DNA of 64,000 nucleotides from Promicromonospora umidemergens (GTDB taxonomy: Bacteria > Actinomycetota > Actinomycetes > Actinomycetales > Cellulomonadaceae), in the NCBI RefSeq assembly GCF_024171995.1, contig NZ_JAMTCT010000003.1, positions 310,001-374,000 on the forward strand. Direction: 5' to 3'. The position numbers and the translations under genes are program-made. Shown one piece after another: positions 1-64,000 of the stretch. Every line of letters begins with the position of its first letter. Position 1 is the first letter of the stretch. The notes beneath the pieces were generated by a model. The model worked only from the letters and a program-made list of their open reading frames with translations. It did not search any database and was not told the DNA's origin.

Positions 1-1330
1 CGACTCCGCGGACATCACCGACCGGCAGAACATCCAGCTCCACTGGATCGAGGTCGAGGCGATGCCAGAGATCTGGCGACGCCTCGAAGCCGTGGGGCTG
101 AGCACCACGGAGGCCTGCGGCGACGTACCGCGTGTCATCCTCGGCAGCCCGGTCGCGGGGGTCGCGAAGGACGAGCTCATCGACCCGACGCCGGTGATCG
201 AGGAGATCCAGAAGCGCTTCATCGGGGACCCTGCACTGGCGAACCTCCCCCGCAAGTTCAAGACGGCGATCACCGGCCACCCGAGCCTCGACGTCGTGCA
301 CGAGATCAACGACGTCTCGTTCGTCGGCGTCGAGCACCCCGAGCGCGGTATCGGCTACGACGTGTGGGTGGGCGGCGCCCTGGCGACGACGCCGCGCTTC
401 GCGGAGCGCCTCGGTGCGTTCGTCTCGGCCGAGGAGGCGCCGGAGGTCTGGCACGGCGTCGTCAGCATCTTCCGCGACTACGGCTACCGCCGGCTGCGCA
501 ACAAGGCCCGCCTGAAGTTCCTGCTCGCCGACTGGGGCGTCGAGAAGTTCCGCGAGGTGCTCGAGACCGAGTACCTGGGCTACCGGATGACCGACGGCGA
601 CGCCCCGCCCACACCTGCCGAGCTGGGCCTGGCCGAGCGCGGCGACCACATCGGCGTCCACGAGCAGCACGACGGGCGGTTCTACGTGGGCGCAGCGCCG
701 ACCGTCGGCCGGGTCGCCGGCGAGAACCTGGCGCGGCTCGCCGACGTCGCAGAGGCGCACGGCAGCCGCCGGGTCCGGCTGACACCGCTGCAGAAGGTGC
801 TGGTCCTCGGCGTCACGCAGGACCAGGTCGAGCCGCTCATCGCCGACCTGGACGAGCTCGGCCTGCACGCCCGGCCGAGCCTGTTCCGCCGGAACACGAT
901 CGCCTGCACGGGCATCGAGTACTGCAAGCTCGCGATCGTGGAGACCAAGGCCACATCGGCCGAGGCGATCACGCAGCTCGAGGAGCGGCTCGGGGACCTC
1001 AAGGACCTCAAGCCACTGACCTTGCACGTCAACGGCTGCCCCAACTCCTGCGCGCGCATCCAGACGGCGGACATCGGCCTCAAGGGTCAGCTCGTGATGG
1101 ACGACGACGGCAACCAGGTGCCCGGCTTCCAGGTGCACCTCGGTGGCGGGCTCGCCTCTGTGGAGCGGGACGACGCCGGGCTCGGCCGCACGGTGCGTGG
1201 CCTCAAGGTGACGGCCGACGGGATCGGTGACTACGTGGAGCGCGTGGTGCGCCGGTACGACGCCGACCACGACGGCGCGGAGACGTTCGCACAGTGGGCG
1301 CACCGCGCCGACGAGGAGGCCTTGCGATGA
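1..1330 (+). CDS. sir: Ferredoxin-type sulfite (or nitrite) reductase, 3' part
   Basis: The C-terminal part of a siroheme and [4Fe-4S] reductase that reduces sulfite to sulfide (some relatives use nitrite). The reading frame is already open at base 2, and the first visible residues match this family upstream of the first internal ATG at 62, so the true start lies left of the window. Four cluster-ligand cysteine codons are visible at 905, 923, 1037 and 1049, in the C-x5-C and C-x3-C arrangement of the family. The stop overlaps the cysH start (ATGA at 1327-1330). With cysH and a siroheme synthase directly downstream, sulfite reduction is much likelier than nitrite assimilation. The cytoplasmic electron donor is probably ferredoxin. 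Confidence 0.93.
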   Translation, partial: DSADITDRQNIQLHWIEVEAMPEIWRRLEAVGLSTTEACGDVPRVILGSPVAGVAKDELIDPTPVIEEIQKRFIGDPALANLPRKFKTAITGHPSLDVVHEINDVSFVGVEHPERGIGYDVWVGGALATTPRFAERLGAFVSAEEAPEVWHGVVSIFRDYGYRRLRNKARLKFLLADWGVEKFREVLETEYLGYRMTDGDAPPTPAELGLAERGDHIGVHEQHDGRFYVGAAPTVGRVAGENLARLADVAEAHGSRRVRLTPLQKVLVLGVTQDQVEPLIADLDELGLHARPSLFRRNTIACTGIEYCKLAIVETKATSAEAITQLEERLGDLKDLKPLTLHVNGCPNSCARIQTADIGLKGQLVMDDDGNQVPGFQVHLGGGLASVERDDAGLGRTVRGLKVTADGIGDYVERVVRRYDADHDGAETFAQWAHRADEEALR

Positions 1331-2187
1331 CCACGGTGGAAGCGGCACCGACCTCCTCTCTCTCGCTCTCCGGGCACGGCGCGGTCGTGAACCCGCGCCT
1401 TGCGCGCGTGCGCGCCCGCGCCGCCGCCCGCGAGAGCATCCGTGCCATGCGACCGGCCGCGCGGGCCAAGCGCCGCCGTCGGACCCCCGAGGAGCTGCGC
1501 GCCGTGGTGGAGCGCGGGCAGGCCCAGCTGAACGCCTGCGCGGACTCGCCGGAGGCGGACGCGCAGGCGGTCATCGCATGGGCCGTGCGTGAGTTCGGGC
1601 CGTACCTGGCGGTGGCCTCCTCGATGCAGGACACCGTGCTGTCGCACCTCGTGGCCGAGCAGTTCCCGTTCGTGGACGTGCTGTTCGGCGACACGGGCTA
1701 CCACTTCGCCGAGACGCTGGGCACGCGCGGCGCCGTGGAGATCGAGCTCGACGTCAACGTCGTGGACGTGCGCCCCGAGCTGACCGTGGCCGAGCAGGAC
1801 GCCGCGTACGGGCCAAGGCTGCACGACCGCGACCCCGAGGCCTGCTGCGCCATGCGCAAGGTCGCGCCGATGCAGAAGGCGCTGGAGAACTACGAGGCGT
1901 GGGCCACCGGCGTGCGCCGCGAGGAGACCGCCGCACGCGCCAACGCGCCGCTCGTGAGCTGGGACGAGCGCAACGGCGTGGTGAAGATCAACCCGATCGC
2001 CGCGTGGACCGACGACCAGGTCGCCGACTACGCCGACCGGCACGGCCTCGTCGTGAACCCGCTGCTCGCCGACGGCTACCCGTCGGTCGGCTGCGAGCCG
2101 TGCACCGCGCGGCCGCTGCCGGGCGAGGACGCGCGCTCCGGCCGGTGGGCCGGTCGCGACAAGGACGAGTGCGGTCTTCATGTCTGA
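1327..2187 (+). CDS. cysH: Assimilatory phosphoadenylyl/adenylyl-sulfate reductase
   Basis: Reduces (phospho)adenylyl-sulfate to sulfite, the step before the upstream sulfite reductase. It is 286 residues from the ATG that overlaps the previous stop; an in-frame ATG at 1294 lies inside the upstream gene and was not used. Cys-Cys at residues 173-174, a GCEPC motif at 255-259 and an ECGLH-type C-terminus give the cysteine set of iron-sulfur APS-type reductases. The substrate may therefore be APS rather than PAPS. The first 75 or so residues are Arg/Ala-rich and look like a lineage-specific extension before the nucleotide-binding fold. It overlaps the next gene by 8 bp, indicating translational coupling. 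Confidence 0.93.
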   Translation: MTTVEAAPTSSLSLSGHGAVVNPRLARVRARAAARESIRAMRPAARAKRRRRTPEELRAVVERGQAQLNACADSPEADAQAVIAWAVREFGPYLAVASSMQDTVLSHLVAEQFPFVDVLFGDTGYHFAETLGTRGAVEIELDVNVVDVRPELTVAEQDAAYGPRLHDRDPEACCAMRKVAPMQKALENYEAWATGVRREETAARANAPLVSWDERNGVVKINPIAAWTDDQVADYADRHGLVVNPLLADGYPSVGCEPCTARPLPGEDARSGRWAGRDKDECGLHV

Positions 2188-3445
2188 CATCTATCCGCTC
2201 GGGCTGAAGGTCACCGGCCGGCTCGTCGTCGTGGTCGGCGGCGGACCCGTCGCCGCGCGCCGCGTCCGCTCGCTCGTCGAGGCTCGGGCGCGCGTCCGCC
2301 TCGTCGCACCGCACTCCGTGCTCGCCGAGTCCGGGATGCCCGTCGCCTCCGAGACTCCCGAGCCCACCGACGGCCCCGGTCCGGCCGAGGTCGAGTGGGT
2401 CCGGCGGGACTACCGCGCGGGCGACCTCGACGGGGCGTGGCTCGTGCACACGGCCACGGGTTCGGCCGCGGTCGACCGCCAGGTGTCCGACGACGCCGAG
2501 CGCGCCCGGGTCTTCTGCGTCACCGCCGGCGACGCCTCGGTGGGCAGCGCGTGGGTTCCCGCGGTGGCCCGCACCACCCTGACCGACGACGCCGAGGTGA
2601 CCGTCTCGGTGACCGCCGGCCGCGACCCGCGGCGTGCGCGGGCGGTCCGGGACGCGGTGGCGGCCCAGCTCCAGTCGGGCCGGCTGCCGCTGCGCCGCCA
2701 CCGGCCCAAGCTGCCGGACGGCGGCCTCGGTCGCGTCTGGCTCGTCGGCGGCGGCCCCGGCGACACGGGCCTCATCACGGCGCGCGGCCGCTCGGTCCTC
2801 GCGCAGGCCGACGTCGTGATCGTCGACCGGCTCGGTCCGCGCGCCCTGCTGGACGAGCTCTCCCCCGACGTCGAGATCGTCGACGTCGGCAAGACCAGCG
2901 GCAACCACCCGGTACCGCAGCACGAGATCAACGCCCTGCTGATCCAGCACGCCCAGGCGGGGAGCGACGTCGTCCGCCTGAAGGGCGGGGACCCGTACGT
3001 GCTGGGCCGCGGCGGCGAGGAGCTCTCGGCCTGCCGGGCGGCGGGCATCGAGGTCGAGGTGGTGCCTGGCGTGACCAGCGCCGTGTCCGTACCCGCGGCG
3101 GCCGGCATCCCGGTCACCCACCGCGGCGTCGCGCGCGGCTTCAGCGTCCTGACCGGTCACGACGGCGCCGCCGAGGTGCCCGGCGGCGCCGACCACACGC
3201 TCGTGCTGCTCATGGGCGTCACCCGCCTGGCCGACACGGCCGAGGCGCTCGTCACCGCTGACCGCCCCGCCGACACCCCGGCCGCGGTGATCGAGGACGG
3301 CTACGGGCCCGGGCAGCGCGTCACCGTCGGCACGCTGGCGACCATCGCGGACCGCGCGGCCGAGGTCGGCGTCAAGCCGCCCGCGGTGATCGTGGTCGGC
3401 GCGGTGGTCCGCCTCTCCCCGGCCTGGCCCCACCAAGCTCGTTGA
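2180..3445 (+). CDS. cysG: Fused siroheme synthase (precorrin-2 dehydrogenase/ferrochelatase + uroporphyrinogen-III C-methyltransferase)
   Basis: Makes siroheme, the cofactor of the sulfite reductase two genes upstream. Residues 1 to about 150 form the Met8/CysG N-terminal Rossmann domain (VVVVGGGPVAARR near the start). Residues about 185-415 form the SUMT methyltransferase domain with GGGPGDTGLIT, RLKGGDPYVLGRGGEE and VPGVTS motifs. At 421 residues it is slightly shorter than enterobacterial CysG (about 457). The gene overlaps cysH by 8 bp and closes the visible operon. Its stop codon lies within the left arm of a long hairpin that probably ends the transcript. Confidence 0.94.
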   Translation: MSDIYPLGLKVTGRLVVVVGGGPVAARRVRSLVEARARVRLVAPHSVLAESGMPVASETPEPTDGPGPAEVEWVRRDYRAGDLDGAWLVHTATGSAAVDRQVSDDAERARVFCVTAGDASVGSAWVPAVARTTLTDDAEVTVSVTAGRDPRRARAVRDAVAAQLQSGRLPLRRHRPKLPDGGLGRVWLVGGGPGDTGLITARGRSVLAQADVVIVDRLGPRALLDELSPDVEIVDVGKTSGNHPVPQHEINALLIQHAQAGSDVVRLKGGDPYVLGRGGEELSACRAAGIEVEVVPGVTSAVSVPAAAGIPVTHRGVARGFSVLTGHDGAAEVPGGADHTLVLLMGVTRLADTAEALVTADRPADTPAAVIEDGYGPGQRVTVGTLATIADRAAEVGVKPPAVIVVGAVVRLSPAWPHQAR

Positions 3446-3502
3446 GTGCTGGGTAGCTGTCGGCGCGAAGGCCATCAACCCGACAGCTACCCGGCACTCA
3501 AC
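3441..3502 (+). terminator. Long hairpin ending the sulfur operon
   Basis: A 23-bp inverted repeat (left arm 3441-3463, right arm 3480-3502, 16-nt loop) with a single mismatch that would be a G-U pair in RNA. The left arm includes the cysG stop codon. There is no long T tract, as is common in high-GC actinobacteria. Its arms are longer than needed for a simple terminator. Confidence 0.7.
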
Positions 3503-3589
3503 GGATCTCCTGCGGGTGAATTCAGCTCGCCAGTACAGGAAAAGGCCCTGTTCCCCTTTCGCCATAGGTCGAGTTCCGGTATGCATGCA

Positions 3590-3614
3590 AAGGCCGCCAC
3601 ATTCCCGCGGCCTT
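3590..3614 (+). promoter_or_regulatory. Stem-loop in the leader of the M6 protease gene
   Basis: A perfect 8-bp inverted repeat (AAGGCCGC at 3590-3597, GCGGCCTT at 3607-3614) lies about 50 bases before the protease start, inside a 160-base non-coding leader. It could be an mRNA leader stem or an operator; the sequence does not decide which. Confidence 0.35.
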
Positions 3615-3664
3615 CTGCCCTGCCGAAACGCCATCAATGTTGACGGCCTGATCTGGGAGAACGC

Positions 3665-6511
3665 ATGAGAAAACAGACACGACGTGCGCTTCGGTGCACG
3701 GTGGCCGCGATGCCTGTCGTCGCGCTCACCGTCGCCGGGCTCGCCGCGACCGGAGGTGCGACGACGGCGTCGGCCACCGACAGCAGTGCGTCCGCCGTCG
3801 AGAGGTCCGAGCAGTACATCAACTATGCCGATGTCGCGGCCCAGCCCGAGCTCGACGACGACGTCGAGATCACGCCCGACGGCCGCACCATCGTCCATGA
3901 GGCCGAGGGCCAGACGGGCGTCAGCGTCGACGCTTCCGTCCAGGCCGCCTCGGACGAGCTCGACAAGAAGTTCACCGGCGGCAACCCGGCGGCGGCGGAA
4001 CAGCTGGCCAGGCTCGAGAGCCAGGCCATCCGCACGGGCAAGAGCCCGAAGGAGATCAAGGACTCTCGCTACAAGAGTGCGCCCAGGACCCAGGAGGCTC
4101 GCCTCCTGACCATCCTCGTCGAGTTCGAGGAGAACGCCGGCGACGACTTCACCGACCAGATGGTGCCCACCTTCTGGGGCTCGTCGGAATGCATGCCGGG
4201 TAACGTCCAGAACGGCCCGCTGCACAACAACATCCCGAATCCTGCCGAGGCCTCGCAGCCCGACAACAACACGATGTGGGTCGAGGACTTCTCGTCGGAG
4301 CACTTCGACAAGATGCTCTTCACGGACGAGGGCATCACCGAGCGTGTCCGCCCCGACCTCACCGGGCCTGACGGTCGGCCGGGCATCGACATCTCCGGCT
4401 ACACCATGAAGAACATGTACGAGGAGATGTCGCGCAACGCCTACACCGTGACCGGCTCGGCGACCCCCTGGGTGAAGGTGCCGCACTCCGAAGCCTGGTA
4501 CGGCGCGCAGCGCTGCTTCCTCAACGACGAGGGCGAGTGGGAGGCCGGGGCCTACCAGACCATGAACGGGCACCCGGACAACCCCAGCGGTCCCGGGCAG
4601 CTCCCGATCGACGCCGTGGCGAAGCTCGCCGAGATGCAGCCTGACTTCCCCTGGGCGGACTACGACATCGAGGACCAGGCCGACCGGGACGGGGACGGCG
4701 ACGTCAACGAGCCGGACGGTGTGATCGACCACGTGGTGCTCGTCCACGCGGGTGAGGACAAGTCCGGCGGCGGCGGCGAGCAGGGCACGTACGCCATCTG
4801 GGCCCACTCGTCGAACGTTCCCGGCGGTGCGCCCATCCCGGGCACCGATCTGAGGCTGTCCAACTACATCGTGCAGCCGGAGGACTCCGGCGTGGGCGTG
4901 TTCGCCCACGAGTACGGCCACGACCTCGGCCTGCCCGACCTGTACGACACCGCCAGCGGCGGCGACTCCGACGTGGACTTCTGGGACCTGATGAGCTCGG
5001 GGTCGCACGCCGGTCCCATCTTCCAGTCGATGCCCACGCACATGGGGATCTGGGACAAGTGGGTGCTCGGCTGGGTGGACCCCGTCGAGGTGAACCCGGG
5101 CGACGACAAGCTGGCCGTCAAGGTCGGCCAGGCCTCCCGCCCGCACCGAGGAACCCAGGACGGCGTCAAGATCAACCTGCCGGACAAGCGCATCGAGCTC
5201 GGCGAGCCCCACAGCGGTGAGGCCATGTGGTACACCGGATCGGACCAGAGCTGGGCCGACGTCCGCCTGCACCGCACCCTGGACGTTCCCACCGACGCCA
5301 CCTTCTCGTTCTGGGCCGACTACATGATCGAGGCCGACTGGGACTACGGCTTCGTCGAGGTCTCCACCGACGGTGGCACCACCTGGGACGAGCAGAAGGT
5401 CTTCGACGACGCGGGCGCCGAGGTCACCACACCGGACGGGTATGCCGACCCGAACGGCCGCATGGCCGACTACGGCACCAAGAAGTACGGCCTCACCGGC
5501 ACCACCGAGGGCTGGGCCCACCTGAACGTGGACCTGTCCGCGTTCGCAGGACAGACCGTCCAGCTGCGTCTGCGCTATGCCAGCGACGCCGCGTTCGAGG
5601 ACCGTGGCTGGTTCTCCGACGACTTCGAGCTCACGAGCGGGAGCGAGGTCGTGTGGAGCGACGACGTGGAGTCGGGTGCGGCCGGCTGGACCCCCGAGGT
5701 CTCGACCTTCACGGACACCACGGGCAACGGCTGGCACATCTACTCGGGCTCGTCCGTCCAGGAGCACTTCTACCTGGTCGAGTGGCGCAACCTCGACGGG
5801 TTCGACAAGGGGCTGAAGTACGCGTACGACACCACGTACGCGGCTCCGCAGACCGACGCGTGGAAGGTGGAGAAGCTCGCCTACAACGCGCCGGGCATGC
5901 TTGTCTGGTACCGGGACACGACCTTCGGCCGCCAGAACCACGTCCTGAACAACCTCTCCGAGCTGCCGAGCACCGGAGCGAAGGGCGGCCTGCTGCTGGT
6001 GGACAGCCACTTCGACCCGCTGCGTCGCGACGACTCGGCGACGCCGGACACGACGGCGCTGAAGAACGTTCCGTCCCGTGCACAGTCCTCGAACGTGGCG
6101 TTCGGCCTCCGGCCGACGTACCCGTTCACCGAGTGCATCACGGGTGCGGACACCACCGTGGAGTTCTGCACGGACTTCGAGGCACAGGCGCCGGTGCGCA
6201 CGTTCACCGACGACGCGGGCTGGTACCCCGGGATCGAGCTCAACAACGGTGGCCTGTTCTACCGCGACAACGACGCATCGACCGTGGTGCCGTCCGTCGA
6301 CAGCTCGCCCTACACGGTGCGGATGGTCGACGAGCAGGGAGCGCTCCTGCCGGACGAGTTCGGGCAGGACTTCGGCATCGGTGCCATCACCGGCACCGGG
6401 AACCCGGCGGACGACGGCGTCGGCTACGGCACCGTGATCCACCTCAAGAAGGCGTTCAAGGGCAACACCTCAGCCCTGATCAAGATCACGCCGCCCCTCT
6501 CAGGGCAGTGA
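3665..6511 (+). CDS. Secreted M6-family (immune inhibitor A-like) zinc metalloprotease
   Basis: A 948-residue exported protease. The N-terminus has a basic n-region, a hydrophobic core and an Ala-rich cleavage region ending near residue 38, so it should leave by the Sec route. The zinc site HEYGH is at residues 415-419 and is followed by a conserved GLPDLYD, as in peptidase family M6. The region after about residue 500 contains jelly-roll-like segments with repeated W-D-E clusters, as expected of the accessory C-terminal domains of InhA-type enzymes. The start is supported by GGGAGA four bases before the ATG. It is monocistronic, with a hairpin on each side. The substrate is unknown; relatives degrade host or environmental proteins. 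Confidence 0.9.
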   Translation: MRKQTRRALRCTVAAMPVVALTVAGLAATGGATTASATDSSASAVERSEQYINYADVAAQPELDDDVEITPDGRTIVHEAEGQTGVSVDASVQAASDELDKKFTGGNPAAAEQLARLESQAIRTGKSPKEIKDSRYKSAPRTQEARLLTILVEFEENAGDDFTDQMVPTFWGSSECMPGNVQNGPLHNNIPNPAEASQPDNNTMWVEDFSSEHFDKMLFTDEGITERVRPDLTGPDGRPGIDISGYTMKNMYEEMSRNAYTVTGSATPWVKVPHSEAWYGAQRCFLNDEGEWEAGAYQTMNGHPDNPSGPGQLPIDAVAKLAEMQPDFPWADYDIEDQADRDGDGDVNEPDGVIDHVVLVHAGEDKSGGGGEQGTYAIWAHSSNVPGGAPIPGTDLRLSNYIVQPEDSGVGVFAHEYGHDLGLPDLYDTASGGDSDVDFWDLMSSGSHAGPIFQSMPTHMGIWDKWVLGWVDPVEVNPGDDKLAVKVGQASRPHRGTQDGVKINLPDKRIELGEPHSGEAMWYTGSDQSWADVRLHRTLDVPTDATFSFWADYMIEADWDYGFVEVSTDGGTTWDEQKVFDDAGAEVTTPDGYADPNGRMADYGTKKYGLTGTTEGWAHLNVDLSAFAGQTVQLRLRYASDAAFEDRGWFSDDFELTSGSEVVWSDDVESGAAGWTPEVSTFTDTTGNGWHIYSGSSVQEHFYLVEWRNLDGFDKGLKYAYDTTYAAPQTDAWKVEKLAYNAPGMLVWYRDTTFGRQNHVLNNLSELPSTGAKGGLLLVDSHFDPLRRDDSATPDTTALKNVPSRAQSSNVAFGLRPTYPFTECITGADTTVEFCTDFEAQAPVRTFTDDAGWYPGIELNNGGLFYRDNDASTVVPSVDSSPYTVRMVDEQGALLPDEFGQDFGIGAITGTGNPADDGVGYGTVIHLKKAFKGNTSALIKITPPLSGQ

Positions 6512-6589
6512 TCCACACCGCCGGGCAGGCAGCACCGCTGTCCGCACGGCAGTAGCCACAGAAGTAGGCACAGAAGTAGTCACAGGACA

Positions 6590-6620
6590 GGGCGGGGCCA
6601 CCAGCCAGGTGGTCCCGCCC
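6590..6620 (+). terminator. Hairpin terminator after the M6 protease
   Basis: 13-bp arms (6590-6602 and 6608-6620) with one G-U-compatible mismatch and a 5-nt loop. It lies between the protease and the convergent membrane-protein gene and probably serves both strands. Confidence 0.75.
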
Positions 6621-6691
6621 TCTGCCATGTCCCGGTGCGGTGCCCATGTTCCGGTGCGGTGGCCGACCCCCTCCGGGAACGCATCAAGCGC

Positions 6692-7369
6692 TCAACGGAT
6701 CTCTTCCGCTCGCGCGAGGACGTAGCGGAGCAGGTCGACGTCGGCCGTCGGCACCGCGATGCTCCAGGCCCCGGACCGTGAGGCACCTTCGAGCTGCGCG
6801 TACGCCGACCTCTCGAACGCCCCGCGCGTGGGCGGCTGCGTCCCGAACAGCCGGTGCGGTGCCGCACCCAGCACCGACTCCAGCGACTCCACGGACGCGG
6901 CGTCCAGCCCGACCCTGAGCGAGACCCGACGGACCTTGCGTTCCATCAGGTATGCGACCACCAGGACGGCGCCGCCGCCCGTGACGGTCGCCAGGTCCTG
7001 GGCCGGGGTCGGCCGACGGTCGGCGGCCCGGAAGAGGTCGTCGAGTGCCGTCCTGGAGCCCGCACTGCGCCGCACGGCCGAGGCGACGTGCGATCCGCGT
7101 GCACGAGCACCGGCCCACCGGCTCTCGCGGACGCTCAGCACGAGCCACTCGGCCGTCGCGGCGATCGTCAGGGCACCCGCCGCGATCCGCAGGACGAAGT
7201 TCATGGGATCCCACGAGTTCGACGCGTTCGCGTAGGTGCTCACCATCCAGATGATGGCGGCGACCACGGCGATCATGAGGCTGACTGGTCGGCTGGTCCG
7301 CATGGAGGTCGGTTTCTTCGTCTCGGTCGGTCGGGCCGGCCGTCGCCTGCTCGGTACCAGCAGCGCCAT
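6692..7369 (-). CDS. Unknown membrane protein with two N-terminal helices
   Basis: I do not recognise a family. It is 225 residues from the ATG at 7369; an alternative ATG at 7303 would remove 22 basic residues. Two hydrophobic helices (about residues 30-47 and 58-80) are followed by a soluble C-terminal region of roughly 130 residues containing a further moderately hydrophobic stretch near 130-142. It is on the same strand as the two-component pair and lies about 100 bases downstream of the response regulator, so it may be part of that transcript. No catalytic motif is visible. Confidence 0.6.
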   Translation of the reverse strand: MALLVPSRRRPARPTETKKPTSMRTSRPVSLMIAVVAAIIWMVSTYANASNSWDPMNFVLRIAAGALTIAATAEWLVLSVRESRWAGARARGSHVASAVRRSAGSRTALDDLFRAADRRPTPAQDLATVTGGGAVLVVAYLMERKVRRVSLRVGLDAASVESLESVLGAAPHRLFGTQPPTRGAFERSAYAQLEGASRSGAWSIAVPTADVDLLRYVLARAEEIR

Positions 7370-7473
7370 CCCGCCGAGACCCTGCACGACGAGTGCACCC
7401 CGCTGGGGGCACAGAGCGTACCAATGCCGACCGCGCGGTCGAACCGACTTCACCTGCCCTACCTGCCGAGTGG

Positions 7474-8175
7474 TCAGAGGAGGCGGCGCGCCACCGCCCA
7501 GCGGGTCAGCTCGTAGCGGGACGACAGCTGCAGCTTGCGCAGCACCGCGCTCACGTGGGTCTCCACGGTCTTGATCGAGATGAACAGCTCGCTCGCGACC
7601 TCCCGGTAGGAGTAGCCGCGGGCGATGAGGCGCATGACCTCCTGCTCGCGCTTCGAGAGGCGGTCGAGCTCGTCGTCGGCCACGGCTATGTCGTTCGCGG
7701 ACGCGCCGAACGCGTCCAGCACGAACCCGGCCAGCCGTGGCGAGAAGACGGCGTCGCCGCCGGCCACCTGCACCACCGCCGACGACAGGTCTGCCGGCGC
7801 GATGTTCTTCGTGACGTAGCCGCGAGCACCTGCCCGGATGACGGCGACGACGTCCTCCGCGGCGTCGGACACGGAGAGGGCAAGGAATCGCACGCCATCG
7901 GCGAGCAGGTCGGCGCAGCGCTGCACCACCTCGGCGCCGCCGCCGCCGTTGCCGCCGGGCAGGTGCACGTCGAGCAGCACGACGGGCGGACGGAGCTCGT
8001 GCACCTGTGCTACGGCGGTGTCGACGTCGGCCGCCTCGCCCACCACGGTCACCCGGTTGTCCAGGGAGGCCCGCACACCGGTGCGGAACAGGTGGTGGTC
8101 GTCCACGAGCACCACGGGGACCGGGATGGTCACGGTGCCCTGCGTGCTGCCCGACGGCGTCGCGTGGGTTGTCAT
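7474..8175 (-). CDS. LuxR/NarL-family response regulator (EsrR-like)
   Basis: A cytoplasmic two-component DNA-binding regulator, 233 residues. The receiver domain (about 18-140) has the acidic pair D25-D26, phospho-acceptor D69 in VVLLDVHLPGG and a conserved Lys near 123. The LuxR-type helix-turn-helix occupies about 165-230 (LSKREQEVMRLIARGYSYREVA). It overlaps the kinase gene upstream by 4 bp (ATGA), so the two are translated together. Partnered with a PspC-domain kinase and a divergent PspC membrane protein, it resembles the corynebacterial EsrISR envelope-stress module. Its targets are not visible here, apart from a candidate palindrome in the divergent promoter at 9651. Confidence 0.9.
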   Translation of the reverse strand: MTTHATPSGSTQGTVTIPVPVVLVDDHHLFRTGVRASLDNRVTVVGEAADVDTAVAQVHELRPPVVLLDVHLPGGNGGGGAEVVQRCADLLADGVRFLALSVSDAAEDVVAVIRAGARGYVTKNIAPADLSSAVVQVAGGDAVFSPRLAGFVLDAFGASANDIAVADDELDRLSKREQEVMRLIARGYSYREVASELFISIKTVETHVSAVLRKLQLSSRYELTRWAVARRLL

Positions 8176-9581
8176 CTCGTCGCACCTTCCACAGTGGTGG
8201 GTGCAGTGCCGGGGGCCGTCGTGGCCCGCGCTCTGCCGTTCTTCTCGGTCTTCTTCTCGCCGTTCGCGGGCTTGTCCAGCGGCATCCGGAGCCGCACCTC
8301 GGTGCCCCAGCCTGGCCGGCTCACGACCTCAGCGGTGCCGCCGCGACGGCGAACCCGGCCGAGGATCGACTCGCGGACGCCGAACCGGTCCTGCGCGATC
8401 TCGTCGAGGTCGAACCCGTCCCCGCGGTCGCGGACGAACACCTCGGCCACCGCGTCGGTGACCTCAAGGTATACGGAGACGGGCGGTGCGCCGTGCTTGA
8501 AGGCGTTGAGCAGTGCCTCGCGGGCTGCCTGGAGCAGCGCCGACGTGCACTCGGTGGGCCGGGCGTCGCCCACCACGACGGTCTCGACGGTGAGCGGGGC
8601 CACGGCGTCCTCGATCTCGGCGACCAGCTCCTTGAGCTCTGCTGCCACCGAGGTGCCGGGTTCCTGCCGGTCGTCGTAGAGCCAGCCGCGCAGCTCGCGC
8701 TCCTGGGCGCGGGCCATGCGGGACACCGCCTCGGGGTCGGACGCCTGCGCGCGGATCAGGGCGAGGGTCTGGAGCACGGAGTCGTGCAGGTGGGCGGCAA
8801 TGTCGGCGCGCTCGGACTCGCGTGCGTGGGCGGCGCGCTCGTCGCCGAGCTGGCGTACCAGCCGGAACCACCACGGCAGCGAGACGAGCGCGATGCCCGC
8901 GACCATGGCGACGGACGCGACGGTGGCCTGCATCAGCACGCTCACGGGGGTGTCCTGGCCCACCAGCATCAGGACGCCGAGCATGGTGAGCACGACGCCG
9001 CCGGCGAGGCGGAGCAGCGCGGTGCGCGAGCGCAGGCCGGTGCTGGTGCCGTCCACCCACCGGTCCCGCTCGGTGGCGTCGATCTGGCTCCAGGCCAGGG
9101 CGACCCCGCCGAGGCCGATGAGGGCGGGCAGCACCCAGGACGCGACCGGGTCCCAACCCGCGCGGAACGCGAGCATCAGCGCCGCGCTCGAGAGCAGGAC
9201 CACGCCGATCCAGATGTCGCGGACCGCGAGGCGGGACACCGGCCCGGAGAGCCGCACCCGGTCGGCGAGCGATCTCGTCCGTTCCGCGGCGCCCGCGTCG
9301 GCGTCGGCGTCGGTCGTCAGTCGGGGGGCGAGCCGCCGGCGGTCGGCGGGCAGGACGTCGTCAGCCACGGTGGGGGCGCCCGCAGGGACGGTGATCCACC
9401 AGAAGATGTAGGCCACCAGGCCGGCTCCGGCGAACCAGACGAAGATGAGGAACGCGACCCGGACCAGCCACACGGGCACGCCGAGGTGGGCCGCGAGACC
9501 GGCGGCGACACCCGCTACCCAGCGGTCGCTGTATCCCGGTCCCGCCGCGGCGGGCCGGCGGAAGGTGAGTCTCTGGTTCAC
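8172..9581 (-). CDS. PspC-domain sensor histidine kinase (EsrS-like)
   Basis: A membrane sensor kinase of about 469 residues from the GTG at 9581. An upstream in-frame GTG at 9617 would add 12 residues, but the PspC fold begins only after the later start. A PspC domain is at about residues 10-60 (RWVAGVAAGLAAHLG then a helix), followed by four or more further hydrophobic helices to about 245. Then comes a HisKA_3 dimerisation segment with the phospho-accepting His in HLHDSVLQ, and a GHKL ATPase ending in RRRGGTAEVVSRPGWGTEV. It overlaps the response regulator by 4 bp. PspC relatives sense membrane damage; the ligand here is unknown. Confidence 0.88.
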   Translation of the reverse strand: MNQRLTFRRPAAAGPGYSDRWVAGVAAGLAAHLGVPVWLVRVAFLIFVWFAGAGLVAYIFWWITVPAGAPTVADDVLPADRRRLAPRLTTDADADAGAAERTRSLADRVRLSGPVSRLAVRDIWIGVVLLSSAALMLAFRAGWDPVASWVLPALIGLGGVALAWSQIDATERDRWVDGTSTGLRSRTALLRLAGGVVLTMLGVLMLVGQDTPVSVLMQATVASVAMVAGIALVSLPWWFRLVRQLGDERAAHARESERADIAAHLHDSVLQTLALIRAQASDPEAVSRMARAQERELRGWLYDDRQEPGTSVAAELKELVAEIEDAVAPLTVETVVVGDARPTECTSALLQAAREALLNAFKHGAPPVSVYLEVTDAVAEVFVRDRGDGFDLDEIAQDRFGVRESILGRVRRRGGTAEVVSRPGWGTEVRLRMPLDKPANGEKKTEKNGRARATTAPGTAPTTVEGATR

Positions 9582-9650
9582 ACCCCGATCGTCACATGCC
9601 CAGGGCCCCCTGAACACGCCTGTGCCCGGATCTCAGGGTCGCGCGCAGGC

Positions 9651-9664
9651 CCAACCAGGGTTGG
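9651..9664. promoter_or_regulatory. Palindromic operator candidate between PspC kinase and PspC protein
   Basis: CCAACCAGGGTTGG, a 6-bp perfect inverted repeat around a 2-bp centre, in the 136-base divergent intergenic region. The position and dimeric symmetry suit a LuxR-type response regulator autoregulating both sides; this is inference. Confidence 0.4.
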
Positions 9665-9717
9665 TTCAGGGCAGGTCCCGATGCCGGATCTGGCGCCGGT
9701 CGACCAGCATTGTCACC

Positions 9718-11475
9718 ATGAGCACCGACGAGACGCGTCCAGAGGGCGCCACGAGTGAGCCAGGCGGCTCGGCCGACGCCGGGCCGGCCAGCGCCGGGCC
9801 TGTCGGCCCGGACGCCAACCACGCCGGCCCGGCCTTCGAGCCGGCTGCCGATCCTGGGACCGGCCCGACCGGTCCGACGGGCCAGACCGGCCCGACCGCC
9901 CCGACGCCCGATCCCGCACCTGTCGCACCCGGGCAGAAGCCCTACCCGGAATCCGGCTTCTTCGCGTCGATCCGTCGCGGCCTGTTCCCGCGCTCCGAGC
10001 AGCGCTGGGTGGGCGGCGTCGCCGGCGGCCTGGCCGAGCGGGTCGGCTGGGACCCGCTGCTGGTGCGCGGCCTGCTGATCGTGAGCTTCTTCCTCGGCGG
10101 CCTCGGCCTGATCCTGTACGGCGTCGGCTGGGCGCTCCTCCCGGAGCGTGACGGCCGGATCCACCTGCAGGAGGCGGCGCGCGGCAACTTCGACGTGGCG
10201 ATGCTCGGTTCCGTGGCCGTGTTCCTCATGGGCTTCGCCTGGGGTGGCCCGCTGGGCTGGTGGGACGACTCCGGCTGGGACCTGCTGGGTGCCTTCTTCT
10301 GGCTGGCAGTGGTGGGTGGGGTCGTCTACCTGATCGTCCAGGGCGTGCAGCGGCAGCGCGACAACAACGCCGCCCGCCGCACGGGTGCCGTCCCGGGCGT
10401 GGCCGGTATGCCCGGCCCGGGTGTCCCGACCCCCGGCGTGCCCACGCCGGGTACGCCGACCGGCACCCCCGCACCCGGCGCGCCCCGCGCCCCGGGCGGC
10501 GGCTACCCCACGGCCAGTGGCTTCGAGGCCCCGCAGCGTCCCGGTGAGCCCGGCACCTCTGCCCCGTTCACGCCCGCACCGCCGGTCAGCTACCGCCGGC
10601 CCGACGGTCTGGTCTACGCGACCGGCGCAGGTCCTGCCCCGCACCGGCAGAAGCAGGCGCCCTACCGGTCCGCCCCTGTCCCGACCACCCCGCCCCAGCC
10701 GGTCTACACCCCGCCTCCGGCCCGTGCCCACCGGGGTCCGGGCGGCACCTTCGTCGGGATCACGGTGGGAGTGATCCTGCTGGCCGGTGCCCTGATCCTG
10801 GGCATGGACCGCCTGAACTACGGGGAGCTGCCCGGTGACGCCGAGTCCGTCTCGGCCTGGCTGGGCATCGGGACGGTGGTGCTCGGTGTCGCGATCTTCG
10901 TGTCGGCCATGCGTGGCCGTACCAGCGGTCTGCTCGGGTTCTTCGCGATCGTGGCGATGCTGTTCGGTCTCACGTACGTGTCCGTCGCCGGCGCAGCGGG
11001 TCCGCGCTGGGTGGACGACGTCGCGACGACCAGCCGAGAGGTCGAAGATCTCGTGAACGCGCCCAGCAACCCGGACGCGGCCACCCTCACGGACGGCACT
11101 GTCGTCGTACAGACCCTGCGAGAGGCGGAGAACGGCTTCTACGTCCGCTGGGGTGAGCCCGTCATCGACCTCTCGGAGCTCGACCTGTCCGAGGTCGAGC
11201 CGGGCGAGCCCGTGACGGTGCCCATCCAGCTCGGGGCGGGCATGACCGAGGTGATGGTGCCGGAGAACGTGGCGGTCGAAGCGAGCGCCTACGTCGCCGC
11301 CGGTGCCGTCGAGTGGAACGTCGACGACCAGAGCCGGTCCGTCAGCGGCGTCGGCTCCGACGCCTACTTCGCGAGCGACGAGGTAGAGGACGAGCGCGCC
11401 GTGCTCAGACTCGACATCGAGGCCGGCGCGGGCGAAGTCATCGTGAGCGAGACCAAGTCAGGGAGCACACCATGA
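9718..11475 (+). CDS. PspC-domain membrane protein with LiaF-like C-terminus (EsrI-like)
   Basis: 585 residues from the ATG at 9718; the frame is open upstream, but that region is the divergent promoter. Residues 1-80 are a Pro/Gly/Thr-rich cytoplasmic tail. The PspC domain is at about 90-145 (RWVGGVAGGLAERVGWDPLLVRG, then an aromatic helix), followed by helices near 155-205. A Pro-rich linker with GVPTPG-type repeats runs to about 335, then two to three more helices. The C-terminal 140 residues resemble the beta-rich LiaF/DUF2154 domain. In the EsrISR system of Corynebacterium glutamicum the analogous divergent PspC protein restrains the kinase, and the same role is inferred here. Its stop overlaps the next start (ATGA). 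Confidence 0.82.
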   Translation: MSTDETRPEGATSEPGGSADAGPASAGPVGPDANHAGPAFEPAADPGTGPTGPTGQTGPTAPTPDPAPVAPGQKPYPESGFFASIRRGLFPRSEQRWVGGVAGGLAERVGWDPLLVRGLLIVSFFLGGLGLILYGVGWALLPERDGRIHLQEAARGNFDVAMLGSVAVFLMGFAWGGPLGWWDDSGWDLLGAFFWLAVVGGVVYLIVQGVQRQRDNNAARRTGAVPGVAGMPGPGVPTPGVPTPGTPTGTPAPGAPRAPGGGYPTASGFEAPQRPGEPGTSAPFTPAPPVSYRRPDGLVYATGAGPAPHRQKQAPYRSAPVPTTPPQPVYTPPPARAHRGPGGTFVGITVGVILLAGALILGMDRLNYGELPGDAESVSAWLGIGTVVLGVAIFVSAMRGRTSGLLGFFAIVAMLFGLTYVSVAGAAGPRWVDDVATTSREVEDLVNAPSNPDAATLTDGTVVVQTLREAENGFYVRWGEPVIDLSELDLSEVEPGEPVTVPIQLGAGMTEVMVPENVAVEASAYVAAGAVEWNVDDQSRSVSGVGSDAYFASDEVEDERAVLRLDIEAGAGEVIVSETKSGSTP

Positions 11476-12122
11476 CCGAGCATCCGAACGACCGCGCGGA
11501 CCAGAGCGACAACCCCAGTCGGCCCGAGGGCCGGGACACGAGCGAAGCCATGGACAACAAGACCACGCACGATCCGGACACCACCGAGGTGCTGCCGTCC
11601 GCGGAGACCCCGCCGACGCAGGAGATCGCCCAGGCCACCCAGCACCTCCCACAGGGTTCCGCGCCCGAGGGAGAGGTGCACCCGGCCTACGGCGTCGCCG
11701 CGGCACGGGTACAGGAGCAGGAGGCGGCGTCCGCCACCGTCCAGGACGCTCCCGCGCCCGACGACTCCGACCCGCTCGCCCCGCTGCGTGACCCGGCGCC
11801 CGAGGTGACCGCCCCGGCGTCGGGCCCGGGGCCTGACGCGGCTCCGACCCAGGCCCAGCCCGCGCAGCCGACGCAGGCACAGCAGGTGCAGTCAGCTCAG
11901 CCGGCGCAGGCAGCTCAGCCGGCGGCCCCTGCTGCCGTGCGGCGCGGACCGCGCGTCGGGACGGCGGTGTGGGGCCTGATCGTGATCGCGGTCGGCCTGG
12001 GGATCCTCGCGGTCTCCGTCGGCGTGATGTTCGACCTGGGCGTCGCGCTGATCGCGCTGCTGGGCGCGGCGGGCGTGATCCTCGTCGTCGGTTCGGTGAT
12101 CTCCAGCCTCCGGCGGCGTTGA
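11472..12122 (+). CDS. Small membrane protein with long disordered Pro/Ala/Gln tail
   Basis: 216 residues from the ATG overlapping the PspC gene stop. About 155 residues are low-complexity, rich in Ala, Pro, Gln, Asp and Glu, with QPAQPTQAQQ-like runs. Two hydrophobic helices follow near residues 162-182 and 186-207, and then a basic tail SSLRRR. No catalytic motif is seen. The overlap and shared topology (disordered cytoplasmic part plus membrane anchor) suggest it acts with the PspC protein. The product is unknown. Confidence 0.72.
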   Translation: MTEHPNDRADQSDNPSRPEGRDTSEAMDNKTTHDPDTTEVLPSAETPPTQEIAQATQHLPQGSAPEGEVHPAYGVAAARVQEQEAASATVQDAPAPDDSDPLAPLRDPAPEVTAPASGPGPDAAPTQAQPAQPTQAQQVQSAQPAQAAQPAAPAAVRRGPRVGTAVWGLIVIAVGLGILAVSVGVMFDLGVALIALLGAAGVILVVGSVISSLRRR

Positions 12123-12137
12123 ACCGTCGCCGCGGCG

Positions 12138-12205
12138 CGAGGTCGGCAGAAAGTATCGAGGTCGGTCCAGGTCTGGACCGACCTCGATGCTTTCTGCCGA
12201 CCTCG
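12138..12205 (+). terminator. Very long hairpin after the PspC operon
   Basis: 33-bp arms (12138-12170 and 12173-12205) around a 2-base centre, with a single T/G position that still pairs in RNA. Each arm contains CGAGGTCGG twice. It ends shortly before the ribosome-binding site of the glycosyltransferase gene. The probable role is transcription termination; the size and inner repeats suggest a mobile or recurrent palindrome. Confidence 0.65.
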
Positions 12206-12232
12206 ACGGGGAGTGCCTGGGAGGATGGACAG

Positions 12233-13489
12233 GTGCGGATCACTCATCTTTCGGACACCTACCTCCCGCTGCTCGGCGGCATCGAGGCCCAGGTGAGCCG
12301 CCTCGCTCGCCAGCAGGCGGCGGCCGGGCACGACGTCGAGGTCATCACCACCACCCCGGCGGCTCCCGGCGCGCACGGGGTGAGCACCGCCGTCGAGAAG
12401 GGGGTGACCGTGCACCGCATCGCCGCGCGGGTGCCGGGCGGCTGGCCCGTCCACCCGCGTTCCACCGCCCACGTGACCGCGCGCCTGCGGGAGGCGATCA
12501 CGCGGGGTGAGCGGCCCGACGTCGTGCACCTGCACATGGGGGTGCTCGCCCCCACCGCGCAGGCCGCGCTGCGACCGGTGACCCGGCTGGGGCTGCCCGC
12601 CGTGCTGACCGTCCACAGCGTGTGGGGTGGCGCCTGGCGCGTGTTCGCGGCGGCCGACGCAGGGCTCGGCTGGTCGCGCTGGCCCGTGCGGTGGTCAGCG
12701 GTGAGCGAGCTGACGGCGGCGCCGCTGCGGCGGCTCCTGACCCCGGACGGGGCGAGCCCGCGGGGCGGCTCGGACGGGGCGGGCCTCGGTGGCGCGACGG
12801 TGGCGCCGCGCCCGCGGGACCCGATGGTCGGAGCAGGCCGGGAAGACGTGGCGATCCTGCCCAACGGCCTCGACCTGGACGCCTGGCGGGTGCCGCGTAC
12901 CGAGCGCGGAGCGCGGCCCGAAGGTTCGGCGGTGCACGTGGTGTCCGCCGCACGGTTCGCGCCACGCAAGAGGATGCTGGCGCTGCTCACCGCTGCCGCC
13001 GACGCCGCGGCCCGGCTCCCCGACGGCGCACTCTTCGTGACCCTCGCCGGCGACGGTCCGGAGCGCGCGGCCGCACGGCGGTTCGTCGCGGAGCGCGGGC
13101 TGCGCGACGTCGTCTCCCTGCCCGGGCGGCTCACCGCGACAGAGCTCAAGCGGCTGTACGCGCGGGCCGACGTCTTCGCCGCACCGGCCGTGGCCGAGGC
13201 CTTCGGTCTCGCCGCGCTCGAGGCGCAGGCCGCTGGACTCACCGTGGTGACCCGCTCGGGTTCGGGCGTGGCCGAGCGGGTGGTCGACGGCGCCACCGGC
13301 CTCGTTGTGCCCGACGACGACGCGCTGGCCTCGGCGTTCATCCGGCTCGCGACCGACCCTGCCCTGCTGGACGACCTGCTGGAGCGGGCCGCGACACCAC
13401 CCGCCGGCGTGGCCTGGCCGGAGGTGCTGGCGGCGACGGAGCAGGCCTACGAGGAGGCGGCGGCCCTGACGTCCGCGGGCCGGGCGTAG
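12233..13489 (+). CDS. GT4-family glycosyltransferase
   Basis: A GT-B fold sugar transferase of 418 residues from the GTG at 12233, which has GGGAGGA 7-8 bases upstream. The N-terminus HLSDTYLPLLGGIEAQVSRLA is the typical acceptor-side Gly-rich loop. The donor-side domain carries the nucleotide-sugar-binding E-x7-E-like segment AVAEAFGLAALEAQAAG near residues 320-340, followed by GLVVPDDD. It probably builds a cell-surface glycolipid or glycan from a nucleotide sugar at the cytoplasmic membrane face. Neighbours give no pathway. It stands alone between two hairpins. Confidence 0.88.
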   Translation: MRITHLSDTYLPLLGGIEAQVSRLARQQAAAGHDVEVITTTPAAPGAHGVSTAVEKGVTVHRIAARVPGGWPVHPRSTAHVTARLREAITRGERPDVVHLHMGVLAPTAQAALRPVTRLGLPAVLTVHSVWGGAWRVFAAADAGLGWSRWPVRWSAVSELTAAPLRRLLTPDGASPRGGSDGAGLGGATVAPRPRDPMVGAGREDVAILPNGLDLDAWRVPRTERGARPEGSAVHVVSAARFAPRKRMLALLTAAADAAARLPDGALFVTLAGDGPERAAARRFVAERGLRDVVSLPGRLTATELKRLYARADVFAAPAVAEAFGLAALEAQAAGLTVVTRSGSGVAERVVDGATGLVVPDDDALASAFIRLATDPALLDDLLERAATPPAGVAWPEVLAATEQAYEEAAALTSAGRA

Positions 13490-13527
13490 CACCTCTCCGG
13501 GATGCGGCCGCCTGTCAACGTCTCTCT

Positions 13528-13587
13528 TTCGAAGCCTAAGTTCCTCGTCTTTGAGGCGGCTGAAAGCGAAGAAACTTAGGCCTCGAA
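13528..13587 (+). terminator. Hairpin after the glycosyltransferase gene
   Basis: Arms 13528-13547 and 13567-13587 pair over about 20 positions with a bulge and G-U-type differences. The stem is less GC-rich than its surroundings. It lies about 40 bases after the stop codon. Confidence 0.55.
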
Positions 13588-13656
13588 GGGGATCGACGCC
13601 GCGCGGCGACCGCTGTTGTGGTGCGCCCAGCAGGGGCCCGCCGATAGCCTCGGGCG

Positions 13657-14292
13657 GTGAGTCCTTCCGACCCGGTTACCAGCGGTGCGACGACGCCGAC
13701 CGAGCCCTTCGTCGTCCGCCAGTACGGGCGTGCCCGGGCCGAGGTGCGACCGTACGCGCGGGCCATCGGCATCGCCGCGGTGCCCGCCGCCGGCTGGGCC
13801 GTCTGGGCGAGCGGCCCGGGCTGGCTGACGCCGGCATACCTGGTGCTGGCCGTCGTGGGCGCTGCGCTCGCCGTGATCGACGCGCGCACGCACCGGCTGC
13901 CGAACGCCCTGGTGTTCCCCCTGACCTGGGCGACGGGGGTCCTGCTCGCACTGGCGGCTCTGGGCACCGGGGCCTGGGGTTCGCTCGGGCGGGCGGCCCT
14001 GGGGGCGTGCGCGTTCTTCGCCGTCTACCAGGTGCTCTACCTCATCGCCCCGCGCGGCGGCCTGGGGTACGGCGACGTCAAGCTCGCCCTGAGCCTTGGT
14101 GCCCTGCTGACGTGGCACTCCTGGTACATCCTGCTGGTCGGCGTCTTCGCAGCGCACATCATCGCCGGAGCTGTCGCGATCGTTCTGCTGCTCGGACGGC
14201 GCGCGGGCTGGAGGACGGGCATCGCCTTCGGCCCCTACATGCTGCTCGGCACCGTGATCGGGCTGACCGGCGCACGCCTCATCGGCTGGTGA
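13657..14292 (+). CDS. Minimal prepilin/leader peptidase (family A24)
   Basis: A 211-residue polytopic aspartyl peptidase that cleaves type IV pilin or Tad/Flp-type leader peptides at the inner membrane. Two catalytic aspartates are visible: D75 in AVIDARTHRLPN and D140 in GLGYGDVKLALS. The N-terminal cytoplasmic methyltransferase domain of classical PilD is absent; residues 1-35 are instead a short polar tail. The start is a GTG at 13657. No pilin or Tad gene lies in the window, so its substrates are encoded elsewhere. Confidence 0.88.
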   Translation: MSPSDPVTSGATTPTEPFVVRQYGRARAEVRPYARAIGIAAVPAAGWAVWASGPGWLTPAYLVLAVVGAALAVIDARTHRLPNALVFPLTWATGVLLALAALGTGAWGSLGRAALGACAFFAVYQVLYLIAPRGGLGYGDVKLALSLGALLTWHSWYILLVGVFAAHIIAGAVAIVLLLGRRAGWRTGIAFGPYMLLGTVIGLTGARLIGW

Positions 14293-14324
14293 GCACCCGT
14301 CAGGTGAGCACCCACCGCACAGCA

Positions 14325-14360
14325 CTGCGGCCCCGCCCCGGAAGAGGGGCAGGGCCGCAG
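14325..14360. terminator. Bidirectional terminator between prepilin peptidase and guaA
   Basis: 15-bp GC-rich arms (14325-14339 and 14346-14360) with one mismatch and a 6-nt loop, between two convergent genes. Confidence 0.8.
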
Positions 14361-14364
14361 GAGG

Positions 14365-15957
14365 TCACTCCCACTCGATGGTGCCCGGCGGCTTGCTCGT
14401 CACGTCGAGCACCACGCGGTTGACCTCACGGACCTCGTTGGTGATGCGCGTCGAGATGGTCGACAGCACGTCGTACGGCATGCGGGTCCAGTCCGCCGTC
14501 ATCGCGTCCTCGGACGAGACCGGGCGCAGCACGATCGGGTGCCCGTACGTGCGGCCGTCGCCCTGGACGCCCACCGAGCGGACGTCGGCGAGCAGCACCA
14601 CGGGGCACTGCCAGATCTCGTGGTCCAGGCCGGCCTTGGTCAGCTCCTCGCGGGCGATGGCATCGGCGCGGCGCAGGATCTCCAGACGCTCGGCGGTGAT
14701 CTCGCCGACGATCCGGATGCCCAGTCCCGGCCCGGGGAACGGCTGGCGCGAGACGATCTCCTCGGGCACGCCCAGCTCGCGGCCCACCGCGCGGACCTCG
14801 TCCTTGAACAGGGTGCGCAGGGGCTCCACCAGGGAGAAGTCGAGGTCGTCGGGCAGGCCGCCCACGTTGTGGTGGCTCTTGATGTTGGCAGCGCCCTCGC
14901 CGCCGCCGGACTCGACGACGTCCGGGTACAGCGTGCCCTGCACCAGGAACTTGACTTCCTCGCCGTGCTCGCCGGCTTCTTCGATGATCTCGCGCTGCGC
15001 GTCCTCGAAGACGCGGATGAACTCGCGGCCGATGATCTTGCGCTTGGTCTCCGGGTCGCTCACGCCCGCGAGCGCCGTCAGGAAGCGCTCCTTCTCGTCG
15101 CGAATGATCAGCTTGACGCCGGTCGAGGCGACGAAGTCGTTCTCGATCTGCTCGACCTCGCCGGCCCGCATGAGTCCGTGGTCGACGTGGACGCAGGTGA
15201 GCTGGTCGCCGACGGCCCGCTGCACGAGCGCGGCGGCCACCGCGGAGTCGACGCCGCCGGACAGCGCGCAGATGACGCGGGAGCTGCCGATCTGCGCCTT
15301 GATAGCGGCGACCTGGTCGGCGATGACGTTGTCGGGGGTCCAGTCGGGTGCGAGGCCGGCGCCCTCGTAGAGGAAGTGCTCGAGCACCTGCTGGCCGTGC
15401 GCGGAGTGCCGCACCTCGGGGTGCCACTGCACGCCGAACAGCCGGCGGTGGGTGTCCTCGAACGCGGCGACGGGCGAGCCGTCCGACGTCGCGAGCACCT
15501 CGAACCCGACCGGCGCCTTGTGCACGGCGTCGCCGTGGCTCATCCACGCGGTCTGGTGCTCTGGGGTGTCGGCGAGCAGCATGCCGGAGGCGCACACCTC
15601 GACCTCCGTGCCGCCGTACTCGCTCAGCCCGGTCTGCGCGACCTCGCCGCCCAGCGCCTGCGCCATGGCCTGGAACCCGTAGCAGATGCCCAGGACCGGG
15701 ACGCCGGCCTCGAACAGCTTCGGGTCCACGAACGGGGCGCCCGTCGCGTACACGGAGGAGGGGCCGCCGGACAGGATGATGGCCGCGGGGTCCTTGGCGA
15801 GCATCTGCTCGACCGTGAACGTGTGCGGCACGATCTCCGAGTACACCTTCGCCTCGCGCACCCTGCGCGCGATCAGCTGGGCGTACTGCGCGCCGAAGTC
15901 GACGACGATGACCGGTCGGGGGGTCTGGGGCTGGCTGTCAGGGGCAGTGGACGACAC
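14365..15957 (-). CDS. guaA: GMP synthase (glutamine-hydrolysing)
   Basis: Converts XMP to GMP using ATP and glutamine, the last step of guanine nucleotide synthesis. Length is 530 residues, typical of the family. The N-terminal class I amidotransferase domain (about 15-205) has the nucleophile in [10 protein letters not shown] and His/Glu in VQWHPEVRH. The ATP-pyrophosphatase domain starts near 215 with the P-loop [15 protein letters not shown]. The dimerisation domain ends in KPPGTIEWE, the usual C-terminus. It follows the dgo operon on the same strand after a 101-base gap, so it probably has its own promoter. The guaB genes are 27 kb away. Confidence 0.97.
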
Positions 15958-16058
15958 CCGGCAAGTCTATGGGGCCGACGGCGGCGGGGCGCTCCACGTC
16001 CGTGTAACTTCGCGCACCCCGCGGTCGGCCCGACGGCGGTGCCGGCTCACCACTCGGC

Positions 16059-17207
16059 TCACCACTCGGCGAACGAGCCGTCGTCGTGCCGCCAGACCGG
16101 GTTGCGCCAGCGGTGCCCTTCGGCAGCGCGCTCACGCACGTACTCCTCGTCGACCTCGATCCCGAGGCCTGGTCCCTGCGGGATCGCGACGGAGCCCTCG
16201 GAGTAGGCGAAGACTGTCGGGTCCACGATGTAGTCGAGCAGGTCGTTCGAGGTGTTGTAGTGGATGCCGAGGCTCTGCTCCTGGATCACGGCGTTGTAGG
16301 CGACGGCGTCGAGCTGCAGGCACGCGGCCAGCGCGACGGGGCCGAGCGGGCAGTGCGGCGCGACGGCGATGTCGTAGGCCTCGGCCATCGCCGCGATCTT
16401 GCGGACCTCCGTGATGCCGCCCGCGTGGGAGAGGTCGGGCTGGATGATGTCGACGACGCCGGAGGTGATGACGTCCTTGAAGTCCCACCGGGAGTAGAGC
16501 CGCTCGCCCAGTGCGATCGGGGTGGCCGAGTTGCGCAGCACGTCGGCGATGCCGTCGACGTGCTCGGACAGCACGGGCTCCTCGACGAACATGAGGTGGT
16601 AGGGCGCCAGCGCGTCGAGGAGCACGCGGGCCATGGGGCGGTGCACGCGGCCGTGGAAGTCCACGCCGATGCCGATGTTCGGTCCGACGGCCTCCCGCAC
16701 CGCGGCAACGTTGGCGACCACCTTCTCGATCTTGTCGCGCGAGTCGACGTACTGCAGCTCCTCGGGGCCGTTCATCTTGACCGCGGAGAAGCCCCGCTCG
16801 ACGGCGTCCTTCGCCTGCGCGGCGGTCTCGGCCGGGCGGTCGCCGCCGATCCACGAGTAGACCTTGATGCGGTCGCGCACCTGACCGCCGAGGAGCTCGT
16901 GGACCGGCACCCCGAGCGCCCTGCCCTTGATGTCCCAGAGCGCCTGATCGATACCGGCGAGCGCGCTCATGTGGATGCCGCCGCCGCGGTAGAACCCGGC
17001 GCGGTACAGGACCGTCCAGTGGTCCTCGATCCGGCGGGGGTCCTTGCCGATCAGGTAGTCGGACAGCTCCTCGACGGCCGCCGCGACGCTGGCCGCCCGG
17101 CCCTCGAGGACCGGCTCGCCCCAGCCGACGATCCCCGTGTCGGTCTCGATCTTGAGGAAGAGCCACCGCGGTGGCAGGGCGAAGGTCGTCATCGAGGTGA
17201 TCTTCAC
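16059..17207 (-). CDS. dgoD: D-galactonate dehydratase
   Basis: An enolase-superfamily enzyme that dehydrates D-galactonate to 2-keto-3-deoxygalactonate. It is 382 residues from the GTG at 17207. The N-terminal capping domain starts [14 protein letters not shown]. Metal ligands fall in the barrel at GVDFHGR (Asp), FVEEPV (Glu) and [10 protein letters not shown] (Glu). The general-base His follows in VAPHCPLGP, as in DgoD-type members of the mandelate racemase group. The start overlaps the dgoA stop by 4 bp. As the last gene of the dgoK-dgoA-dgoD operon it supplies the first pathway step. No transporter is encoded beside it. Confidence 0.93.
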
Positions 17208-17827
17208 GGCGTGCTCCTGACGTCGGTGTGCCAGATGCGGACGAGCTCGGCCGCTCTGGCACCGACCACCTCCGGCCTGTCGCCCGGGCGGTAGAGCGAC
17301 GTGCCGACCCCTGCGCCGGCCGCCCCCGCGCCGGCCCAGTCCGCCAGGTTGCTGGCGTCGACACCGCCGACGGGGACGAGCTCCGTCCCTGGTGGCAGCA
17401 CGCTGGCCCACGCCCGCATGCCGTCGGTGCCGATGGCCGTGCTCGGGAAGAGCTTGATCGCGCGCGCACCCGCGTCCAGGGCCGTGAACGCCTCGGTCGG
17501 CGTCGCCGCCCCTGGGTAGCTCGCCAGGCCGAGCCGCACGGTCTCCGCGACGACGTCGGCCCGGGTGTTCGGCGACACGATGAGCGAGGCCCCTGCGTCG
17601 GCGGCCCGGCGGACGCCGTCCGGGGTGAGGACGGTGCCCGCCCCCATGCGGCGTCCGGGCGGCCCTGCCGCGCGGATCCGCCGGATGGACTCCAGCGGGT
17701 CCGGGGAGTTGTAGGGCACCTCGACGGCGTCGAAGCCGGCGTCGAAGATCGCCTGCGCCACGTCGACGGCGTCGGCGGGTGTGACCCCGCGCAAGATGGC
17801 CACGAGGCCGGTGGGCTGGGAGGTCAT
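17204..17827 (-). CDS. dgoA: 2-dehydro-3-deoxy-6-phosphogalactonate aldolase
   Basis: Cleaves KDPGal to pyruvate and glyceraldehyde-3-phosphate. At 207 residues it is typical of the KDPG/KDPGal aldolase family. The catalytic base Glu36 lies in FDAVEVPYN and the Schiff-base Lys125 in [21 protein letters not shown] near 62-72 is another family signature. It overlaps both neighbours by 4 bp (dgoK upstream, dgoD downstream), so the three are one translationally coupled operon. KDPGal specificity rather than KDPG is inferred from the operon. Confidence 0.93.
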
Positions 17828-18861
17828 GCGAGCTGCTCCTCGGTGGTCGCTGTGGCCGCGGTGGTCGCGGTGGTCCGCGGAGCGGCTGAGCCGGGCACGG
17901 CCGGCGCCAGACCGGCGTCGAGGGCGACGCGCCACAGCCCGTGGGCGGCGGCGTCCTCCCCGACCGTTCGGACCGCCGCGCCGCCGCGCTCCAGCGCGAA
18001 GCGGTAGCGGCGCGCGGTCGCCGGCGGCCCGCACAGCGCGACGACGGCGGCCGGGGTGCCGCGCAGCGCGTGCCGCACCTCGGCGCCGACGAGCAGGCCG
18101 GAGACGTAGTCGGCCACCTCGGTGGGATCGAGCCGGCCGGCGAGGACGAGGGGCCGCGCCGTGAAGAGCAGGGCGGGCAGGCCACGTTCGTCCCCCTGGG
18201 CGGCCTCCGTCTCGAGCCCCCGCCCGAAAGCCGCCGAGACCTCGGTGCCCGGCTCCCCTGTCGCGAGCCGCGCAATGATGCTGTCCCGCATCAGCAGGCC
18301 GTAGAGCTCGCCGGTCATCGCGGTGGTGAAGCCCGTGACCCGGCTGCCGTCGAGGCGCACCCACTTGGAGTGCGTGCCCGGCAGCACCACCGTCTCTGGC
18401 CGGTCGGCCAGCACGGAGAGCGCCCCGGCGAGCTGGACCTCCTCGCCGCGCATGACGTCCGGGTCCGCTCCCGTGGCCCGCAGCCCGGGTACGAGGTGGA
18501 CGACGGAGTCGCCGGCGGGCACGACGGTCAGCCGCTCGGCGAGGCCGCCGAGGTCCGCCGGGACATCGAGGTACCCGGCCTCGGCCCAGCCGTGGTTGGA
18601 GCCGGCCATGCCTGCGCACAGCACCGGCACGCCAGGGTGCTCGTCGAGCCACCGGCGGCACAGTCGCGTGAAGGTCCGCTCGAACGCGATAGCTCGTTCG
18701 CGGGCCGAGTCGCCGCGCTCCGAGACCGTGAGAGCGCCGTCGTCCGTGCGGACCTGGCCGAGGACCGAGCCGGTGCCGCTCAGGAGCCAGGCCCGAAACG
18801 TCGTGGTGCCCCAGTCGAGGGCCACGAGCGCGGCATCGCGCTCCGGTGCGTCGTCAGCCAT
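17824..18861 (-). CDS. dgoK: 2-dehydro-3-deoxygalactonokinase
   Basis: Phosphorylates 2-keto-3-deoxygalactonate with ATP, the middle step of the De Ley-Doudoroff pathway. It is 345 residues with the ASKHA-fold phosphate-1 motif [14 protein letters not shown] near residue 12. [14 protein letters not shown] and [13 protein letters not shown] near 160-185 are strongly conserved in DgoK. The Ala/Thr-rich C-terminus beyond 325 looks non-essential. It is the first gene of the operon, divergent from an IclR regulator across a 66-base promoter region. Confidence 0.93.
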
Positions 18862-18889
18862 GCCCCGGACGATAGGAGCGCCTTCCCGA

Positions 18890-18921
18890 CTATCCGAACC
18901 GCATCCCTATTATCGGGATAG
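18890..18921. promoter_or_regulatory. Candidate IclR operator and dgo promoter
   Basis: CTATCC at 18890-18895 and GGATAG at 18916-18921 form an inverted repeat in the divergent dgoK/iclR spacer. The half-sites extend imperfectly to ACTATCCGAA and GCTATCCCGA. On the minus strand GATAAT inside this region suits a -10 box for dgoK. Binding of the adjacent IclR protein is inferred from position. Confidence 0.5.
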
Positions 18922-18930
18922 CCTGGCGTG

Positions 18931-19764
18931 ATGGCCGACCCCTCCGATGCGGTGCAGGCCACCTCCGCCGCGCAGGCCGACGCCGGGATCGTCGCCGGCC
19001 CCCCTGGCACGCAGACGCTCGCCAGGGGCATCGCTGTCGTCAATGCCGTGGCCAGGGGCAGGACCCGCCTGCGCGACATCGCGGAGGAGACCGGCGTCGG
19101 GCGCAGCACCACCCACCGCCTGCTCCAGCTGCTCCTCGCCACCGGCTACCTGCGCCAGCTCGACGACGGCGCGTACGCGCTCGGACCGGCCCTGATCGAG
19201 CTCGGCTACCAGGCGCTGCAGGAGAACCCGGTGACCGCCATCGCCGCTCCGGTGCTGCGCGCGCTCGCCGAGCGTGTGCACGACACGGTCCACCTCGCCA
19301 TCGAGGACCGCGGCAAGGTGCTCTACCTCGACAAGATCCCGGGGACCCGCGGGGCAGTGATGCGCTCGCAGATCGGGCACCGCATGCCGCTGACCCGGAC
19401 GGGGATCGGCAAGGCGCTGCTCCTGGACGGTCCGGGGCGCTGGAGCGAACGGTTCCTTGCCGAGCGGCCGGTGACGGCCGGGCACGGCCTCGCGCAGGAC
19501 GTCCTGACCGTCGACGCGTTCGTCCAGGTCATGGAGATCTCGGCGGCCCGAGGTGTCGCGTTCGACCTGGAGGAGAACGAGCCGGGCATCCTCTGTGTCG
19601 CCGCACCGGTCCGCGACCCCTCCGGCTCGATCGTCGCGGCCATCAGCGTCACGGCGACCCGGCCCTACATGCCGCCCGAGCGGCTCGAGACGCTCGCACC
19701 CGTCGTGCGCGACGCCGCAGCCCGGATCTCGGCTGGACTGGGCTGGCGGGCACCCGGCGGGTAG
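18931..19764 (+). CDS. IclR-family transcriptional regulator of the dgo operon
   Basis: 277 residues from the ATG at 18931 (a GTG immediately upstream is also possible). The winged helix-turn-helix is at about 28-90 (RLRDIAEETGVGRSTTHRLLQLLLATGYL). The ligand-binding domain follows to the end, with GIGKALL and FDLEENEPGILCVAAPV motifs typical of IclR. Divergence from dgoK implies that it controls galactonate use, with galactonate or an intermediate as the likely effector. Escherichia coli uses a GntR-type DgoR for this task, so this is a different regulator class on the same enzymes. Confidence 0.9.
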   Translation: MADPSDAVQATSAAQADAGIVAGPPGTQTLARGIAVVNAVARGRTRLRDIAEETGVGRSTTHRLLQLLLATGYLRQLDDGAYALGPALIELGYQALQENPVTAIAAPVLRALAERVHDTVHLAIEDRGKVLYLDKIPGTRGAVMRSQIGHRMPLTRTGIGKALLLDGPGRWSERFLAERPVTAGHGLAQDVLTVDAFVQVMEISAARGVAFDLEENEPGILCVAAPVRDPSGSIVAAISVTATRPYMPPERLETLAPVVRDAAARISAGLGWRAPGG

Positions 19765-19767
19765 CGC

Positions 19768-20430
19768 TCAGCCGGCGGTGCCCGTGTAGCTGACCTCGAC
19801 GCGCCGGTTCTTGGCGCGGCCTGCCGGATTGTCCTTGCCGTCCGCCTCGTTCTCCGCGATCGGCTGCCGTTCACCATGTCCCTTGACCGTGAGCCGCAGG
19901 TCCGGCCGGGCGTCGCGGAGGACGTCGGCGACCGCCTGCGCCCGGCGCTTCGAGAGCTGGTCGTTGAAGGAGTCGTCCCCGATCGAGTCGGTATGGCCGT
20001 CGACGGCCACCTTCGCGTCCTGCGGAACCTCGTCGAGCAGGTCGCGGACCGCCGCGCCGGCGCTCTTCGTGACCCGGTGCTCGCCGAACTGGAAGAGCAG
20101 GTCTGACGTCAGGCGGACGGTGGTCTCCTCGCCCTCCTCGACCACTTCCTCCAGCGGGGTGATGGAGTCGTCGGGCCGCAGGTCCCAGGTGGCGTCCTCG
20201 GCCAGCAGGTCCCACCGGGCGTCGTCCGTCCGCAGGTCGAAGGTGGCGTCCGCGCGCATCGTGTCGGTGACCGGCACCGACTCGAGCCGCTCGAGATCCG
20301 CCTGCTGCTGCTCGGCGAGCTCCGCCATGAGCGTCGGGTCCGGAGACGGGGACGGCGACGCGGAGCTGTCCGCCCCGACCACACCACCGAGGGCGAGCAC
20401 CGCCGCCAGCGCCCCGGCCGCCAGGCTCAC
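19768..20430 (-). CDS. OmpA-domain envelope protein
   Basis: 220 residues from the GTG at 20430, which overlaps the upstream lipoprotein stop by 4 bp. The first 20 residues are hydrophobic with no basic n-region, so the protein is either membrane-anchored or has an atypical signal. A Ser/Pro linker and an acidic middle with repeated WDL-type units (about 65-95) follow. The OmpA peptidoglycan-binding domain occupies about 105-218 (LLFQFGEHRVTKSA, VAVDGHTDSIGDDSFNDQLSKRRA, AKNRRVEVSY). It should bind peptidoglycan outside the membrane. Coupling to a lipoprotein gene suggests a two-protein envelope complex. Confidence 0.82.
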   Translation of the reverse strand: MSLAAGALAAVLALGGVVGADSSASPSPSPDPTLMAELAEQQQADLERLESVPVTDTMRADATFDLRTDDARWDLLAEDATWDLRPDDSITPLEEVVEEGEETTVRLTSDLLFQFGEHRVTKSAGAAVRDLLDEVPQDAKVAVDGHTDSIGDDSFNDQLSKRRAQAVADVLRDARPDLRLTVKGHGERQPIAENEADGKDNPAGRAKNRRVEVSYTGTAG

Positions 20431-21074
20431 GACCCGCCGTCCAGGTAGGTCACCTCGGCCTGGGTGAAACCGGCCAGGCCCTCGATCGGGATCACGTCGA
20501 CGGACTTGGGCTTGCCCTCGGGAGCGGGCAGGGATGCCCAGCCCTCGACCGTGCCGTGGTTCGGGAACTTGGTGAAGACCTCGTCGCGCGCAGAGGTGAG
20601 CATCGAGGCCTTGCACCGGACAGCGTCCACGCCGCCGGCCTTCCACGAGCCATCCGTGCAGAACGGCCGGTAGACCTTCAGGTTGGTCGCGTCGATCACG
20701 CTGGCCGCTGTCCCCAGACCCATGTCGTAGTACGAGACGGCGGCGTCCGGCTCGGCGTCCTCGCTGTCCCAGCGCGTGGCCCACCGGACCGTCATCGTCT
20801 GTTCGGACACGTCGACGGACCGCAGCGTGAGCGTCAGCGTGCCGCCCGCACCAGAGTCGCCCGGGATGTCCGACGTCGTCTCGGCCATCGATCCGGTCAC
20901 CGTCCGAGCAGAACCCGTTTCCTCGACAGGAGCGGCCGCCTCGCCGCCCGCCGCGACGCCGTCCTCCGCCGACCCGCTTCCGGCCGGCTCGTCCCCGGGT
21001 GCGCCGGTGCAGGCGCTCAGCGCGAGCATCCCCGTCACCAGCAGTGCGACAACCCGACCCGACGTTCGCCTCAT
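20427..21074 (-). CDS. Putative lipoprotein of unknown function
   Basis: 215 residues from the ATG at 21074, which has an excellent AAGGAG site seven bases upstream; longer upstream frames were rejected on that basis. The signal peptide ends in a lipobox LSAC with lipidated Cys22. After an acidic Ala/Gly/Glu linker, about 120 residues of beta-rich sequence follow (TLTLTLRSVDVSEQTMTVRW) with two Cys that may pair. I do not recognise the domain. It is translationally coupled to the OmpA-domain gene. Confidence 0.78.
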   Translation of the reverse strand: MRRTSGRVVALLVTGMLALSACTGAPGDEPAGSGSAEDGVAAGGEAAAPVEETGSARTVTGSMAETTSDIPGDSGAGGTLTLTLRSVDVSEQTMTVRWATRWDSEDAEPDAAVSYYDMGLGTAASVIDATNLKVYRPFCTDGSWKAGGVDAVRCKASMLTSARDEVFTKFPNHGTVEGWASLPAPEGKPKSVDVIPIEGLAGFTQAEVTYLDGGS

Positions 21075-21160
21075 GCTTCTCCTTCTCGTGGACGTCGATC
21101 TCATCGAGATCGACCGAGGTGAACGTTCCACATCTCCAGGCCCCACGCACCGATATTTCG

Positions 21161-21176
21161 GGGGCACCTCTGCCCC
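21161..21176 (-). terminator. Probable ancestral terminator of the ABC exporter operon
   Basis: GGGGC and GCCCC arms (21161-21165, 21172-21176) lie about 15 bases beyond the displaced copy of the ABC gene 3' end at 21189-21217. This is where a terminator would sit if that copy was once the true end of the gene. Confidence 0.4.
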
Positions 21177-21188
21177 TGGACACCCTGA

Positions 21189-21217
21189 GCTATTCGTGCT
21201 GCCAGCTGCGCCAGAGC
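21189..21217. repeat. 29-bp direct repeat, left copy (duplicate of ABC gene 3' end)
   Basis: Identical over 29 bases to 22077-22105, which encodes the last residues and stop codon of the ABC transporter gene. This copy is detached from the gene. The two copies bound the DUF3800 unit in the manner of left and right attachment sites. Confidence 0.85.
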
Positions 21218-21254
21218 CCGGCGCCCAGCCGAGACATCGTCCAAGCCTCGTGTT

Positions 21255-21343
21255 AATCTCGGAGCAGCCTCCCCCCAAGGGGTGCGAGGAAGTGAAGCCG
21301 GGACCCCCTGATGGACGTCAGGAGCCCGGCATCGCGTTTTTCT
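21255..21343 (+). ncRNA. Candidate structured RNA beside the DUF3800 gene
   Basis: Read on the plus strand, this segment has a stem around CCCCAAGGGG. A second stem follows with outer arms GCCGGG (21297-21302) and CCCGGC (21325-21330) and inner arms CCTGA/TCAGG. Next comes ATCGCG and a run of five T. It lies directly beyond the 3' end of the DUF3800 gene. Rfam holds several DUF3800-associated RNA motifs found next to such genes in comparative genomics, and this could be one. The strand is uncertain: the T run favours plus, but the minus-strand transcript would be the gene's 3' UTR. A plain terminator is the simplest alternative. Confidence 0.45.
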
Positions 21344-21950
21344 AGAGAATTTCGACGTCGATCTCGCGTATCGCTGTTCCGAGGATCAGCCGTAGCGCGT
21401 CCACGCCACCAGACCGAGCGGCATTGACGATGCCTGCGACGGCGTCCGGAACCCACAGCATCGGTTCCTCATGGGGCAGAGCGAAGGCGACGCGGAGCGC
21501 AGCCGAGATCACGGTCTTGCTATAGAGGGCCGCCGCCATCGTCTTGTCCTTCTTGTTCAACGCTGCATGGCGCGACTCAAGATGGACCGCCGTCACTCCG
21601 ATCTGGTCAAGCTCAAAGAGCAAGCGCTCCATACACTGGCGTCTCGCGCGCTCCTGCCGCTTGGAATCCAGGGGCATCCCCACCACAACGATGCTCCATG
21701 CATCCAGCTCGGCGATGAGCGCTGCGATCTTCTCCTGACGAGCCTCGCTCTCATGACGCCAGTGGAGCCTCTTCGCCTTCCCGGAGCGCAAGGCGCGGAG
21801 ACTGTCGCGAGTCTCCTCGCATGCCCCCGGGTCGGCCACGACCGCGGCCATGAAGTACATCCCTGTCCCAGAGTCGGACGGGCCGCGCATCGACTCGTCC
21901 ACCCAGGCGTGCAGAGCGAAGTCGCCTGCGTCAGATGCTCCCCGGTTCAC
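21342..21950 (-). CDS. DUF3800 family protein
   Basis: 202 residues from the GTG at 21950, with AGGGGA about ten bases upstream. The N-terminus ALHAWVDESM carries the D-E-S motif (residues 18-20) that opens DUF3800 proteins, which are predicted to have an RNase H-like fold. Later conserved acidic and His residues (LHWRHES, VGMPLDSK, HLESRHAALNKKD) may complete an active site. By eye, base and codon use is clearly less GC-rich than in the neighbours. It is the only protein gene between the 29-bp repeats and lies on the same strand as the interrupted ABC operon. The biochemical function is unknown; family identification rests on motif recognition. Confidence 0.7.
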   Translation of the reverse strand: MNRGASDAGDFALHAWVDESMRGPSDSGTGMYFMAAVVADPGACEETRDSLRALRSGKAKRLHWRHESEARQEKIAALIAELDAWSIVVVGMPLDSKRQERARRQCMERLLFELDQIGVTAVHLESRHAALNKKDKTMAAALYSKTVISAALRVAFALPHEEPMLWVPDAVAGIVNAARSGGVDALRLILGTAIREIDVEIL

Positions 21951-21992
21951 TGGACGATAATCCCCTGGTAAACGCCCTCATACCAGTCCAGT
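21949..21992 (-). promoter_or_regulatory. Inverted repeat over the DUF3800 start codon
   Basis: ACTGGAC (21949-21955) and GTCCAGT (21986-21992) are exact reverse complements flanking the ribosome-binding site and touching the GTG start. An alternative inner pairing CTGGT/ACCAG overlaps the right arm. It could be an operator or a leader switch hiding the start. Confidence 0.4.
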
Positions 21993-21993
21993 C

Positions 21994-22015
21994 GCTATTG
22001 CATATACGCAACAGC
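21994..22015. repeat. Imperfect AT-rich palindrome near the right end of the DUF3800 unit
   Basis: GCTATTGC (21994-22001) and GCAACAGC (22008-22015) match in 7 of 8 positions around ATATAC. It is unusually AT-rich for this region. It may contain promoter elements for the DUF3800 gene or a recombinase arm site. Confidence 0.35.
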
Positions 22016-22076
22016 CAGCTTTGACCGACAGGCTCGTCCACGGCACCCAAGGCGGGCACCTATTACTGCCGGATCG

Positions 22077-22105
22077 GCTATTCGTGCTGCCAGCTGCGCC
22101 AGAGC
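22077..22105. repeat. 29-bp direct repeat, right copy (in ABC gene)
   Basis: The copy of the repeat that lies within the intact ABC transporter gene, covering the stop codon and the last codons. Its partner is 21189-21217. Confidence 0.85.
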
Positions 22106-23819
22106 TTCGCGTACTCGCCACCGGCCGCGACCAGCTCGTCGTGCGGGCCGATCTCGGTGATGCGGCCGCCGTCGAGCACCGCCACCCGGTCGGCGTCGTG
22201 CGCCGTGTGCAGGCGGTGCGCGATGGCCACCACCGTGCGCCCGTCGAGCACCGCGCTGAGCGAGCGCTCCAGGTGCCGGGCCGCTCGCGGGTCCAGCAGC
22301 GACGTCGCCTCGTCGAGGACGAGCGTGTGCGGGTCGAGCAGCACCAGCCGCGCGAGGGCCACCTGCTGCGCCTGCGCCGGAGTGAGCTTGTAGCCGCCCG
22401 AGCCGACCTCCGTGGCCAGGCCGTCGTCGAGCGCCTCGACCCAGCCGTGCGCGTCCACGGCCCGCAGCGCGTCCATCAGCTCGTCGTCGCTCGCTTCGAT
22501 CCTGGCGAGCCGCAGGTTCTCCGCCAACGATCCCACGAACACGTGGTGCTCCTGGGTCACGAGCGCCACGTGCTTGCGCAGGTCTTCCAGCGGCAGGTCG
22601 ACCAGCGGCACGCCACCCACCAACACCTCGCCCCCGGTGGGCGGGTGGATGCCGGCCAGCATGCGGCCGAGGGTCGACTTGCCGGATCCCGACGGACCGA
22701 CGATCGCCAGTCGCTCGCCCACCCTGAGGTCGAGGTCGATGCCGTGCAGCACGTCGGTGCCCGCCCGGTAGGCATAACGGACGTCGGTGCCGCGCACCTC
22801 TTCGTCAGCGGGCACGGCGTCGCTCGCCGTGCGGTCCATCGGCACCAGCCGGACGCCGATGATGCGGGACAACGACGTCGCGGCCACCTGGATCTCGTCC
22901 AGCCAGAAGATGAGCTCCCAGACGGGGCCCTGCAGCTGGTACGTGTACATGACGATCATGGCGACCATGCCGATGGTCACGGTGCCCTCGGAGGCCAGGA
23001 ACCCGCCCCAGACGAGTACCGAGATCGGCGCGAGGATGAAGGCGAAGTCCACTCCGGGGAACAGCACCGTCCGCAGGTTGAGCGTCCCGACCTCCGCCTC
23101 GAACGCCTCGTGCAGGTCGTCGTCGCCGCGCGTCGTGCGACGACGGCCGATCTTGAGCGCGTCGATCGTGCGCGCGCCCTCTACCGACTCGGTGACGGTG
23201 CCGTCGAGCCGGGCGTAGGCGGCGGACTCGCGCTGGTAGGCGGGGGTGGCTCGCTTCAGGTACCAGCGCGCGACCGCGACGAGCACCGGCACGCCCACGA
23301 ACATCCCGAGCGCCACCAGCGGCGACACGACCAGGCTGAACGCGATCGTCAGCACGAGCGTCACTACCGCGATAACCAGCCGTGGCACGCCGAAGCGCAC
23401 GGCGTTCTGGATGCGGTTGACGTCGCGGGTCGTGCGGGCGATCAGGTCACCGGTGCCCGCGGTCTCCACCGTCGACAGCGGCAGGGACGTGACCGTCTCG
23501 ACGAACTCCTCGCGCATGTCCGCGAACACCGTCTCGCCGAACACCATGGCGCGCCGCTGCGCGAACCGCGTGATCAGGGCCTGCAGCACCACCGCGGCGA
23601 CCGCGACGAGCACCAGGTTCCGCGCCACCTCCAGCGTGGTGCCCGCCGTGACGGCGTCGACGAGCCGGCCGAGCACGAACGGTCCCGCCAGGCCGGCCGT
23701 CGCGGCGACCGTGTTGGCCACCGTGATGACGACCAGGGGCGCCCGGTGCCGCCCGAGCATCTTTCGCGTGTACTGCCACGTGTCGGCCGCGTCGGCGATC
23801 GGCAGGATCTTTCCCGTGC

Positions 23820-23823
<4 letters not shown>
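22078..23823 (-). CDS. ABC exporter half-transporter, catalytic ATPase subunit
   Basis: 581 residues from the ATG at 23823; the frame is open further but overlaps the upstream ABC gene. Six transmembrane helices lie in about 30-320. The nucleotide-binding domain has an intact Walker A (GPSGSGKST, near 378), Q-loop (VTQEHH), Walker B with catalytic Glu (LVLDEAT, near 500) and H-loop (AIAHRL). Its signature motif is degenerate, LTPAQ in place of LSGGQ. It is the second gene of the pair with a 4-bp ATGA overlap, so it should form a heterodimer with the upstream product. The exported substrate is unknown. Its 3' end was duplicated by the DUF3800 insertion. Confidence 0.92.
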
Positions 23824-25631
<1,808 letters not shown>

Positions 25632-25715
25632 GATCTACACGGTACGGAGCACCACTGACATTGATCCACGCTTTATCCCGGCGGCAGATCGCACGCCGGA
25701 GAAGGCATATCCTCG

Positions 25716-26129
25716 ATGACTGTGAGTACCCCTCAGACTGCTCCCGAGATCTCCGCCGAGGCAGCCGCCACCGCGATCCGCAAGGCCCGCGGCGCGATGG
25801 CCCGCTACCGCTTCATGGCGCTCGTCACCGGTGTCATGCTGCTGATCCTCTGCGTCGAGCTGGGCATCAAGTACGGCGCGGGCGCACTGACCGACGTCGA
25901 CGGAGTCATGCCGTTCATCGCGTGGGTGCCGTTCGCGCACGGCTGGATCTACGTGGCATACCTGGTCACCGTCGCCGACCTGTGGTCGAAGATGCGCTGG
26001 GGCTTCGGCCGCCTGATCACGATGGTGATCGCCGGCGTGGTCCCGGTGATGTCGTTCGTGCTGGAGAAGAAGATCCACGCCGAGGCCGAGGCGAAGCTCG
26101 CCGCACTGGAGACGCGCTACCTGGGCTGA
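25716..26129 (+). CDS. DUF3817 integral membrane protein
   Basis: 137 residues with three hydrophobic helices (about 34-52, 65-88 and 100-118). Polar ends surround the helices; WVPFAHGWIYVAYLVTVADLW and a conserved Arg/Lys-rich stretch between helices are typical of DUF3817. The family is widespread in actinobacteria and its function is not established. Its 3' end overlaps the convergent unknown gene by 13 bp. It is divergent from the ABC exporter, with an 84-base spacer. Confidence 0.85.
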   Translation: MTVSTPQTAPEISAEAAATAIRKARGAMARYRFMALVTGVMLLILCVELGIKYGAGALTDVDGVMPFIAWVPFAHGWIYVAYLVTVADLWSKMRWGFGRLITMVIAGVVPVMSFVLEKKIHAEAEAKLAALETRYLG

Positions 26130-26935
26130 CGCCTCTGCGCGTCCAGCTCGGCCCGCAGACGGGCGCCCAGCATCCCGACGATCTCGGTGCCCGGCTCGTC
26201 GTCGTCGGGCAGCATCTCGACGAACGCCGTGGCGATGAGGTCGTCGACGGCTTCGTCCGTCCCGAGCTCGGCCTCGAGGAGGTCGAGCACGGCCCGTACC
26301 TCCGCCGCGGGATCCGGGTCCACCGAGGTGAACAGGCGGACCACGGTGGACCGCTCGTCCTCGGTCCAGTCGTCGTCGATCTCGAGGGACGCCCCGTCGG
26401 TGAGCAGCGCGATCTCGCGCTCCGCGACGTCGCCGAGGAACGGGTGGGCCAGCACCTCGTCGTGGTATCCGTAGCGCTCGACGTCCGCGAGGGGCCGTAG
26501 CGCGGGCACCGCCTGGAGCAGCCGGTCCAGGAACGCGGCGACCGTCGGCTCGTTGCGGTGGTCACGGTCCTGGTCGAGCGCGGCGCGCACCCGCGGGCCC
26601 AGCACGTCGGCGAGATCCCCGCCCGGCTCGCCGGGAGACGGGACATGGATCAGGTAGGCGCTGATGACGTCCTCACCGACGAGCGGTGGTCCGGCCTCCA
26701 GCTCGGCGCCCAGCGCCCGCATCGCGTCCCGAGCGGCCGGGTCGCCGGCCCGTACCCGGACCATGAGCTCCGCGGAGACCAGCTCCATCACGAACCCGTC
26801 GGTCATCAGGTCGGCGTCGAGGCCGGCGTCGAGCCCTGCCCTGACCTCACCCGTGGCGACCTCCCCCGCGAGCGGCACTGCGCGGACCAGGTGCTCCCAC
26901 CAGGCGGATCCGGTCCATGGTCCGGTGTCAGTCAT
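26117..26935 (-). CDS. Unknown acidic protein with internal duplication
   Basis: 272 residues, soluble and acidic, with no signal or membrane segment. Two halves repeat: residues about 65-121 and about 208-265 share a DPAA start, an alpha-helical stretch, and then GxDLADVLGPRVRAALD versus GTEIVGMLGARLRAELD. A fold made of two copies is therefore likely. No catalytic motif is evident. It runs convergently into the DUF3817 gene and is otherwise isolated. I do not recognise the family. Confidence 0.7.
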   Translation of the reverse strand: MTDTGPWTGSAWWEHLVRAVPLAGEVATGEVRAGLDAGLDADLMTDGFVMELVSAELMVRVRAGDPAARDAMRALGAELEAGPPLVGEDVISAYLIHVPSPGEPGGDLADVLGPRVRAALDQDRDHRNEPTVAAFLDRLLQAVPALRPLADVERYGYHDEVLAHPFLGDVAEREIALLTDGASLEIDDDWTEDERSTVVRLFTSVDPDPAAEVRAVLDLLEAELGTDEAVDDLIATAFVEMLPDDDEPGTEIVGMLGARLRAELDAQRRQPR

Positions 26936-27061
26936 CCTCGTCCTCTCGGTTCACCGCTCGTCGCAGACCGCTGATCAGCAGGTGCGCCTACCGTCCACCT
27001 ATCCTTGCGCATCCCCTGGGCGTCCCGGCCGGAGGCGTGCCGCACCTGGTTCAATGCAGAC

Positions 27062-28228
27062 GTGACCGCTCATGCCTTCGACGCCCTCACCGCTGACCGC
27101 CTCCGCGACAACGGCAGCCTCAAGTGGACCGCTTTCCCCGGCACCATCGGGGCCTGGGTCGCCGAGATGGACTTCCCGCTCGCGCCCCCGATCGCCACCG
27201 CGCTGCACGACGCCGTGGACCGCGGACTGCTCGGCTATCTCCCGCCGACCCTCGTGACCGGCATGGTCGAGGCGTACGTGTCGTTCGCCGCCGACCGGTA
27301 CTCGTGGAAGGTGGACCCGGACCGGGTGCGTCCCGTGTCCGACGTGCTGACCGCGCTCGAGCAGACCATCACGCACTTCTCGCGCCCCGGTTCGCCGGTC
27401 ATCCTGCCGACCCCCGCCTACATGCCGTTCCTCACGCTGCCCGGCGGGCTCGGCCGCGAGGTCATCCAGGTCCCGATGCTGCGCGACACCGACGGCCGGT
27501 ACACCTACGACCTCGACGCGCTCGACGCCGCGTACCGCGCGGGCGGCCACCTGCTGGTGCTCTGCAACCCGCACAACCCGATCGGCCGGGTGCTGGAGCC
27601 CGACGAGATGCTGGCCGTCGCCGAGGTGGTGGACCGCCATGGCGGTCGGGTGTTCTCCGACGAGATCCACGCGCCGCTCGTCTACCCGGGGCACCGGCAC
27701 GTCCCGTACGCGTCCCTGAACGAGACGACGGCGGGCCACACCCTCACCGCCACCTCCGCCTCGAAGGCGTGGAACCTGCCGGGTCTCAAGTGCGCGCAGA
27801 TCGTCCTGTCCAACGACGCGGACGTGCAGCTCTGGAACCAGGTGGGCCGGCGCGTCGAGGGCGGGGCGTCGACGCCGGGCGTCCTGGCGAACCGGGTCGC
27901 GTACACCGAGGGCCGGGACTGGCTCGACGACACTGTCGCCTACCTGCACGGCAACCTCACCCGGCTCGGCGAGCTGCTCGACGGGAGCGGGATCGGGTAT
28001 CGCGCACCGGAGGGAACCTATCTGGCCTGGCTGGACTGCCGAGGCCTGGACCTCCCCGACGGGGCCACCGGTGTCGCGGACCACTTCCGGGAGCACGCGG
28101 GCGTCGCCCTGACCGACGGCGGCCTGTGCGGCGAGGAGGGCCACGGTTTCGTACGGTTCAACGCCGCGATGCCGCGGCCGGTCCTGGAGCAGGCGGTCGG
28201 TCAGATCTTGGACGCTGTCCGGGCATAG
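27062..28228 (+). CDS. MalY/PatB-type PLP-dependent C-S lyase (aminotransferase class I/II fold)
   Basis: 388 residues from the GTG at 27062; an upstream ATG at 27005 would add a 19-residue non-homologous lead. Fold-type I PLP enzyme: the cofactor Lys235 lies in TSASKAWNLPG, with CNPHNPIGRV (about 168-177) and FSDEIHAPLVY (about 198-208). The N-terminal WVAEMDFPLAPPI is typical of MalY/PatB. Likely reaction: cleavage of cystathionine or cysteine S-conjugates to a thiol or homocysteine, pyruvate and ammonia. It is cytoplasmic and stands alone. Gene context does not fix the substrate. Confidence 0.88.
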   Translation: MTAHAFDALTADRLRDNGSLKWTAFPGTIGAWVAEMDFPLAPPIATALHDAVDRGLLGYLPPTLVTGMVEAYVSFAADRYSWKVDPDRVRPVSDVLTALEQTITHFSRPGSPVILPTPAYMPFLTLPGGLGREVIQVPMLRDTDGRYTYDLDALDAAYRAGGHLLVLCNPHNPIGRVLEPDEMLAVAEVVDRHGGRVFSDEIHAPLVYPGHRHVPYASLNETTAGHTLTATSASKAWNLPGLKCAQIVLSNDADVQLWNQVGRRVEGGASTPGVLANRVAYTEGRDWLDDTVAYLHGNLTRLGELLDGSGIGYRAPEGTYLAWLDCRGLDLPDGATGVADHFREHAGVALTDGGLCGEEGHGFVRFNAAMPRPVLEQAVGQILDAVRA

Positions 28229-28237
28229 ATGCGCTGG

Positions 28238-28265
28238 TGTGCGCAAAGGGCTACGATTGCGCACA
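28238..28265. promoter_or_regulatory. Operator/promoter of the toxin-antitoxin pair
   Basis: A perfect 9-bp inverted repeat, TGTGCGCAA (28238-28246) and TTGCGCACA (28257-28265), with a 10-base centre. The centre contains TACGAT, a plausible -10 box. The right arm ends on the A of the antitoxin ATG, so transcription probably starts at or near the start codon (leaderless mRNA). This is typical placement for autoregulation by the antitoxin-toxin complex. Confidence 0.65.
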
Positions 28266-28525
28266 TGACCGCCATCGCCGCACGAGAACTTCGCAACCAC
28301 ACTGCAGAGATTCTTCGTCGTGTCGCGGACGGAGACCATGTCACCATCACACAGCACGGGACCCCGGTCGCGGAGATCGGGCCGGTGCGCAACGCACGAG
28401 CCAGATCGCTGCGCCGCGCCGAGCTCGTCCAGATCTTGAGCTCGGCCCAGGCGGACGCCGGTCTGCGTCAGGATCTCGACGAGCTCGCGGGCGACAGCAC
28501 GGACGACCTCGGCCCGATCCGGTGA
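28265..28525 (+). CDS. vapB: Phd/YefM-family antitoxin
   Basis: 86 residues from the ATG at 28265. The N-terminal Phd/YefM DNA-binding fold has the signature AARELRNHTAEILRRVADGDHVTITQHGTPVAEI. The C-terminal half (about 50-86) is polar and probably wraps around the toxin. The stop overlaps the toxin GTG (GTGA at 28522-28525), so expression is coupled with antitoxin first. It should neutralise the PIN-domain RNase downstream and repress the shared promoter through the perfect palindrome at its start. Confidence 0.88.
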   Translation: MTAIAARELRNHTAEILRRVADGDHVTITQHGTPVAEIGPVRNARARSLRRAELVQILSSAQADAGLRQDLDELAGDSTDDLGPIR

Positions 28526-28929
28526 GTACCCCCGAACAGCGCGGGCTTCTCGACACGAGCGTCTTCATCGCCTCGGAGTCCGGGCGGCCCCTCGACGCCA
28601 GCGCACTCCCCGAAGAGTCGTTCGTCTCCGTGATCACCCGGGCCGAGCTGCAGGCCGGGGTCCTTGCGGCGAGGGACTCGGAGACCCGCGCGCGGCGTCT
28701 GGCCACCCTCGACGCCATCGGTGCGCTCGAGCTGCTCCCTGTCGACGCAGGCGCTGCTTCGCACTGGGCACGCCTGCGGATCAAACTTGCCGAGAACAAG
28801 CGCAGGCTCAACGTCAACGACCTGTGGATCGCATCGATCGCCCTGGCGAACAACCTCCCGGTCGTGACCCAGGACGCCGATTTCGAACCCCTCAACGAGC
28901 TCGGGGCCCTCACCGTCGTCCGAGTCTGA
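28522..28929 (+). CDS. vapC: PIN-domain (VapC-type) toxin RNase
   Basis: 135 residues from the GTG at 28522 that overlaps the antitoxin stop. The PIN-domain acidic residues are visible as D11 (LLDTSVFI), E42 (ITRAELQAG), D100 (NVNDLWIA) and D118/D120 (TQDAD), giving a complete Mg-binding site. PIN toxins cut specific RNAs (tRNA or rRNA loops) when freed from the antitoxin. It runs convergently to within 9 bases of the SURF1 gene. All active-site residues appear intact, so the module looks functional. Confidence 0.9.
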   Translation: MSTPEQRGLLDTSVFIASESGRPLDASALPEESFVSVITRAELQAGVLAARDSETRARRLATLDAIGALELLPVDAGAASHWARLRIKLAENKRRLNVNDLWIASIALANNLPVVTQDADFEPLNELGALTVVRV

Positions 28930-28938
28930 CCGACTTCC

Positions 28939-29841
28939 TCACACGGACGGCAGTCCCGCGATGCCCGTGTCGGCGTCGGTCGGCTCGCCGCCCCGGCGAC
29001 CCCCGGCCATCTCGTCCCGCACCAGGCGGATCCACAGCAGCACGGCGAACCCGCCGAACAGCCACCACTGCAGGGCGTAGAAGATGTTCTGCAGGTTGGC
29101 GCCCGAGCCGCCGTCGATCGTGGGTCGCGGCAGGGCCGCGACTCCCCCGCTCTCGGGGGAACCGGGACCTTCGGTCGCCACGAGGTAGCCCGTGTAGATG
29201 GGCCCGCCCCACTCGTTGACGAGCGCGCTGAGGGCGATCTGCTCGGTCTGCCCGTCCACGACTGCCGCGCTGCCCGACGTCGCCTCGCCCGCCTGCAGCC
29301 AGCCCGTCACCGTGACCTCACCCTTCGGAAGGGTCAGCGCCTCGGCGTCGGCAGGTTTCTCCACCCAGCCCTGGACCACCGCCAGCACGGGCGCGCCGGA
29401 GAGGTCGGCCCAGGACTCGCCGCCCGCTCCGTCGTCGGACACCCGGAAGGGGGCCAGGACGAGGTAGCCGGTGTGGCCCTCCAGGACGCGGCCGGGTACC
29501 AGCAGCGAACCAGTGGGCTCGAACTCGCCGGCCACCCGGACCTCACGGCCGACCAGCTCTCCGGGGAAGCTCTCCTGCGGCGCGAGGACGTCGCCCAGCC
29601 AGGACGGTCCCGCGGCGGCGGCCTCGGCGATCTCCTGCTGTGCGGCCAGGTCCGCGCGTTCGTAGGCGCGGTCCAGCTGCCATGCGCCCAGCCTGCCGCA
29701 CACGAACGCCGCCAGCACGAACACGAGCAGCAACCCGATCATGCGGGGCTGCCGGGCGACCTGGAGGAAGGTGCGGCGCTCGGGACGTGCATCGGCGTCG
29801 GGCGCCGTCTGCGTGGATGTGCTGGGGGCACTGACAGGCAT
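28939..29841 (-). CDS. SURF1-family cytochrome oxidase assembly protein
   Basis: 300 residues from the ATG at 29841. A polar N-terminal stretch is followed by helix 1 (about 34-51, ending GRLGAWQLDRAYER, the SURF1 hallmark). An extracytoplasmic domain follows with VRVAGEFEPTGSLLVPGR and helix 2 at about 255-272 (YALQWWLFGGFAVLLWIRL). SURF1 proteins help insert heme into aa3-type cytochrome c oxidase. Unlike typical members of about 240-270 residues, it has Asp/Gly-rich insertions near 135-145. It is divergent from the phosphoketolase operon. No oxidase genes are nearby. Confidence 0.9.
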   Translation of the reverse strand: MPVSAPSTSTQTAPDADARPERRTFLQVARQPRMIGLLLVFVLAAFVCGRLGAWQLDRAYERADLAAQQEIAEAAAAGPSWLGDVLAPQESFPGELVGREVRVAGEFEPTGSLLVPGRVLEGHTGYLVLAPFRVSDDGAGGESWADLSGAPVLAVVQGWVEKPADAEALTLPKGEVTVTGWLQAGEATSGSAAVVDGQTEQIALSALVNEWGGPIYTGYLVATEGPGSPESGGVAALPRPTIDGGSGANLQNIFYALQWWLFGGFAVLLWIRLVRDEMAGGRRGGEPTDADTGIAGLPSV

Positions 29842-29958
29842 GACGTCAACGGTAACCGCCCGCGGACGTGTCGCGTGCCCAGCCGTTCTGCGTTCGAATG
29901 AACAAGGAGCCGACCCGGCACAGATTCCGCACGTAGCTTGCAGGTAGGAGCGTGAGTG

Positions 29959-32448
29959 ATGACAACGACCACAGTCCCCGACTCCCCGACCACCGGATGG
30001 CGCGCGACCGGCGTCGCCCAGCTGGAGCCCGCCGACCTGGAACGCCTCGATGCGTGGTGGCGGGCCGCCAACTACCTCTCCGTGGGCCAGATCTACCTGC
30101 TCGACAACCCGCTCCTGCGCGAACCGCTCACCGCGGACCACGTCAAGCCGCGGCTGCTGGGCCACTGGGGCACCACACCGGGACTGAACTTCCTGTACGC
30201 GCACCTGAACCGGGCCATCAAGGAGCGGCAGCAGCAGACGGTCTATGTCACAGGTCCCGGCCACGGCGGGCCGGGGCTGGTCGCCTCGGCGTACCTGGAC
30301 GGCACCTACTCCGAGGTCTACAGCGACATCACCGAGGACACCGAGGGTGTGCAGCGCCTGTTCCGGCAGTTCTCCTTCCCTGGCGGCATCCCCAGCCACG
30401 TCGCCCCGGAGACGCCGGGCTCGATCCACGAGGGCGGCGAGCTCGGCTACGCCCTGAGCCACGCCTACGGCGCCGTCTTCGACAACCCCGGCCTGCTCGT
30501 CGCCGCGGTGGTGGGCGACGGCGAGGCCGAGACCGGACCGCTCGCCACGTCCTGGCACTCGAACAAGTTCCTCAACCCTGCCCAGGACGGCGTCGTGCTG
30601 CCGATCCTGCACCTCAACGGCTACAAGATCGCCAACCCGACCGTGCTGGCGCGCATCCCGGAGCAGGAGCTCAGGGCCCTCATGGTCGGCTACGGGCACA
30701 AGCCGTACTTCTTCGAGGGCGGGTACGACCAGGACGAGCCGCCGCTCGAGACGCACCGCCGGTTCGCGGCCCTGCTCGACGAGGTGCTCGACGAGATCGC
30801 CACGATCAAGGCACGGGCGGCGAAGGGCGACCTGGCCCGGCCGACGTGGCCCATGATCGTGTTCCGCACGCCCAAGGGGTGGAGCGGCCCGGCCGAGATC
30901 GACGGCAAGAAGACGACGGGGTCATGGCGGGCGCACCAGGTGCCGCTCGCGAGCGCCCGCGACACCGACGAGCACCTGCGCGTGCTCGAGGAGTGGCTCA
31001 AGTCGTACCGCCCGGAGGAGCTGTTCGACGACGACGGCCGCGTGCTGCCCGAGATCACCGAGCTGGCGCCAGAGGGGTCGCTGCGGATGAGCGCCACCCC
31101 GCACGCGAACGGCGGGCTGCTGCTCAGGGACCTGCGGCTGCCGGACTTCCGCGAGTACGCCGTGGACGTCCCGGCGCCCGGCGGGACGAAGTCCGAGGCA
31201 CCGCGGGTACTGGGCCAGTGGCTCACCGACGTGATCCGGCTGAACCCGGACAACTTCCGGATCTTCGGCCCGGACGAGGTCGCGTCGAACCGGCTGCAGG
31301 CCGTGTACGACGCAACGAACAAGCAGTGGAACGCCGAGTACATCGGGCCGGAGGTCGACGAGCACATGGCCCGCGCGGGCCGCGTCATGGAGGTCCTGAG
31401 CGAGCACCAGGTGCAGGGCTGGCTGGAGGGCTACCTCCTCACCGGCCGGCACGGGCTGCTGACGAGCTACGAGGCGTTCATCCACATCGTCGACTCGATG
31501 TTCAACCAGCACGCCAAGTGGCTCAAGGTCTCGAACGACATCCCGTGGCGCCGCCCCATCGCGTCCCTGAACTACCTGCTGTCCAGCCATGTCTGGCGGC
31601 AGGACCACAACGGGTTCAGCCACCAGGACCCCGGGTTCATCGACCACGTGATGAACAAGAAGGCGGAGATCGTGCGGGTCTATCTCCCGCCGGACGCCAA
31701 CACCCTGCTCAGCACCTACGACCACTGCCTGCGCAGCCGCCAGTACGTGAACGTCGTGGTCGCGGGCAAGCAGCCGACGCCCAACCTCCTCGACATGCAG
31801 GCCGCCGTCGCGCACTGCACACGCGGCCTCGGCATCTGGGACTGGGCGGGCACGGAGACGCCGGGCGAGCAGCCGGACGTCGTCCTGGGCTGCGCCGGCG
31901 ACGTGCCGACCCTCGAGACGCTCGCCGCGGCGGACATCCTGCGCCGCGAGCTGCCCGACCTCAAGGTGCGCGTGGTGAACGTGGTGGACCTGATGCGGCT
32001 GCAGGACGCGACCGAGCACCCGCACGGCCTGACCCACCGCGAGTTCGACGGCCTGTTCACGACCGACCGGCCGGTGGTCTTCGCCTACCACGGGTACCCC
32101 TGGCTCATCCACCGCCTCACCTACCGCCGCACGGGCCACCCGCACTGGCACGTGCGCGGGTACAAGGAGGAGGGCACCACCACGACGCCGTTCGACATGG
32201 TCATGCTCAACGACCTCGACCGGTACCACCTTGTGATCGATGTCATCGACCGGGTCCCGTCGCTGGGCAGCGCCCACGCCGGGCTGCGCCAGCGCATGCA
32301 GGACGCCCGGCTGCGCGCCCGCGCCTGGACCCGTGAGCACGGCGACGACATCCCCGAGGTGCGCGACTGGGTCTGGCCGGACGCCCAGGACCTGGCGGAC
32401 GGCGACCAGGTTGACGCTACGCTCGGCACTGGTGGAGACAACGAGTAG
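29959..32448 (+). CDS. xfp: Xylulose-5-phosphate/fructose-6-phosphate phosphoketolase
   Basis: 829 residues from the ATG at 29959, eight bases after TAGGAG; the GTG at 29956 is possible but too close to that site. A thiamine-diphosphate enzyme splitting xylulose-5-P (or fructose-6-P) with phosphate into acetyl-phosphate and glyceraldehyde-3-P (or erythrose-4-P). Signatures are [10 protein letters not shown] near the N-terminus, [10 protein letters not shown] near 95, the ThDP motif [19 protein letters not shown] near 190-205, and a C-terminal [17 protein letters not shown]. Pta and AckA are encoded next, so acetyl-P can be turned into acetyl-CoA, or into acetate plus ATP. Confidence 0.96.
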
Positions 32449-32482
32449 CAGCAATACCACTTCAGCGGACACGGAGCGACAT

Positions 32483-34648
32483 GTGACCGGCGCGACCCGC
32501 AGCATCGTCATCGCATCACCGGAGGGCGCGAGCGGAAAGTCGACGGTCGCTCTGGGCGTCCTCGACCTCCTGGTCCGCAAGGGCCAGCGGGTCGGGGTCT
32601 TCCGGCCCGTGTCACGCGCCACGGAGGCCGAGGACACCAGCGGCGAACGTGACCACGTCCTCGAGCTCCTCCTTGAGCACGACGGCGTCGACGTCGGTTA
32701 CGCCGACGCCATCGGCGTGACCTACGCGGACGTGCACGCCGACCCGGAGGCGGCGCTGAGCCGCATCGTGTCGCGGTTCCACGACCTCGCCGCGCGCTGC
32801 GACTCGGTCGTGGTGCTCGGTACCGACTACACCGACGTCGCCGGCCCCACCGAGCTCTCGTTCAACGCACGCATCGCGGCGAACCTCGGCGCGCCGGTGC
32901 TGCTCGTGGTCTCCGGCCGCGAGCGCACGCCCGAGGAGGTCCGCGCCCTGGCCGACGTGAGCCTCGCCGAGCTGGCGGCGCACCACGCGCAGTCGATCGG
33001 TCTGGTCGTCAACCGCGCGGACACCCACAGCGCGCTGGACGTCCGGACCCTGCTGGCCGCGGCCCAGCCCGACCTGCCGGTGTGGACCATCCCCGAGGAA
33101 CCGTTCCTGCAGGCCCCGACCGTTGGCCAGCTCCTGGACGCCGTGGACGGCACGCTCGCGCTGGGTGACCCCGAGCTGCTGGGCCGCGAGGCGCTCGAGC
33201 TCCTCGTCGGTGCCATGAGCTTCGAGCACCTGCTCGAACGGCTGACCGACGGCGCCGTCGTCATCACCCCCGGCGACCGCACCGACCTCCTGATCGGCCT
33301 GCTCGCCGCGCACCAGACGCCGTCGTTCCCGTCGCTGGCGGGGATCGTCCTCAACGGCGGGTTCTACCCGCAGGGTCGCCCGGCGGAGCTGCTGGAGGCG
33401 ATGCGGCCGAGGCTGCCGGTCATCACCACGGAGCTCGGCACGTACACGGCGGCCCGCGCGGCCGCCACGACCCGCGGCCGGGTCGACAAGGGCTCGGTAC
33501 GCAAGGTCGAGACCGCTCGAGCGTTGTTCGAGCGGAACGTGGACTCAGCGGCGCTCGCCGCGCGTCTCGACCTGCCGCGGCCGCAGGTCGTCACGCCGCT
33601 GATGTTCGAGTACCAGCTCATCGAGCGGGCCCGGAACGACCGCCGGCACATCGTGCTGCCGGAGGGCTCCGACGACCGGATCCTCCGCGCCGCGTCGACG
33701 GTGCTGGCCCGGCAGATCGCGGACCTGACCATCCTGGGCGACGACGAGCCGGTCCGCGCCCGCGCGGCCGAGCTGGGGCTCGACATCGAGGCGGCCCGCG
33801 TGCTGTCGCCGCACGATCCCGAGCACGTGGAGCAGTTCGCCGCCGAGTACACCCGCCTCCGGGCGCACAAGGGCATGACCGTCGAGCGGGCGCGGGAGAT
33901 CGTCACCGACGTCTCCTACTTCGGCACGATGATGGTGCATCTCAACCTCGCCGACGGCATGGTCTCGGGTGCCGCCCACTCGACGGCCCACACCATCCGG
34001 CCGTCGTTCGAGATCATCAGGACGAAGCCCGATACGTCGTCGGTCTCGTCGGTCTTTCTCATGTGCCTCGAGGACCGCGTGCTCGTGTACGGCGACTGCG
34101 CGGTCATCCCCGACCCGACGTCGGCCGAGCTCGCCGACATCGCGATCTCCTCCGCCGCCACCGCGGCGCAGTTCGGCGTGGAACCACGCATCGCGATGCT
34201 CTCCTACTCCACGGGCACGTCCGGGACGGGCGCCGACGTGGACAAGGTCCGCACCGCCACGGGGCTCGTCCGCGAGCGCATCGCGAAGCTCGACATCGAG
34301 CTCGACGTCGACGGACCCATCCAGTACGACGCCGCCGTGGACGCCTCGGTCGCCGCGTCCAAGCTGCCGGAGTCCGACGTCGCCGGGCGGGCCACCGTGT
34401 TCGTGTTCCCCGACCTGAACACGGGCAACAACACATACAAGGCGGTGCAGCGGTCGGCGGGCGCTGTCGCCGTCGGCCCGGTGCTGCAGGGCCTGAACAA
34501 GCCGGTGAACGACCTGTCCCGCGGCGCCCTGGTCCAGGACATAGTCAACACGGTGGCGATAACGGCCATCCAGGCCCAGGCCACGTCGGAGCCTGGTACG
34601 CCGCGGGTCGAGCCCGTCGAGCCCGTCGAGAGCAAGGAGTCCGCATGA
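32483..34648 (+). CDS. pta: Phosphate acetyltransferase, long P-loop/DRTGG form
   Basis: 721 residues from the GTG at 32483, with GGAG upstream; an earlier in-frame GTG at 32432 overlaps the xfp end and would put 17 extra residues before the P-loop. Interconverts acetyl-phosphate and acetyl-CoA. An AAA_26-like N-terminal domain (P-loop ASPEGASGKST at about 10-20) and a DRTGG domain (about 220-330) are probably regulatory. The PTA catalytic domain lies at about 375-710 (RRHIVLPEGSDDRILRAA, SYSTGTSGTGADVDKV, VFPDLNTGNNTYKAVQR). The stop overlaps the ackA start (ATGA). Confidence 0.95.
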   Translation: MTGATRSIVIASPEGASGKSTVALGVLDLLVRKGQRVGVFRPVSRATEAEDTSGERDHVLELLLEHDGVDVGYADAIGVTYADVHADPEAALSRIVSRFHDLAARCDSVVVLGTDYTDVAGPTELSFNARIAANLGAPVLLVVSGRERTPEEVRALADVSLAELAAHHAQSIGLVVNRADTHSALDVRTLLAAAQPDLPVWTIPEEPFLQAPTVGQLLDAVDGTLALGDPELLGREALELLVGAMSFEHLLERLTDGAVVITPGDRTDLLIGLLAAHQTPSFPSLAGIVLNGGFYPQGRPAELLEAMRPRLPVITTELGTYTAARAAATTRGRVDKGSVRKVETARALFERNVDSAALAARLDLPRPQVVTPLMFEYQLIERARNDRRHIVLPEGSDDRILRAASTVLARQIADLTILGDDEPVRARAAELGLDIEAARVLSPHDPEHVEQFAAEYTRLRAHKGMTVERAREIVTDVSYFGTMMVHLNLADGMVSGAAHSTAHTIRPSFEIIRTKPDTSSVSSVFLMCLEDRVLVYGDCAVIPDPTSAELADIAISSAATAAQFGVEPRIAMLSYSTGTSGTGADVDKVRTATGLVRERIAKLDIELDVDGPIQYDAAVDASVAASKLPESDVAGRATVFVFPDLNTGNNTYKAVQRSAGAVAVGPVLQGLNKPVNDLSRGALVQDIVNTVAITAIQAQATSEPGTPRVEPVEPVESKESA

Positions 34649-35925
34649 CCCAGACCGTCCTCGTCCTCAACTCCGGCTCGTCGTCGCTGAAGTACCAGCT
34701 CGTCGACCCCACGTCCGGCCAGTCGGTGGCCGGTGGCATCGTCGAGCGGATCGGCGAGTCCACCGGTTCGGCCACGCACCAGTGGGGCGAGTCCGAGACG
34801 GTCCGCGACGCCCCCGTGCCGGACCACGGCGCGGCACTGCGCCTGGTGCTCGACCTGTTCGACGAGACGGGGCCGTCCCTCGCGGACGCAGGCATCACCG
34901 CCGTCGGGCACCGGGTGGTGCACGGCGGCGCGGTGTTCACCGAGCCGACGCCGGTCGACGACGACGTCGTGACCGCCGTGCGCGACCTCATCCCGCTGGC
35001 CCCGCTGCACAACCCGGCGGCCGTCAAGGGGATCGAGGTGGCGCGCGAGCTGCTGTCGCACCTGCCCCACGTCGCCGTGTTCGACACCGCGTTCTTCGCG
35101 CCGCTGCCCGCTGCCGCCGCGACCTACGCCCTGGACCGCAAGGTCACCGCGGAGCACGGGATACGCCGGTACGGGTTCCACGGCACGTCGCACGGGTTCG
35201 TGTCGTCCGCCGTGACCGCGCACCCGGCCGTCGTCGCCAAGCTGGCGGCCGAGGGCCGCGGGCCCGAGACGCTGCGCCAGGTGGTGCTGCACCTGGGAAA
35301 CGGCGCGTCGGCGTCGGCGGTGCTGGGTGGGCGGCCGGTCGACACGTCGATGGGGTTCACGCCGCTCGAGGGTCTCGTGATGGGCACCCGGCCGGGCGAC
35401 GTGGACCCGGGCATCGTGTTCCACCTGGTGCGTGCGGGCATGTCGGCGCCGGACGTCGACACGCTGCTGAACAAGCAGTCCGGCCTCCTCGGGATGTCGG
35501 GGGTGAACGACATGCGCGAGGTGCGGAAGCTGGCCGACTCTGGTGACGCCGACGCGCGCCTCGCCCTGGAGGTGTACCTGCACCGGTTGCGCAAGTACGT
35601 GGGGGCGTACGCGGCGGTGCTTGGCGGCATCGACGTGCTGACGTTCACCGCGGGCGTCGGCGAGAACGACCATCGCGTCCGCTCGGGCGTGGTGCGGGAC
35701 CTGAAGTTCCTCGGCCTGAGCATCGACCCGGCGGCGAACGAGGCACGGTCGGACGAGGCGCGGGTGGTCTCGATGACGCCCGGCCCCCGGGACGGGTCAG
35801 AGCCGCTGGCCGCCCTTCGACAGGGTCAGGAGCCACCTGTCGAGACCCCCCTCGTCATGGTCGTCCCGACCAACGAGGAGCTGGCGATCGCACGCCAGAC
35901 GATGGAGCTGGTCGAGGGCTCGTAG
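34645..35925 (+). CDS. ackA: Acetate kinase with an in-frame palindromic insert
   Basis: 426 residues from the ATG overlapping the pta stop; typical AckA is about 400. Makes acetate and ATP from acetyl-phosphate and ADP. Family motifs are VLVLNSGSSSLKYQL, AVFDTAFF, RRYGFHGTSHGFV, HLGNGASASAV, MGTRPGDVDPG and FTAGVGENDHRVR. The extra length is an Arg/Gln/Glu-rich segment near residues 380-400, just before the conserved C-terminal VVPTNEELAIARQT. It is encoded by an 8-bp-armed palindrome (35817-35843) and probably sits in a surface loop. It is the last gene of the xfp-pta-ackA operon. Confidence 0.95.
   Translation: MTQTVLVLNSGSSSLKYQLVDPTSGQSVAGGIVERIGESTGSATHQWGESETVRDAPVPDHGAALRLVLDLFDETGPSLADAGITAVGHRVVHGGAVFTEPTPVDDDVVTAVRDLIPLAPLHNPAAVKGIEVARELLSHLPHVAVFDTAFFAPLPAAAATYALDRKVTAEHGIRRYGFHGTSHGFVSSAVTAHPAVVAKLAAEGRGPETLRQVVLHLGNGASASAVLGGRPVDTSMGFTPLEGLVMGTRPGDVDPGIVFHLVRAGMSAPDVDTLLNKQSGLLGMSGVNDMREVRKLADSGDADARLALEVYLHRLRKYVGAYAAVLGGIDVLTFTAGVGENDHRVRSGVVRDLKFLGLSIDPAANEARSDEARVVSMTPGPRDGSEPLAALRQGQEPPVETPLVMVVPTNEELAIARQTMELVEGS
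35817..35843. repeat. Palindrome inserted inside ackA
   Basis: TCGACAGG (35817-35824) and CCTGTCGA (35836-35843) with an 11-base centre, in frame within the coding sequence. The motif resembles a TTCGACAGGCTCA-type palindrome that, from memory, is dispersed in many actinobacterial genomes. Copy number cannot be tested here. Confidence 0.5.
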
Positions 35926-35959
35926 CCCGGCGAGGCACCAGGGATACCGGCGACAGCGC

Positions 35960-35977
35960 GGGCGCCGTCCGGCGCCC
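35960..35977 (+). terminator. Terminator of the xfp-pta-ackA operon
   Basis: Perfect 7-bp GC arms (GGGCGCC and GGCGCCC) with a GTCC loop, 35 bases after the ackA stop. Confidence 0.65.
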
Positions 35978-36015
35978 TCGAAGTCGCTCACCACGGCAGA
36001 CCGTAGGCTCGCTCC

Positions 36016-36948
36016 GTGACCCTCTTCATCGATCCGCCGGTGTGGCCCGCGCACGGGACTCTGTTCTCCCACCTGGTCTCGGACGGGTCGCTGCAGGAGC
36101 TTCGACTGTTCGCACGGGCGGCCGGCGTACCCGATCGCGCGTTCGACCTCGACCACTACGACGTCCCCGCCGAGCGGTACGACGAGCTGGTCGCGGCGGG
36201 CGCGGTCCGCGTCGAGGGCGGAGACCTGGCCCGGCGGCTCGCGGGCTCGGGCCTGCGCGTCTCGGGCGCCGAGCGGAATCGTGCCAAGCGAGCGGCACTC
36301 CTGACCCGCTGGGACGGCCTGTGGGCCGATCCCGGTCCGGCGCACAAGGCCGGCGAGGAGCTGGTGAACCGCTGGCGCGAGCCCCACCGCGTCTACCACT
36401 CGACCCTGCACCTGGCCGTTGCCCTGGACGCGCTCGACTCCATCGCTGCCCAGACCCGGGCCTCGGAGCGCGTGCTCTGGCGAGCCCGGCTCGCTCTCTG
36501 GTTCCACGATGCCGTGCACGACGGCGTCGCCCGGCAGGACGAGGAACGTTCAGCCGCGCTGGTCGCGGAGCTGCTCGGCCCCCTGGCCGGGAGCGAGGTC
36601 TCGAGCGAGGACGTCGACGAGATCGCACGCCTCGTCATGGTCACGGCGGACCACGGTCCCGCGCCCGACGACGTCGTCGGCGGCCTGGTCAGCGATGCCG
36701 ACCTGGCGGTGCTTGGCGGCAGCCCCGCCGTCTACACGCGGTACACCCGCCAGGTGCGCGCCGAGTACTGCGACGTGCCCGACCCGCTGTTCCGCTCCGG
36801 CCGGTCCCAGGTGCTCCGCACGCTCCTGGCCGGCGCCCCTCTGTTCCGCACCGCACCGGGCGCCGCCCGCTGGGAGCTCACGACGGAGACGAACCTCCGC
36901 GCCGAGCTGGCCCTCCTGAGCGCCTACCGTCGGGACGGACCCATGTAG
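36016..36948 (+). CDS. DUF4031 domain fused to an HD-type phosphohydrolase-like domain
   Basis: 310 residues from the GTG at 36016. The N-terminal 80 residues are DUF4031 (IDPPVWPAHGTLFSHLVSDGSLQELRLFA, then DHYDVP). From about 105 to the end is an HD-superfamily predicted metal-dependent hydrolase, with RWREPHRVYHSTLHL, LWFHDAVHD and VMVTADH supplying His/Asp metal ligands. DUF4031 often occurs as a stand-alone protein of about 90 residues, so the fusion links two proteins of unknown but possibly shared substrate. The gene is flanked by hairpins and isolated. Enzymatic activity is inferred from the ligands only. Confidence 0.8.
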   Translation: MTLFIDPPVWPAHGTLFSHLVSDGSLQELRLFARAAGVPDRAFDLDHYDVPAERYDELVAAGAVRVEGGDLARRLAGSGLRVSGAERNRAKRAALLTRWDGLWADPGPAHKAGEELVNRWREPHRVYHSTLHLAVALDALDSIAAQTRASERVLWRARLALWFHDAVHDGVARQDEERSAALVAELLGPLAGSEVSSEDVDEIARLVMVTADHGPAPDDVVGGLVSDADLAVLGGSPAVYTRYTRQVRAEYCDVPDPLFRSGRSQVLRTLLAGAPLFRTAPGAARWELTTETNLRAELALLSAYRRDGPM

Positions 36949-37007
36949 TCGGCAAAACGTCAGATGGTCGGCAACCCGAGTTACCGATCACCTGACGTTT
37001 TGCCGAC
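36948..37007 (+). terminator. Long hairpin with repeated arms after the DUF4031-HD gene
   Basis: 27-bp arms (36948-36974 and 36981-37007) with three differences and a 6-nt loop. The left arm starts on the last base of the stop codon and contains GTCGGCAA twice. An in-frame ATG at 36964 lies inside it and was not used as a gene start. Confidence 0.65.
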
Positions 37008-37065
37008 CACGCCGGGCTTCGCGGTCAATCCCACGCACCAGCCCGAGCAGGGTACGGTTCCCGAC

Positions 37066-37689
37066 GTGACTCCCCTCAAGTGCACCGCGATCGTCGCGGG
37101 CGTGCTCGCTGTCGCGTTCATCGTCCCCGTGACCGTGGTGCAGGCCACCGGGCAGGCCCGGGTGCGGCACGATCAGAGCGAGATCGAGAAGGCCGACGCC
37201 GTCATCGTGCTCGGCGCCGGGCTACGTGCCGACGGGACGCCGTCCACGTACCTGCGCCGCCGCGTCGAGGCGGGCGCGGAGCTCTACCGCGCGGGGATCG
37301 CGCCGACGGTCATCCTGAGCGGGGACGCGCACGACAACGCCGACGGCACCCGGTACGACGAGCCCGGCTCGATGCGCGCCTGGCTCCTGGACAACGACCT
37401 CGGTGTCCCGGACGACGCGCTGGTCCTGGACCGCGAGGGCTTCAACACCACCGCGACGTGCCGCCGTGCCCATGATCTCTACGGAGCGCGCACCGCCGTC
37501 GTCGTCACGCAGGACTACCACCTGCGCCGCACCCTCTACTCGTGCGTGGAGGCCGGGCTCGATGCTGTCGGGGTGGGCGTGAGCGCCGCGACCTCGGTGC
37601 CGGTGCAGGCAGCCTGGTGGCACGTGCGAGAGCTGCCTGCGAGCTGGAAGGCCGCCGTTCGATCCCTCGGCCGACGCCGCACCAGCTGA
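37066..37689 (+). CDS. SanA/YdcF-like (DUF218) envelope protein
   Basis: 207-208 residues from the GTG at 37066; the upstream ATG at 36964 is within a hairpin. One N-terminal hydrophobic helix (about 7-26) anchors the protein with its body outside. The DUF218 fold shows VIVLGAGLRADGTPSTYLRRRVEAG, VILSGD, MRAWLLDNDLGVPDDALVLDREGFNTTATC and VVVTQDYHLRRTLY, the set seen in SanA (vancomycin exclusion) and YdcF/ElyC. A role in envelope integrity is inferred from those relatives. It ends convergently with the DUF4442 gene. Confidence 0.85.
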   Translation: MTPLKCTAIVAGVLAVAFIVPVTVVQATGQARVRHDQSEIEKADAVIVLGAGLRADGTPSTYLRRRVEAGAELYRAGIAPTVILSGDAHDNADGTRYDEPGSMRAWLLDNDLGVPDDALVLDREGFNTTATCRRAHDLYGARTAVVVTQDYHLRRTLYSCVEAGLDAVGVGVSAATSVPVQAAWWHVRELPASWKAAVRSLGRRRTS

Positions 37690-37722
37690 CCTGACGGTCC
37701 TCGCCACGTCGCCCGACCCGGG

Positions 37723-38205
37723 TCACCTCTTCTTCGGTGTGACCCACAGGTGGATCGTGCCCTCGACCACCACGGTCCCGTCGGCCAGGACCCCGCGCAC
37801 CCGCACCGGCAGGTCCGGGTCTACGCCGTCCCACTGCGCCTGGTCGGTCTCGGCCACGCACGTGACGTCACCGGCCGACTTCGCGAGGTAGGCGACCTCC
37901 ATGCCCTTCGGCAGCCAGCGCTTGCTGTCGGGCACCGTGGCCTCGGCGAGCGAGCCCATGGCCATCTCGAGCCCGTTGCAGACGGCGATCGCGTGCACCG
38001 TGCCGATGTGGTTCCGGTTGCGCCGCCGGTTAGGCACCACTACCTCGCCGTAGTTCGGCCGCATGTCGACCACTCGCGGGGCGAAGCTGCCGAAGTACGG
38101 GGCCTTGAGGGTGTAGGCCGCCGTGAAGATCCGCTTGCCGAGCAGCCCGCCGATGACCGGCAGGGAGTTCGCTGACTTCCAGAAGGCGTGGAGCTGCGTC
38201 GTCAT
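37723..38205 (-). CDS. DUF4442 hotdog-fold (thioesterase-like) protein
   Basis: 160 residues matching DUF4442: a short N-terminal helix (FWKSANSLPVIGGLLGKRIFTAAY), then the hotdog domain with NRRRNRNHIGTVHAIAVCNGLEMAMG in the central helix. The C-terminal strand ends GTIHLWVTPKK. Members of this fold hydrolyse acyl-CoA or bind acyl groups, but no substrate is established for the family. The start ATG at 38205 is the only good one. It is probably monocistronic. Confidence 0.87.
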   Translation of the reverse strand: MTTQLHAFWKSANSLPVIGGLLGKRIFTAAYTLKAPYFGSFAPRVVDMRPNYGEVVVPNRRRNRNHIGTVHAIAVCNGLEMAMGSLAEATVPDSKRWLPKGMEVAYLAKSAGDVTCVAETDQAQWDGVDPDLPVRVRGVLADGTVVVEGTIHLWVTPKKR

Positions 38206-38224
38206 GCGGGCGAGCGTACCGGGC

Positions 38225-38336
38225 GCTGCGCCTTCGTCTCACGCTCCACTCGTATGGCGTGAGACTGCGGCTCCGCTCCGGGCGCGTGCCTCGTACCTCG
38301 GACCCCACCCTGCGCTGCGCCTCCGTCTCACGCCAT
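38225..38336. repeat. Direct and inverted repeats between DUF4442 and aldehyde dehydrogenase genes
   Basis: A 20-base unit (GCTGCGCCTTCGTCTCACGC at 38225-38244) recurs at 38315-38334 with one change. TCTCACGC/GCGTGAGA (38237-38244, 38257-38264) is an 8-bp inverted repeat. ATGGCGTGAGAC (38254-38265) pairs with GTCTCACGCCAT (38325-38336) over 12 bases. The right part enters the aldehyde dehydrogenase stop. It may act as a terminator; the repeats suggest duplication of a palindrome. Confidence 0.6.
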
Positions 38337-39962
38337 GCGCAGGCGGCGCATCGCCTCCAGCGCCGTCGTGAGCACGCGGCTCGGGGTGTCCCCGCCCAGG
38401 CCGTAGAGGCTGTCGAGCGTGGCACCGAACCGGGCGCCCCGAGCGGTCACGACCGTCTGCTGACGCGTGAGCCCGTCGATCGACGCCGCACCGTGCCGCC
38501 CGCCCAGGCCGGAGGCCTTCCAGCCGCCGAGCGGTGCCGAGACGGATCCCCAGGTCATCGTGTACCCGTCGTTGATCGCGACCGAACCCGTCTCGATCCG
38601 CGTGGCCACGCGGCGCGCCCGGCCGACGTCGCGGGACCAGACTGCGGAGTGCAGGCCGTACTCGGTGTCGTTCATGACGGCGACGGCGTCCTCGTCGCCC
38701 TCGACGCGCGTGATCGTGACGACCGGGCCGAAGGTCTCCTCGCGCGTGACCACTGCCTGCGCCGGGACGTCGTCGAGCACCGTGGGGGCGTAGAAGTACG
38801 GGCCGACGTCGGCGCGGTGCACCCCGCCGGCGAGCACCCGGGCGCCCCGGGCCAGCGCGTCATCGACGTGCGCCGTCACCTTGTCGAGCTGCGCGGCGGA
38901 GGTGAGCGAACCCACCTCGGCCGAGTAGTCGAGGGCCGGGCCGAGCCGCAGGCTCCGCACGGCACGCACGAACTTCGCGACGAACTCCTCGGCGACCGCC
39001 TCGTGCACGACCAGGCGCTCGATGGACACGCACAGCTGGCCGGCGTTCGAGAAGCAGGCGCGCACGATGCCCGGGACCGCCGCGTCGACGTCGACGTCGT
39101 CGGTCACGTAGAGCGCGTTCTTGCCGCCCAGCTCGAGCGTTGCACCGATGAGGCGCTCGCCCGCGCGCCCCGCGACCTTGCGGCCCGTTGCGGTCGAACC
39201 GGTGAACGCGATGTGGTCCACGTGCTCGATCAGGGCCTCGCCGACCTCGGGTCCGCCCGCGACCACCTGGAACAGGCCGGCGGGCAGGCCGGCGTCGTCC
39301 AGCGCTTCGGCCGCCCACAGCGCGGTGAGGGTGGTCTGCGGGTCAGGCTTGAGGACCACGGCGTTGCCGGCCAGGAGCGCCGGCAATGCCTCTGATAGCG
39401 CGAGCACCAGCGGGTAGTTCCACGGCGAGATCGCCCCGACCACGCCCACCGGCCTGCGATGCACCTGGACGCCCGCGAGCAGCGGGACCATGCCGAGCGC
39501 CCGGCGGGACGAGAGGTAGCGCTCGCCGCGCACGGCGTAGTGCCGGGCGACCTGGGCGATGTCCGCGATCTCCTCGAAGGCGGCGCGGCGCGACTTCCCG
39601 GTCTCGAGCTGGACGAGGTCGAGCGCCTCGGACTGTCGCTCCAGGACGATCCGGCCGAGCCGCTGGAGGACTCCGGCCCGGTCCCGTACCGACAGGCGCG
39701 CCCAACTTCGCTGCGCCACCCGCGCCCGGACGACGCACGCGGCGACGTCCTCAGCGGAAGATACCGGGAACGTCACGAGCGGAGCGCCCGTGAACGGGCA
39801 CATGGACCTGTGGGTGCCCGATCCCTCGGAGGTCGCGATCCGAGCCACGAGCGGGGCCATGACCCCAGGCTCAAGGACAAAAGTCCCCTGCGGGTGCTCC
39901 GGGTCGAGCACACCGCCGACCGCACCACTAGCCGCTGCGTCGGCTGCTGCGTCGTCGATCAT
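38328..39962 (-). CDS. NAD(P)-dependent aldehyde dehydrogenase (succinate-semialdehyde dehydrogenase-like)
   Basis: 544 residues from the ATG at 39962, preceded by AGGGTGG; a GTG at 39995 would add 11 residues but lacks a ribosome-binding site. The ALDH fold is complete: Asn in SPWNYPL, Lys in VVLKPDPQT, the cofactor loop GSTATGRKVAG, the catalytic Glu in LELGGKNAL and the catalytic Cys in FSNAGQLCVSIER. EETFGPVV follows. The C-terminal extension of about 40 residues (LDSLYGLGG to RRLRMA) and the N-terminal 60 residues exceed the core. The sequence resembles actinobacterial succinic semialdehyde dehydrogenases, but the substrate is not proven. It stands alone. Confidence 0.87.
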   Translation of the reverse strand: MIDDAAADAAASGAVGGVLDPEHPQGTFVLEPGVMAPLVARIATSEGSGTHRSMCPFTGAPLVTFPVSSAEDVAACVVRARVAQRSWARLSVRDRAGVLQRLGRIVLERQSEALDLVQLETGKSRRAAFEEIADIAQVARHYAVRGERYLSSRRALGMVPLLAGVQVHRRPVGVVGAISPWNYPLVLALSEALPALLAGNAVVLKPDPQTTLTALWAAEALDDAGLPAGLFQVVAGGPEVGEALIEHVDHIAFTGSTATGRKVAGRAGERLIGATLELGGKNALYVTDDVDVDAAVPGIVRACFSNAGQLCVSIERLVVHEAVAEEFVAKFVRAVRSLRLGPALDYSAEVGSLTSAAQLDKVTAHVDDALARGARVLAGGVHRADVGPYFYAPTVLDDVPAQAVVTREETFGPVVTITRVEGDEDAVAVMNDTEYGLHSAVWSRDVGRARRVATRIETGSVAINDGYTMTWGSVSAPLGGWKASGLGGRHGAASIDGLTRQQTVVTARGARFGATLDSLYGLGGDTPSRVLTTALEAMRRLRMA

Positions 39963-40047
39963 GGCGGCCACCCTACGCGCAAAACCCTGCGCCACGTATT
40001 GATAGGTGTGTGAAACTAACTTTCTCCGCGCGTTCGGCGCGGCACGT

Positions 40048-40548
40048 TCACTCGAGCCCGACGCGACCTCGGTCGGACTCGATCCAGCGCCCCAGAACCG
40101 TGCACTCCTGGTCGGCGTAGCCCAGCCGACCGTAGAAGCCGAGCACGTCGGTGTTGGCTGTCCGCACCATGAGCTGGACCTTGCGCGCCCCGCGAGCGAC
40201 CAGCCACGCCTCGGCAGCGACCACTGCCGCTCGGCCGACGCCCGTGCTCTGCAGCTCTGGAGCGACGGCCACGTAGTAGAGCCAGCCGCGATGCCCGTCG
40301 TGACCGGCCATCGCGGTGGCGACCACCCTGCCGTCCGCCCGCGCGACCAGGATGGTCGAACCGTCTCCGGCGCGGGCGTCGGCGATGTCGACGTACGGGT
40401 CGTTCCAGGGGCGGGTCAGCTCGCAGGTCTTCCACAGCTCGACGACCTGCTCGACGTCGGCGTCGGTGATCTCCACGAACTCTCCGTCGGCAGCGGGTGC
40501 CGCGGCGAGGACGGGGACGAGCCGCTCGCCGTCGGGCCGCCCGCTCAT
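40048..40548 (-). CDS. GNAT-family N-acetyltransferase
   Basis: 166 residues. The acetyl-CoA-binding motif A is YYVAVAPELQSTGVGRAAVVAAEAWLVARGARKVQLMVR, followed by NTDVLGFYGRLGYADQE. The overall order matches YpeA-like single-domain GNATs. An Arg/Pro-rich lead of about 20 residues precedes the fold. The start overlaps the GuaB3 gene stop by 4 bp, so it is cotranscribed with guaB3. The acceptor substrate is unknown. Confidence 0.88.
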   Translation of the reverse strand: MSGRPDGERLVPVLAAAPAADGEFVEITDADVEQVVELWKTCELTRPWNDPYVDIADARAGDGSTILVARADGRVVATAMAGHDGHRGWLYYVAVAPELQSTGVGRAAVVAAEAWLVARGARKVQLMVRTANTDVLGFYGRLGYADQECTVLGRWIESDRGRVGLE

Positions 40549-41669
40549 CGCGGCTGGTACGGCGACACGACGACCTCGACCCGCTGGAACTCCTTGAGGT
40601 CGGAGTAGCCGGTGGTCGCCATGGCGCGCCGGAGCGCGCCGACCAGGTTCAGGGTGCCGTCCGCCTGCTTGCCCGGGCCGAAGAGGATCTCCTCGAGCGT
40701 GCCCACCGTGCCGACCTCGACGCGCTCGCCGCGCGGCAGCTGCGGGTGGTGCGCCTCTGGGCCCCAGTGGAAGCCCTGGCCGGGCGCCTCGGCCGCGCGC
40801 GCGAGCGCGGCGCCGAGCATGACGGCGTCCGCGCCGCAGGCCACTGCCTTGACGATGTCGCCGGAGTGGCCGACACCGCCGTCGGCGATGACGTGGACGT
40901 AGCGCCCGCCGGACTCGTCGAGGTAGTCACGGCGGGCGGCCGCGACGTCGGCCATCGAGGTGGCCATGGGCGCGTGGATGCCGAGGCTGACACGGGTGGT
41001 GTGCGCGGCGCCGCCGCCGAACCCGACCAGCACGCCCGCCGCGCCCGTGCGCATCAGGTGCAGCGCGGCGGTGTACGTCGAAGCCCCGCCGACGACGACC
41101 GGCACGTCCAGCTCGTAGATGAACCGCTTGAGGTTGAGCGGCTCGGCGTTGCCCGACACGTGCTCCGCCGAGACCGTGGTGCCGCGGATGATGAACAGGT
41201 CGACGCCGGCGTCGACCACCGTCTTGTAGAACTCCTGCGTGCGCTGCGGGGTGAGCGCACCCGCGACCGTCACCCCGGCGGCCCGGATCTCCTTGAGCCG
41301 CTGCGTGATGAGCTCCGGCTTGATGGGCTCCGAGTAGATCGCCTGCATCCGCCTCGTCGCCTCGTCGCCGGGCAGGGCCGCGATCTCCTCGAGCAGCGGC
41401 TCGGGCGACTCGTAGCGCGTCCACAGGCCTTCGAGGTCCAGCACGCCGAGGCCGCCGAACCGGCCCAGCGCCACGGCGCTGTCCGGGCTCATCACGGAGT
41501 CCATCGGTGCCGCGACGATCGGCAGGTCGAAGTGGTACGCGTCGATCTGCCAGCCGACCGAGACGTCCTTCGGGTCACGCGTACGCCGGGACGGCACCAC
41601 CGCGATGTCGTCGAAGGAATAGGCGCGCCGCCCGCGCTTGCCGCGTCCGATCTCGATCTCGTTGCTCAC
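40545..41669 (-). CDS. guaB3: GuaB3 family IMP dehydrogenase-related protein
   Basis: 374 residues, a TIM barrel of the IMPDH/GMP reductase family without CBS domains. It starts IGRGKRGRRAYSFDDIAVVPSRRTR, typical of actinobacterial GuaB3. Conserved parts include PMDSVMSP, ADGGVGHSGDIVKAVACGADAVMLG and the C-terminal phosphate site. The active-site loop that in true GuaB reads GSICTTR is here TTRVSLGIHAPMAT with no Cys, so IMP oxidation by the usual covalent route is unlikely. The function of GuaB3 is not established. It lies 1 kb from guaB, as in mycobacteria. Confidence 0.9.
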   Translation of the reverse strand: MSNEIEIGRGKRGRRAYSFDDIAVVPSRRTRDPKDVSVGWQIDAYHFDLPIVAAPMDSVMSPDSAVALGRFGGLGVLDLEGLWTRYESPEPLLEEIAALPGDEATRRMQAIYSEPIKPELITQRLKEIRAAGVTVAGALTPQRTQEFYKTVVDAGVDLFIIRGTTVSAEHVSGNAEPLNLKRFIYELDVPVVVGGASTYTAALHLMRTGAAGVLVGFGGGAAHTTRVSLGIHAPMATSMADVAAARRDYLDESGGRYVHVIADGGVGHSGDIVKAVACGADAVMLGAALARAAEAPGQGFHWGPEAHHPQLPRGERVEVGTVGTLEEILFGPGKQADGTLNLVGALRRAMATTGYSDLKEFQRVEVVVSPYQPR

Positions 41670-41840
41670 CCGGCAAGCCTACCCATCGGACCTGGTGCGG
41701 CGCGCAGCTTCCCGTGATGCGCACGGTGGGACAGGCCACACTGTCGGTGACCGGTGGCAAGGTTCTCCCTGGACGCACCGGGCGGCCGTACGTAGCGAGG
41801 CGCATACGGCAGAGAAACCCGGACGAGCAGGGAGGACACC

Positions 41841-42563
41841 ATGAACGAGACCTGGATCAACAGGCCGCTGCTGGGCTTCGACACCGAGACCACAGGGGTA
41901 GATGTCGCAGGCGACCGCATCGTCACCGCAGCCCTCGTGCTACGCACTCCCGGGGTGGGCACGGAGGTCCGTACCTGGCTGATGGACCCGGGCATGGAGA
42001 TTCCGGCGGAGGCGGCGGCCATCCATGGGATCTCGACGGAGCACGCGCGCGCCCACGGCGTCCAGCCGCTGGAGGCCCTCGAGGAGATCGCGGCCGAGCT
42101 CGCCACCCACCTGGCCGACGGCGTGCCCGTCGTCGCCTATAACGCGGCCTTCGACCTCTCGCTGCTGGACTCGGAGCTGCTGCGCCACGGGCTCAAGACT
42201 CTCCCGCAGCGCCTCGGCCGCCCGGTGGAGCCGGTGGTGGACCCGCTGGTCATCGACCGCTGGCTGGACCGGTACCGCTCGGGCAAGCGCCGCCTCGGCG
42301 ACCTGTCGCAGTGGTACGGCGTCACGTCGGACGGCGACCTGCACACCGCCGAGGTGGACGTCCTCGCCACGCTCGACGTGCTGGAGGCGCTGACCCGCCG
42401 GTTCCCACAGCTGGAGCGCATGTCCTTGGCGGACCTGCATCAGCAGCAGATCGGCGCGCACCGCCAGTGGGCCGTGAGCTTCAACGAGTGGCGCCGCGAA
42501 CAGGGCCTGGACGGGCCGGGCGCGTCGGGCACGTGGCCGGTGCAGTACTCGGCCGGCGTCTGA
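41841..42563 (+). CDS. DEDDh 3'-5' exonuclease (DNA polymerase III epsilon-like)
   Basis: 240 residues with GGGAGG eight bases before the ATG. The exonuclease domain shows motif I FDTETTG (D14, E16), motif II NAAFDLSLLDSE and motif III HTAEVDVLATLDVL, a complete set of DEDDh metal ligands. The C-terminal 60 residues (LADLHQQQIGAHRQWAVSFNEWRR) are a conserved actinobacterial tail. It probably trims or proofreads DNA or RNA 3' ends; there is no polymerase gene nearby. The gene sits alone between the two guaB-family genes on the opposite strand. Confidence 0.9.
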   Translation: MNETWINRPLLGFDTETTGVDVAGDRIVTAALVLRTPGVGTEVRTWLMDPGMEIPAEAAAIHGISTEHARAHGVQPLEALEEIAAELATHLADGVPVVAYNAAFDLSLLDSELLRHGLKTLPQRLGRPVEPVVDPLVIDRWLDRYRSGKRRLGDLSQWYGVTSDGDLHTAEVDVLATLDVLEALTRRFPQLERMSLADLHQQQIGAHRQWAVSFNEWRREQGLDGPGASGTWPVQYSAGV

Positions 42564-42599
42564 GACGACGATTCGGCCGGCCGAACTTGTTCAGCTGTT

Positions 42600-42632
42600 G
42601 GTCGAGCCTCGCCGGACCGGCGAGGCTCGACC
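42600..42632. terminator. Bidirectional terminator between exonuclease and guaB
   Basis: Perfect 15-bp arms (42600-42614 and 42618-42632) with a 3-nt loop between two convergent genes. Confidence 0.85.
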
Positions 42633-42642
42633 GACGCAGACG

Positions 42643-44166
<1,524 letters not shown>

Positions 44167-44224
44167 CTACGACCCGAGCGGCCACAGATCCTGGCCGGGC
44201 GATCCGACCCGCCCGAGGCGTGCG

Positions 44225-45466
44225 TCACCTCGCCTTGATGACGGCCAGCACCTCGTGCAGCAACCCGGTGAACGACCGGACCCGCTGCACCGTGGGCCCG
44301 AACGGCAGGTCCGTCGCCGCGGCGTCGGCCCGCAGCCCCACGAAGATCGGCAGCTCCGGATAGCTCTCGTTCACCGCGTGCACGACGTCGAGGTCTGGCT
44401 TGGTCTGCGTGGTGGCGAGCACGACCGCCGTCGGGCGGACCATGGTCACCAGCTCGACCGAGCGGTGGGTGCTCGCAGGACCGGTGACGATCCGCGCCAT
44501 GGAGCCCTGCGCGGCGAGCGCTGCGGCGAGCGCGTGCGCCGAGAGCGGCACCACCTCGTCGGGCGCGGCGAAGACCAGGACGATCTTCCGCATCCGGCTC
44601 GGGTGGTTGGCCGGCGGGCCGCCCGCCTCCACCATGGCGCGCTCGAACTCCTCGGTGTAGTGGCGCAGCGCGCGCAGCGCGGCGGTCGCGAGCACCACCT
44701 CGGGCATCTCGCCCGGGCCGGCGAGTACGGTGCGCTCCGACAGGCGCAGCCACGCCGGCTCCACCAGGTCGGTCCACCACGTGGCCGGGTCCCCCTCTGG
44801 GCCCAGCACGAGCAGGTTGTCGCAGGCGGTCCGGCTGTAGGCGAGCGCCGCGTCGACCAGCGCTGAGACCCTGCCCGACGTGGGCGCCGGGGCCGACGCC
44901 GCCCGCGGCCCTGCCGCTGCCGGGGCGTCACCGCCCGTCGCCCCGCCGGGAAGCGCCCGCAGACGCGCCCGGCCACGTGGCTCTTCCGTCTGCTCACCGC
45001 CCGACGTCGGACCGGCCGGAACGGCCTCGCCGGCCTCGTCGACCGTGTCGGTCTGCTCGTCGCCGGGCGCGGTCGGTGCTTCGACGGTGCCGAGGAAGGT
45101 CTCCGCGAACTCTGCTCCGGCGGAGTCCGGGTCACCCTCTACCTGCACGGTAGGCAGTGCGGGCGCGGTCCGGGTCGCCACCTCGAGCTCTGCCTCCCCT
45201 GCCTCGACCGCTGCCCGGGCGGCGTCCACCGGCGCAACACCCTCGAGCGTGAGGCGGCGCATCACGAGGAGGCGGGCCACGTCGTCCGGTGTGTAACGGC
45301 GGTGCGATCCAGCGGTCCGGCCCGACGGGCCGAGGCCGTACCGGCGGTCCCACGTACGGAGGGTCGCCGGCGCAACCCCGAGGCGTCTGGCAACTGCGGC
45401 GACGGCCAGTCCGGGGCTGGATGTACGTGACCCGCCCGAGCTCTGGGCAGGCCGCGAAGAAGTCAT
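44225..45466 (-). CDS. MerR-family regulator with C-terminal B12-binding-like domain
   Basis: 413 residues from the ATG at 45466; the frame runs on upstream but has no supported start. The MerR helix-turn-helix is at about residues 17-85 (AVAAVARRLGVAPATLRTWDRRYGLGPSGRTAGSHRRYTPDDVARL). A long disordered acidic/Pro-rich linker runs to about 205. The C-terminal half (about 220-410) has the layout of a B12-binding-type Rossmann domain (IVLVFAAPDEVVPLSAHALAAALAAQG, STHRSVELVTMVRPTAVVLATTQ). The cobalamin-ligating DxHxxG is not evident, so another ligand or none is possible. Targets are unknown. Confidence 0.78.
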   Translation of the reverse strand: MTSSRPAQSSGGSRTSSPGLAVAAVARRLGVAPATLRTWDRRYGLGPSGRTAGSHRRYTPDDVARLLVMRRLTLEGVAPVDAARAAVEAGEAELEVATRTAPALPTVQVEGDPDSAGAEFAETFLGTVEAPTAPGDEQTDTVDEAGEAVPAGPTSGGEQTEEPRGRARLRALPGGATGGDAPAAAGPRAASAPAPTSGRVSALVDAALAYSRTACDNLLVLGPEGDPATWWTDLVEPAWLRLSERTVLAGPGEMPEVVLATAALRALRHYTEEFERAMVEAGGPPANHPSRMRKIVLVFAAPDEVVPLSAHALAAALAAQGSMARIVTGPASTHRSVELVTMVRPTAVVLATTQTKPDLDVVHAVNESYPELPIFVGLRADAAATDLPFGPTVQRVRSFTGLLHEVLAVIKAR

Positions 45467-45621
45467 GGACTCGATTCTGCCGACCTGGACCTCTCTGCGC
45501 CACTGCGAAACCCGGCGTGCCGCCGATCTCGGTGGAATTGGGTCCAGATCGCAACATATCCGGTCAGGACTGGCGCGCTTGCGGCTGACCCGATTCTGCG
45601 CACAAGTGGAAAAACTGCCCC

Positions 45622-45653
45622 TTGAACAACTTCTGCACAACTTGTAGGTTGTT
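45622..45653 (+). promoter_or_regulatory. Leaderless promoter of the whiB3-like gene
   Basis: TTGAAC (45622-45627), a 17-base spacer and TAGGTT (45645-45650) fit a vegetative-type promoter whose start point falls on or just before the ATG at 45658. AACAAC (45625-45630) and GTTGTT (45648-45653) form an inverted repeat across both boxes, a candidate operator. Confidence 0.6.
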
Positions 45654-45657
45654 CGGC

Positions 45658-45945
45658 ATGACGGAGATCTCGAGGCTTCCCGGTCCGGTAATGGAATTGT
45701 GGGAATGGCAGTACCAGGGTTCGTGCCGCGATGCGGACGACACCCTGTTCTTCCACCCCGAGGGCGAGCGCGGGTCGACGCGCCGCAGGCGCGCCGAGGC
45801 CGCCAAGGCGATCTGTCGCTCCTGCCCCGTGATGATGCAGTGCCGCGAGCAGTCGCTCCGCGTGCGTGAGCCGTACGGCGTGTGGGGTGGGCTCAGCGAG
45901 GACGAGCGCTCGGCCATCCTCGCCGGCAAGTCCATCTCCGCCTGA
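45658..45945 (+). CDS. whiB3: WhiB-family iron-sulfur regulator, WhiB3/WhiD type
   Basis: 95 residues from the ATG at 45658; an earlier ATG at 45622 lies inside the promoter. Four cysteines (C23, C53, C56, C62; C-x29-C-x2-C-x5-C) bind a [4Fe-4S] cluster. The turn EPYGVWGGLSEDER follows. The N-terminal LPGPVMELWEWQYQGSC and FFHPEGERG are specific to the WhiB3/WhiD group. These proteins sense redox or NO and bind the principal sigma factor. Position between guaB and groES matches the M. tuberculosis whiB3 neighbourhood. It probably has a leaderless mRNA. Confidence 0.9.
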   Translation: MTEISRLPGPVMELWEWQYQGSCRDADDTLFFHPEGERGSTRRRRAEAAKAICRSCPVMMQCREQSLRVREPYGVWGGLSEDERSAILAGKSISA

Positions 45946-46042
45946 AAACCACCTTCTTCGCGCGAGCTGGTCGTCCGGCCCGGTCCCGCAGCAGCGCGGC
46001 TGCGGACCACCTGCCGGGACGGTCAGCTCTGCCGGCACGGCA

Positions 46043-46072
46043 AGAGCCCCGCACCGTTCGGTGCGGGGCTCT
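46043..46072. terminator. Bidirectional terminator between whiB3 and groES
   Basis: Perfect 13-bp arms (46043-46055 and 46060-46072) around a GTTC tetraloop, followed on the plus strand by CGTCTTCT. It occupies the site where groEL would be expected in a groESL operon. Confidence 0.88.
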
Positions 46073-46098
46073 CGTCTTCTACCTGGCGTGGGCTGGAG

Positions 46099-46395
46099 TC
46101 AGCTCACGACCACGGCGAGGACGTCGCGGGCGGAGAGCACCAGGTACTCCTCACCCGCGTACTTGACCTCGGTGCCGCCGTACTTGGAGTAGATCACCTT
46201 GTCACCGACAGCGACGTCCAGCGGCACACGGTTGCCGTTGTCGTCGATGCGGCCCTGGCCAACGGCCAGAACCTCGCCCTCCTGGGGCTTCTCCTTGGCG
46301 GTGTCCGGGATGACCAGGCCGGAAGCGGTCGTGGTCTCGGCTTCGAGAGCCTTGACGACGATCCGGTCCTCGAGCGGCTTGATGGGGACCGACAC
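46099..46395 (-). CDS. groS: Co-chaperonin GroES
   Basis: 98 residues from the GTG at 46395 with a strong AGGAGG upstream; the longer frame to 46500 runs through the leader. The sequence [46 protein letters not shown], with its mobile loop, ends in [15 protein letters not shown]. It is the heptameric lid of the GroEL chamber. A CIRCE element and promoter lie 170-210 bases upstream. No groEL follows: the transcript ends in a hairpin, so its chaperonin partner is encoded elsewhere. Confidence 0.96.
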
Positions 46396-46566
46396 GTCGG
46401 ACCTCCTCTTTCGTGAGCGGATCGAGAGATCAGCTGCGTGATGGACGTAAGTGGCTCGAACGTTCGACCGTCCGCCGTCGTCGCGGGTGCCGGCGGGCAC
46501 GAACGTCTGGGTTCTGTTCTCCCCCGCGGGCCCGTGAACGGGAGACCGCGGCGGTGAACACCCCCA

Positions 46567-46607
46567 AATCTAGGTCGGCGCTAGCACTCGGTCAAGGCGA
46601 GTGCCAA
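46567..46607 (-). promoter_or_regulatory. CIRCE operator overlapping the groES promoter
   Basis: CTAGCACTC (46581-46589), a 9-base spacer and GAGTGCCAA (46599-46607) match the CIRCE consensus in 16 of 18 arm positions. On the minus strand TTGACC (46595-46590) lies in the CIRCE spacer and TAGATT (46572-46567) follows at 17 bases, so HrcA binding would block the -35 region. The mRNA leader to the GTG is about 165 bases. The 338-base gap 46396-46733 holds only this and the start region of the methyltransferase gene. Confidence 0.88.
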
Positions 46608-46733
46608 TCGGGTGGACCTGCTCACACCCCAGGGGGCCGACGCGCCGTCGCCACACCGAACACTCACCATCCCGACGAAAAGGTTGCGCCGGGCCGCTCG
46701 TCACCACGAGGCCGGACGTGGAAAGATCTTCCC

Positions 46734-48002
46734 ATGGATGCGGCGATTCTGAGCAAACTGCTCAGCCCCGACGGCTGGGCCCTGCTTGGTGCTCTTCCGC
46801 CCTACGACGAGCGGCACGCGATGAGGACCGTGACGGCGCTGCGCGCCAAGGGCATAGCACCGGACCTCGCGGCCGCCGTGATGACCCAGTCCAGGCTGCG
46901 CGCCAGGGCGCGGGGCAAGTTCGGCGACTTCGCGGACGGGATGCTCTTCACCGCGGACGGGCTGGAGCAGGCCACCCGGCTCCTCGTCGCGGCACTGCAC
47001 GCCCAGCGCTACCTCGACGCCGGCATCACGATGCTCGCCGACCTGACCTGTGGCATCGGCGCCGACTCGCTCGCCTTCGCCGGGACCGGACTCCGAGTCG
47101 TCGCGACCGACCTGGACGAGTGCACCGCCGCCATCGCGCAGTGGAACCTGCGCCACTTCCCCGAGGCGGACGTGCGGCATGCCGACGGACTCGCCCTCGA
47201 CCTGCGCGCCGAGGGCGTCGAGGGCGTCTACGCCGACCCGGCGCGCCGGGTCGGCGGCGGTTCGGGCGGGCGGAGCCGCCGGGTCTTCGACCCACGTGCC
47301 TACGAACCTCCGCTCGACTCCGTCTGGGCACTGCGCGAGACGGTGCCCGCCGTCGGCATCAAGGTCGGCCCCGGCATCCCGCACCACGGGCTGCCCGAGG
47401 ACGCGGAGACGCAGTGGGTCTCCGTCAACGGAGACGTGGTCGAGGCCGGGATCTGGTTCGGGCCGCTCGCGCCCGACGGGCCGGGCCGCTCGGCGCTCGT
47501 GCTGCGCACGTTCACCGACGCCGACGGGAAGGACCACACGCTGAGCCGCACGGTACGGGGCTCCGACGTCGTGCCGGACGTCGGGGACGTCGGCCAGTAT
47601 CTCTACGAGCCCGACGGGGCGGTCATCCGCGCGGGTCTCGTCGGCCAGGCCGCCGCCGAGCTGGGCGGGCGCCTCGTCGACCCGACCATCGCGTACGTCA
47701 CCACGGACAGCCTGGCCGAGCTGCCCTCTGCGCGCCCCACCGACTCCGCCGGGGCACAGGCCCCCGTCGCTACCGGCTACCGGGTGCTCGACACGATGCC
47801 GTTCGGCCTCAAGCGACTCAAGTCATACCTGCGGACGCGGAACGTCGGACGCATCACGATCAAGAAGCGGGGCACCGCGGTGGTGCCTGAACAACTTCGC
47901 AAGCAGCTCGTGCTCACCGGGACCGAGGAGGCGACGATCGTGCTCACACGCGTGGCAGGCAACCAACGGATACTGCTCGTCGAACCGCTGGGACCCGTAT
48001 GA
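46734..48002 (+). CDS. SAM-dependent methyltransferase with THUMP-like domain
   Basis: 422 residues from the ATG at 46734; the open frame upstream crosses the groES promoter. The N-terminal helical part (1-95) precedes a class I methyltransferase Rossmann core with LADLTCGIGADSLAFA (SAM loop), VVATDLDE and VYADPARR in place of the usual DPPY. The C-terminal 90 residues (FGLKRLKSYLRTRNVGRITIKKRGTAVVPEQLRKQL) form a THUMP-like RNA-binding domain. The target is therefore probably RNA, but it is unknown. Its stop overlaps the next start (ATGA). Confidence 0.85.
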   Translation: MDAAILSKLLSPDGWALLGALPPYDERHAMRTVTALRAKGIAPDLAAAVMTQSRLRARARGKFGDFADGMLFTADGLEQATRLLVAALHAQRYLDAGITMLADLTCGIGADSLAFAGTGLRVVATDLDECTAAIAQWNLRHFPEADVRHADGLALDLRAEGVEGVYADPARRVGGGSGGRSRRVFDPRAYEPPLDSVWALRETVPAVGIKVGPGIPHHGLPEDAETQWVSVNGDVVEAGIWFGPLAPDGPGRSALVLRTFTDADGKDHTLSRTVRGSDVVPDVGDVGQYLYEPDGAVIRAGLVGQAAAELGGRLVDPTIAYVTTDSLAELPSARPTDSAGAQAPVATGYRVLDTMPFGLKRLKSYLRTRNVGRITIKKRGTAVVPEQLRKQLVLTGTEEATIVLTRVAGNQRILLVEPLGPV

Positions 48003-49174
48003 GCTCGCCGGTCCGGCTCGGCTTCGGCGAGTCGCCCCGCTCCACCGTGGGCCTCGAGTGGGAGATCGGGCTGGTCGACTCCGACACCGCCGACCTCTCC
48101 CAGGCCGGTCCAGCCGTGCTCGACGCCCTCGCGCGCGACGTCGGCGAGCCCCGGCACACCTCAGCGACCTACGCCCCGCACGTGACGGGCGAGTTCATGA
48201 AGAACACCATCGAGCTGGTCAGCGGCGTCTGCGGCACCGTGGCCGAGGCCGGGACGGATTTGGCCCGCATCCTCGAGCGCGTCCGGACGGCGACCGACCG
48301 GCTGGGCCTTGACCTGATGGGCGGCGGGACGCATCCGTTCGCCCGGGCCGCGGACCAGCAGGTCGGCGACAAGGAGCGCTACGGCCGCATCATGGAGCGC
48401 ACGGGGATCTGGGGCGCGCAGCTGATCATCTGGGGGCTGCACGTCCACGTCGGGATCGAGCACCGCGACAAGGCGCTACCGCTGATGCGCGCCATGCTCA
48501 CCTATTTTCCGCACCTGCAGGCGCTGTCCGCCGGTTCGCCGTACTGGGCGGGCGAGCACACCGGGTACGCGTCCAACCGGTCGCTGCTGTTCCAGCAGAT
48601 CCCCAGCTCGGGACTGCCGGTCCCGTTCGAGACCTGGCAGGAGCTCGAGGCGTACGCAGGCGACATGCTGCACGTCGGCGCGGTCGAGGCGTTCAACGAG
48701 CTCCACTGGGACGTGCGGCCGTCGCCGACGTTCGGCACGCTGGAGGTCCGGGTCTGCGACGGCCCGACCAACCTGTCGGAGGCCCTGGCGCTGGCCGCGC
48801 TGGTGCACTGCCTCGTGGAGCACCTGTCCACGCAGCTGGACCAGGGTCGCGCCCTGCCGGTGCTGCCGTCCTGGTTCGTCCAGGAGAACAAGTTCCGCTC
48901 CGCGCGCTACGGCCTCGATGCCACGGTGATCCTCGACGCCGACGGCAACCAGGCGCCGATAGCCGACGCCGTCGGCAAGCTGCTGGTCGAGCTGGAGCCC
49001 GTCGCGCACCGGCTCGGCTGCGCCACGGAGCTCGCCGGCATACGAGAGATCCTCCGCTCCGGGGCTTCCTACCGGCGCCAGGAGGCGGTCGCCGCCGCGC
49101 ACGGCGGCGACCTGACCCAGGTGGTCCGCGCGATGGTGGAGGAGATGCGCACAGGCCACCCCCTCCTCTCCTGA
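47999..49174 (+). CDS. GCS2-family glutamate-cysteine ligase-like carboxylate-amine ligase (YbdK type)
   Basis: 391 residues. The N-terminal [15 protein letters not shown], the central GGGTHPFAR and [11 protein letters not shown], and [12 protein letters not shown] are hallmarks of the GCS2/YbdK ATP-dependent carboxylate-amine ligases. These can ligate glutamate and cysteine weakly in vitro. In mycothiol-making actinobacteria the physiological substrate is uncertain, and the closely related EgtA acts in ergothioneine synthesis. No other ergothioneine genes lie nearby. It is coupled by ATGA overlap to the methyltransferase gene. Confidence 0.88.
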
Positions 49175-49184
49175 CCGCCCGGTG

Positions 49185-49799
49185 TCAGGCGACCTGTGCG
49201 ACCTCGTCGAACCCGAGGCGCGGGGCGCGCGGGCGGCTGGTGTCGGCGCCCTCGGCCACGCTGACGTTCACGACGAGGAGGCCCTTCCAGCCGTTCTCGG
49301 CGAAGAACTCCGCGTCGATGCCGTCGTAGATCCCGTGCATCGGCCCGGCGGCCAGGCCCGCTGCGCGCAGGCCCACGATCAGGTAGCCGGCCTGCAGCAG
49401 GGCGTTCGTGCGTGCGGCGTCGGCGCGGGCGGTGTCGTCGCCCGCGAAGATCTCGCGGGCGCCCGGCAGGTGCGGCGCGAGGACGTCGAGGCGCTCGTGG
49501 AACTCGGGGTCGTAGGCGAGCACGAGGGTGACCGGCGCGGTCGCCACGCGCTCCTGGTTGCCCTCGGGCATGTTGGCGACCAGGCGCTGCCGCGCGTCCG
49601 GCGTGCGAACGACGAGCATGCGCAGCGGGCTGACGTTCATCGAGGTCGGACCCCACTTGATGAGGTCGTAGACGGCGGCGAGCTGCTCCTCGGTCACGTC
49701 GAGCTCTGCGTACGTCGTCACGGTGCGCGCCGTGCGGAAGAGCCGGTCGGCGGTCGCGTCGTCGATGGCGAGGCCTGTCGCCTCAAGCGTCTCAGTCAT
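49185..49799 (-). CDS. RutE/HadB-type nitroreductase-family NAD(P)H oxidoreductase
   Basis: 204 residues from the ATG at 49799. An FMN-dependent nitroreductase fold with [39 protein letters not shown] at the N-terminus and [22 protein letters not shown] in the middle, matching malonic semialdehyde reductase RutE. No other rut genes occur here, so pyrimidine catabolism is not implied and the physiological substrate is open. It is convergent with the GCS2 gene (10 bases apart) and divergent from tsaD. Confidence 0.88.
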
Positions 49800-49910
49800 G
49801 CCCGCGTCAACACGATTGCCTTCGGCAATAGTTCCGAATTCAACTATGAGCCACGACACACGGCCGGGCGGCACACCGCCGGGCGGCCGGGACCAATTAG
49901 GCTGGAGCAC

Positions 49911-50954
<1,044 letters not shown>

Positions 50955-50997
50955 ACCGGTCCCCGCGACACCCTCCGGTGGCTCTACGCTGCCTCCC

Positions 50998-51720
50998 GTG
51001 CCTGACAGAACGCTGGAGAAGCTCGAGCCCGTCCCCGTCATCGAGACGGCTCGCCGCCTGTGCGACCGCATCGGCGCGCGGTTCCCCGACCGGGGTATCC
51101 AGCGCGTGGCGGAGGAGCTCGCGTCCCTGACCGAGCAGGTGGCGGACACCTCCGCCGGGTCCCGCCGGCGCAGCCGCCTGGTCCGCACCGGGTCGCGCGC
51201 CATGATCGGCGTGGTGGTACTGGTCGCGCTCGTCGCGTTCGGCTTCGCCGTCGAGGCCGCGTTCACCGAGGCACCGGACAACGGCCTCGACTGGCTCCCG
51301 CTCATCGAGAGCGCGGTGAACGACCTGGTGTTCGTCGCGATCGCCGTCGTGGTGCTGCACTCGGTGCCGGAGCGCGTCCAGCGCTCCGACCTGCTGGCCA
51401 AGCTCCACCGGCTGCGGTCGCTGGCACACATCATCGACATGCACCAGCTCACCAAGGAGCCGGAGATCCTGCGGGACGCGTTCGTGAACGGGACCGACGG
51501 CGCGGACGTGGATCTCACGCCCGAGCAGATCGAGTACTACCTGGAGTACTGCACCGAGCTCCTGTCGATCGTGAGCAAGGCCGCGGCGCTGTGCGCGGAG
51601 GAGTCGCAGGACGAGATCGTGCTGAGCACGGTGTCGACCATCGAGACGCTCACCATGAGCATGTCCCGCAAGGTCTGGCAGAAGATCACCGTGCTCAGCG
51701 AGCAGCGCACCACGCCCTGA
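50998..51720 (+). CDS. Unknown protein with two transmembrane helices
   Basis: 240 residues from the GTG at 50998, 43 bases after tsaD and probably cotranscribed. The N-terminal 65 residues are soluble. Helix 1 is at about 69-88 (MIGVVVLVALVAFGFAVEAAF) and helix 2 at about 103-122. The C-terminal 110 residues are alpha-helical with HIIDMHQLTKEP and a long helix YYLEYCTELLSIVSKAAALCAEESQDEIVLSTVSTIETLTMSMSR. The family is unknown to me and no catalytic motif is certain. Confidence 0.75.
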   Translation: MPDRTLEKLEPVPVIETARRLCDRIGARFPDRGIQRVAEELASLTEQVADTSAGSRRRSRLVRTGSRAMIGVVVLVALVAFGFAVEAAFTEAPDNGLDWLPLIESAVNDLVFVAIAVVVLHSVPERVQRSDLLAKLHRLRSLAHIIDMHQLTKEPEILRDAFVNGTDGADVDLTPEQIEYYLEYCTELLSIVSKAAALCAEESQDEIVLSTVSTIETLTMSMSRKVWQKITVLSEQRTTP

Positions 51721-51748
51721 AGCCCCGGCACGCCCCCACCAGGCGGGC

Positions 51749-52606
51749 TCACGCCCCGGTCGCGACCTCGCGCGCCGGGTCGTTCGACCACTGTGACCAC
51801 GATCCCGGGTACAGGGCGGCGTCCACGCCCGCCACCGCGAGCGCCGCCACCTCGTGCGACGCCGTGACTCCCGAGCCGCAGTACACGCCGGTCGATCCGG
51901 TCGAGACACCCAGTGCCCCGAACCGCCGCCGCAGGTCCGCGGTCGACAGGAACCGGCCGTCCGCGCCAAGGTTCTCGGTGGTCGGCGCGCTGACCGCCCC
52001 GGGGACGTGCCCGGCCTGCGGGTCGACGGGCTCCACCTCGCCGCGGTAGCGCTCGGCGGCACGGGCATCGAGGAGCACACCGGCGCCGGAGGCCAGGGCG
52101 GCCGCCTCGTCGGCGTCCAGCACTGGCATGCCGCCCGGCTGCGCGACGACGTCGCCCGGCTCGGGCGTCACGTCACCCGGTTCGAGGACGAGCCCTTCGG
52201 CGGACCAGGCGGCGAGGCCGCCGTCGAGGATGCGCACGGCCCGCACACCGAAGTACCGCAGCAGCCACCAGGCGCGGGCGGCGGAGGTTCCGCCGACGGA
52301 GTCGTAGACCACGACGCGCGAGCCCGCCGAGACGCCCCAACGGCGTGCGGCCTGCTGGAACGCCGACGTCGACGGCAGCGGGTGTCGCCCAGCGGCCGGC
52401 GACGCGTGCGCTGCGAGCTCGGTCTCCAGGTCCACGTACACCGCACCCGGGACGTGACCGGCGCGGTACCGGTCATGACCGTCGGTCATGCCGAGCGCCC
52501 AGCGGACGTCGAGGACCACTGGGCGCCCCTCGACCGGGTCGGCTCCCCCGCCGACCTGCAGGTCCGCCGCCAGCGTCGTCGCGTCGACCAGCACTCGTTC
52601 CCTCAT
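51749..52606 (-). CDS. Two-domain rhodanese-type sulfurtransferase (thiosulfate/3-mercaptopyruvate)
   Basis: 285 residues, two rhodanese domains. The N-terminal domain is non-catalytic (VVLDVRWALGMTDGHDRYRAGHVPGAVYVDLET, with the CDELFW-like position replaced). The C-terminal domain holds catalytic Cys243 in VYCGSGVTAS, the CG[S/T]GVT loop associated with 3-mercaptopyruvate or thiosulfate sulfurtransferases. It moves sulfane sulfur to cyanide or thiols in the cytoplasm. It shares a strand with the fic gene (13-base gap) and may be read through from it. Confidence 0.9.
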   Translation of the reverse strand: MRERVLVDATTLAADLQVGGGADPVEGRPVVLDVRWALGMTDGHDRYRAGHVPGAVYVDLETELAAHASPAAGRHPLPSTSAFQQAARRWGVSAGSRVVVYDSVGGTSAARAWWLLRYFGVRAVRILDGGLAAWSAEGLVLEPGDVTPEPGDVVAQPGGMPVLDADEAAALASGAGVLLDARAAERYRGEVEPVDPQAGHVPGAVSAPTTENLGADGRFLSTADLRRRFGALGVSTGSTGVYCGSGVTASHEVAALAVAGVDAALYPGSWSQWSNDPAREVATGA

Positions 52607-52619
52607 CGTGTGACACCTC

Positions 52620-53678
52620 TCATAGTTGGCTGCCGACCCGGTTCCAGGCGGCGTTACGCCCAGTGCCGTCGACGTTCACGACGCCCTCTGCACGCAGCAC
52701 GTCCAGCGCATTCCTGATCGTTGCGTCGCTCACTCCCGGAAGCGCGGCCCTGATGTCCGCCATCCTGAACGACGCCGGAGCGTGGTCCCGAACATAGAGC
52801 TGGACGCGTTCCTTCTTGCTTCCGGCTGCACGCGCCGTATCCGTTGCACGCTGGAACTCGTCGTAGGTGCCGCGCACGACGTGCACGAAATACCGGAGCC
52901 AGGGCCACGGATCATGGTCGCCGTCATGCCACGCCGTTGTCGATCCCTGGAGCGCGTCGTAGTACCTGTCGGCCGACGCGGCGATCGACGACTCCAGCGA
53001 CACGTATCGCGTCACCTCGTAGCCGCTGTCCTCCAGCAGTGCGTTCGTGAGCGCGCGCGTGATCCGGCCGTTGCCATCGAGGAACGGATGGATGGTCAGC
53101 AGGTCCAGCGCGAAAAGTCCCACGAGAAGGACAGGGTGATGCCGGTCCTCCCGCGTAGCCGCCGAGTATCTCGCTACGAGCTCGTCCACGAACGCGGGTG
53201 TCTTCGCAGCAGAAACCGGGGTGAACCGCTTGACGTGGGTTCCATCCGGGAGCCTGTCGACGACGACGTTCTCCGAGGTCTTGAAGCCACCACCTGGGAC
53301 ATCCGTAAAGGAGAAGAGCAGCCGGTGCAGGTGCAGGACGAGGCCCATGTTCAGTGGGCGCCAGTCACCCTGGTAGAGATAGTCCAAGGCGGCCCGGTAG
53401 CCGGCCAGCTCCTGCTCGCTCCGGTCCCGGAGCGTTACCGGTTCCCCGCTCAGGATCACATCCGCGCGTTCGCGGCTCTCGACGACGATCCCCTCGATCG
53501 CGGACGATGCTTCGATACTTGCCACCCTTGCGCGCTGTGCAAGGCTCGTCAGCAAGGCAGGAAGCTTGTCGCGATACAACGCTTCGCTCCCACGACCTGT
53601 GTCGATGACCCTCAGGTCGCCGACTACGTCGAAGGGGACACGACCGACGAGACCATCAAGATCTACGAACGAACGCAT
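52620..53678 (-). CDS. Fic-domain AMP-transferase-like protein with winged-helix C-terminus
   Basis: 352 residues with AGGAGG just before the ATG. The Fic active-site loop HPFLDGNGR is intact at 197-205. An N-terminal inhibitory motif SAIEG (59-63) preceding the core marks the class with a built-in inhibitory helix. A C-terminal winged helix (about 290-348; FRMADIRAALPGVSDATIRNALDVLRAEGVV) suggests DNA binding. It probably transfers AMP from ATP to a protein hydroxyl; the target is unknown. A near-perfect 16-bp-armed palindrome overlaps its promoter. Codon use is looser than in the tsa genes around it, consistent with acquisition. Confidence 0.92.
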   Translation of the reverse strand: MRSFVDLDGLVGRVPFDVVGDLRVIDTGRGSEALYRDKLPALLTSLAQRARVASIEASSAIEGIVVESRERADVILSGEPVTLRDRSEQELAGYRAALDYLYQGDWRPLNMGLVLHLHRLLFSFTDVPGGGFKTSENVVVDRLPDGTHVKRFTPVSAAKTPAFVDELVARYSAATREDRHHPVLLVGLFALDLLTIHPFLDGNGRITRALTNALLEDSGYEVTRYVSLESSIAASADRYYDALQGSTTAWHDGDHDPWPWLRYFVHVVRGTYDEFQRATDTARAAGSKKERVQLYVRDHAPASFRMADIRAALPGVSDATIRNALDVLRAEGVVNVDGTGRNAAWNRVGSQL

Positions 53679-53699
53679 AAAACCTCCTAGCCAACCCGG

Positions 53700-53736
53700 T
53701 AAACATACTAATCTGATGGCCAGACTAGTATGTTTA
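53700..53736. promoter_or_regulatory. Large palindrome in the fic promoter
   Basis: Arms 53700-53715 and 53721-53736 match in 15 of 16 positions around ATGGC. It is AT-rich, in contrast to its surroundings, and lies 22 bases upstream of the fic start. The simplest reading is an operator for a dimeric repressor, plausibly the winged helix of the Fic protein itself. Confidence 0.6.
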
Positions 53737-53765
53737 GCAGGTTCGGGTAGGACGTTTCGGCAACG

Positions 53766-54317
53766 CTACGCCGCGTCCCCCGCCTCGTCGTCGGGCGTGT
53801 CCGGGGTGTCGACCGGAGCGTCCGCCACGTCGTCCACCGCTGCCGCGGCCAGGTCGAGGCGCATCGTGAACGCGTCGATGTTCTCCGGCTGGTAGTAACG
53901 CTTGCGCACGCCGAGGACCTCGAACCCGAACTCCCGGTACATCTCGATCGCCGCGGCGTTGTCGACCCGCACCTCCAGCAGCACCGCCCCTGCCTTGACC
54001 TTGCGCGACCGCTCGACCAGCGCGGTCATGAGCTGCCTGCCCACGCCGTGCCGCTGGGCGGCCGGGTCGACGCCGATGGTCATGACCTGCGTGACGTCGC
54101 CGTCGAACCACAGGCCCGCATACCCGACGACGGGCTGGTCCCCCGCACGGTCGAGCCGCTCCGGCTCCGCCACGACGTACCAGCGACCGAGCCCCGCGAG
54201 CTCGTCGGCGAGCATCCCGTAGGTCCAGGCGCCGCGGCCGAACAGCTGGCGCTCCAGCTCCAGCACGCGGTCGAAGTCGGCGTTGCGCAGCGGACGGAGC
54301 CGCACCTCGGTGATCAC
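53766..54317 (-). CDS. rimI: Ribosomal-protein-alanine N-acetyltransferase RimI
   Basis: 183 residues from a GTG at 54317. GNAT fold: RPLRNADFDRVLELERQLFGRGAWT at the N-terminus, acetyl-CoA loop VMTIGVDPAAQRHGVGRQLMTALVERS, then VRVDNAAAIEMYREFGFEVLGVRKRYY, diagnostic of RimI. The last 25 residues are an acidic Asp/Ala/Pro tail. It acetylates protein N-termini, classically S18. It overlaps tsaB by 4 bp in the alr-tsaE-tsaB-rimI cluster. Confidence 0.94.
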   Translation of the reverse strand: MITEVRLRPLRNADFDRVLELERQLFGRGAWTYGMLADELAGLGRWYVVAEPERLDRAGDQPVVGYAGLWFDGDVTQVMTIGVDPAAQRHGVGRQLMTALVERSRKVKAGAVLLEVRVDNAAAIEMYREFGFEVLGVRKRYYQPENIDAFTMRLDLAAAAVDDVADAPVDTPDTPDDEAGDAA

Positions 54318-55054
54318 GCGACGCCCCCGGTGGTCGAGGAGGTCGAGGCCCGCGCCGGTTCGTGCACGTCCGGACGCCGCAGGTACAGGGGCTCGGACGG
54401 CTGCTCCGCGCCGGCGTCGCGGCGCACGAGCGCCAGCCGGGCCAGCACCGTCGCGTCGGGCACGAGCGGCGCGTCGTCGGCCACGGGCAGGAACTCCGGG
54501 TAGAGCATCGCCCCCTCCCCGACCACGACGGGCAGCTGCCCGTCCTCGGTCTCGGGCGGAGCGAGCTGCCCCTGTGCGACGAACCCGGCCCGGTCGACGT
54601 CGGGCCCCGCGATCCGCTCGGCGACCGGGAAGCCGTGCGGACCCTCGAGCGCGACCACACGGTAGCGCGCCCAGTAGACCTCCTTGCGGCGGGCGTCGGA
54701 GGTCGCGAGGATCTCCGTGCCCGGCCGCAGCCCGAGGTCGCTGACGGCCTGCACGGCCAGTGCATCGAGGCTGGGCACCCCCAGCACGGGGATGCCAAGC
54801 GTCAGCGCGAGCGTGCGCGCGGTCACCAGGCCGACGCGCAGGCCGGTGAACGGGGCGGGCCCCGTACCGGCGACGACGGCGGTCAGGTCGCTCGGGTCGA
54901 TCCCCGCCTCGGCGAGGACCTCCTCGATCAGGGGCGCGAGCGACTCGGCGTGCCTGCGGCGCTCGTCCGAGGTGCGGGACGCGAGGCGCGCACCGTCATC
55001 GGAGACGAGCGAGACGGCGACGGCTGCTGAGGTATCGAGAGCAAGGACGGCCAC
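54314..55054 (-). CDS. tsaB: tRNA threonylcarbamoyladenosine biosynthesis protein TsaB
   Basis: 246 residues, an ASKHA-fold paralogue of TsaD without its active site. The N-terminal VLALDTSAAVAVSLV, SLAPLIEEVLAEAG and VVAGTGPAPFTGLRVGLVTARTLAL are typical. It scaffolds the TsaBDE complex making t6A. Spacing is 67 bases from tsaE and a 4-bp overlap with rimI. The C-terminal part is divergent, as usual. Confidence 0.95.
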   Translation of the reverse strand: MAVLALDTSAAVAVSLVSDDGARLASRTSDERRRHAESLAPLIEEVLAEAGIDPSDLTAVVAGTGPAPFTGLRVGLVTARTLALTLGIPVLGVPSLDALAVQAVSDLGLRPGTEILATSDARRKEVYWARYRVVALEGPHGFPVAERIAGPDVDRAGFVAQGQLAPPETEDGQLPVVVGEGAMLYPEFLPVADDAPLVPDATVLARLALVRRDAGAEQPSEPLYLRRPDVHEPARASTSSTTGGVA

Positions 55055-55121
55055 ATGACCAGGGTATTACGCCGGCCGTCGACCCTTGTCAGGTCAGCGG
55101 AAGATCCTGCGCAGATACGCC

Positions 55122-55694
55122 TCAGCTCAGCAGCGTGCCGAGGTCCACACCGGCCCAGCGCTGACCGACGGCACGGATCGTCGCCTTACGGGTTCCTCCC
55201 TCGGGATCCTCCTCCGCTGCTACGCCGGGGTCGAAGGACGGCGCGCCGCGCGGGCGCTCCAGGTCGATCTCCAGCCGGTCGTCCGCGAGCGCCTCGGCCA
55301 GGCCGCGGCCCCACTCCACGACCGTCACGGAGTCCTCGAGGGACGAGTCGAGGTCGAGGGCGTCGAGCTCGCTCAGCCCGCCGAGCCGGTAGGCGTCGAC
55401 GTGCACGAGGCCGGGGCCGTGCGTGCCGTCGGCGCGGGGCAGCGGCGGGTGCTCGCGCGCCACGATGAACGTGGGCGACGCGACCTGGCCACGTACGTCG
55501 AGCGCCGCACCGATCCCCTGGGTCAGGGTCGTCTTTCCGGCGCCGAGGTCGCCGGTGAGGATCACCAGGTCCCCGGCGCGCAGCTCCTCTGCGAGGGCGG
55601 CGCCCAGTGCGCGCGTCCTCTCGGCGTCGGGCAGCTCCAGCGTCACTACCTCTGACATCGCGATGTCGCCCTGTCCTCCTGCTTCCCCGCTCAC
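55122..55694 (-). CDS. tsaE: tRNA threonylcarbamoyladenosine biosynthesis ATPase TsaE
   Basis: 190 residues from the GTG at 55694, which overlaps the alr stop; the ATG at 55658 is an alternative that removes 12 residues. The P-loop ILTGDLGAGKTTLTQGIGAAL and switch region VASPTFIVAREH are followed by VHVDAYRL and VTVVEWGRGLAEAL. ATP hydrolysis by TsaE is needed for multiple turnover of TsaBD. The C-terminal 60 residues (RPRGAPSFDPGVAAEEDPEG) are longer than in the E. coli protein. Confidence 0.95.
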   Translation of the reverse strand: MSGEAGGQGDIAMSEVVTLELPDAERTRALGAALAEELRAGDLVILTGDLGAGKTTLTQGIGAALDVRGQVASPTFIVAREHPPLPRADGTHGPGLVHVDAYRLGGLSELDALDLDSSLEDSVTVVEWGRGLAEALADDRLEIDLERPRGAPSFDPGVAAEEDPEGGTRKATIRAVGQRWAGVDLGTLLS

Positions 55695-56926
55695 GCGGTC
55701 TCCCTTCCTGCCGTGCCCGCGTACACCCGCGGCACACGTGCCCCGAGGCGCGTCACGATCTCGTAGCTGATGGTGCCTGCTGCCTGTGCCCAGTCCTCCG
55801 CGTTGGGTGCGCCGGCGCGGGCCAGCCCGTCCGACGCCCCGAACAGCGTGACCACGTCACCGGCCTGCTCCGGAGCGTACGGGCCGAGGTCGAGCATCAC
55901 CTGGTCCATGCACACCCGGCCGGCCACCCGCAGCACGCGGGCGGTGCCGAGGCCCGCGCCGGGTGCCGCGACGTCGTCCACGCCGCCGCCCACCAGGACG
56001 GGACCGCCGGGGCCGAGCGAGCCGCCCGACGCGTGCCGCGGGATCCCGTCCCCGTACCCGAGCGGGATCACGCCGAGCACGGTGTCCTGCGTCGTCGTGT
56101 AGAAGTGGCCGTACGAGACGCCCTGGCCTGCCCGCACCCGTTTGACGGTGGCGAGCCGCGCTTCGAGCGTCATCGCGGGGCGCAGCCCGTAGTCGCCAGG
56201 TGCGCCGAGGTGCGGGACCGGTGAGAGCCCGTAGACGGCGATCCCCGGGCGCACCAGGTCGTAGTGCGTCGCCGGGTTGGTGAGGGTCGCCGCGGAGTTC
56301 GCGAGGTGGCGCACCTCGAGGGGCATCCCCGCCGCCTCGACGGTGCGGATCGCGTCCTCGAAGGCGTGGGTCTGCATCTTCACGGACGGGTCGTCGGGCT
56401 CGTCCGCGAGGGCGAGGTGCGACATGAGCCCGATGACGGCGAGCGCTCCGTCCGCCTGTAGCGCAGCGGCCCGGTCGAGGACCGCGGGCAGGTCCTCCGG
56501 GGTGATCCCGTTGCGGCCCAGCCCGGTGTCGACCTTGAGGTGCACGCGGGCGGTCCGGCCGGCCGCACGGGCGCCGTCGGCCACCTCGTCGAGGGCCCAG
56601 GGCGCTGCGACCGCGATGTCGACGTCTTCCCGCACCAGCTCGGCGAACGGCGCGCCGGGTGCGTAGAGCCAGGTCAGGACGCGAGGTTCGGGTCCGACAG
56701 CGGCGCGGACGGCCAGCGCCTCGGTGCCGTGCGCCGTGCCGAGCCAGGTGGCGCCCCCTGCGAGCGCCGCCCGTGCCGCCGGGGCCAGCCCGTGTCCGTA
56801 CGCGTCTGCCTTGACGACGGCCATGACCTGGGCGGTCCGGGCGGTCGCCCGCAGGGCACGCACGTTGTCGCGGATCGCGTCCAGATCGACGACCGCGCGG
56901 GCGGAGTAGTCGGGGATGGTGCTCAT
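55691..56926 (-). CDS. alr: Alanine racemase
   Basis: 411 residues. A PLP fold-type III enzyme that makes D-alanine for peptidoglycan. The cofactor Lys39 lies in VVKADAYGHG. The partner catalytic Tyr lies in AGQGVSYGHFYTTT near 275, and RVCMDQVMLDLG follows. It is the first gene of the alr-tsaE-tsaB-rimI cluster, the same order as in M. tuberculosis Rv3423c-Rv3420c. The start is the ATG at 56926. Confidence 0.96.
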   Translation of the reverse strand: MSTIPDYSARAVVDLDAIRDNVRALRATARTAQVMAVVKADAYGHGLAPAARAALAGGATWLGTAHGTEALAVRAAVGPEPRVLTWLYAPGAPFAELVREDVDIAVAAPWALDEVADGARAAGRTARVHLKVDTGLGRNGITPEDLPAVLDRAAALQADGALAVIGLMSHLALADEPDDPSVKMQTHAFEDAIRTVEAAGMPLEVRHLANSAATLTNPATHYDLVRPGIAVYGLSPVPHLGAPGDYGLRPAMTLEARLATVKRVRAGQGVSYGHFYTTTQDTVLGVIPLGYGDGIPRHASGGSLGPGGPVLVGGGVDDVAAPGAGLGTARVLRVAGRVCMDQVMLDLGPYAPEQAGDVVTLFGASDGLARAGAPNAEDWAQAAGTISYEIVTRLGARVPRVYAGTAGRETA

Positions 56927-56946
56927 CGCACCGATTCTTGCACCTG

Positions 56947-57996
56947 TCAGATCCCGGTGGACGTGTCAGACGCTCGGGCCACCGGACTGGTCTGCGGGTC
57001 TGACCCGTGCGGGTACCTGTGTCCGGGCCATTCGCTCAGGTTCCTGCGCGACTCGAAGCGGCGCTGCCGCCCGGACAGCGGGTCGGTGAGCTCCAGGGAC
57101 CGGGACAGGAGCTGCAGCGGGCGGTCGAAGTCGTCGGGGTCGCTGTCGCGGAGCTCTGGCCAGAACGGGTCGTGCAGGATCGGCAGCCCGAGCGACGCCA
57201 TGTGGAGCCGGAGCTGGTGGGTCTTGCCGGTGTGGGGCTCCAGCCGGTAGAGACCAAGGCCGCGCGTCTGGTCGGCCGCTGCGAGGGTGATCAGGGACTC
57301 GGCGTTCGGCTCGCCGGGGATCTCCTCGGCACGGGTCGTGCCGCGCCGCTTCACGATGCGGCTGCGGAGCGTCACCGGTTCTCCTGCGGCGACCCGGGCG
57401 GCGTCGGGCAGCGTGCTGTCCGACGCCGCCAGGGGTGCCACCGCCTCGTAGACCTTGCGTACCGCGCGGCGCGCGAACGCCTCCTGGTAGGGGCCCCGCA
57501 CCTCCGGCCGCACGGTGAGGACGAGCACGCCTGCCGTGCCGCGGTCGAGCCGGTGCGCCGGGGAGAGCTCCGGCAGGTCGAGGGCGATCCGGAGGCGGAC
57601 CAGGGCGGTCTGCCGCACCCAGCGCCCGCGCGGCATCGTCGCGAGGAAGTGTGGCTTGTCCACGACCAGCAGGTTCTCGTCGTGGTGGAGCACCTCTGGC
57701 TCGAACGGGATCGTGTCCTCGTGGGTGGGCGGGTCGCGGTACAGGTAGAGGAACCCGCGCGGTTCGTACGGCGTCGTCGGGGTGAGGGGCTCTCCGCGGC
57801 CCGTGACGATCTCGCCGAGGGCGAGCTTCTCGAGCAGGCGTGCCTCGTCGTCGTGGAAGCGGTCGAGGAGGTAGTCGAGCGCGTACGGGAACCGCGCCAC
57901 TATGTCGGGGTCGTGCGGCAGCACGAGCCGGGTCGGGTTGAGCCCGTCCCGCACGGGCAGTGGCGGTCGGTGCTTGGCAGGGCCGGGCGTACGCAC
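56947..57996 (-). CDS. RluA-family pseudouridine synthase
   Basis: 349 residues. Isomerises uridine to pseudouridine in rRNA or tRNA. The catalytic Asp151 lies in PAHRLDRGTAGVLVL. ENLLVVDKPHFLATMP and GLYRLEPHTGKTHQLRLHMASLGLPILHDPFWP are further family blocks. A 90-residue N-terminal part with DYLLDRFHDDEARLLEKLALGEI resembles an S4-like lead in actinobacterial members. The exact RNA site is not predictable. It ends 20 bases from alr and may be read with it. Confidence 0.9.
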   Translation of the reverse strand: MRTPGPAKHRPPLPVRDGLNPTRLVLPHDPDIVARFPYALDYLLDRFHDDEARLLEKLALGEIVTGRGEPLTPTTPYEPRGFLYLYRDPPTHEDTIPFEPEVLHHDENLLVVDKPHFLATMPRGRWVRQTALVRLRIALDLPELSPAHRLDRGTAGVLVLTVRPEVRGPYQEAFARRAVRKVYEAVAPLAASDSTLPDAARVAAGEPVTLRSRIVKRRGTTRAEEIPGEPNAESLITLAAADQTRGLGLYRLEPHTGKTHQLRLHMASLGLPILHDPFWPELRDSDPDDFDRPLQLLSRSLELTDPLSGRQRRFESRRNLSEWPGHRYPHGSDPQTSPVARASDTSTGI

Positions 57997-58075
57997 GTCG
58001 TCAACCTAGCCGACGGGCGGGCTGCCGAACCGCTCGAGGGTTCCACCGGCCGGGCAACGGGTGGAGGATGGGCCG

Positions 58076-58558
58076 GTGACCCTCTACGACATTCCCTTCC
58101 ACACGATGGACGGCGCCGAGATCTCGCTGGCCGAGCACAAGGACGACGTCGTGCTCGTGGTGAACGTGGCCTCGCGGTGCGGCCTGGCACCGCAGTACGA
58201 GACCTTGGAGAAGCTGCAGAAGAAGTACCAGGACCGAGGATTCACGGTGCTGGGCTTTCCCAGCAACCAGTTCCTGCAGGAGCTGAGCTCGAACGAGAAG
58301 ATCGCCGAGTTCTGCTCCATGACGTACGGCGTCACGTTCCCCGTGCTCGACAAGATCAGGTTGAACGGCCGGCACGCTCACCCGCTGTACGAAGAGCTCA
58401 AGAAGTCGAAGGACGCGGAGGGCCACTCGGGCAAGATCCGCTGGAACTTCGAGAAGTTCCTGGTCCTGCCCGGCGGTGACGTGCGCAGGTACTCACCGAG
58501 GACCCTGCCGGACGCCCCGGCGATCGTCGACGAGATCGAGGCACACCTCCCGCGCTGA
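58076..58558 (+). CDS. Glutathione peroxidase-family thiol peroxidase
   Basis: 160 residues from the GTG at 58076, seven bases after GGAGGA; an upstream GTG at 58061 overlaps that site. Reduces hydroperoxides. Peroxidatic Cys35 lies in VNVASRCGLAPQYETLEKL, with Gln65 in GFPSNQF and Trp123-Asn124 in WNFEKF completing the tetrad. It uses Cys rather than Sec. Actinobacteria normally lack glutathione, so the reductant is probably thioredoxin or a mycothiol-linked system. It stands alone and is divergent from the pseudouridine synthase gene. Confidence 0.93.
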   Translation: MTLYDIPFHTMDGAEISLAEHKDDVVLVVNVASRCGLAPQYETLEKLQKKYQDRGFTVLGFPSNQFLQELSSNEKIAEFCSMTYGVTFPVLDKIRLNGRHAHPLYEELKKSKDAEGHSGKIRWNFEKFLVLPGGDVRRYSPRTLPDAPAIVDEIEAHLPR

Positions 58559-58562
58559 GTCT

Positions 58563-58581
58563 GGCCGCACAGGGGGCGGCC
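58563..58581. terminator. Hairpin between glutathione peroxidase and small unknown gene
   Basis: GGCCGC (58563-58568) and GCGGCC (58576-58581) with a 7-nt loop in the convergent spacer. Confidence 0.5.
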
Positions 58582-58587
58582 GACACC

Positions 58588-58890
58588 TCAGCCGTCACCG
58601 GCCGCGAGGGTGAGCCGCATCGCGACCGGCGCCACGTCAGAGGTGTCCCCGAGCCAGCCGACCCAGACCCTGGTCAGGCCCAGCTCCCGGCCCGGGTCGG
58701 GCTCCTCCGCGACGAGCTTGTGCCTGCCCACGAGCGGCAGGGCCGTGAGCTCGCTGACGGTCAGGACGTCGATGACCAGCACGTCGACCCGATCGAGGCC
58801 GAACGCGAGCCAGTCCTGACTCACCCGCAGCGAGAGCGTGTCGAGGGCTGAGAGGCGGGACATCACTGCACTGAATGCTGTATCTGTCAT
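58588..58890 (-). CDS. Small unknown protein
   Basis: 100 residues from the ATG at 58890. It has a hydrophobic strand-helix pattern (VDVLVIDVLTVSELTALPLVGRH) and a C-terminal VWVGWLGDTSDVAPVAMRLTLAAG, with no Cys and no clear motif. Longer frames through it on the same strand overlap the GNAT gene and were rejected. It is retained because the codon pattern and convergent position look like a gene. The family is unknown. Confidence 0.5.
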   Translation of the reverse strand: MTDTAFSAVMSRLSALDTLSLRVSQDWLAFGLDRVDVLVIDVLTVSELTALPLVGRHKLVAEEPDPGRELGLTRVWVGWLGDTSDVAPVAMRLTLAAGDG

Positions 58891-59029
58891 GCAGCCTTGA
58901 CGCTCGAACCGCGCAGAGGTCACAGCACTTCGCGGAAATGTTGCACACCAGTTCTCGCCGATCGGATCCGCGCGTCGGCATATCGCAGCGGTGGTGCTCG
59001 CCGCACGCGCCGGCCCTACGCTGGAAGGC

Positions 59030-59503
59030 ATGGACCCCCACCGGTTTCGGCAGGCCACGCCCGAGGACGCGCAGGCGCTCCTCGACGTCGAGCGCGCCGC
59101 CGGAGTCGCGGCCCTCGGCCATATCTTTCCGCCGGGCATGTACCCCTTCCCGTCCGACGAGGTCCGGGCCAAGTGGGAGGCCGCGCTCGCCGAGCCGGGC
59201 GTCCGGGTGCTCGTGCTGGACGACGACGTGGACAGCTCCCGCCTCGCCTGCTTCGTCGCCCACGACGAGCGGCTGCTGCGGCACCTGGCCGTGCACCCGT
59301 CCCACTGGGGGTCCGGCCTCGCCCGCGCGGCGATGGACGCGGCCGTCGCCGAGATGGACGACCCGCGCCTGTGGTGCCTCTCCGACAACGACCAGGCCGT
59401 CGGCTTCTACGAGCACCTCGGCTGGCGCCGCACCGGGCGCACCCAGGCGTCGGAGTACGCGCCGTTCCCTGACGTGGTCGAGATGGTCCTCCCCCGGGGC
59501 TGA
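59030..59503 (+). CDS. GNAT-family N-acetyltransferase
   Basis: 157 residues from the ATG at 59030 with GGAAGG upstream. It starts FRQATPEDAQALLDVERAAGV. The acetyl-CoA segment LRHLAVHPSHWGSGLARAAMDAAVAEM is followed by WCLSDNDQAVGFYEHLGWRRTGR. The pyrophosphate loop (HWGSGLA) is a little unlike the usual QxxGxG. The substrate is unknown. It stands alone, with a good terminator downstream. Confidence 0.88.
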   Translation: MDPHRFRQATPEDAQALLDVERAAGVAALGHIFPPGMYPFPSDEVRAKWEAALAEPGVRVLVLDDDVDSSRLACFVAHDERLLRHLAVHPSHWGSGLARAAMDAAVAEMDDPRLWCLSDNDQAVGFYEHLGWRRTGRTQASEYAPFPDVVEMVLPRG

Positions 59504-59514
59504 GCCGGAAGCCC

Positions 59515-59551
59515 GGGCCTGAGCCGGGAGCGAGACCGCAGGCTCAGGCCC
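59515..59551. terminator. Bidirectional terminator between GNAT and response regulator genes
   Basis: Perfect 11-bp arms GGGCCTGAGCC (59515-59525) and GGCTCAGGCCC (59541-59551). Confidence 0.75.
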
Positions 59552-59566
59552 TGCCCGGCGCTCTGG

Positions 59567-60208
59567 CTACAGGTCGACCAGGCCCGCCCGGTACCCGAGC
59601 ACCACGGCCTGGGTCCGGTCCCTGGCCTGCAGCTTCGCGAGGACGGACGCCACGTGGGTGCGCACCGTCTCGACCCCGACCACGAGCACCGTCGCGATCT
59701 CCGCGTTGGTCATCCCCTGCGCCACCAGGCCGAGCACCTCCCGCTCCCGCGGCGTGAGCCCGGGTGCCCCTGTCGCGACGCGTGGACGCGACCGGACCAG
59801 GTCGCGCAGCGCCTCCGGGTACAGCAGGCTCCGCCCGACGGCGACCGTCCGGACCGCCTGCACCATCTCGTCGGCCCCCGCCCGCTTGAGCAGGAACCCG
59901 GACGCCCCGACCGTCAGCGCGTCGAGGACGTAGCCGTCGTGCTCGAACGTCGTCACCACGAGGACCCGCGGCGGGTCCGGCAGGCGCAGCACGAGCTCGG
60001 TCGCGCGCAGGCCGTCCACGCCGGGCATCCGCACGTCCATGCAGACGACGTCCGGCCGCAGCGAGCGCGCCAGCTCGACCGCCTGCGCGCCGTCCCCGGC
60101 CTCGCCGACGACCTGCAGGTCAGCCTCGGCGTCCAGGATGAGGCGCAGGCCGCTGCGGACGAGCGGCTCGTCGTCGGCGACGAGCACCCGGACCGGTGTG
60201 TCAGGCAT
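59567..60208 (-). CDS. LuxR/NarL-family response regulator
   Basis: 213 residues from the ATG at 60208. The receiver domain begins VRVLVADDEPLVRSGLRLIL and has phospho-acceptor D58 in VVCMDVRMPG, with a conserved Lys in GFLLKRAGADE. The LuxR helix-turn-helix is LTPREREVLGLVAQGMTNAEIATVLVVGVETVRTHVASVLAKL. It overlaps its kinase gene by 8 bp. Its targets probably include the membrane protein gene at the head of the same strand, but that is inference. Confidence 0.93.
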   Translation of the reverse strand: MPDTPVRVLVADDEPLVRSGLRLILDAEADLQVVGEAGDGAQAVELARSLRPDVVCMDVRMPGVDGLRATELVLRLPDPPRVLVVTTFEHDGYVLDALTVGASGFLLKRAGADEMVQAVRTVAVGRSLLYPEALRDLVRSRPRVATGAPGLTPREREVLGLVAQGMTNAEIATVLVVGVETVRTHVASVLAKLQARDRTQAVVLGYRAGLVDL

Positions 60209-61487
60209 CTGGGTCCTTCCGGTTCGTTGTGCCAGGGGCGCGCTCGCCGCCTCGCTCCGCCGTCGGCAGGGGCGCGCAGGGCAGCGTCGCACGAAGTATC
60301 CACCGGTCACCGTCGCGACCCGCCTCAGCGGTCCCGCCGAACAGGGCAACCCGTTCCCGGATGCCGGACACCCCGCGCCCTCCGGACGGGCGCCGTCCGG
60401 GGCGGGACCCTGCGCGGACCGGGTTCACGACCTCGATCAGCACCCCGTCGCCGTCGTGCCCCACGGTGAGCTCGACCGGCCCTGGGGCGCCGTGCCGGTG
60501 GGCGTTGGTGAGCGCCTCGGTGACTATGCGCTGCACGGTCCGGCTCAGGAGGGCCGGCAGGTCGGCCGGGAGGTCGATCCGGGCAGCCAGGTCCAGCCCG
60601 GCACGGCGGTGGGCGGAGACGACGTCGCCGAGGGCGGGTGCCAGCGCCACGGGTGCCTCGTCGTCGGCGTCGTCCCGGAGGACGGCCAGGAGCTGGTCGA
60701 GCTCGGTGAGCGCCGAGCGCGCCGTGTCCTCGATGGCGGCCAGGGCTTCGGCCGCCGCCCCCGGGTTGGCCACGACGACCCGCCGCCCGGCCGCCGCCTG
60801 AATGCTGACGACGGTGAGCGCATGGCCGATCCCGTCGTGCAGCTCGCGCGCGAGACGCGTGTGCTCCGCCTCGCGACGGGCCCGGGCGAGGGCCGTCTCC
60901 ATGCGGTCGTGCGGCGTGGGCCCGAGCACGCGGCCGGCGAGCGCCTCCGCTGCAACGCCCAGCGGCCAGGTGGCCACGAGGGCCAGCAGCGCGAAGGCGG
61001 CGCACGCGACCAGCCGCAGCGCGAGCGACACCGGGCCGTCCGGCAGCGGGATCCCGGTGTAGAACGAGTCGCCGGACCGGAGCGATTCCCCGGCGAGCGC
61101 CTCGACACCGATCAGCACCGCCATCGGGATGCCCGCGAACAGGCCTGCCGCCACGAGCAGCCCCGAGGCCAGGTGCCCGGCCACCCACAACGCCGTCCGC
61201 ACCCGGTGCGCCGGCCGGGGGTCGGCCGGTGCCACGAGCTCGTCGTCCACGTCGAGCAGCGCGCGCGCCGCCGTGACCTCCAGCTCCCGTGCGCCCGGCA
61301 CCAGCCCGAGGCCGACGGCGGCCGCGACGGTCGCGACCGCCGTCACCCAGGCGGGCGGCGCCCCGGCCGAGACGTTCAGCAGGCTGTACACGAGCAGTAC
61401 CAGGGCCAGCCCGATCGCCCCGCCCAGCATGTGCCAGGCGAACCGCCGGGCGAGGTACCGCGTGAGATACCGCGTCGTCGCCTGCAT
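60201..61487 (-). CDS. Sensor histidine kinase, NarL-partner type
   Basis: 428 residues from the ATG at 61487, with GGAGAGG upstream. Four hydrophobic helices in the first 190 residues flank a short DUF-like soluble segment, with an extracytoplasmic loop near 130-150. HisKA_3 has the phospho-His in RLARELHDGIGHALTVVSIQAA. The GHKL ATPase has ALTNAHRHGAPGPVELTV (N box) and GRGVSGIRERVALFGG (G box). It overlaps the response regulator by 8 bp. The 62 bases upstream contain two tandem copies of GTCACACGCTGG. Confidence 0.92.
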   Translation of the reverse strand: MQATTRYLTRYLARRFAWHMLGGAIGLALVLLVYSLLNVSAGAPPAWVTAVATVAAAVGLGLVPGARELEVTAARALLDVDDELVAPADPRPAHRVRTALWVAGHLASGLLVAAGLFAGIPMAVLIGVEALAGESLRSGDSFYTGIPLPDGPVSLALRLVACAAFALLALVATWPLGVAAEALAGRVLGPTPHDRMETALARARREAEHTRLARELHDGIGHALTVVSIQAAAGRRVVVANPGAAAEALAAIEDTARSALTELDQLLAVLRDDADDEAPVALAPALGDVVSAHRRAGLDLAARIDLPADLPALLSRTVQRIVTEALTNAHRHGAPGPVELTVGHDGDGVLIEVVNPVRAGSRPGRRPSGGRGVSGIRERVALFGGTAEAGRDGDRWILRATLPCAPLPTAERGGERAPGTTNRKDPDA

Positions 61488-61549
61488 GCCGTCATCCTCT
61501 CCGGTCGTGGGCCCGGCCCGCCAGGTCACACGCTGGGTCACACGCTGGG

Positions 61550-62662
61550 TCACCGGGCCGGGAGCTGGTCCCGGGCCGGCTCGTCGGCGTCGAGCGCCGC
61601 CGCCCGCTCGGACTGGAGCCGGTGGGCCACGTAGCCCCAGACGGCGAGCGTCAGGGCCGGGCCCCAGTACCAGCAGGGAAAGGCGATAGCGCTGACGATC
61701 TGGTCGCCGACGCTGTGTCCGCGGGCCATGAGCAGCATGGGGATGGCCGAGAAGATGAGGGTCACGGCGATCAGGCCGCCGGGCACGGCGGCAGCCGTGA
61801 TCGGAACGCGGCGGCCGGCCAGGCCCGGCATCCACCGGGGGAACACCTCGCCCCAGGTGCGGATGAGGCCGAGAGTGAGGAAGAAGCCGAGCCAGGCTCC
61901 GCTGGACAGCGTCAGCCCCCAGATCCGGGTGGACATGTCGATGTCGGACCCGAGCTGCGGCCACGGCGTGAGCCACGTGAGCCGGGCAAGCGCGTACGGG
62001 AGCGGGCCGGTGGCAGCCACGATCGTGATCGCGCGGCGGTGTCTGACCACCCAGGCGGTGGCCCGGTCCATGGCCGACAGGCCGGACAGCGCCTGGACGC
62101 CGACCGCGGCCCACAGGGTGCCGAGCGTGAGGATGAGCAGCGTGATGAGGACTGTCACGCCCTGGGACAGGAAGCCGTTGAGGATCCCGGTCGCCAGCCC
62201 TGCGAGGGCGTCGCGGCCCAGGACCACCCCGACGACGAGAGCCACCAGGCCGGGAACCCCTAGCGCCCAGCGGGCCACCCGGTACCGCCGTACCAGCTGG
62301 ACGAGCATGACCACCACGGCGACCGGCATGAGCAGCGCGACGAGGTAGCCCATCGTGGAGAGCGGGCCGGTGCCCTGCAGCAGCGCCCCGAACACGATGA
62401 GCTGCAGCACACCGGCGCAGACACGGCCCCGTGCGCCAAGGGCGCCGGCGAGTCCGGCGATCCCGGCCGCGACGCCGGCCAGCGCGGTGACGACGTGGAC
62501 GGTGGTGGCGACCTCCGTCCCGGCGAGCCCTGCCAGGAGCGCCGTGACGGGCTCGGCGTACGGGTTGGGCCAGAGGCCGAGCATCCAGGCGAGGCCGAGC
62601 AGCGCGACTGCGCCGCTGGCGATGGTGGCGCCGATGAGGGTGGCGCGAGTGAGGCGTTCCAT
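61550..62662 (-). CDS. Polytopic membrane protein of unknown function
   Basis: 370 residues from the ATG at 62662, with GAAAGGAACGTC upstream. About ten hydrophobic helices fill most of the length. WMLGLWPNPYAEPVTALLAG in the first loop, WLTPWPQLGSDIDMSTRIWG near 235 and MLLMARGHSVGDQIVSAIAFPCWYWGPALTL near the C-terminus are conserved-looking loops. It leads the transcript with the kinase and regulator. It may be an accessory sensor or the protein the system protects. I do not recognise the family. Confidence 0.78.
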   Translation of the reverse strand: MERLTRATLIGATIASGAVALLGLAWMLGLWPNPYAEPVTALLAGLAGTEVATTVHVVTALAGVAAGIAGLAGALGARGRVCAGVLQLIVFGALLQGTGPLSTMGYLVALLMPVAVVVMLVQLVRRYRVARWALGVPGLVALVVGVVLGRDALAGLATGILNGFLSQGVTVLITLLILTLGTLWAAVGVQALSGLSAMDRATAWVVRHRRAITIVAATGPLPYALARLTWLTPWPQLGSDIDMSTRIWGLTLSSGAWLGFFLTLGLIRTWGEVFPRWMPGLAGRRVPITAAAVPGGLIAVTLIFSAIPMLLMARGHSVGDQIVSAIAFPCWYWGPALTLAVWGYVAHRLQSERAAALDADEPARDQLPAR

Positions 62663-62799
62663 GACGTTCCTTTCGGTCGGTCGTGCGGTATGCCTCCACA
62701 CTCCCGTCCGCTGCATGCTCGCCCCCTCACCCGCCCGGGGGATATCACCTGATGACCGGGGGATCCGCGGTACCACACCACGTCTCGGCGGCAGACCTG

Positions 62800-64000
62800 T
62801 CAGCCGCCGGCCAGCCAGGCGGGCGGGCGGGTCTCGGCGAGACGCACGAGGTCCCTCCGGTCCCGGATACCGAGGGTCGCGTACGCTCGGCGGAGCCGGT
62901 TCACGACGGTCCGCTCGGACACGAACGTCGCCTGGGCGATCTGCGAGTTCGTCGCGCCGTGCACCGCGAGCCGGACCATCTCCCGCTCGTGCCCGCCGAG
63001 CACCTCCCACTCGGGCCCGGTGCCGCCGCTCGCGGCCGCCTCGGCGAGGAACACGTCGATGCCACGCAGCCAGCCCGCCATCCCCGCCAGCCGCACGAGC
63101 GTCCGGGCCTCGTCGAGCATCGCCTCGCCCGTCGCGCGAGAGCCACGGGTCACGGCGTACCGGCCGTACGCGACCAGCATGCGCGCACGCTGCCAGGGCG
63201 ACATGGGAGCCGGCGGCGCGTGCAGCGCCGCCTCGAACGCGGCCGACGGCGCACCGTCGTCGGCGAGGAGCGCACAGAGCCGGGAGTATGCGGCCGCGAC
63301 GTCCGGTGCCGACCGCTCCCCCGGCACGAGAGGCGGATCGAGCAGCCGCTGGGCCCGCGGCCCTACCTTCCCGGGCGACGTCGACGCCAGCACTGCCTCC
63401 ACGAGGTCGCACCGCACCTGCACCCGGCCCCGGTACGGCCAGGCGCAGTGCTCGAGCGCGATGGTCAGCAGCGCGGCGGCCCCTTCCGCCTGCCCGGCGA
63501 CGAGGTGCGCCGCGCCAAGGTCTGCGGCGTACTCACCGAGCACCCGTGCCGACCAGGTGCCGGCCTGGGCCGGCATCGTGCTCGCCGGGACGGTCCCGTC
63601 GACGACGGCGTCGGCAGCGGCACGCATGCCCCGGGCCGGCAGCCACCCGTCGACCGCCGGGCGCAGCTCCGCCGCGTGCGCGAGATGCGCACGGACGTCG
63701 GCGGCTCGCCCGTCGAACGCGGCGACCCGAGCAGCTGCGAGGTCACGCGCCACGATCTCCGCCACCGTCCGCCCCGGCGCCGTACCGGAATGGTCGGCCA
63801 GCAGGTCCCGCGCGCTCACCACGTCCCCCAGCATCAGGAGGCCACGCACCTGGAGGCCGACCCCCACCCAGTCCTGGCCGGGGGTCGGCCCGATCAGCCG
63901 CAGGTCCGCCCGGAGCGCGCCAGGGTCGGCCAGGTCGCCTGTGTCCTCGAGGCACAGCAGCGTCTCGGCGACCCGCGCGCCGGCGGCACGGGCGGCCTCG
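62800..64000 (-). CDS. LuxR-family transcriptional regulator, C-terminal part
   Basis: The frame is open to the right edge of the window, beyond the GTG at 63867, so the N-terminus is missing. The visible 400 residues are mostly Ala/Leu-rich helices of a TPR/MalT-like type (LLADHSG, AHLVAGQAEGAAALLTIALEHCAW). They end in a LuxR helix-turn-helix, VLGGHEREMVRLAVHGATNSQIAQATFVSERTVVNRLRRAYATLGI. The missing part may carry an ATPase domain as in large LuxR (LAL) regulators. There is no receiver domain in view. The target is unknown; the divergence seen is only from the membrane-protein operon side. Confidence 0.82.
   Translation of the reverse strand, partial: EAARAAGARVAETLLCLEDTGDLADPGALRADLRLIGPTPGQDWVGVGLQVRGLLMLGDVVSARDLLADHSGTAPGRTVAEIVARDLAAARVAAFDGRAADVRAHLAHAAELRPAVDGWLPARGMRAAADAVVDGTVPASTMPAQAGTWSARVLGEYAADLGAAHLVAGQAEGAAALLTIALEHCAWPYRGRVQVRCDLVEAVLASTSPGKVGPRAQRLLDPPLVPGERSAPDVAAAYSRLCALLADDGAPSAAFEAALHAPPAPMSPWQRARMLVAYGRYAVTRGSRATGEAMLDEARTLVRLAGMAGWLRGIDVFLAEAAASGGTGPEWEVLGGHEREMVRLAVHGATNSQIAQATFVSERTVVNRLRRAYATLGIRDRRDLVRLAETRPPAWLAGG

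Follow-up and report, generated by a model that had tools for sequence, protein, structure and literature searches.

A DUF3800-like protein gene and a convergent structured RNA gene form a small inserted unit between direct repeats at the end of an ABC exporter gene

Genomic islands and small non-autonomous elements that integrate at gene ends insert into the 3' end of a gene and are flanked by direct repeats. Two further described systems come close to the locus reported here, one being ptaRNA1 (RF01811), a type I antitoxin RNA of plasmids, and the other being the DUF3800 genes accompanied by RNA motifs (among them Rfam DUF3800-I) that Weinberg reportedly described in 2017. An RNase H fold is reported for DUF3800 in the portion of PMC10910872 that deals with the family. 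The corresponding passages of that paper and of PMC12669027 describe DUF3800 proteins and their RNAs by association only, and mention the family also as an accessory in CRISPR loci (PMC10910872; PMC12669027). Searches of the open-licence literature on DUF3800 and on ptaRNA1 gave, in the portions of text that they returned, no description of the arrangement presented below.

The window, a stretch of 64,000 nucleotides of the genome of Promicromonospora umidemergens (genome G000, locus L001), holds two identical copies (29/29 bp) of one sequence on the minus strand. The gene-side copy (22077..22105) comprises the last codons and the stop of an ABC exporter gene (LWRSWQHE*), and the distal copy (21189..21217) repeats this gene end without the gene. 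In a scan of the window for exact repeats spaced by up to 2 kb, no other pair of 25 bp or more turned up, and at up to three mismatches the sequence occurs at these two places only in the 6.6-Mb genome. Between the copies lies an 859-bp segment (21218..22076) with a GC content of 63.2%, whereas the 1-kb flanks have 70.7% and 71.4%. It contains a gene for a 202-aa DUF3800-like protein (21342..21950, minus strand) and a gene for a structured small RNA (21262..21336, plus strand); the two face each other, and the RNA gene stops just short of the stop codon of the protein gene. Upstream of the protein gene lies an operator-like palindrome, GTTGCGTATATGCAAT (21997..22012), followed by a spacer that runs to the ABC stop (22013..22076). 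None of the ORFs of the inserted unit encodes a recombinase, and no inverted pair with arms of at least 12 was found in 20500-22800. The original prediction, which proposed that an element of roughly 0.9 kb had inserted into the gene end, had already pointed to the exact repeat, the lower GC between its copies, a palindrome there and the lack of a recombinase, and all four observations stand.

We compared the ABC gene end in 12 other Promicromonospora genomes. The segment is missing from the site in 11 of these, each of which carries the repeat once only, with 2-5 mismatches; a second copy was found in none of the 11 in fetched flanks of about 1.5 kb with up to eight mismatches allowed, and thus the contrary pattern of both copies without the unit is absent among them. 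The empty site with a single copy that the original prediction had said should be sought is provided by G003 and G012, where the copy is followed by the same lipoprotein and OmpA-like genes as in G000 and the native sequence picks up again directly beyond it. The G000 locus therefore amounts to the empty site with 859 bp and a further 29 bp added, which bears out an inserted unit of 0.86 kb. Right past the single copy, both genomes also carry a stretch matching the hairpin that lies beyond the distal copy in the window (21161..21176, minus strand), so this hairpin, which the original prediction had described as placed like the exporter's terminator, is a native element of the target site and lies outside the unit. 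The distal copy carries the bases of G000's own ABC gene and not those of G003 or G012: both G000 copies have CGC where 13 of 13 other ABC ends (12 from the genus and one from another genus) have CAC or CAG, and the G000 repeat has GAA where G003 and G012 have GAG. This indicates that the copy was made within the G000 lineage, or was homogenised later.

The order of events at this site can also be read the other way round, with the segment that carries the lipoprotein and OmpA-like genes arriving last, through homologous or illegitimate recombination that also introduced the second ABC end. Such a history would agree with the two partial arrangements seen in the genus, namely ABC-unit-IclR without segment and without second copy in G002, and ABC-segment-IclR without unit in G003 and G012, and with the patchy occurrence of both unit and segment on the tree. 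However, it would call for later gene conversion, given that the distal copy has G000's own bases, and it leaves the Curtobacterium case described below unexplained; we consider it unlikely. The unit of G002 is related to that of the window (80% protein identity) and adjoins the same ABC gene in the same orientation, with one repeat copy only and without lipoprotein/OmpA genes at the site. This single copy beside a unit at the same place counts against the insertion as read here, which may be older or may have been repeated. Two separate events could have struck the site, or one old unit, inherited or exchanged, has since lost its repeat by decay in G002. A two-gene tree does not place G000 and G002 as sisters, and their 65-nt spacers between ABC stop and palindrome are equal at 16 of 65 positions, so the window spacer has no similarity to that of G002. 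The lipoprotein and OmpA-like genes (window 19768-21074), between the ABC and IclR genes, are present here in G000, G003 and G012 of the 13 genomes; since they too are patchy, the gap between ABC and IclR is a hot spot.

Flanking repeats were also sought at 51 loci, by setting the 350 nt upstream of the gene against the 250 nt on the outer side of the RNA, and were scored against mismatched locus pairs (99th percentile 13, maximum 24). Four clear cases were obtained. In the window locus (29/29 bp, with the ABC exporter stop in the repeat) the distal copy lies 44 nt beyond the RNA; in L141 of Curtobacterium flaccumfaciens the repeat has 37 bp with 2 differences, includes a P-type ATPase stop (FTPLDRP*) and has its distal copy 21 nt beyond the RNA; in L053 (G143) it has 43 bp with 4 differences, a MarR stop (RRVARG*) and a distance of 43 nt; and in L135, at the same place as L017, it has 15/15 bp, a purU stop (VVFR*) and a distance of 36 nt. 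These target-gene names (ABC exporter, P-type ATPase, MarR, purU) are our reading of the sequence, and beside L001 and L141 the two further repeat cases are weaker. A second test covered 179 RNA copies at 161 loci, gathered by protein or RNA similarity and with near-duplicates partly remaining, and gave the same three long cases and a weaker one, L204, once repeats of tandem units (L236, L218, L220, L139, L232, L240) had been set aside; its control, which also drew on related loci, reached 24 at the 99.9th percentile and 37 at most, the latter above the observed scores of 29-31. Clear repeats occur in only 3 or 4 of the 161 loci, and most units have no flanking repeat. The repeats at L204 (27/29 bp, inside a cysteine synthase-like gene) and L212 were inspected and left uncounted.

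Other DUF3800-like units with flanking gene-end repeats, which the original prediction had suggested looking for, thus exist, and L141 has an empty site of its own. In a congener, L310 is a clean empty site at the P-type ATPase gene end: L141 1374-2908 and 3677-5575 align to L310 1-1535 and 1501-3399, and the overlap means that one 35-bp stretch, present once in L310, serves both ends. Two more Curtobacterium genomes complete the three compared at this site, L311 being unit-less and diverged and L312 having about 1.2 kb of other sequence. At L053 no clean empty site was found, and the near twin G162 has an RNA-only unit there. In the stretch viewed of G150 (L251), the MarR gene 3' end is repeated twice more just downstream with no DUF3800 unit, and in G143 a small tandem repeat follows MarR. 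The G150 case means that gene-end repeats can arise otherwise, and together the two would suit a reading in which all such copies come from local tandem duplication or from slippage, independently of the unit. In the four cases, however, the copies stand on both sides of whole or truncated units, with the distal one 21-44 nt beyond the RNA, and two of them have clean empty sites, which makes a purely local origin very improbable.

The original prediction went further and held that sequence borne by the element had restored the gene, as integrative elements do. The 29 bp would then be an att core and the recombinase would act in trans. The unit is indeed like gene-end integrating elements in its position at a gene 3' end between direct repeats, and repeats of 15-43 bp that include the stop codon resemble the attL/attR of such elements. 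Yet, unlike them, the units share no att core and lack a recombinase gene, and terminal inverted repeats were not detected. The four repeats have different lengths (15, 29, 37 and 43 bp), belong to different genes and share, in any pair, no word of more than 7 bases; moreover, the target gene lies next to the RNA in L141 but next to the protein gene in L001, L053 and L135, so no fixed att polarity is seen. This part of the prediction found no support, and integration of the integrase type has, in our view, little probability.

We think it probable, instead, that the repeat is a target-site duplication, made when a two-gene module entered the ABC exporter gene at its 3' end, a reading that fits four repeats without a core, of variable length and with a flipping orientation of the unit to its target gene. 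It starts from what is established: there is an empty and a filled site with a repeat, the two genes form a conserved pair, a second genus has an insertion of this kind, and units like it occur at unrelated sites. Cuts in the two target strands would have been staggered by about 29 nt; once the segment had been joined to the ends, filling of the gaps would have left two copies, of which one keeps the ABC gene whole. A target-site duplication and an empty site are also marks of transposons and MITEs that the unit shares, but their terminal inverted repeats were not found: in the outer 30 nt of the four inserts the longest exact inverted match has 4-6 nt. Since the unit lacks a recombinase gene and terminal inverted repeats were not detected, its movement would depend on an enzyme acting in trans or on the nuclease that the module itself encodes. 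If DUF3800-RNA modules were self-mobile, the nuclease and its RNA would make cuts close to gene 3' ends, offset by 15-43 nt between the two target strands, and install the gene pair, with long target-site duplications made by no known transposase, integrase or reverse transcriptase. We regard self-mobility as a long shot, though it would amount to a new means by which gene pairs spread.

Related units are found at several sites in Arthrobacter (L124/L127, L133, L140, L125), with 77-86% identity between sites over a common stretch that starts 48-93 nt ahead of the matched gene start and ends 7-59 nt past the RNA. Their flanks are unrelated, except that L125 and L133 have downstream DNA in common, in a 1265-bp match that is shifted in position along the contig and of which 392 bp fall in the flank tested. 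With similar modules at unrelated places in other actinobacteria, the module looks like a tiny mobile unit with no known mobility enzyme aboard. A preference of the insertions for gene ends is suggestive only, since insertions within genes would be lost and repeats with a conserved gene end are easier to detect. At the purU site the full unit (L004), a unit without palindrome (L015), one with a 5'-truncated gene (L017) and the RNA alone (L091) form a series that reads more simply as decay; a LINE-like retro-insertion, considered for L017 without the 5' part of the gene and L015 without the palindrome, was set aside because the moved segment includes promoters. An integron cassette was rejected on anatomy. 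In L113 (G010), an apparent second and distant DUF3800-like gene (VYVDESKAKGFLLVAV) lies downstream of purU, the site at which other species have their units.

The hairpin-rich segment noticed in the original prediction is a structure that is real, and as it is a plus-strand RNA gene (21262-21336), the unit exceeds the one DUF3800 gene that had been claimed. Two hairpins surround GGAAGUGA, a -10-like TAATCT precedes the body (21254..21259, plus strand) and a run of U follows directly 3' of it (21337-21341, plus strand). The possibility that the 29-bp copy is part of the RNA, as a guide, was rejected, since promoter-like sequence separates the copy from the RNA body. A model built from 19 aligned RNAs places an RNA antisense behind the gene in 36 of the 37 loci of a GTDB scan (E<=1), all actinobacterial by title; in L155 it found no RNA at E<=1. 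Matches occur in 41 of 221 genomes of the family (E<=0.01), 38 of 396 of the order and 40 of 394 of the class (both E<=1e-4), the three genome sets overlapping. Among 51 distinct RNAs, 94.3% of the pair cells are standard and 13 of the 17 pairs change on both sides, a level of covariation reached in 0 of 500 shuffles with an alignment that was fitted to the structure and so favours this result. The motif [TC]AnnnT stands near the -10 position before 133 of 179 RNA copies, while windows shifted as controls have it in 29, 31 and 37 of 179, and it is rarer in copies without the protein gene (28/50) than in the others (105/129).

Beside these 179 copies the protein gene is full in 110, partial in 19 and not recognised in 50; counted by locus, it accompanies the RNA at 121 of 161 and the RNA stands by itself at 40 of 161. 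Twenty-four of the RNA-only loci score at least 45 bits and 16 score less, and the latter may be false positives. L089 scores strongly as RNA-only but lies just 181 nt from the end of its contig, and protein remnants persist in L090 and L159. In L139, L142, L143, L146, L151, L218, L232, L236 and L240, two to five RNA copies or whole protein-RNA units lie side by side. In some of the arrays, -35 and -10 boxes are visible by eye ahead of each copy.

Rfam holds no match above threshold for the RNA. Its DUF3800 RNA families gave none at E<=1 in 20500-22800 and none at E<=5 in 14 further unit loci; the likeness to these motifs is that a distant DUF3800 protein adjoins a structured RNA, and the difference is that the window RNA is convergent, has its own promoter-like sequence and belongs to an inserted unit. 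The resemblance to ptaRNA1 lies in the size of the RNA and in a layout of hairpin-GGAAGUG-hairpin-CGCG. The PtaRNA1 model scores below its threshold of 47 bits in L143 (30.7), L141 (26.0) and L142 (23.4), finds no match at E<=5 in 11 of 14 unit loci and none in the window RNA at E<=1. Conversely, the unit RNA model scores 19.7 and 16.6 bits on two known ptaRNA1 loci, on the correct strand (E 0.00055 and 0.003 in 6 kb), to be read beside an unrelated match of 17.1 bits in 234 kb and doubtful whole-genome matches of 26-30 bits. This weak and reciprocal likeness is suggestive and not proof of descent. In its placement the unit RNA is unlike ptaRNA1, which in the two known loci overlaps the start of a toxin gene of 75 or 77 aa; the unit RNA lies behind the stop of a gene of about 200 aa (202 aa in the window) with a predicted RNase HII fold.

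For the window protein, an RNase HII fold is predicted with confidence. Across 75 sequences, D18, E19 and E125 are at least 90% conserved and H63, R103, D135 and D169 are invariant; the acidic residues among them are candidates for an active site. Its identity to RNase HII (type 2 RNase H) is 17% at the best match, and it differs from that enzyme in being paired with an RNA and found as a moving unit. The assignment to DUF3800 in the original prediction has to be qualified: the window protein itself gives no match to Pfam DUF3800 (PF12686) even at E<=10, but 16 of 77 family members do at E<=0.01 (best 4.2e-6), so the name fits only loosely. A sequence search of the PDB returned one match, an acetyltransferase at E 0.38. 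Protein matches occur in 72 of 72,556 plasmid records (E<=1e-8), all below 60% identity, and in the three plasmid regions fetched the RNA scores 44.2, 41.1 and 21.7 bits. In phage records, no match was found.

Taken as a module, an RNase HII-fold DUF3800-like protein and a convergent structured RNA of about 75 nt with promoter-like sequence may form a selfish or addictive pair, in which the RNA would restrain the nuclease or work with it. RNAs without a protein gene, arrays, plasmid carriage and the weak ptaRNA1 likeness would favour an antitoxin-like RNA, and plasmid carriage fits an addiction or selfish role without proving it. Judged from sequence, the function could be toxin-antitoxin-like or that of an RNA-dependent nuclease. 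A compact moving pair of this kind, with an RNA that also occurs alone and bears a likeness to a described antitoxin RNA, lends itself to functional testing; if it is a toxin-antitoxin pair, an RNase-H-type nuclease would be joined to a ptaRNA1-like RNA.

The palindrome core (21998-22011) appeared in none of 100 shuffles. TTGCGTATANGCAA, or a close form of it, lies upstream of two distant DUF3800-like subfamilies in Promicromonospora (L001, L003, L004, L005, L008, L009, L013, L014, L099-L101). At up to one mismatch the palindrome is present in 13 of 13 genomes of the genus, including those in which no DUF3800-like gene was matched at E<=1e-10, and thus has the look of an operator of the host, possibly of a host regulon; a role as an end of the element was rejected, as unit-less genomes carry it too. 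It is also seen near a cytosine methyltransferase-like gene (L300), so named from reading the sequence. Palindromes of a different sort, near-perfect and with arms of about 20-25 nt, occur in convergent gaps downstream of purU/ABC, for example in L023, L025-L028, L106, L107, L110 and L116. They may represent a repeat family or bidirectional terminators, and some of them, such as GTCGGCAGAATGTCAGGTGGTCGG, are alike between sites and species.
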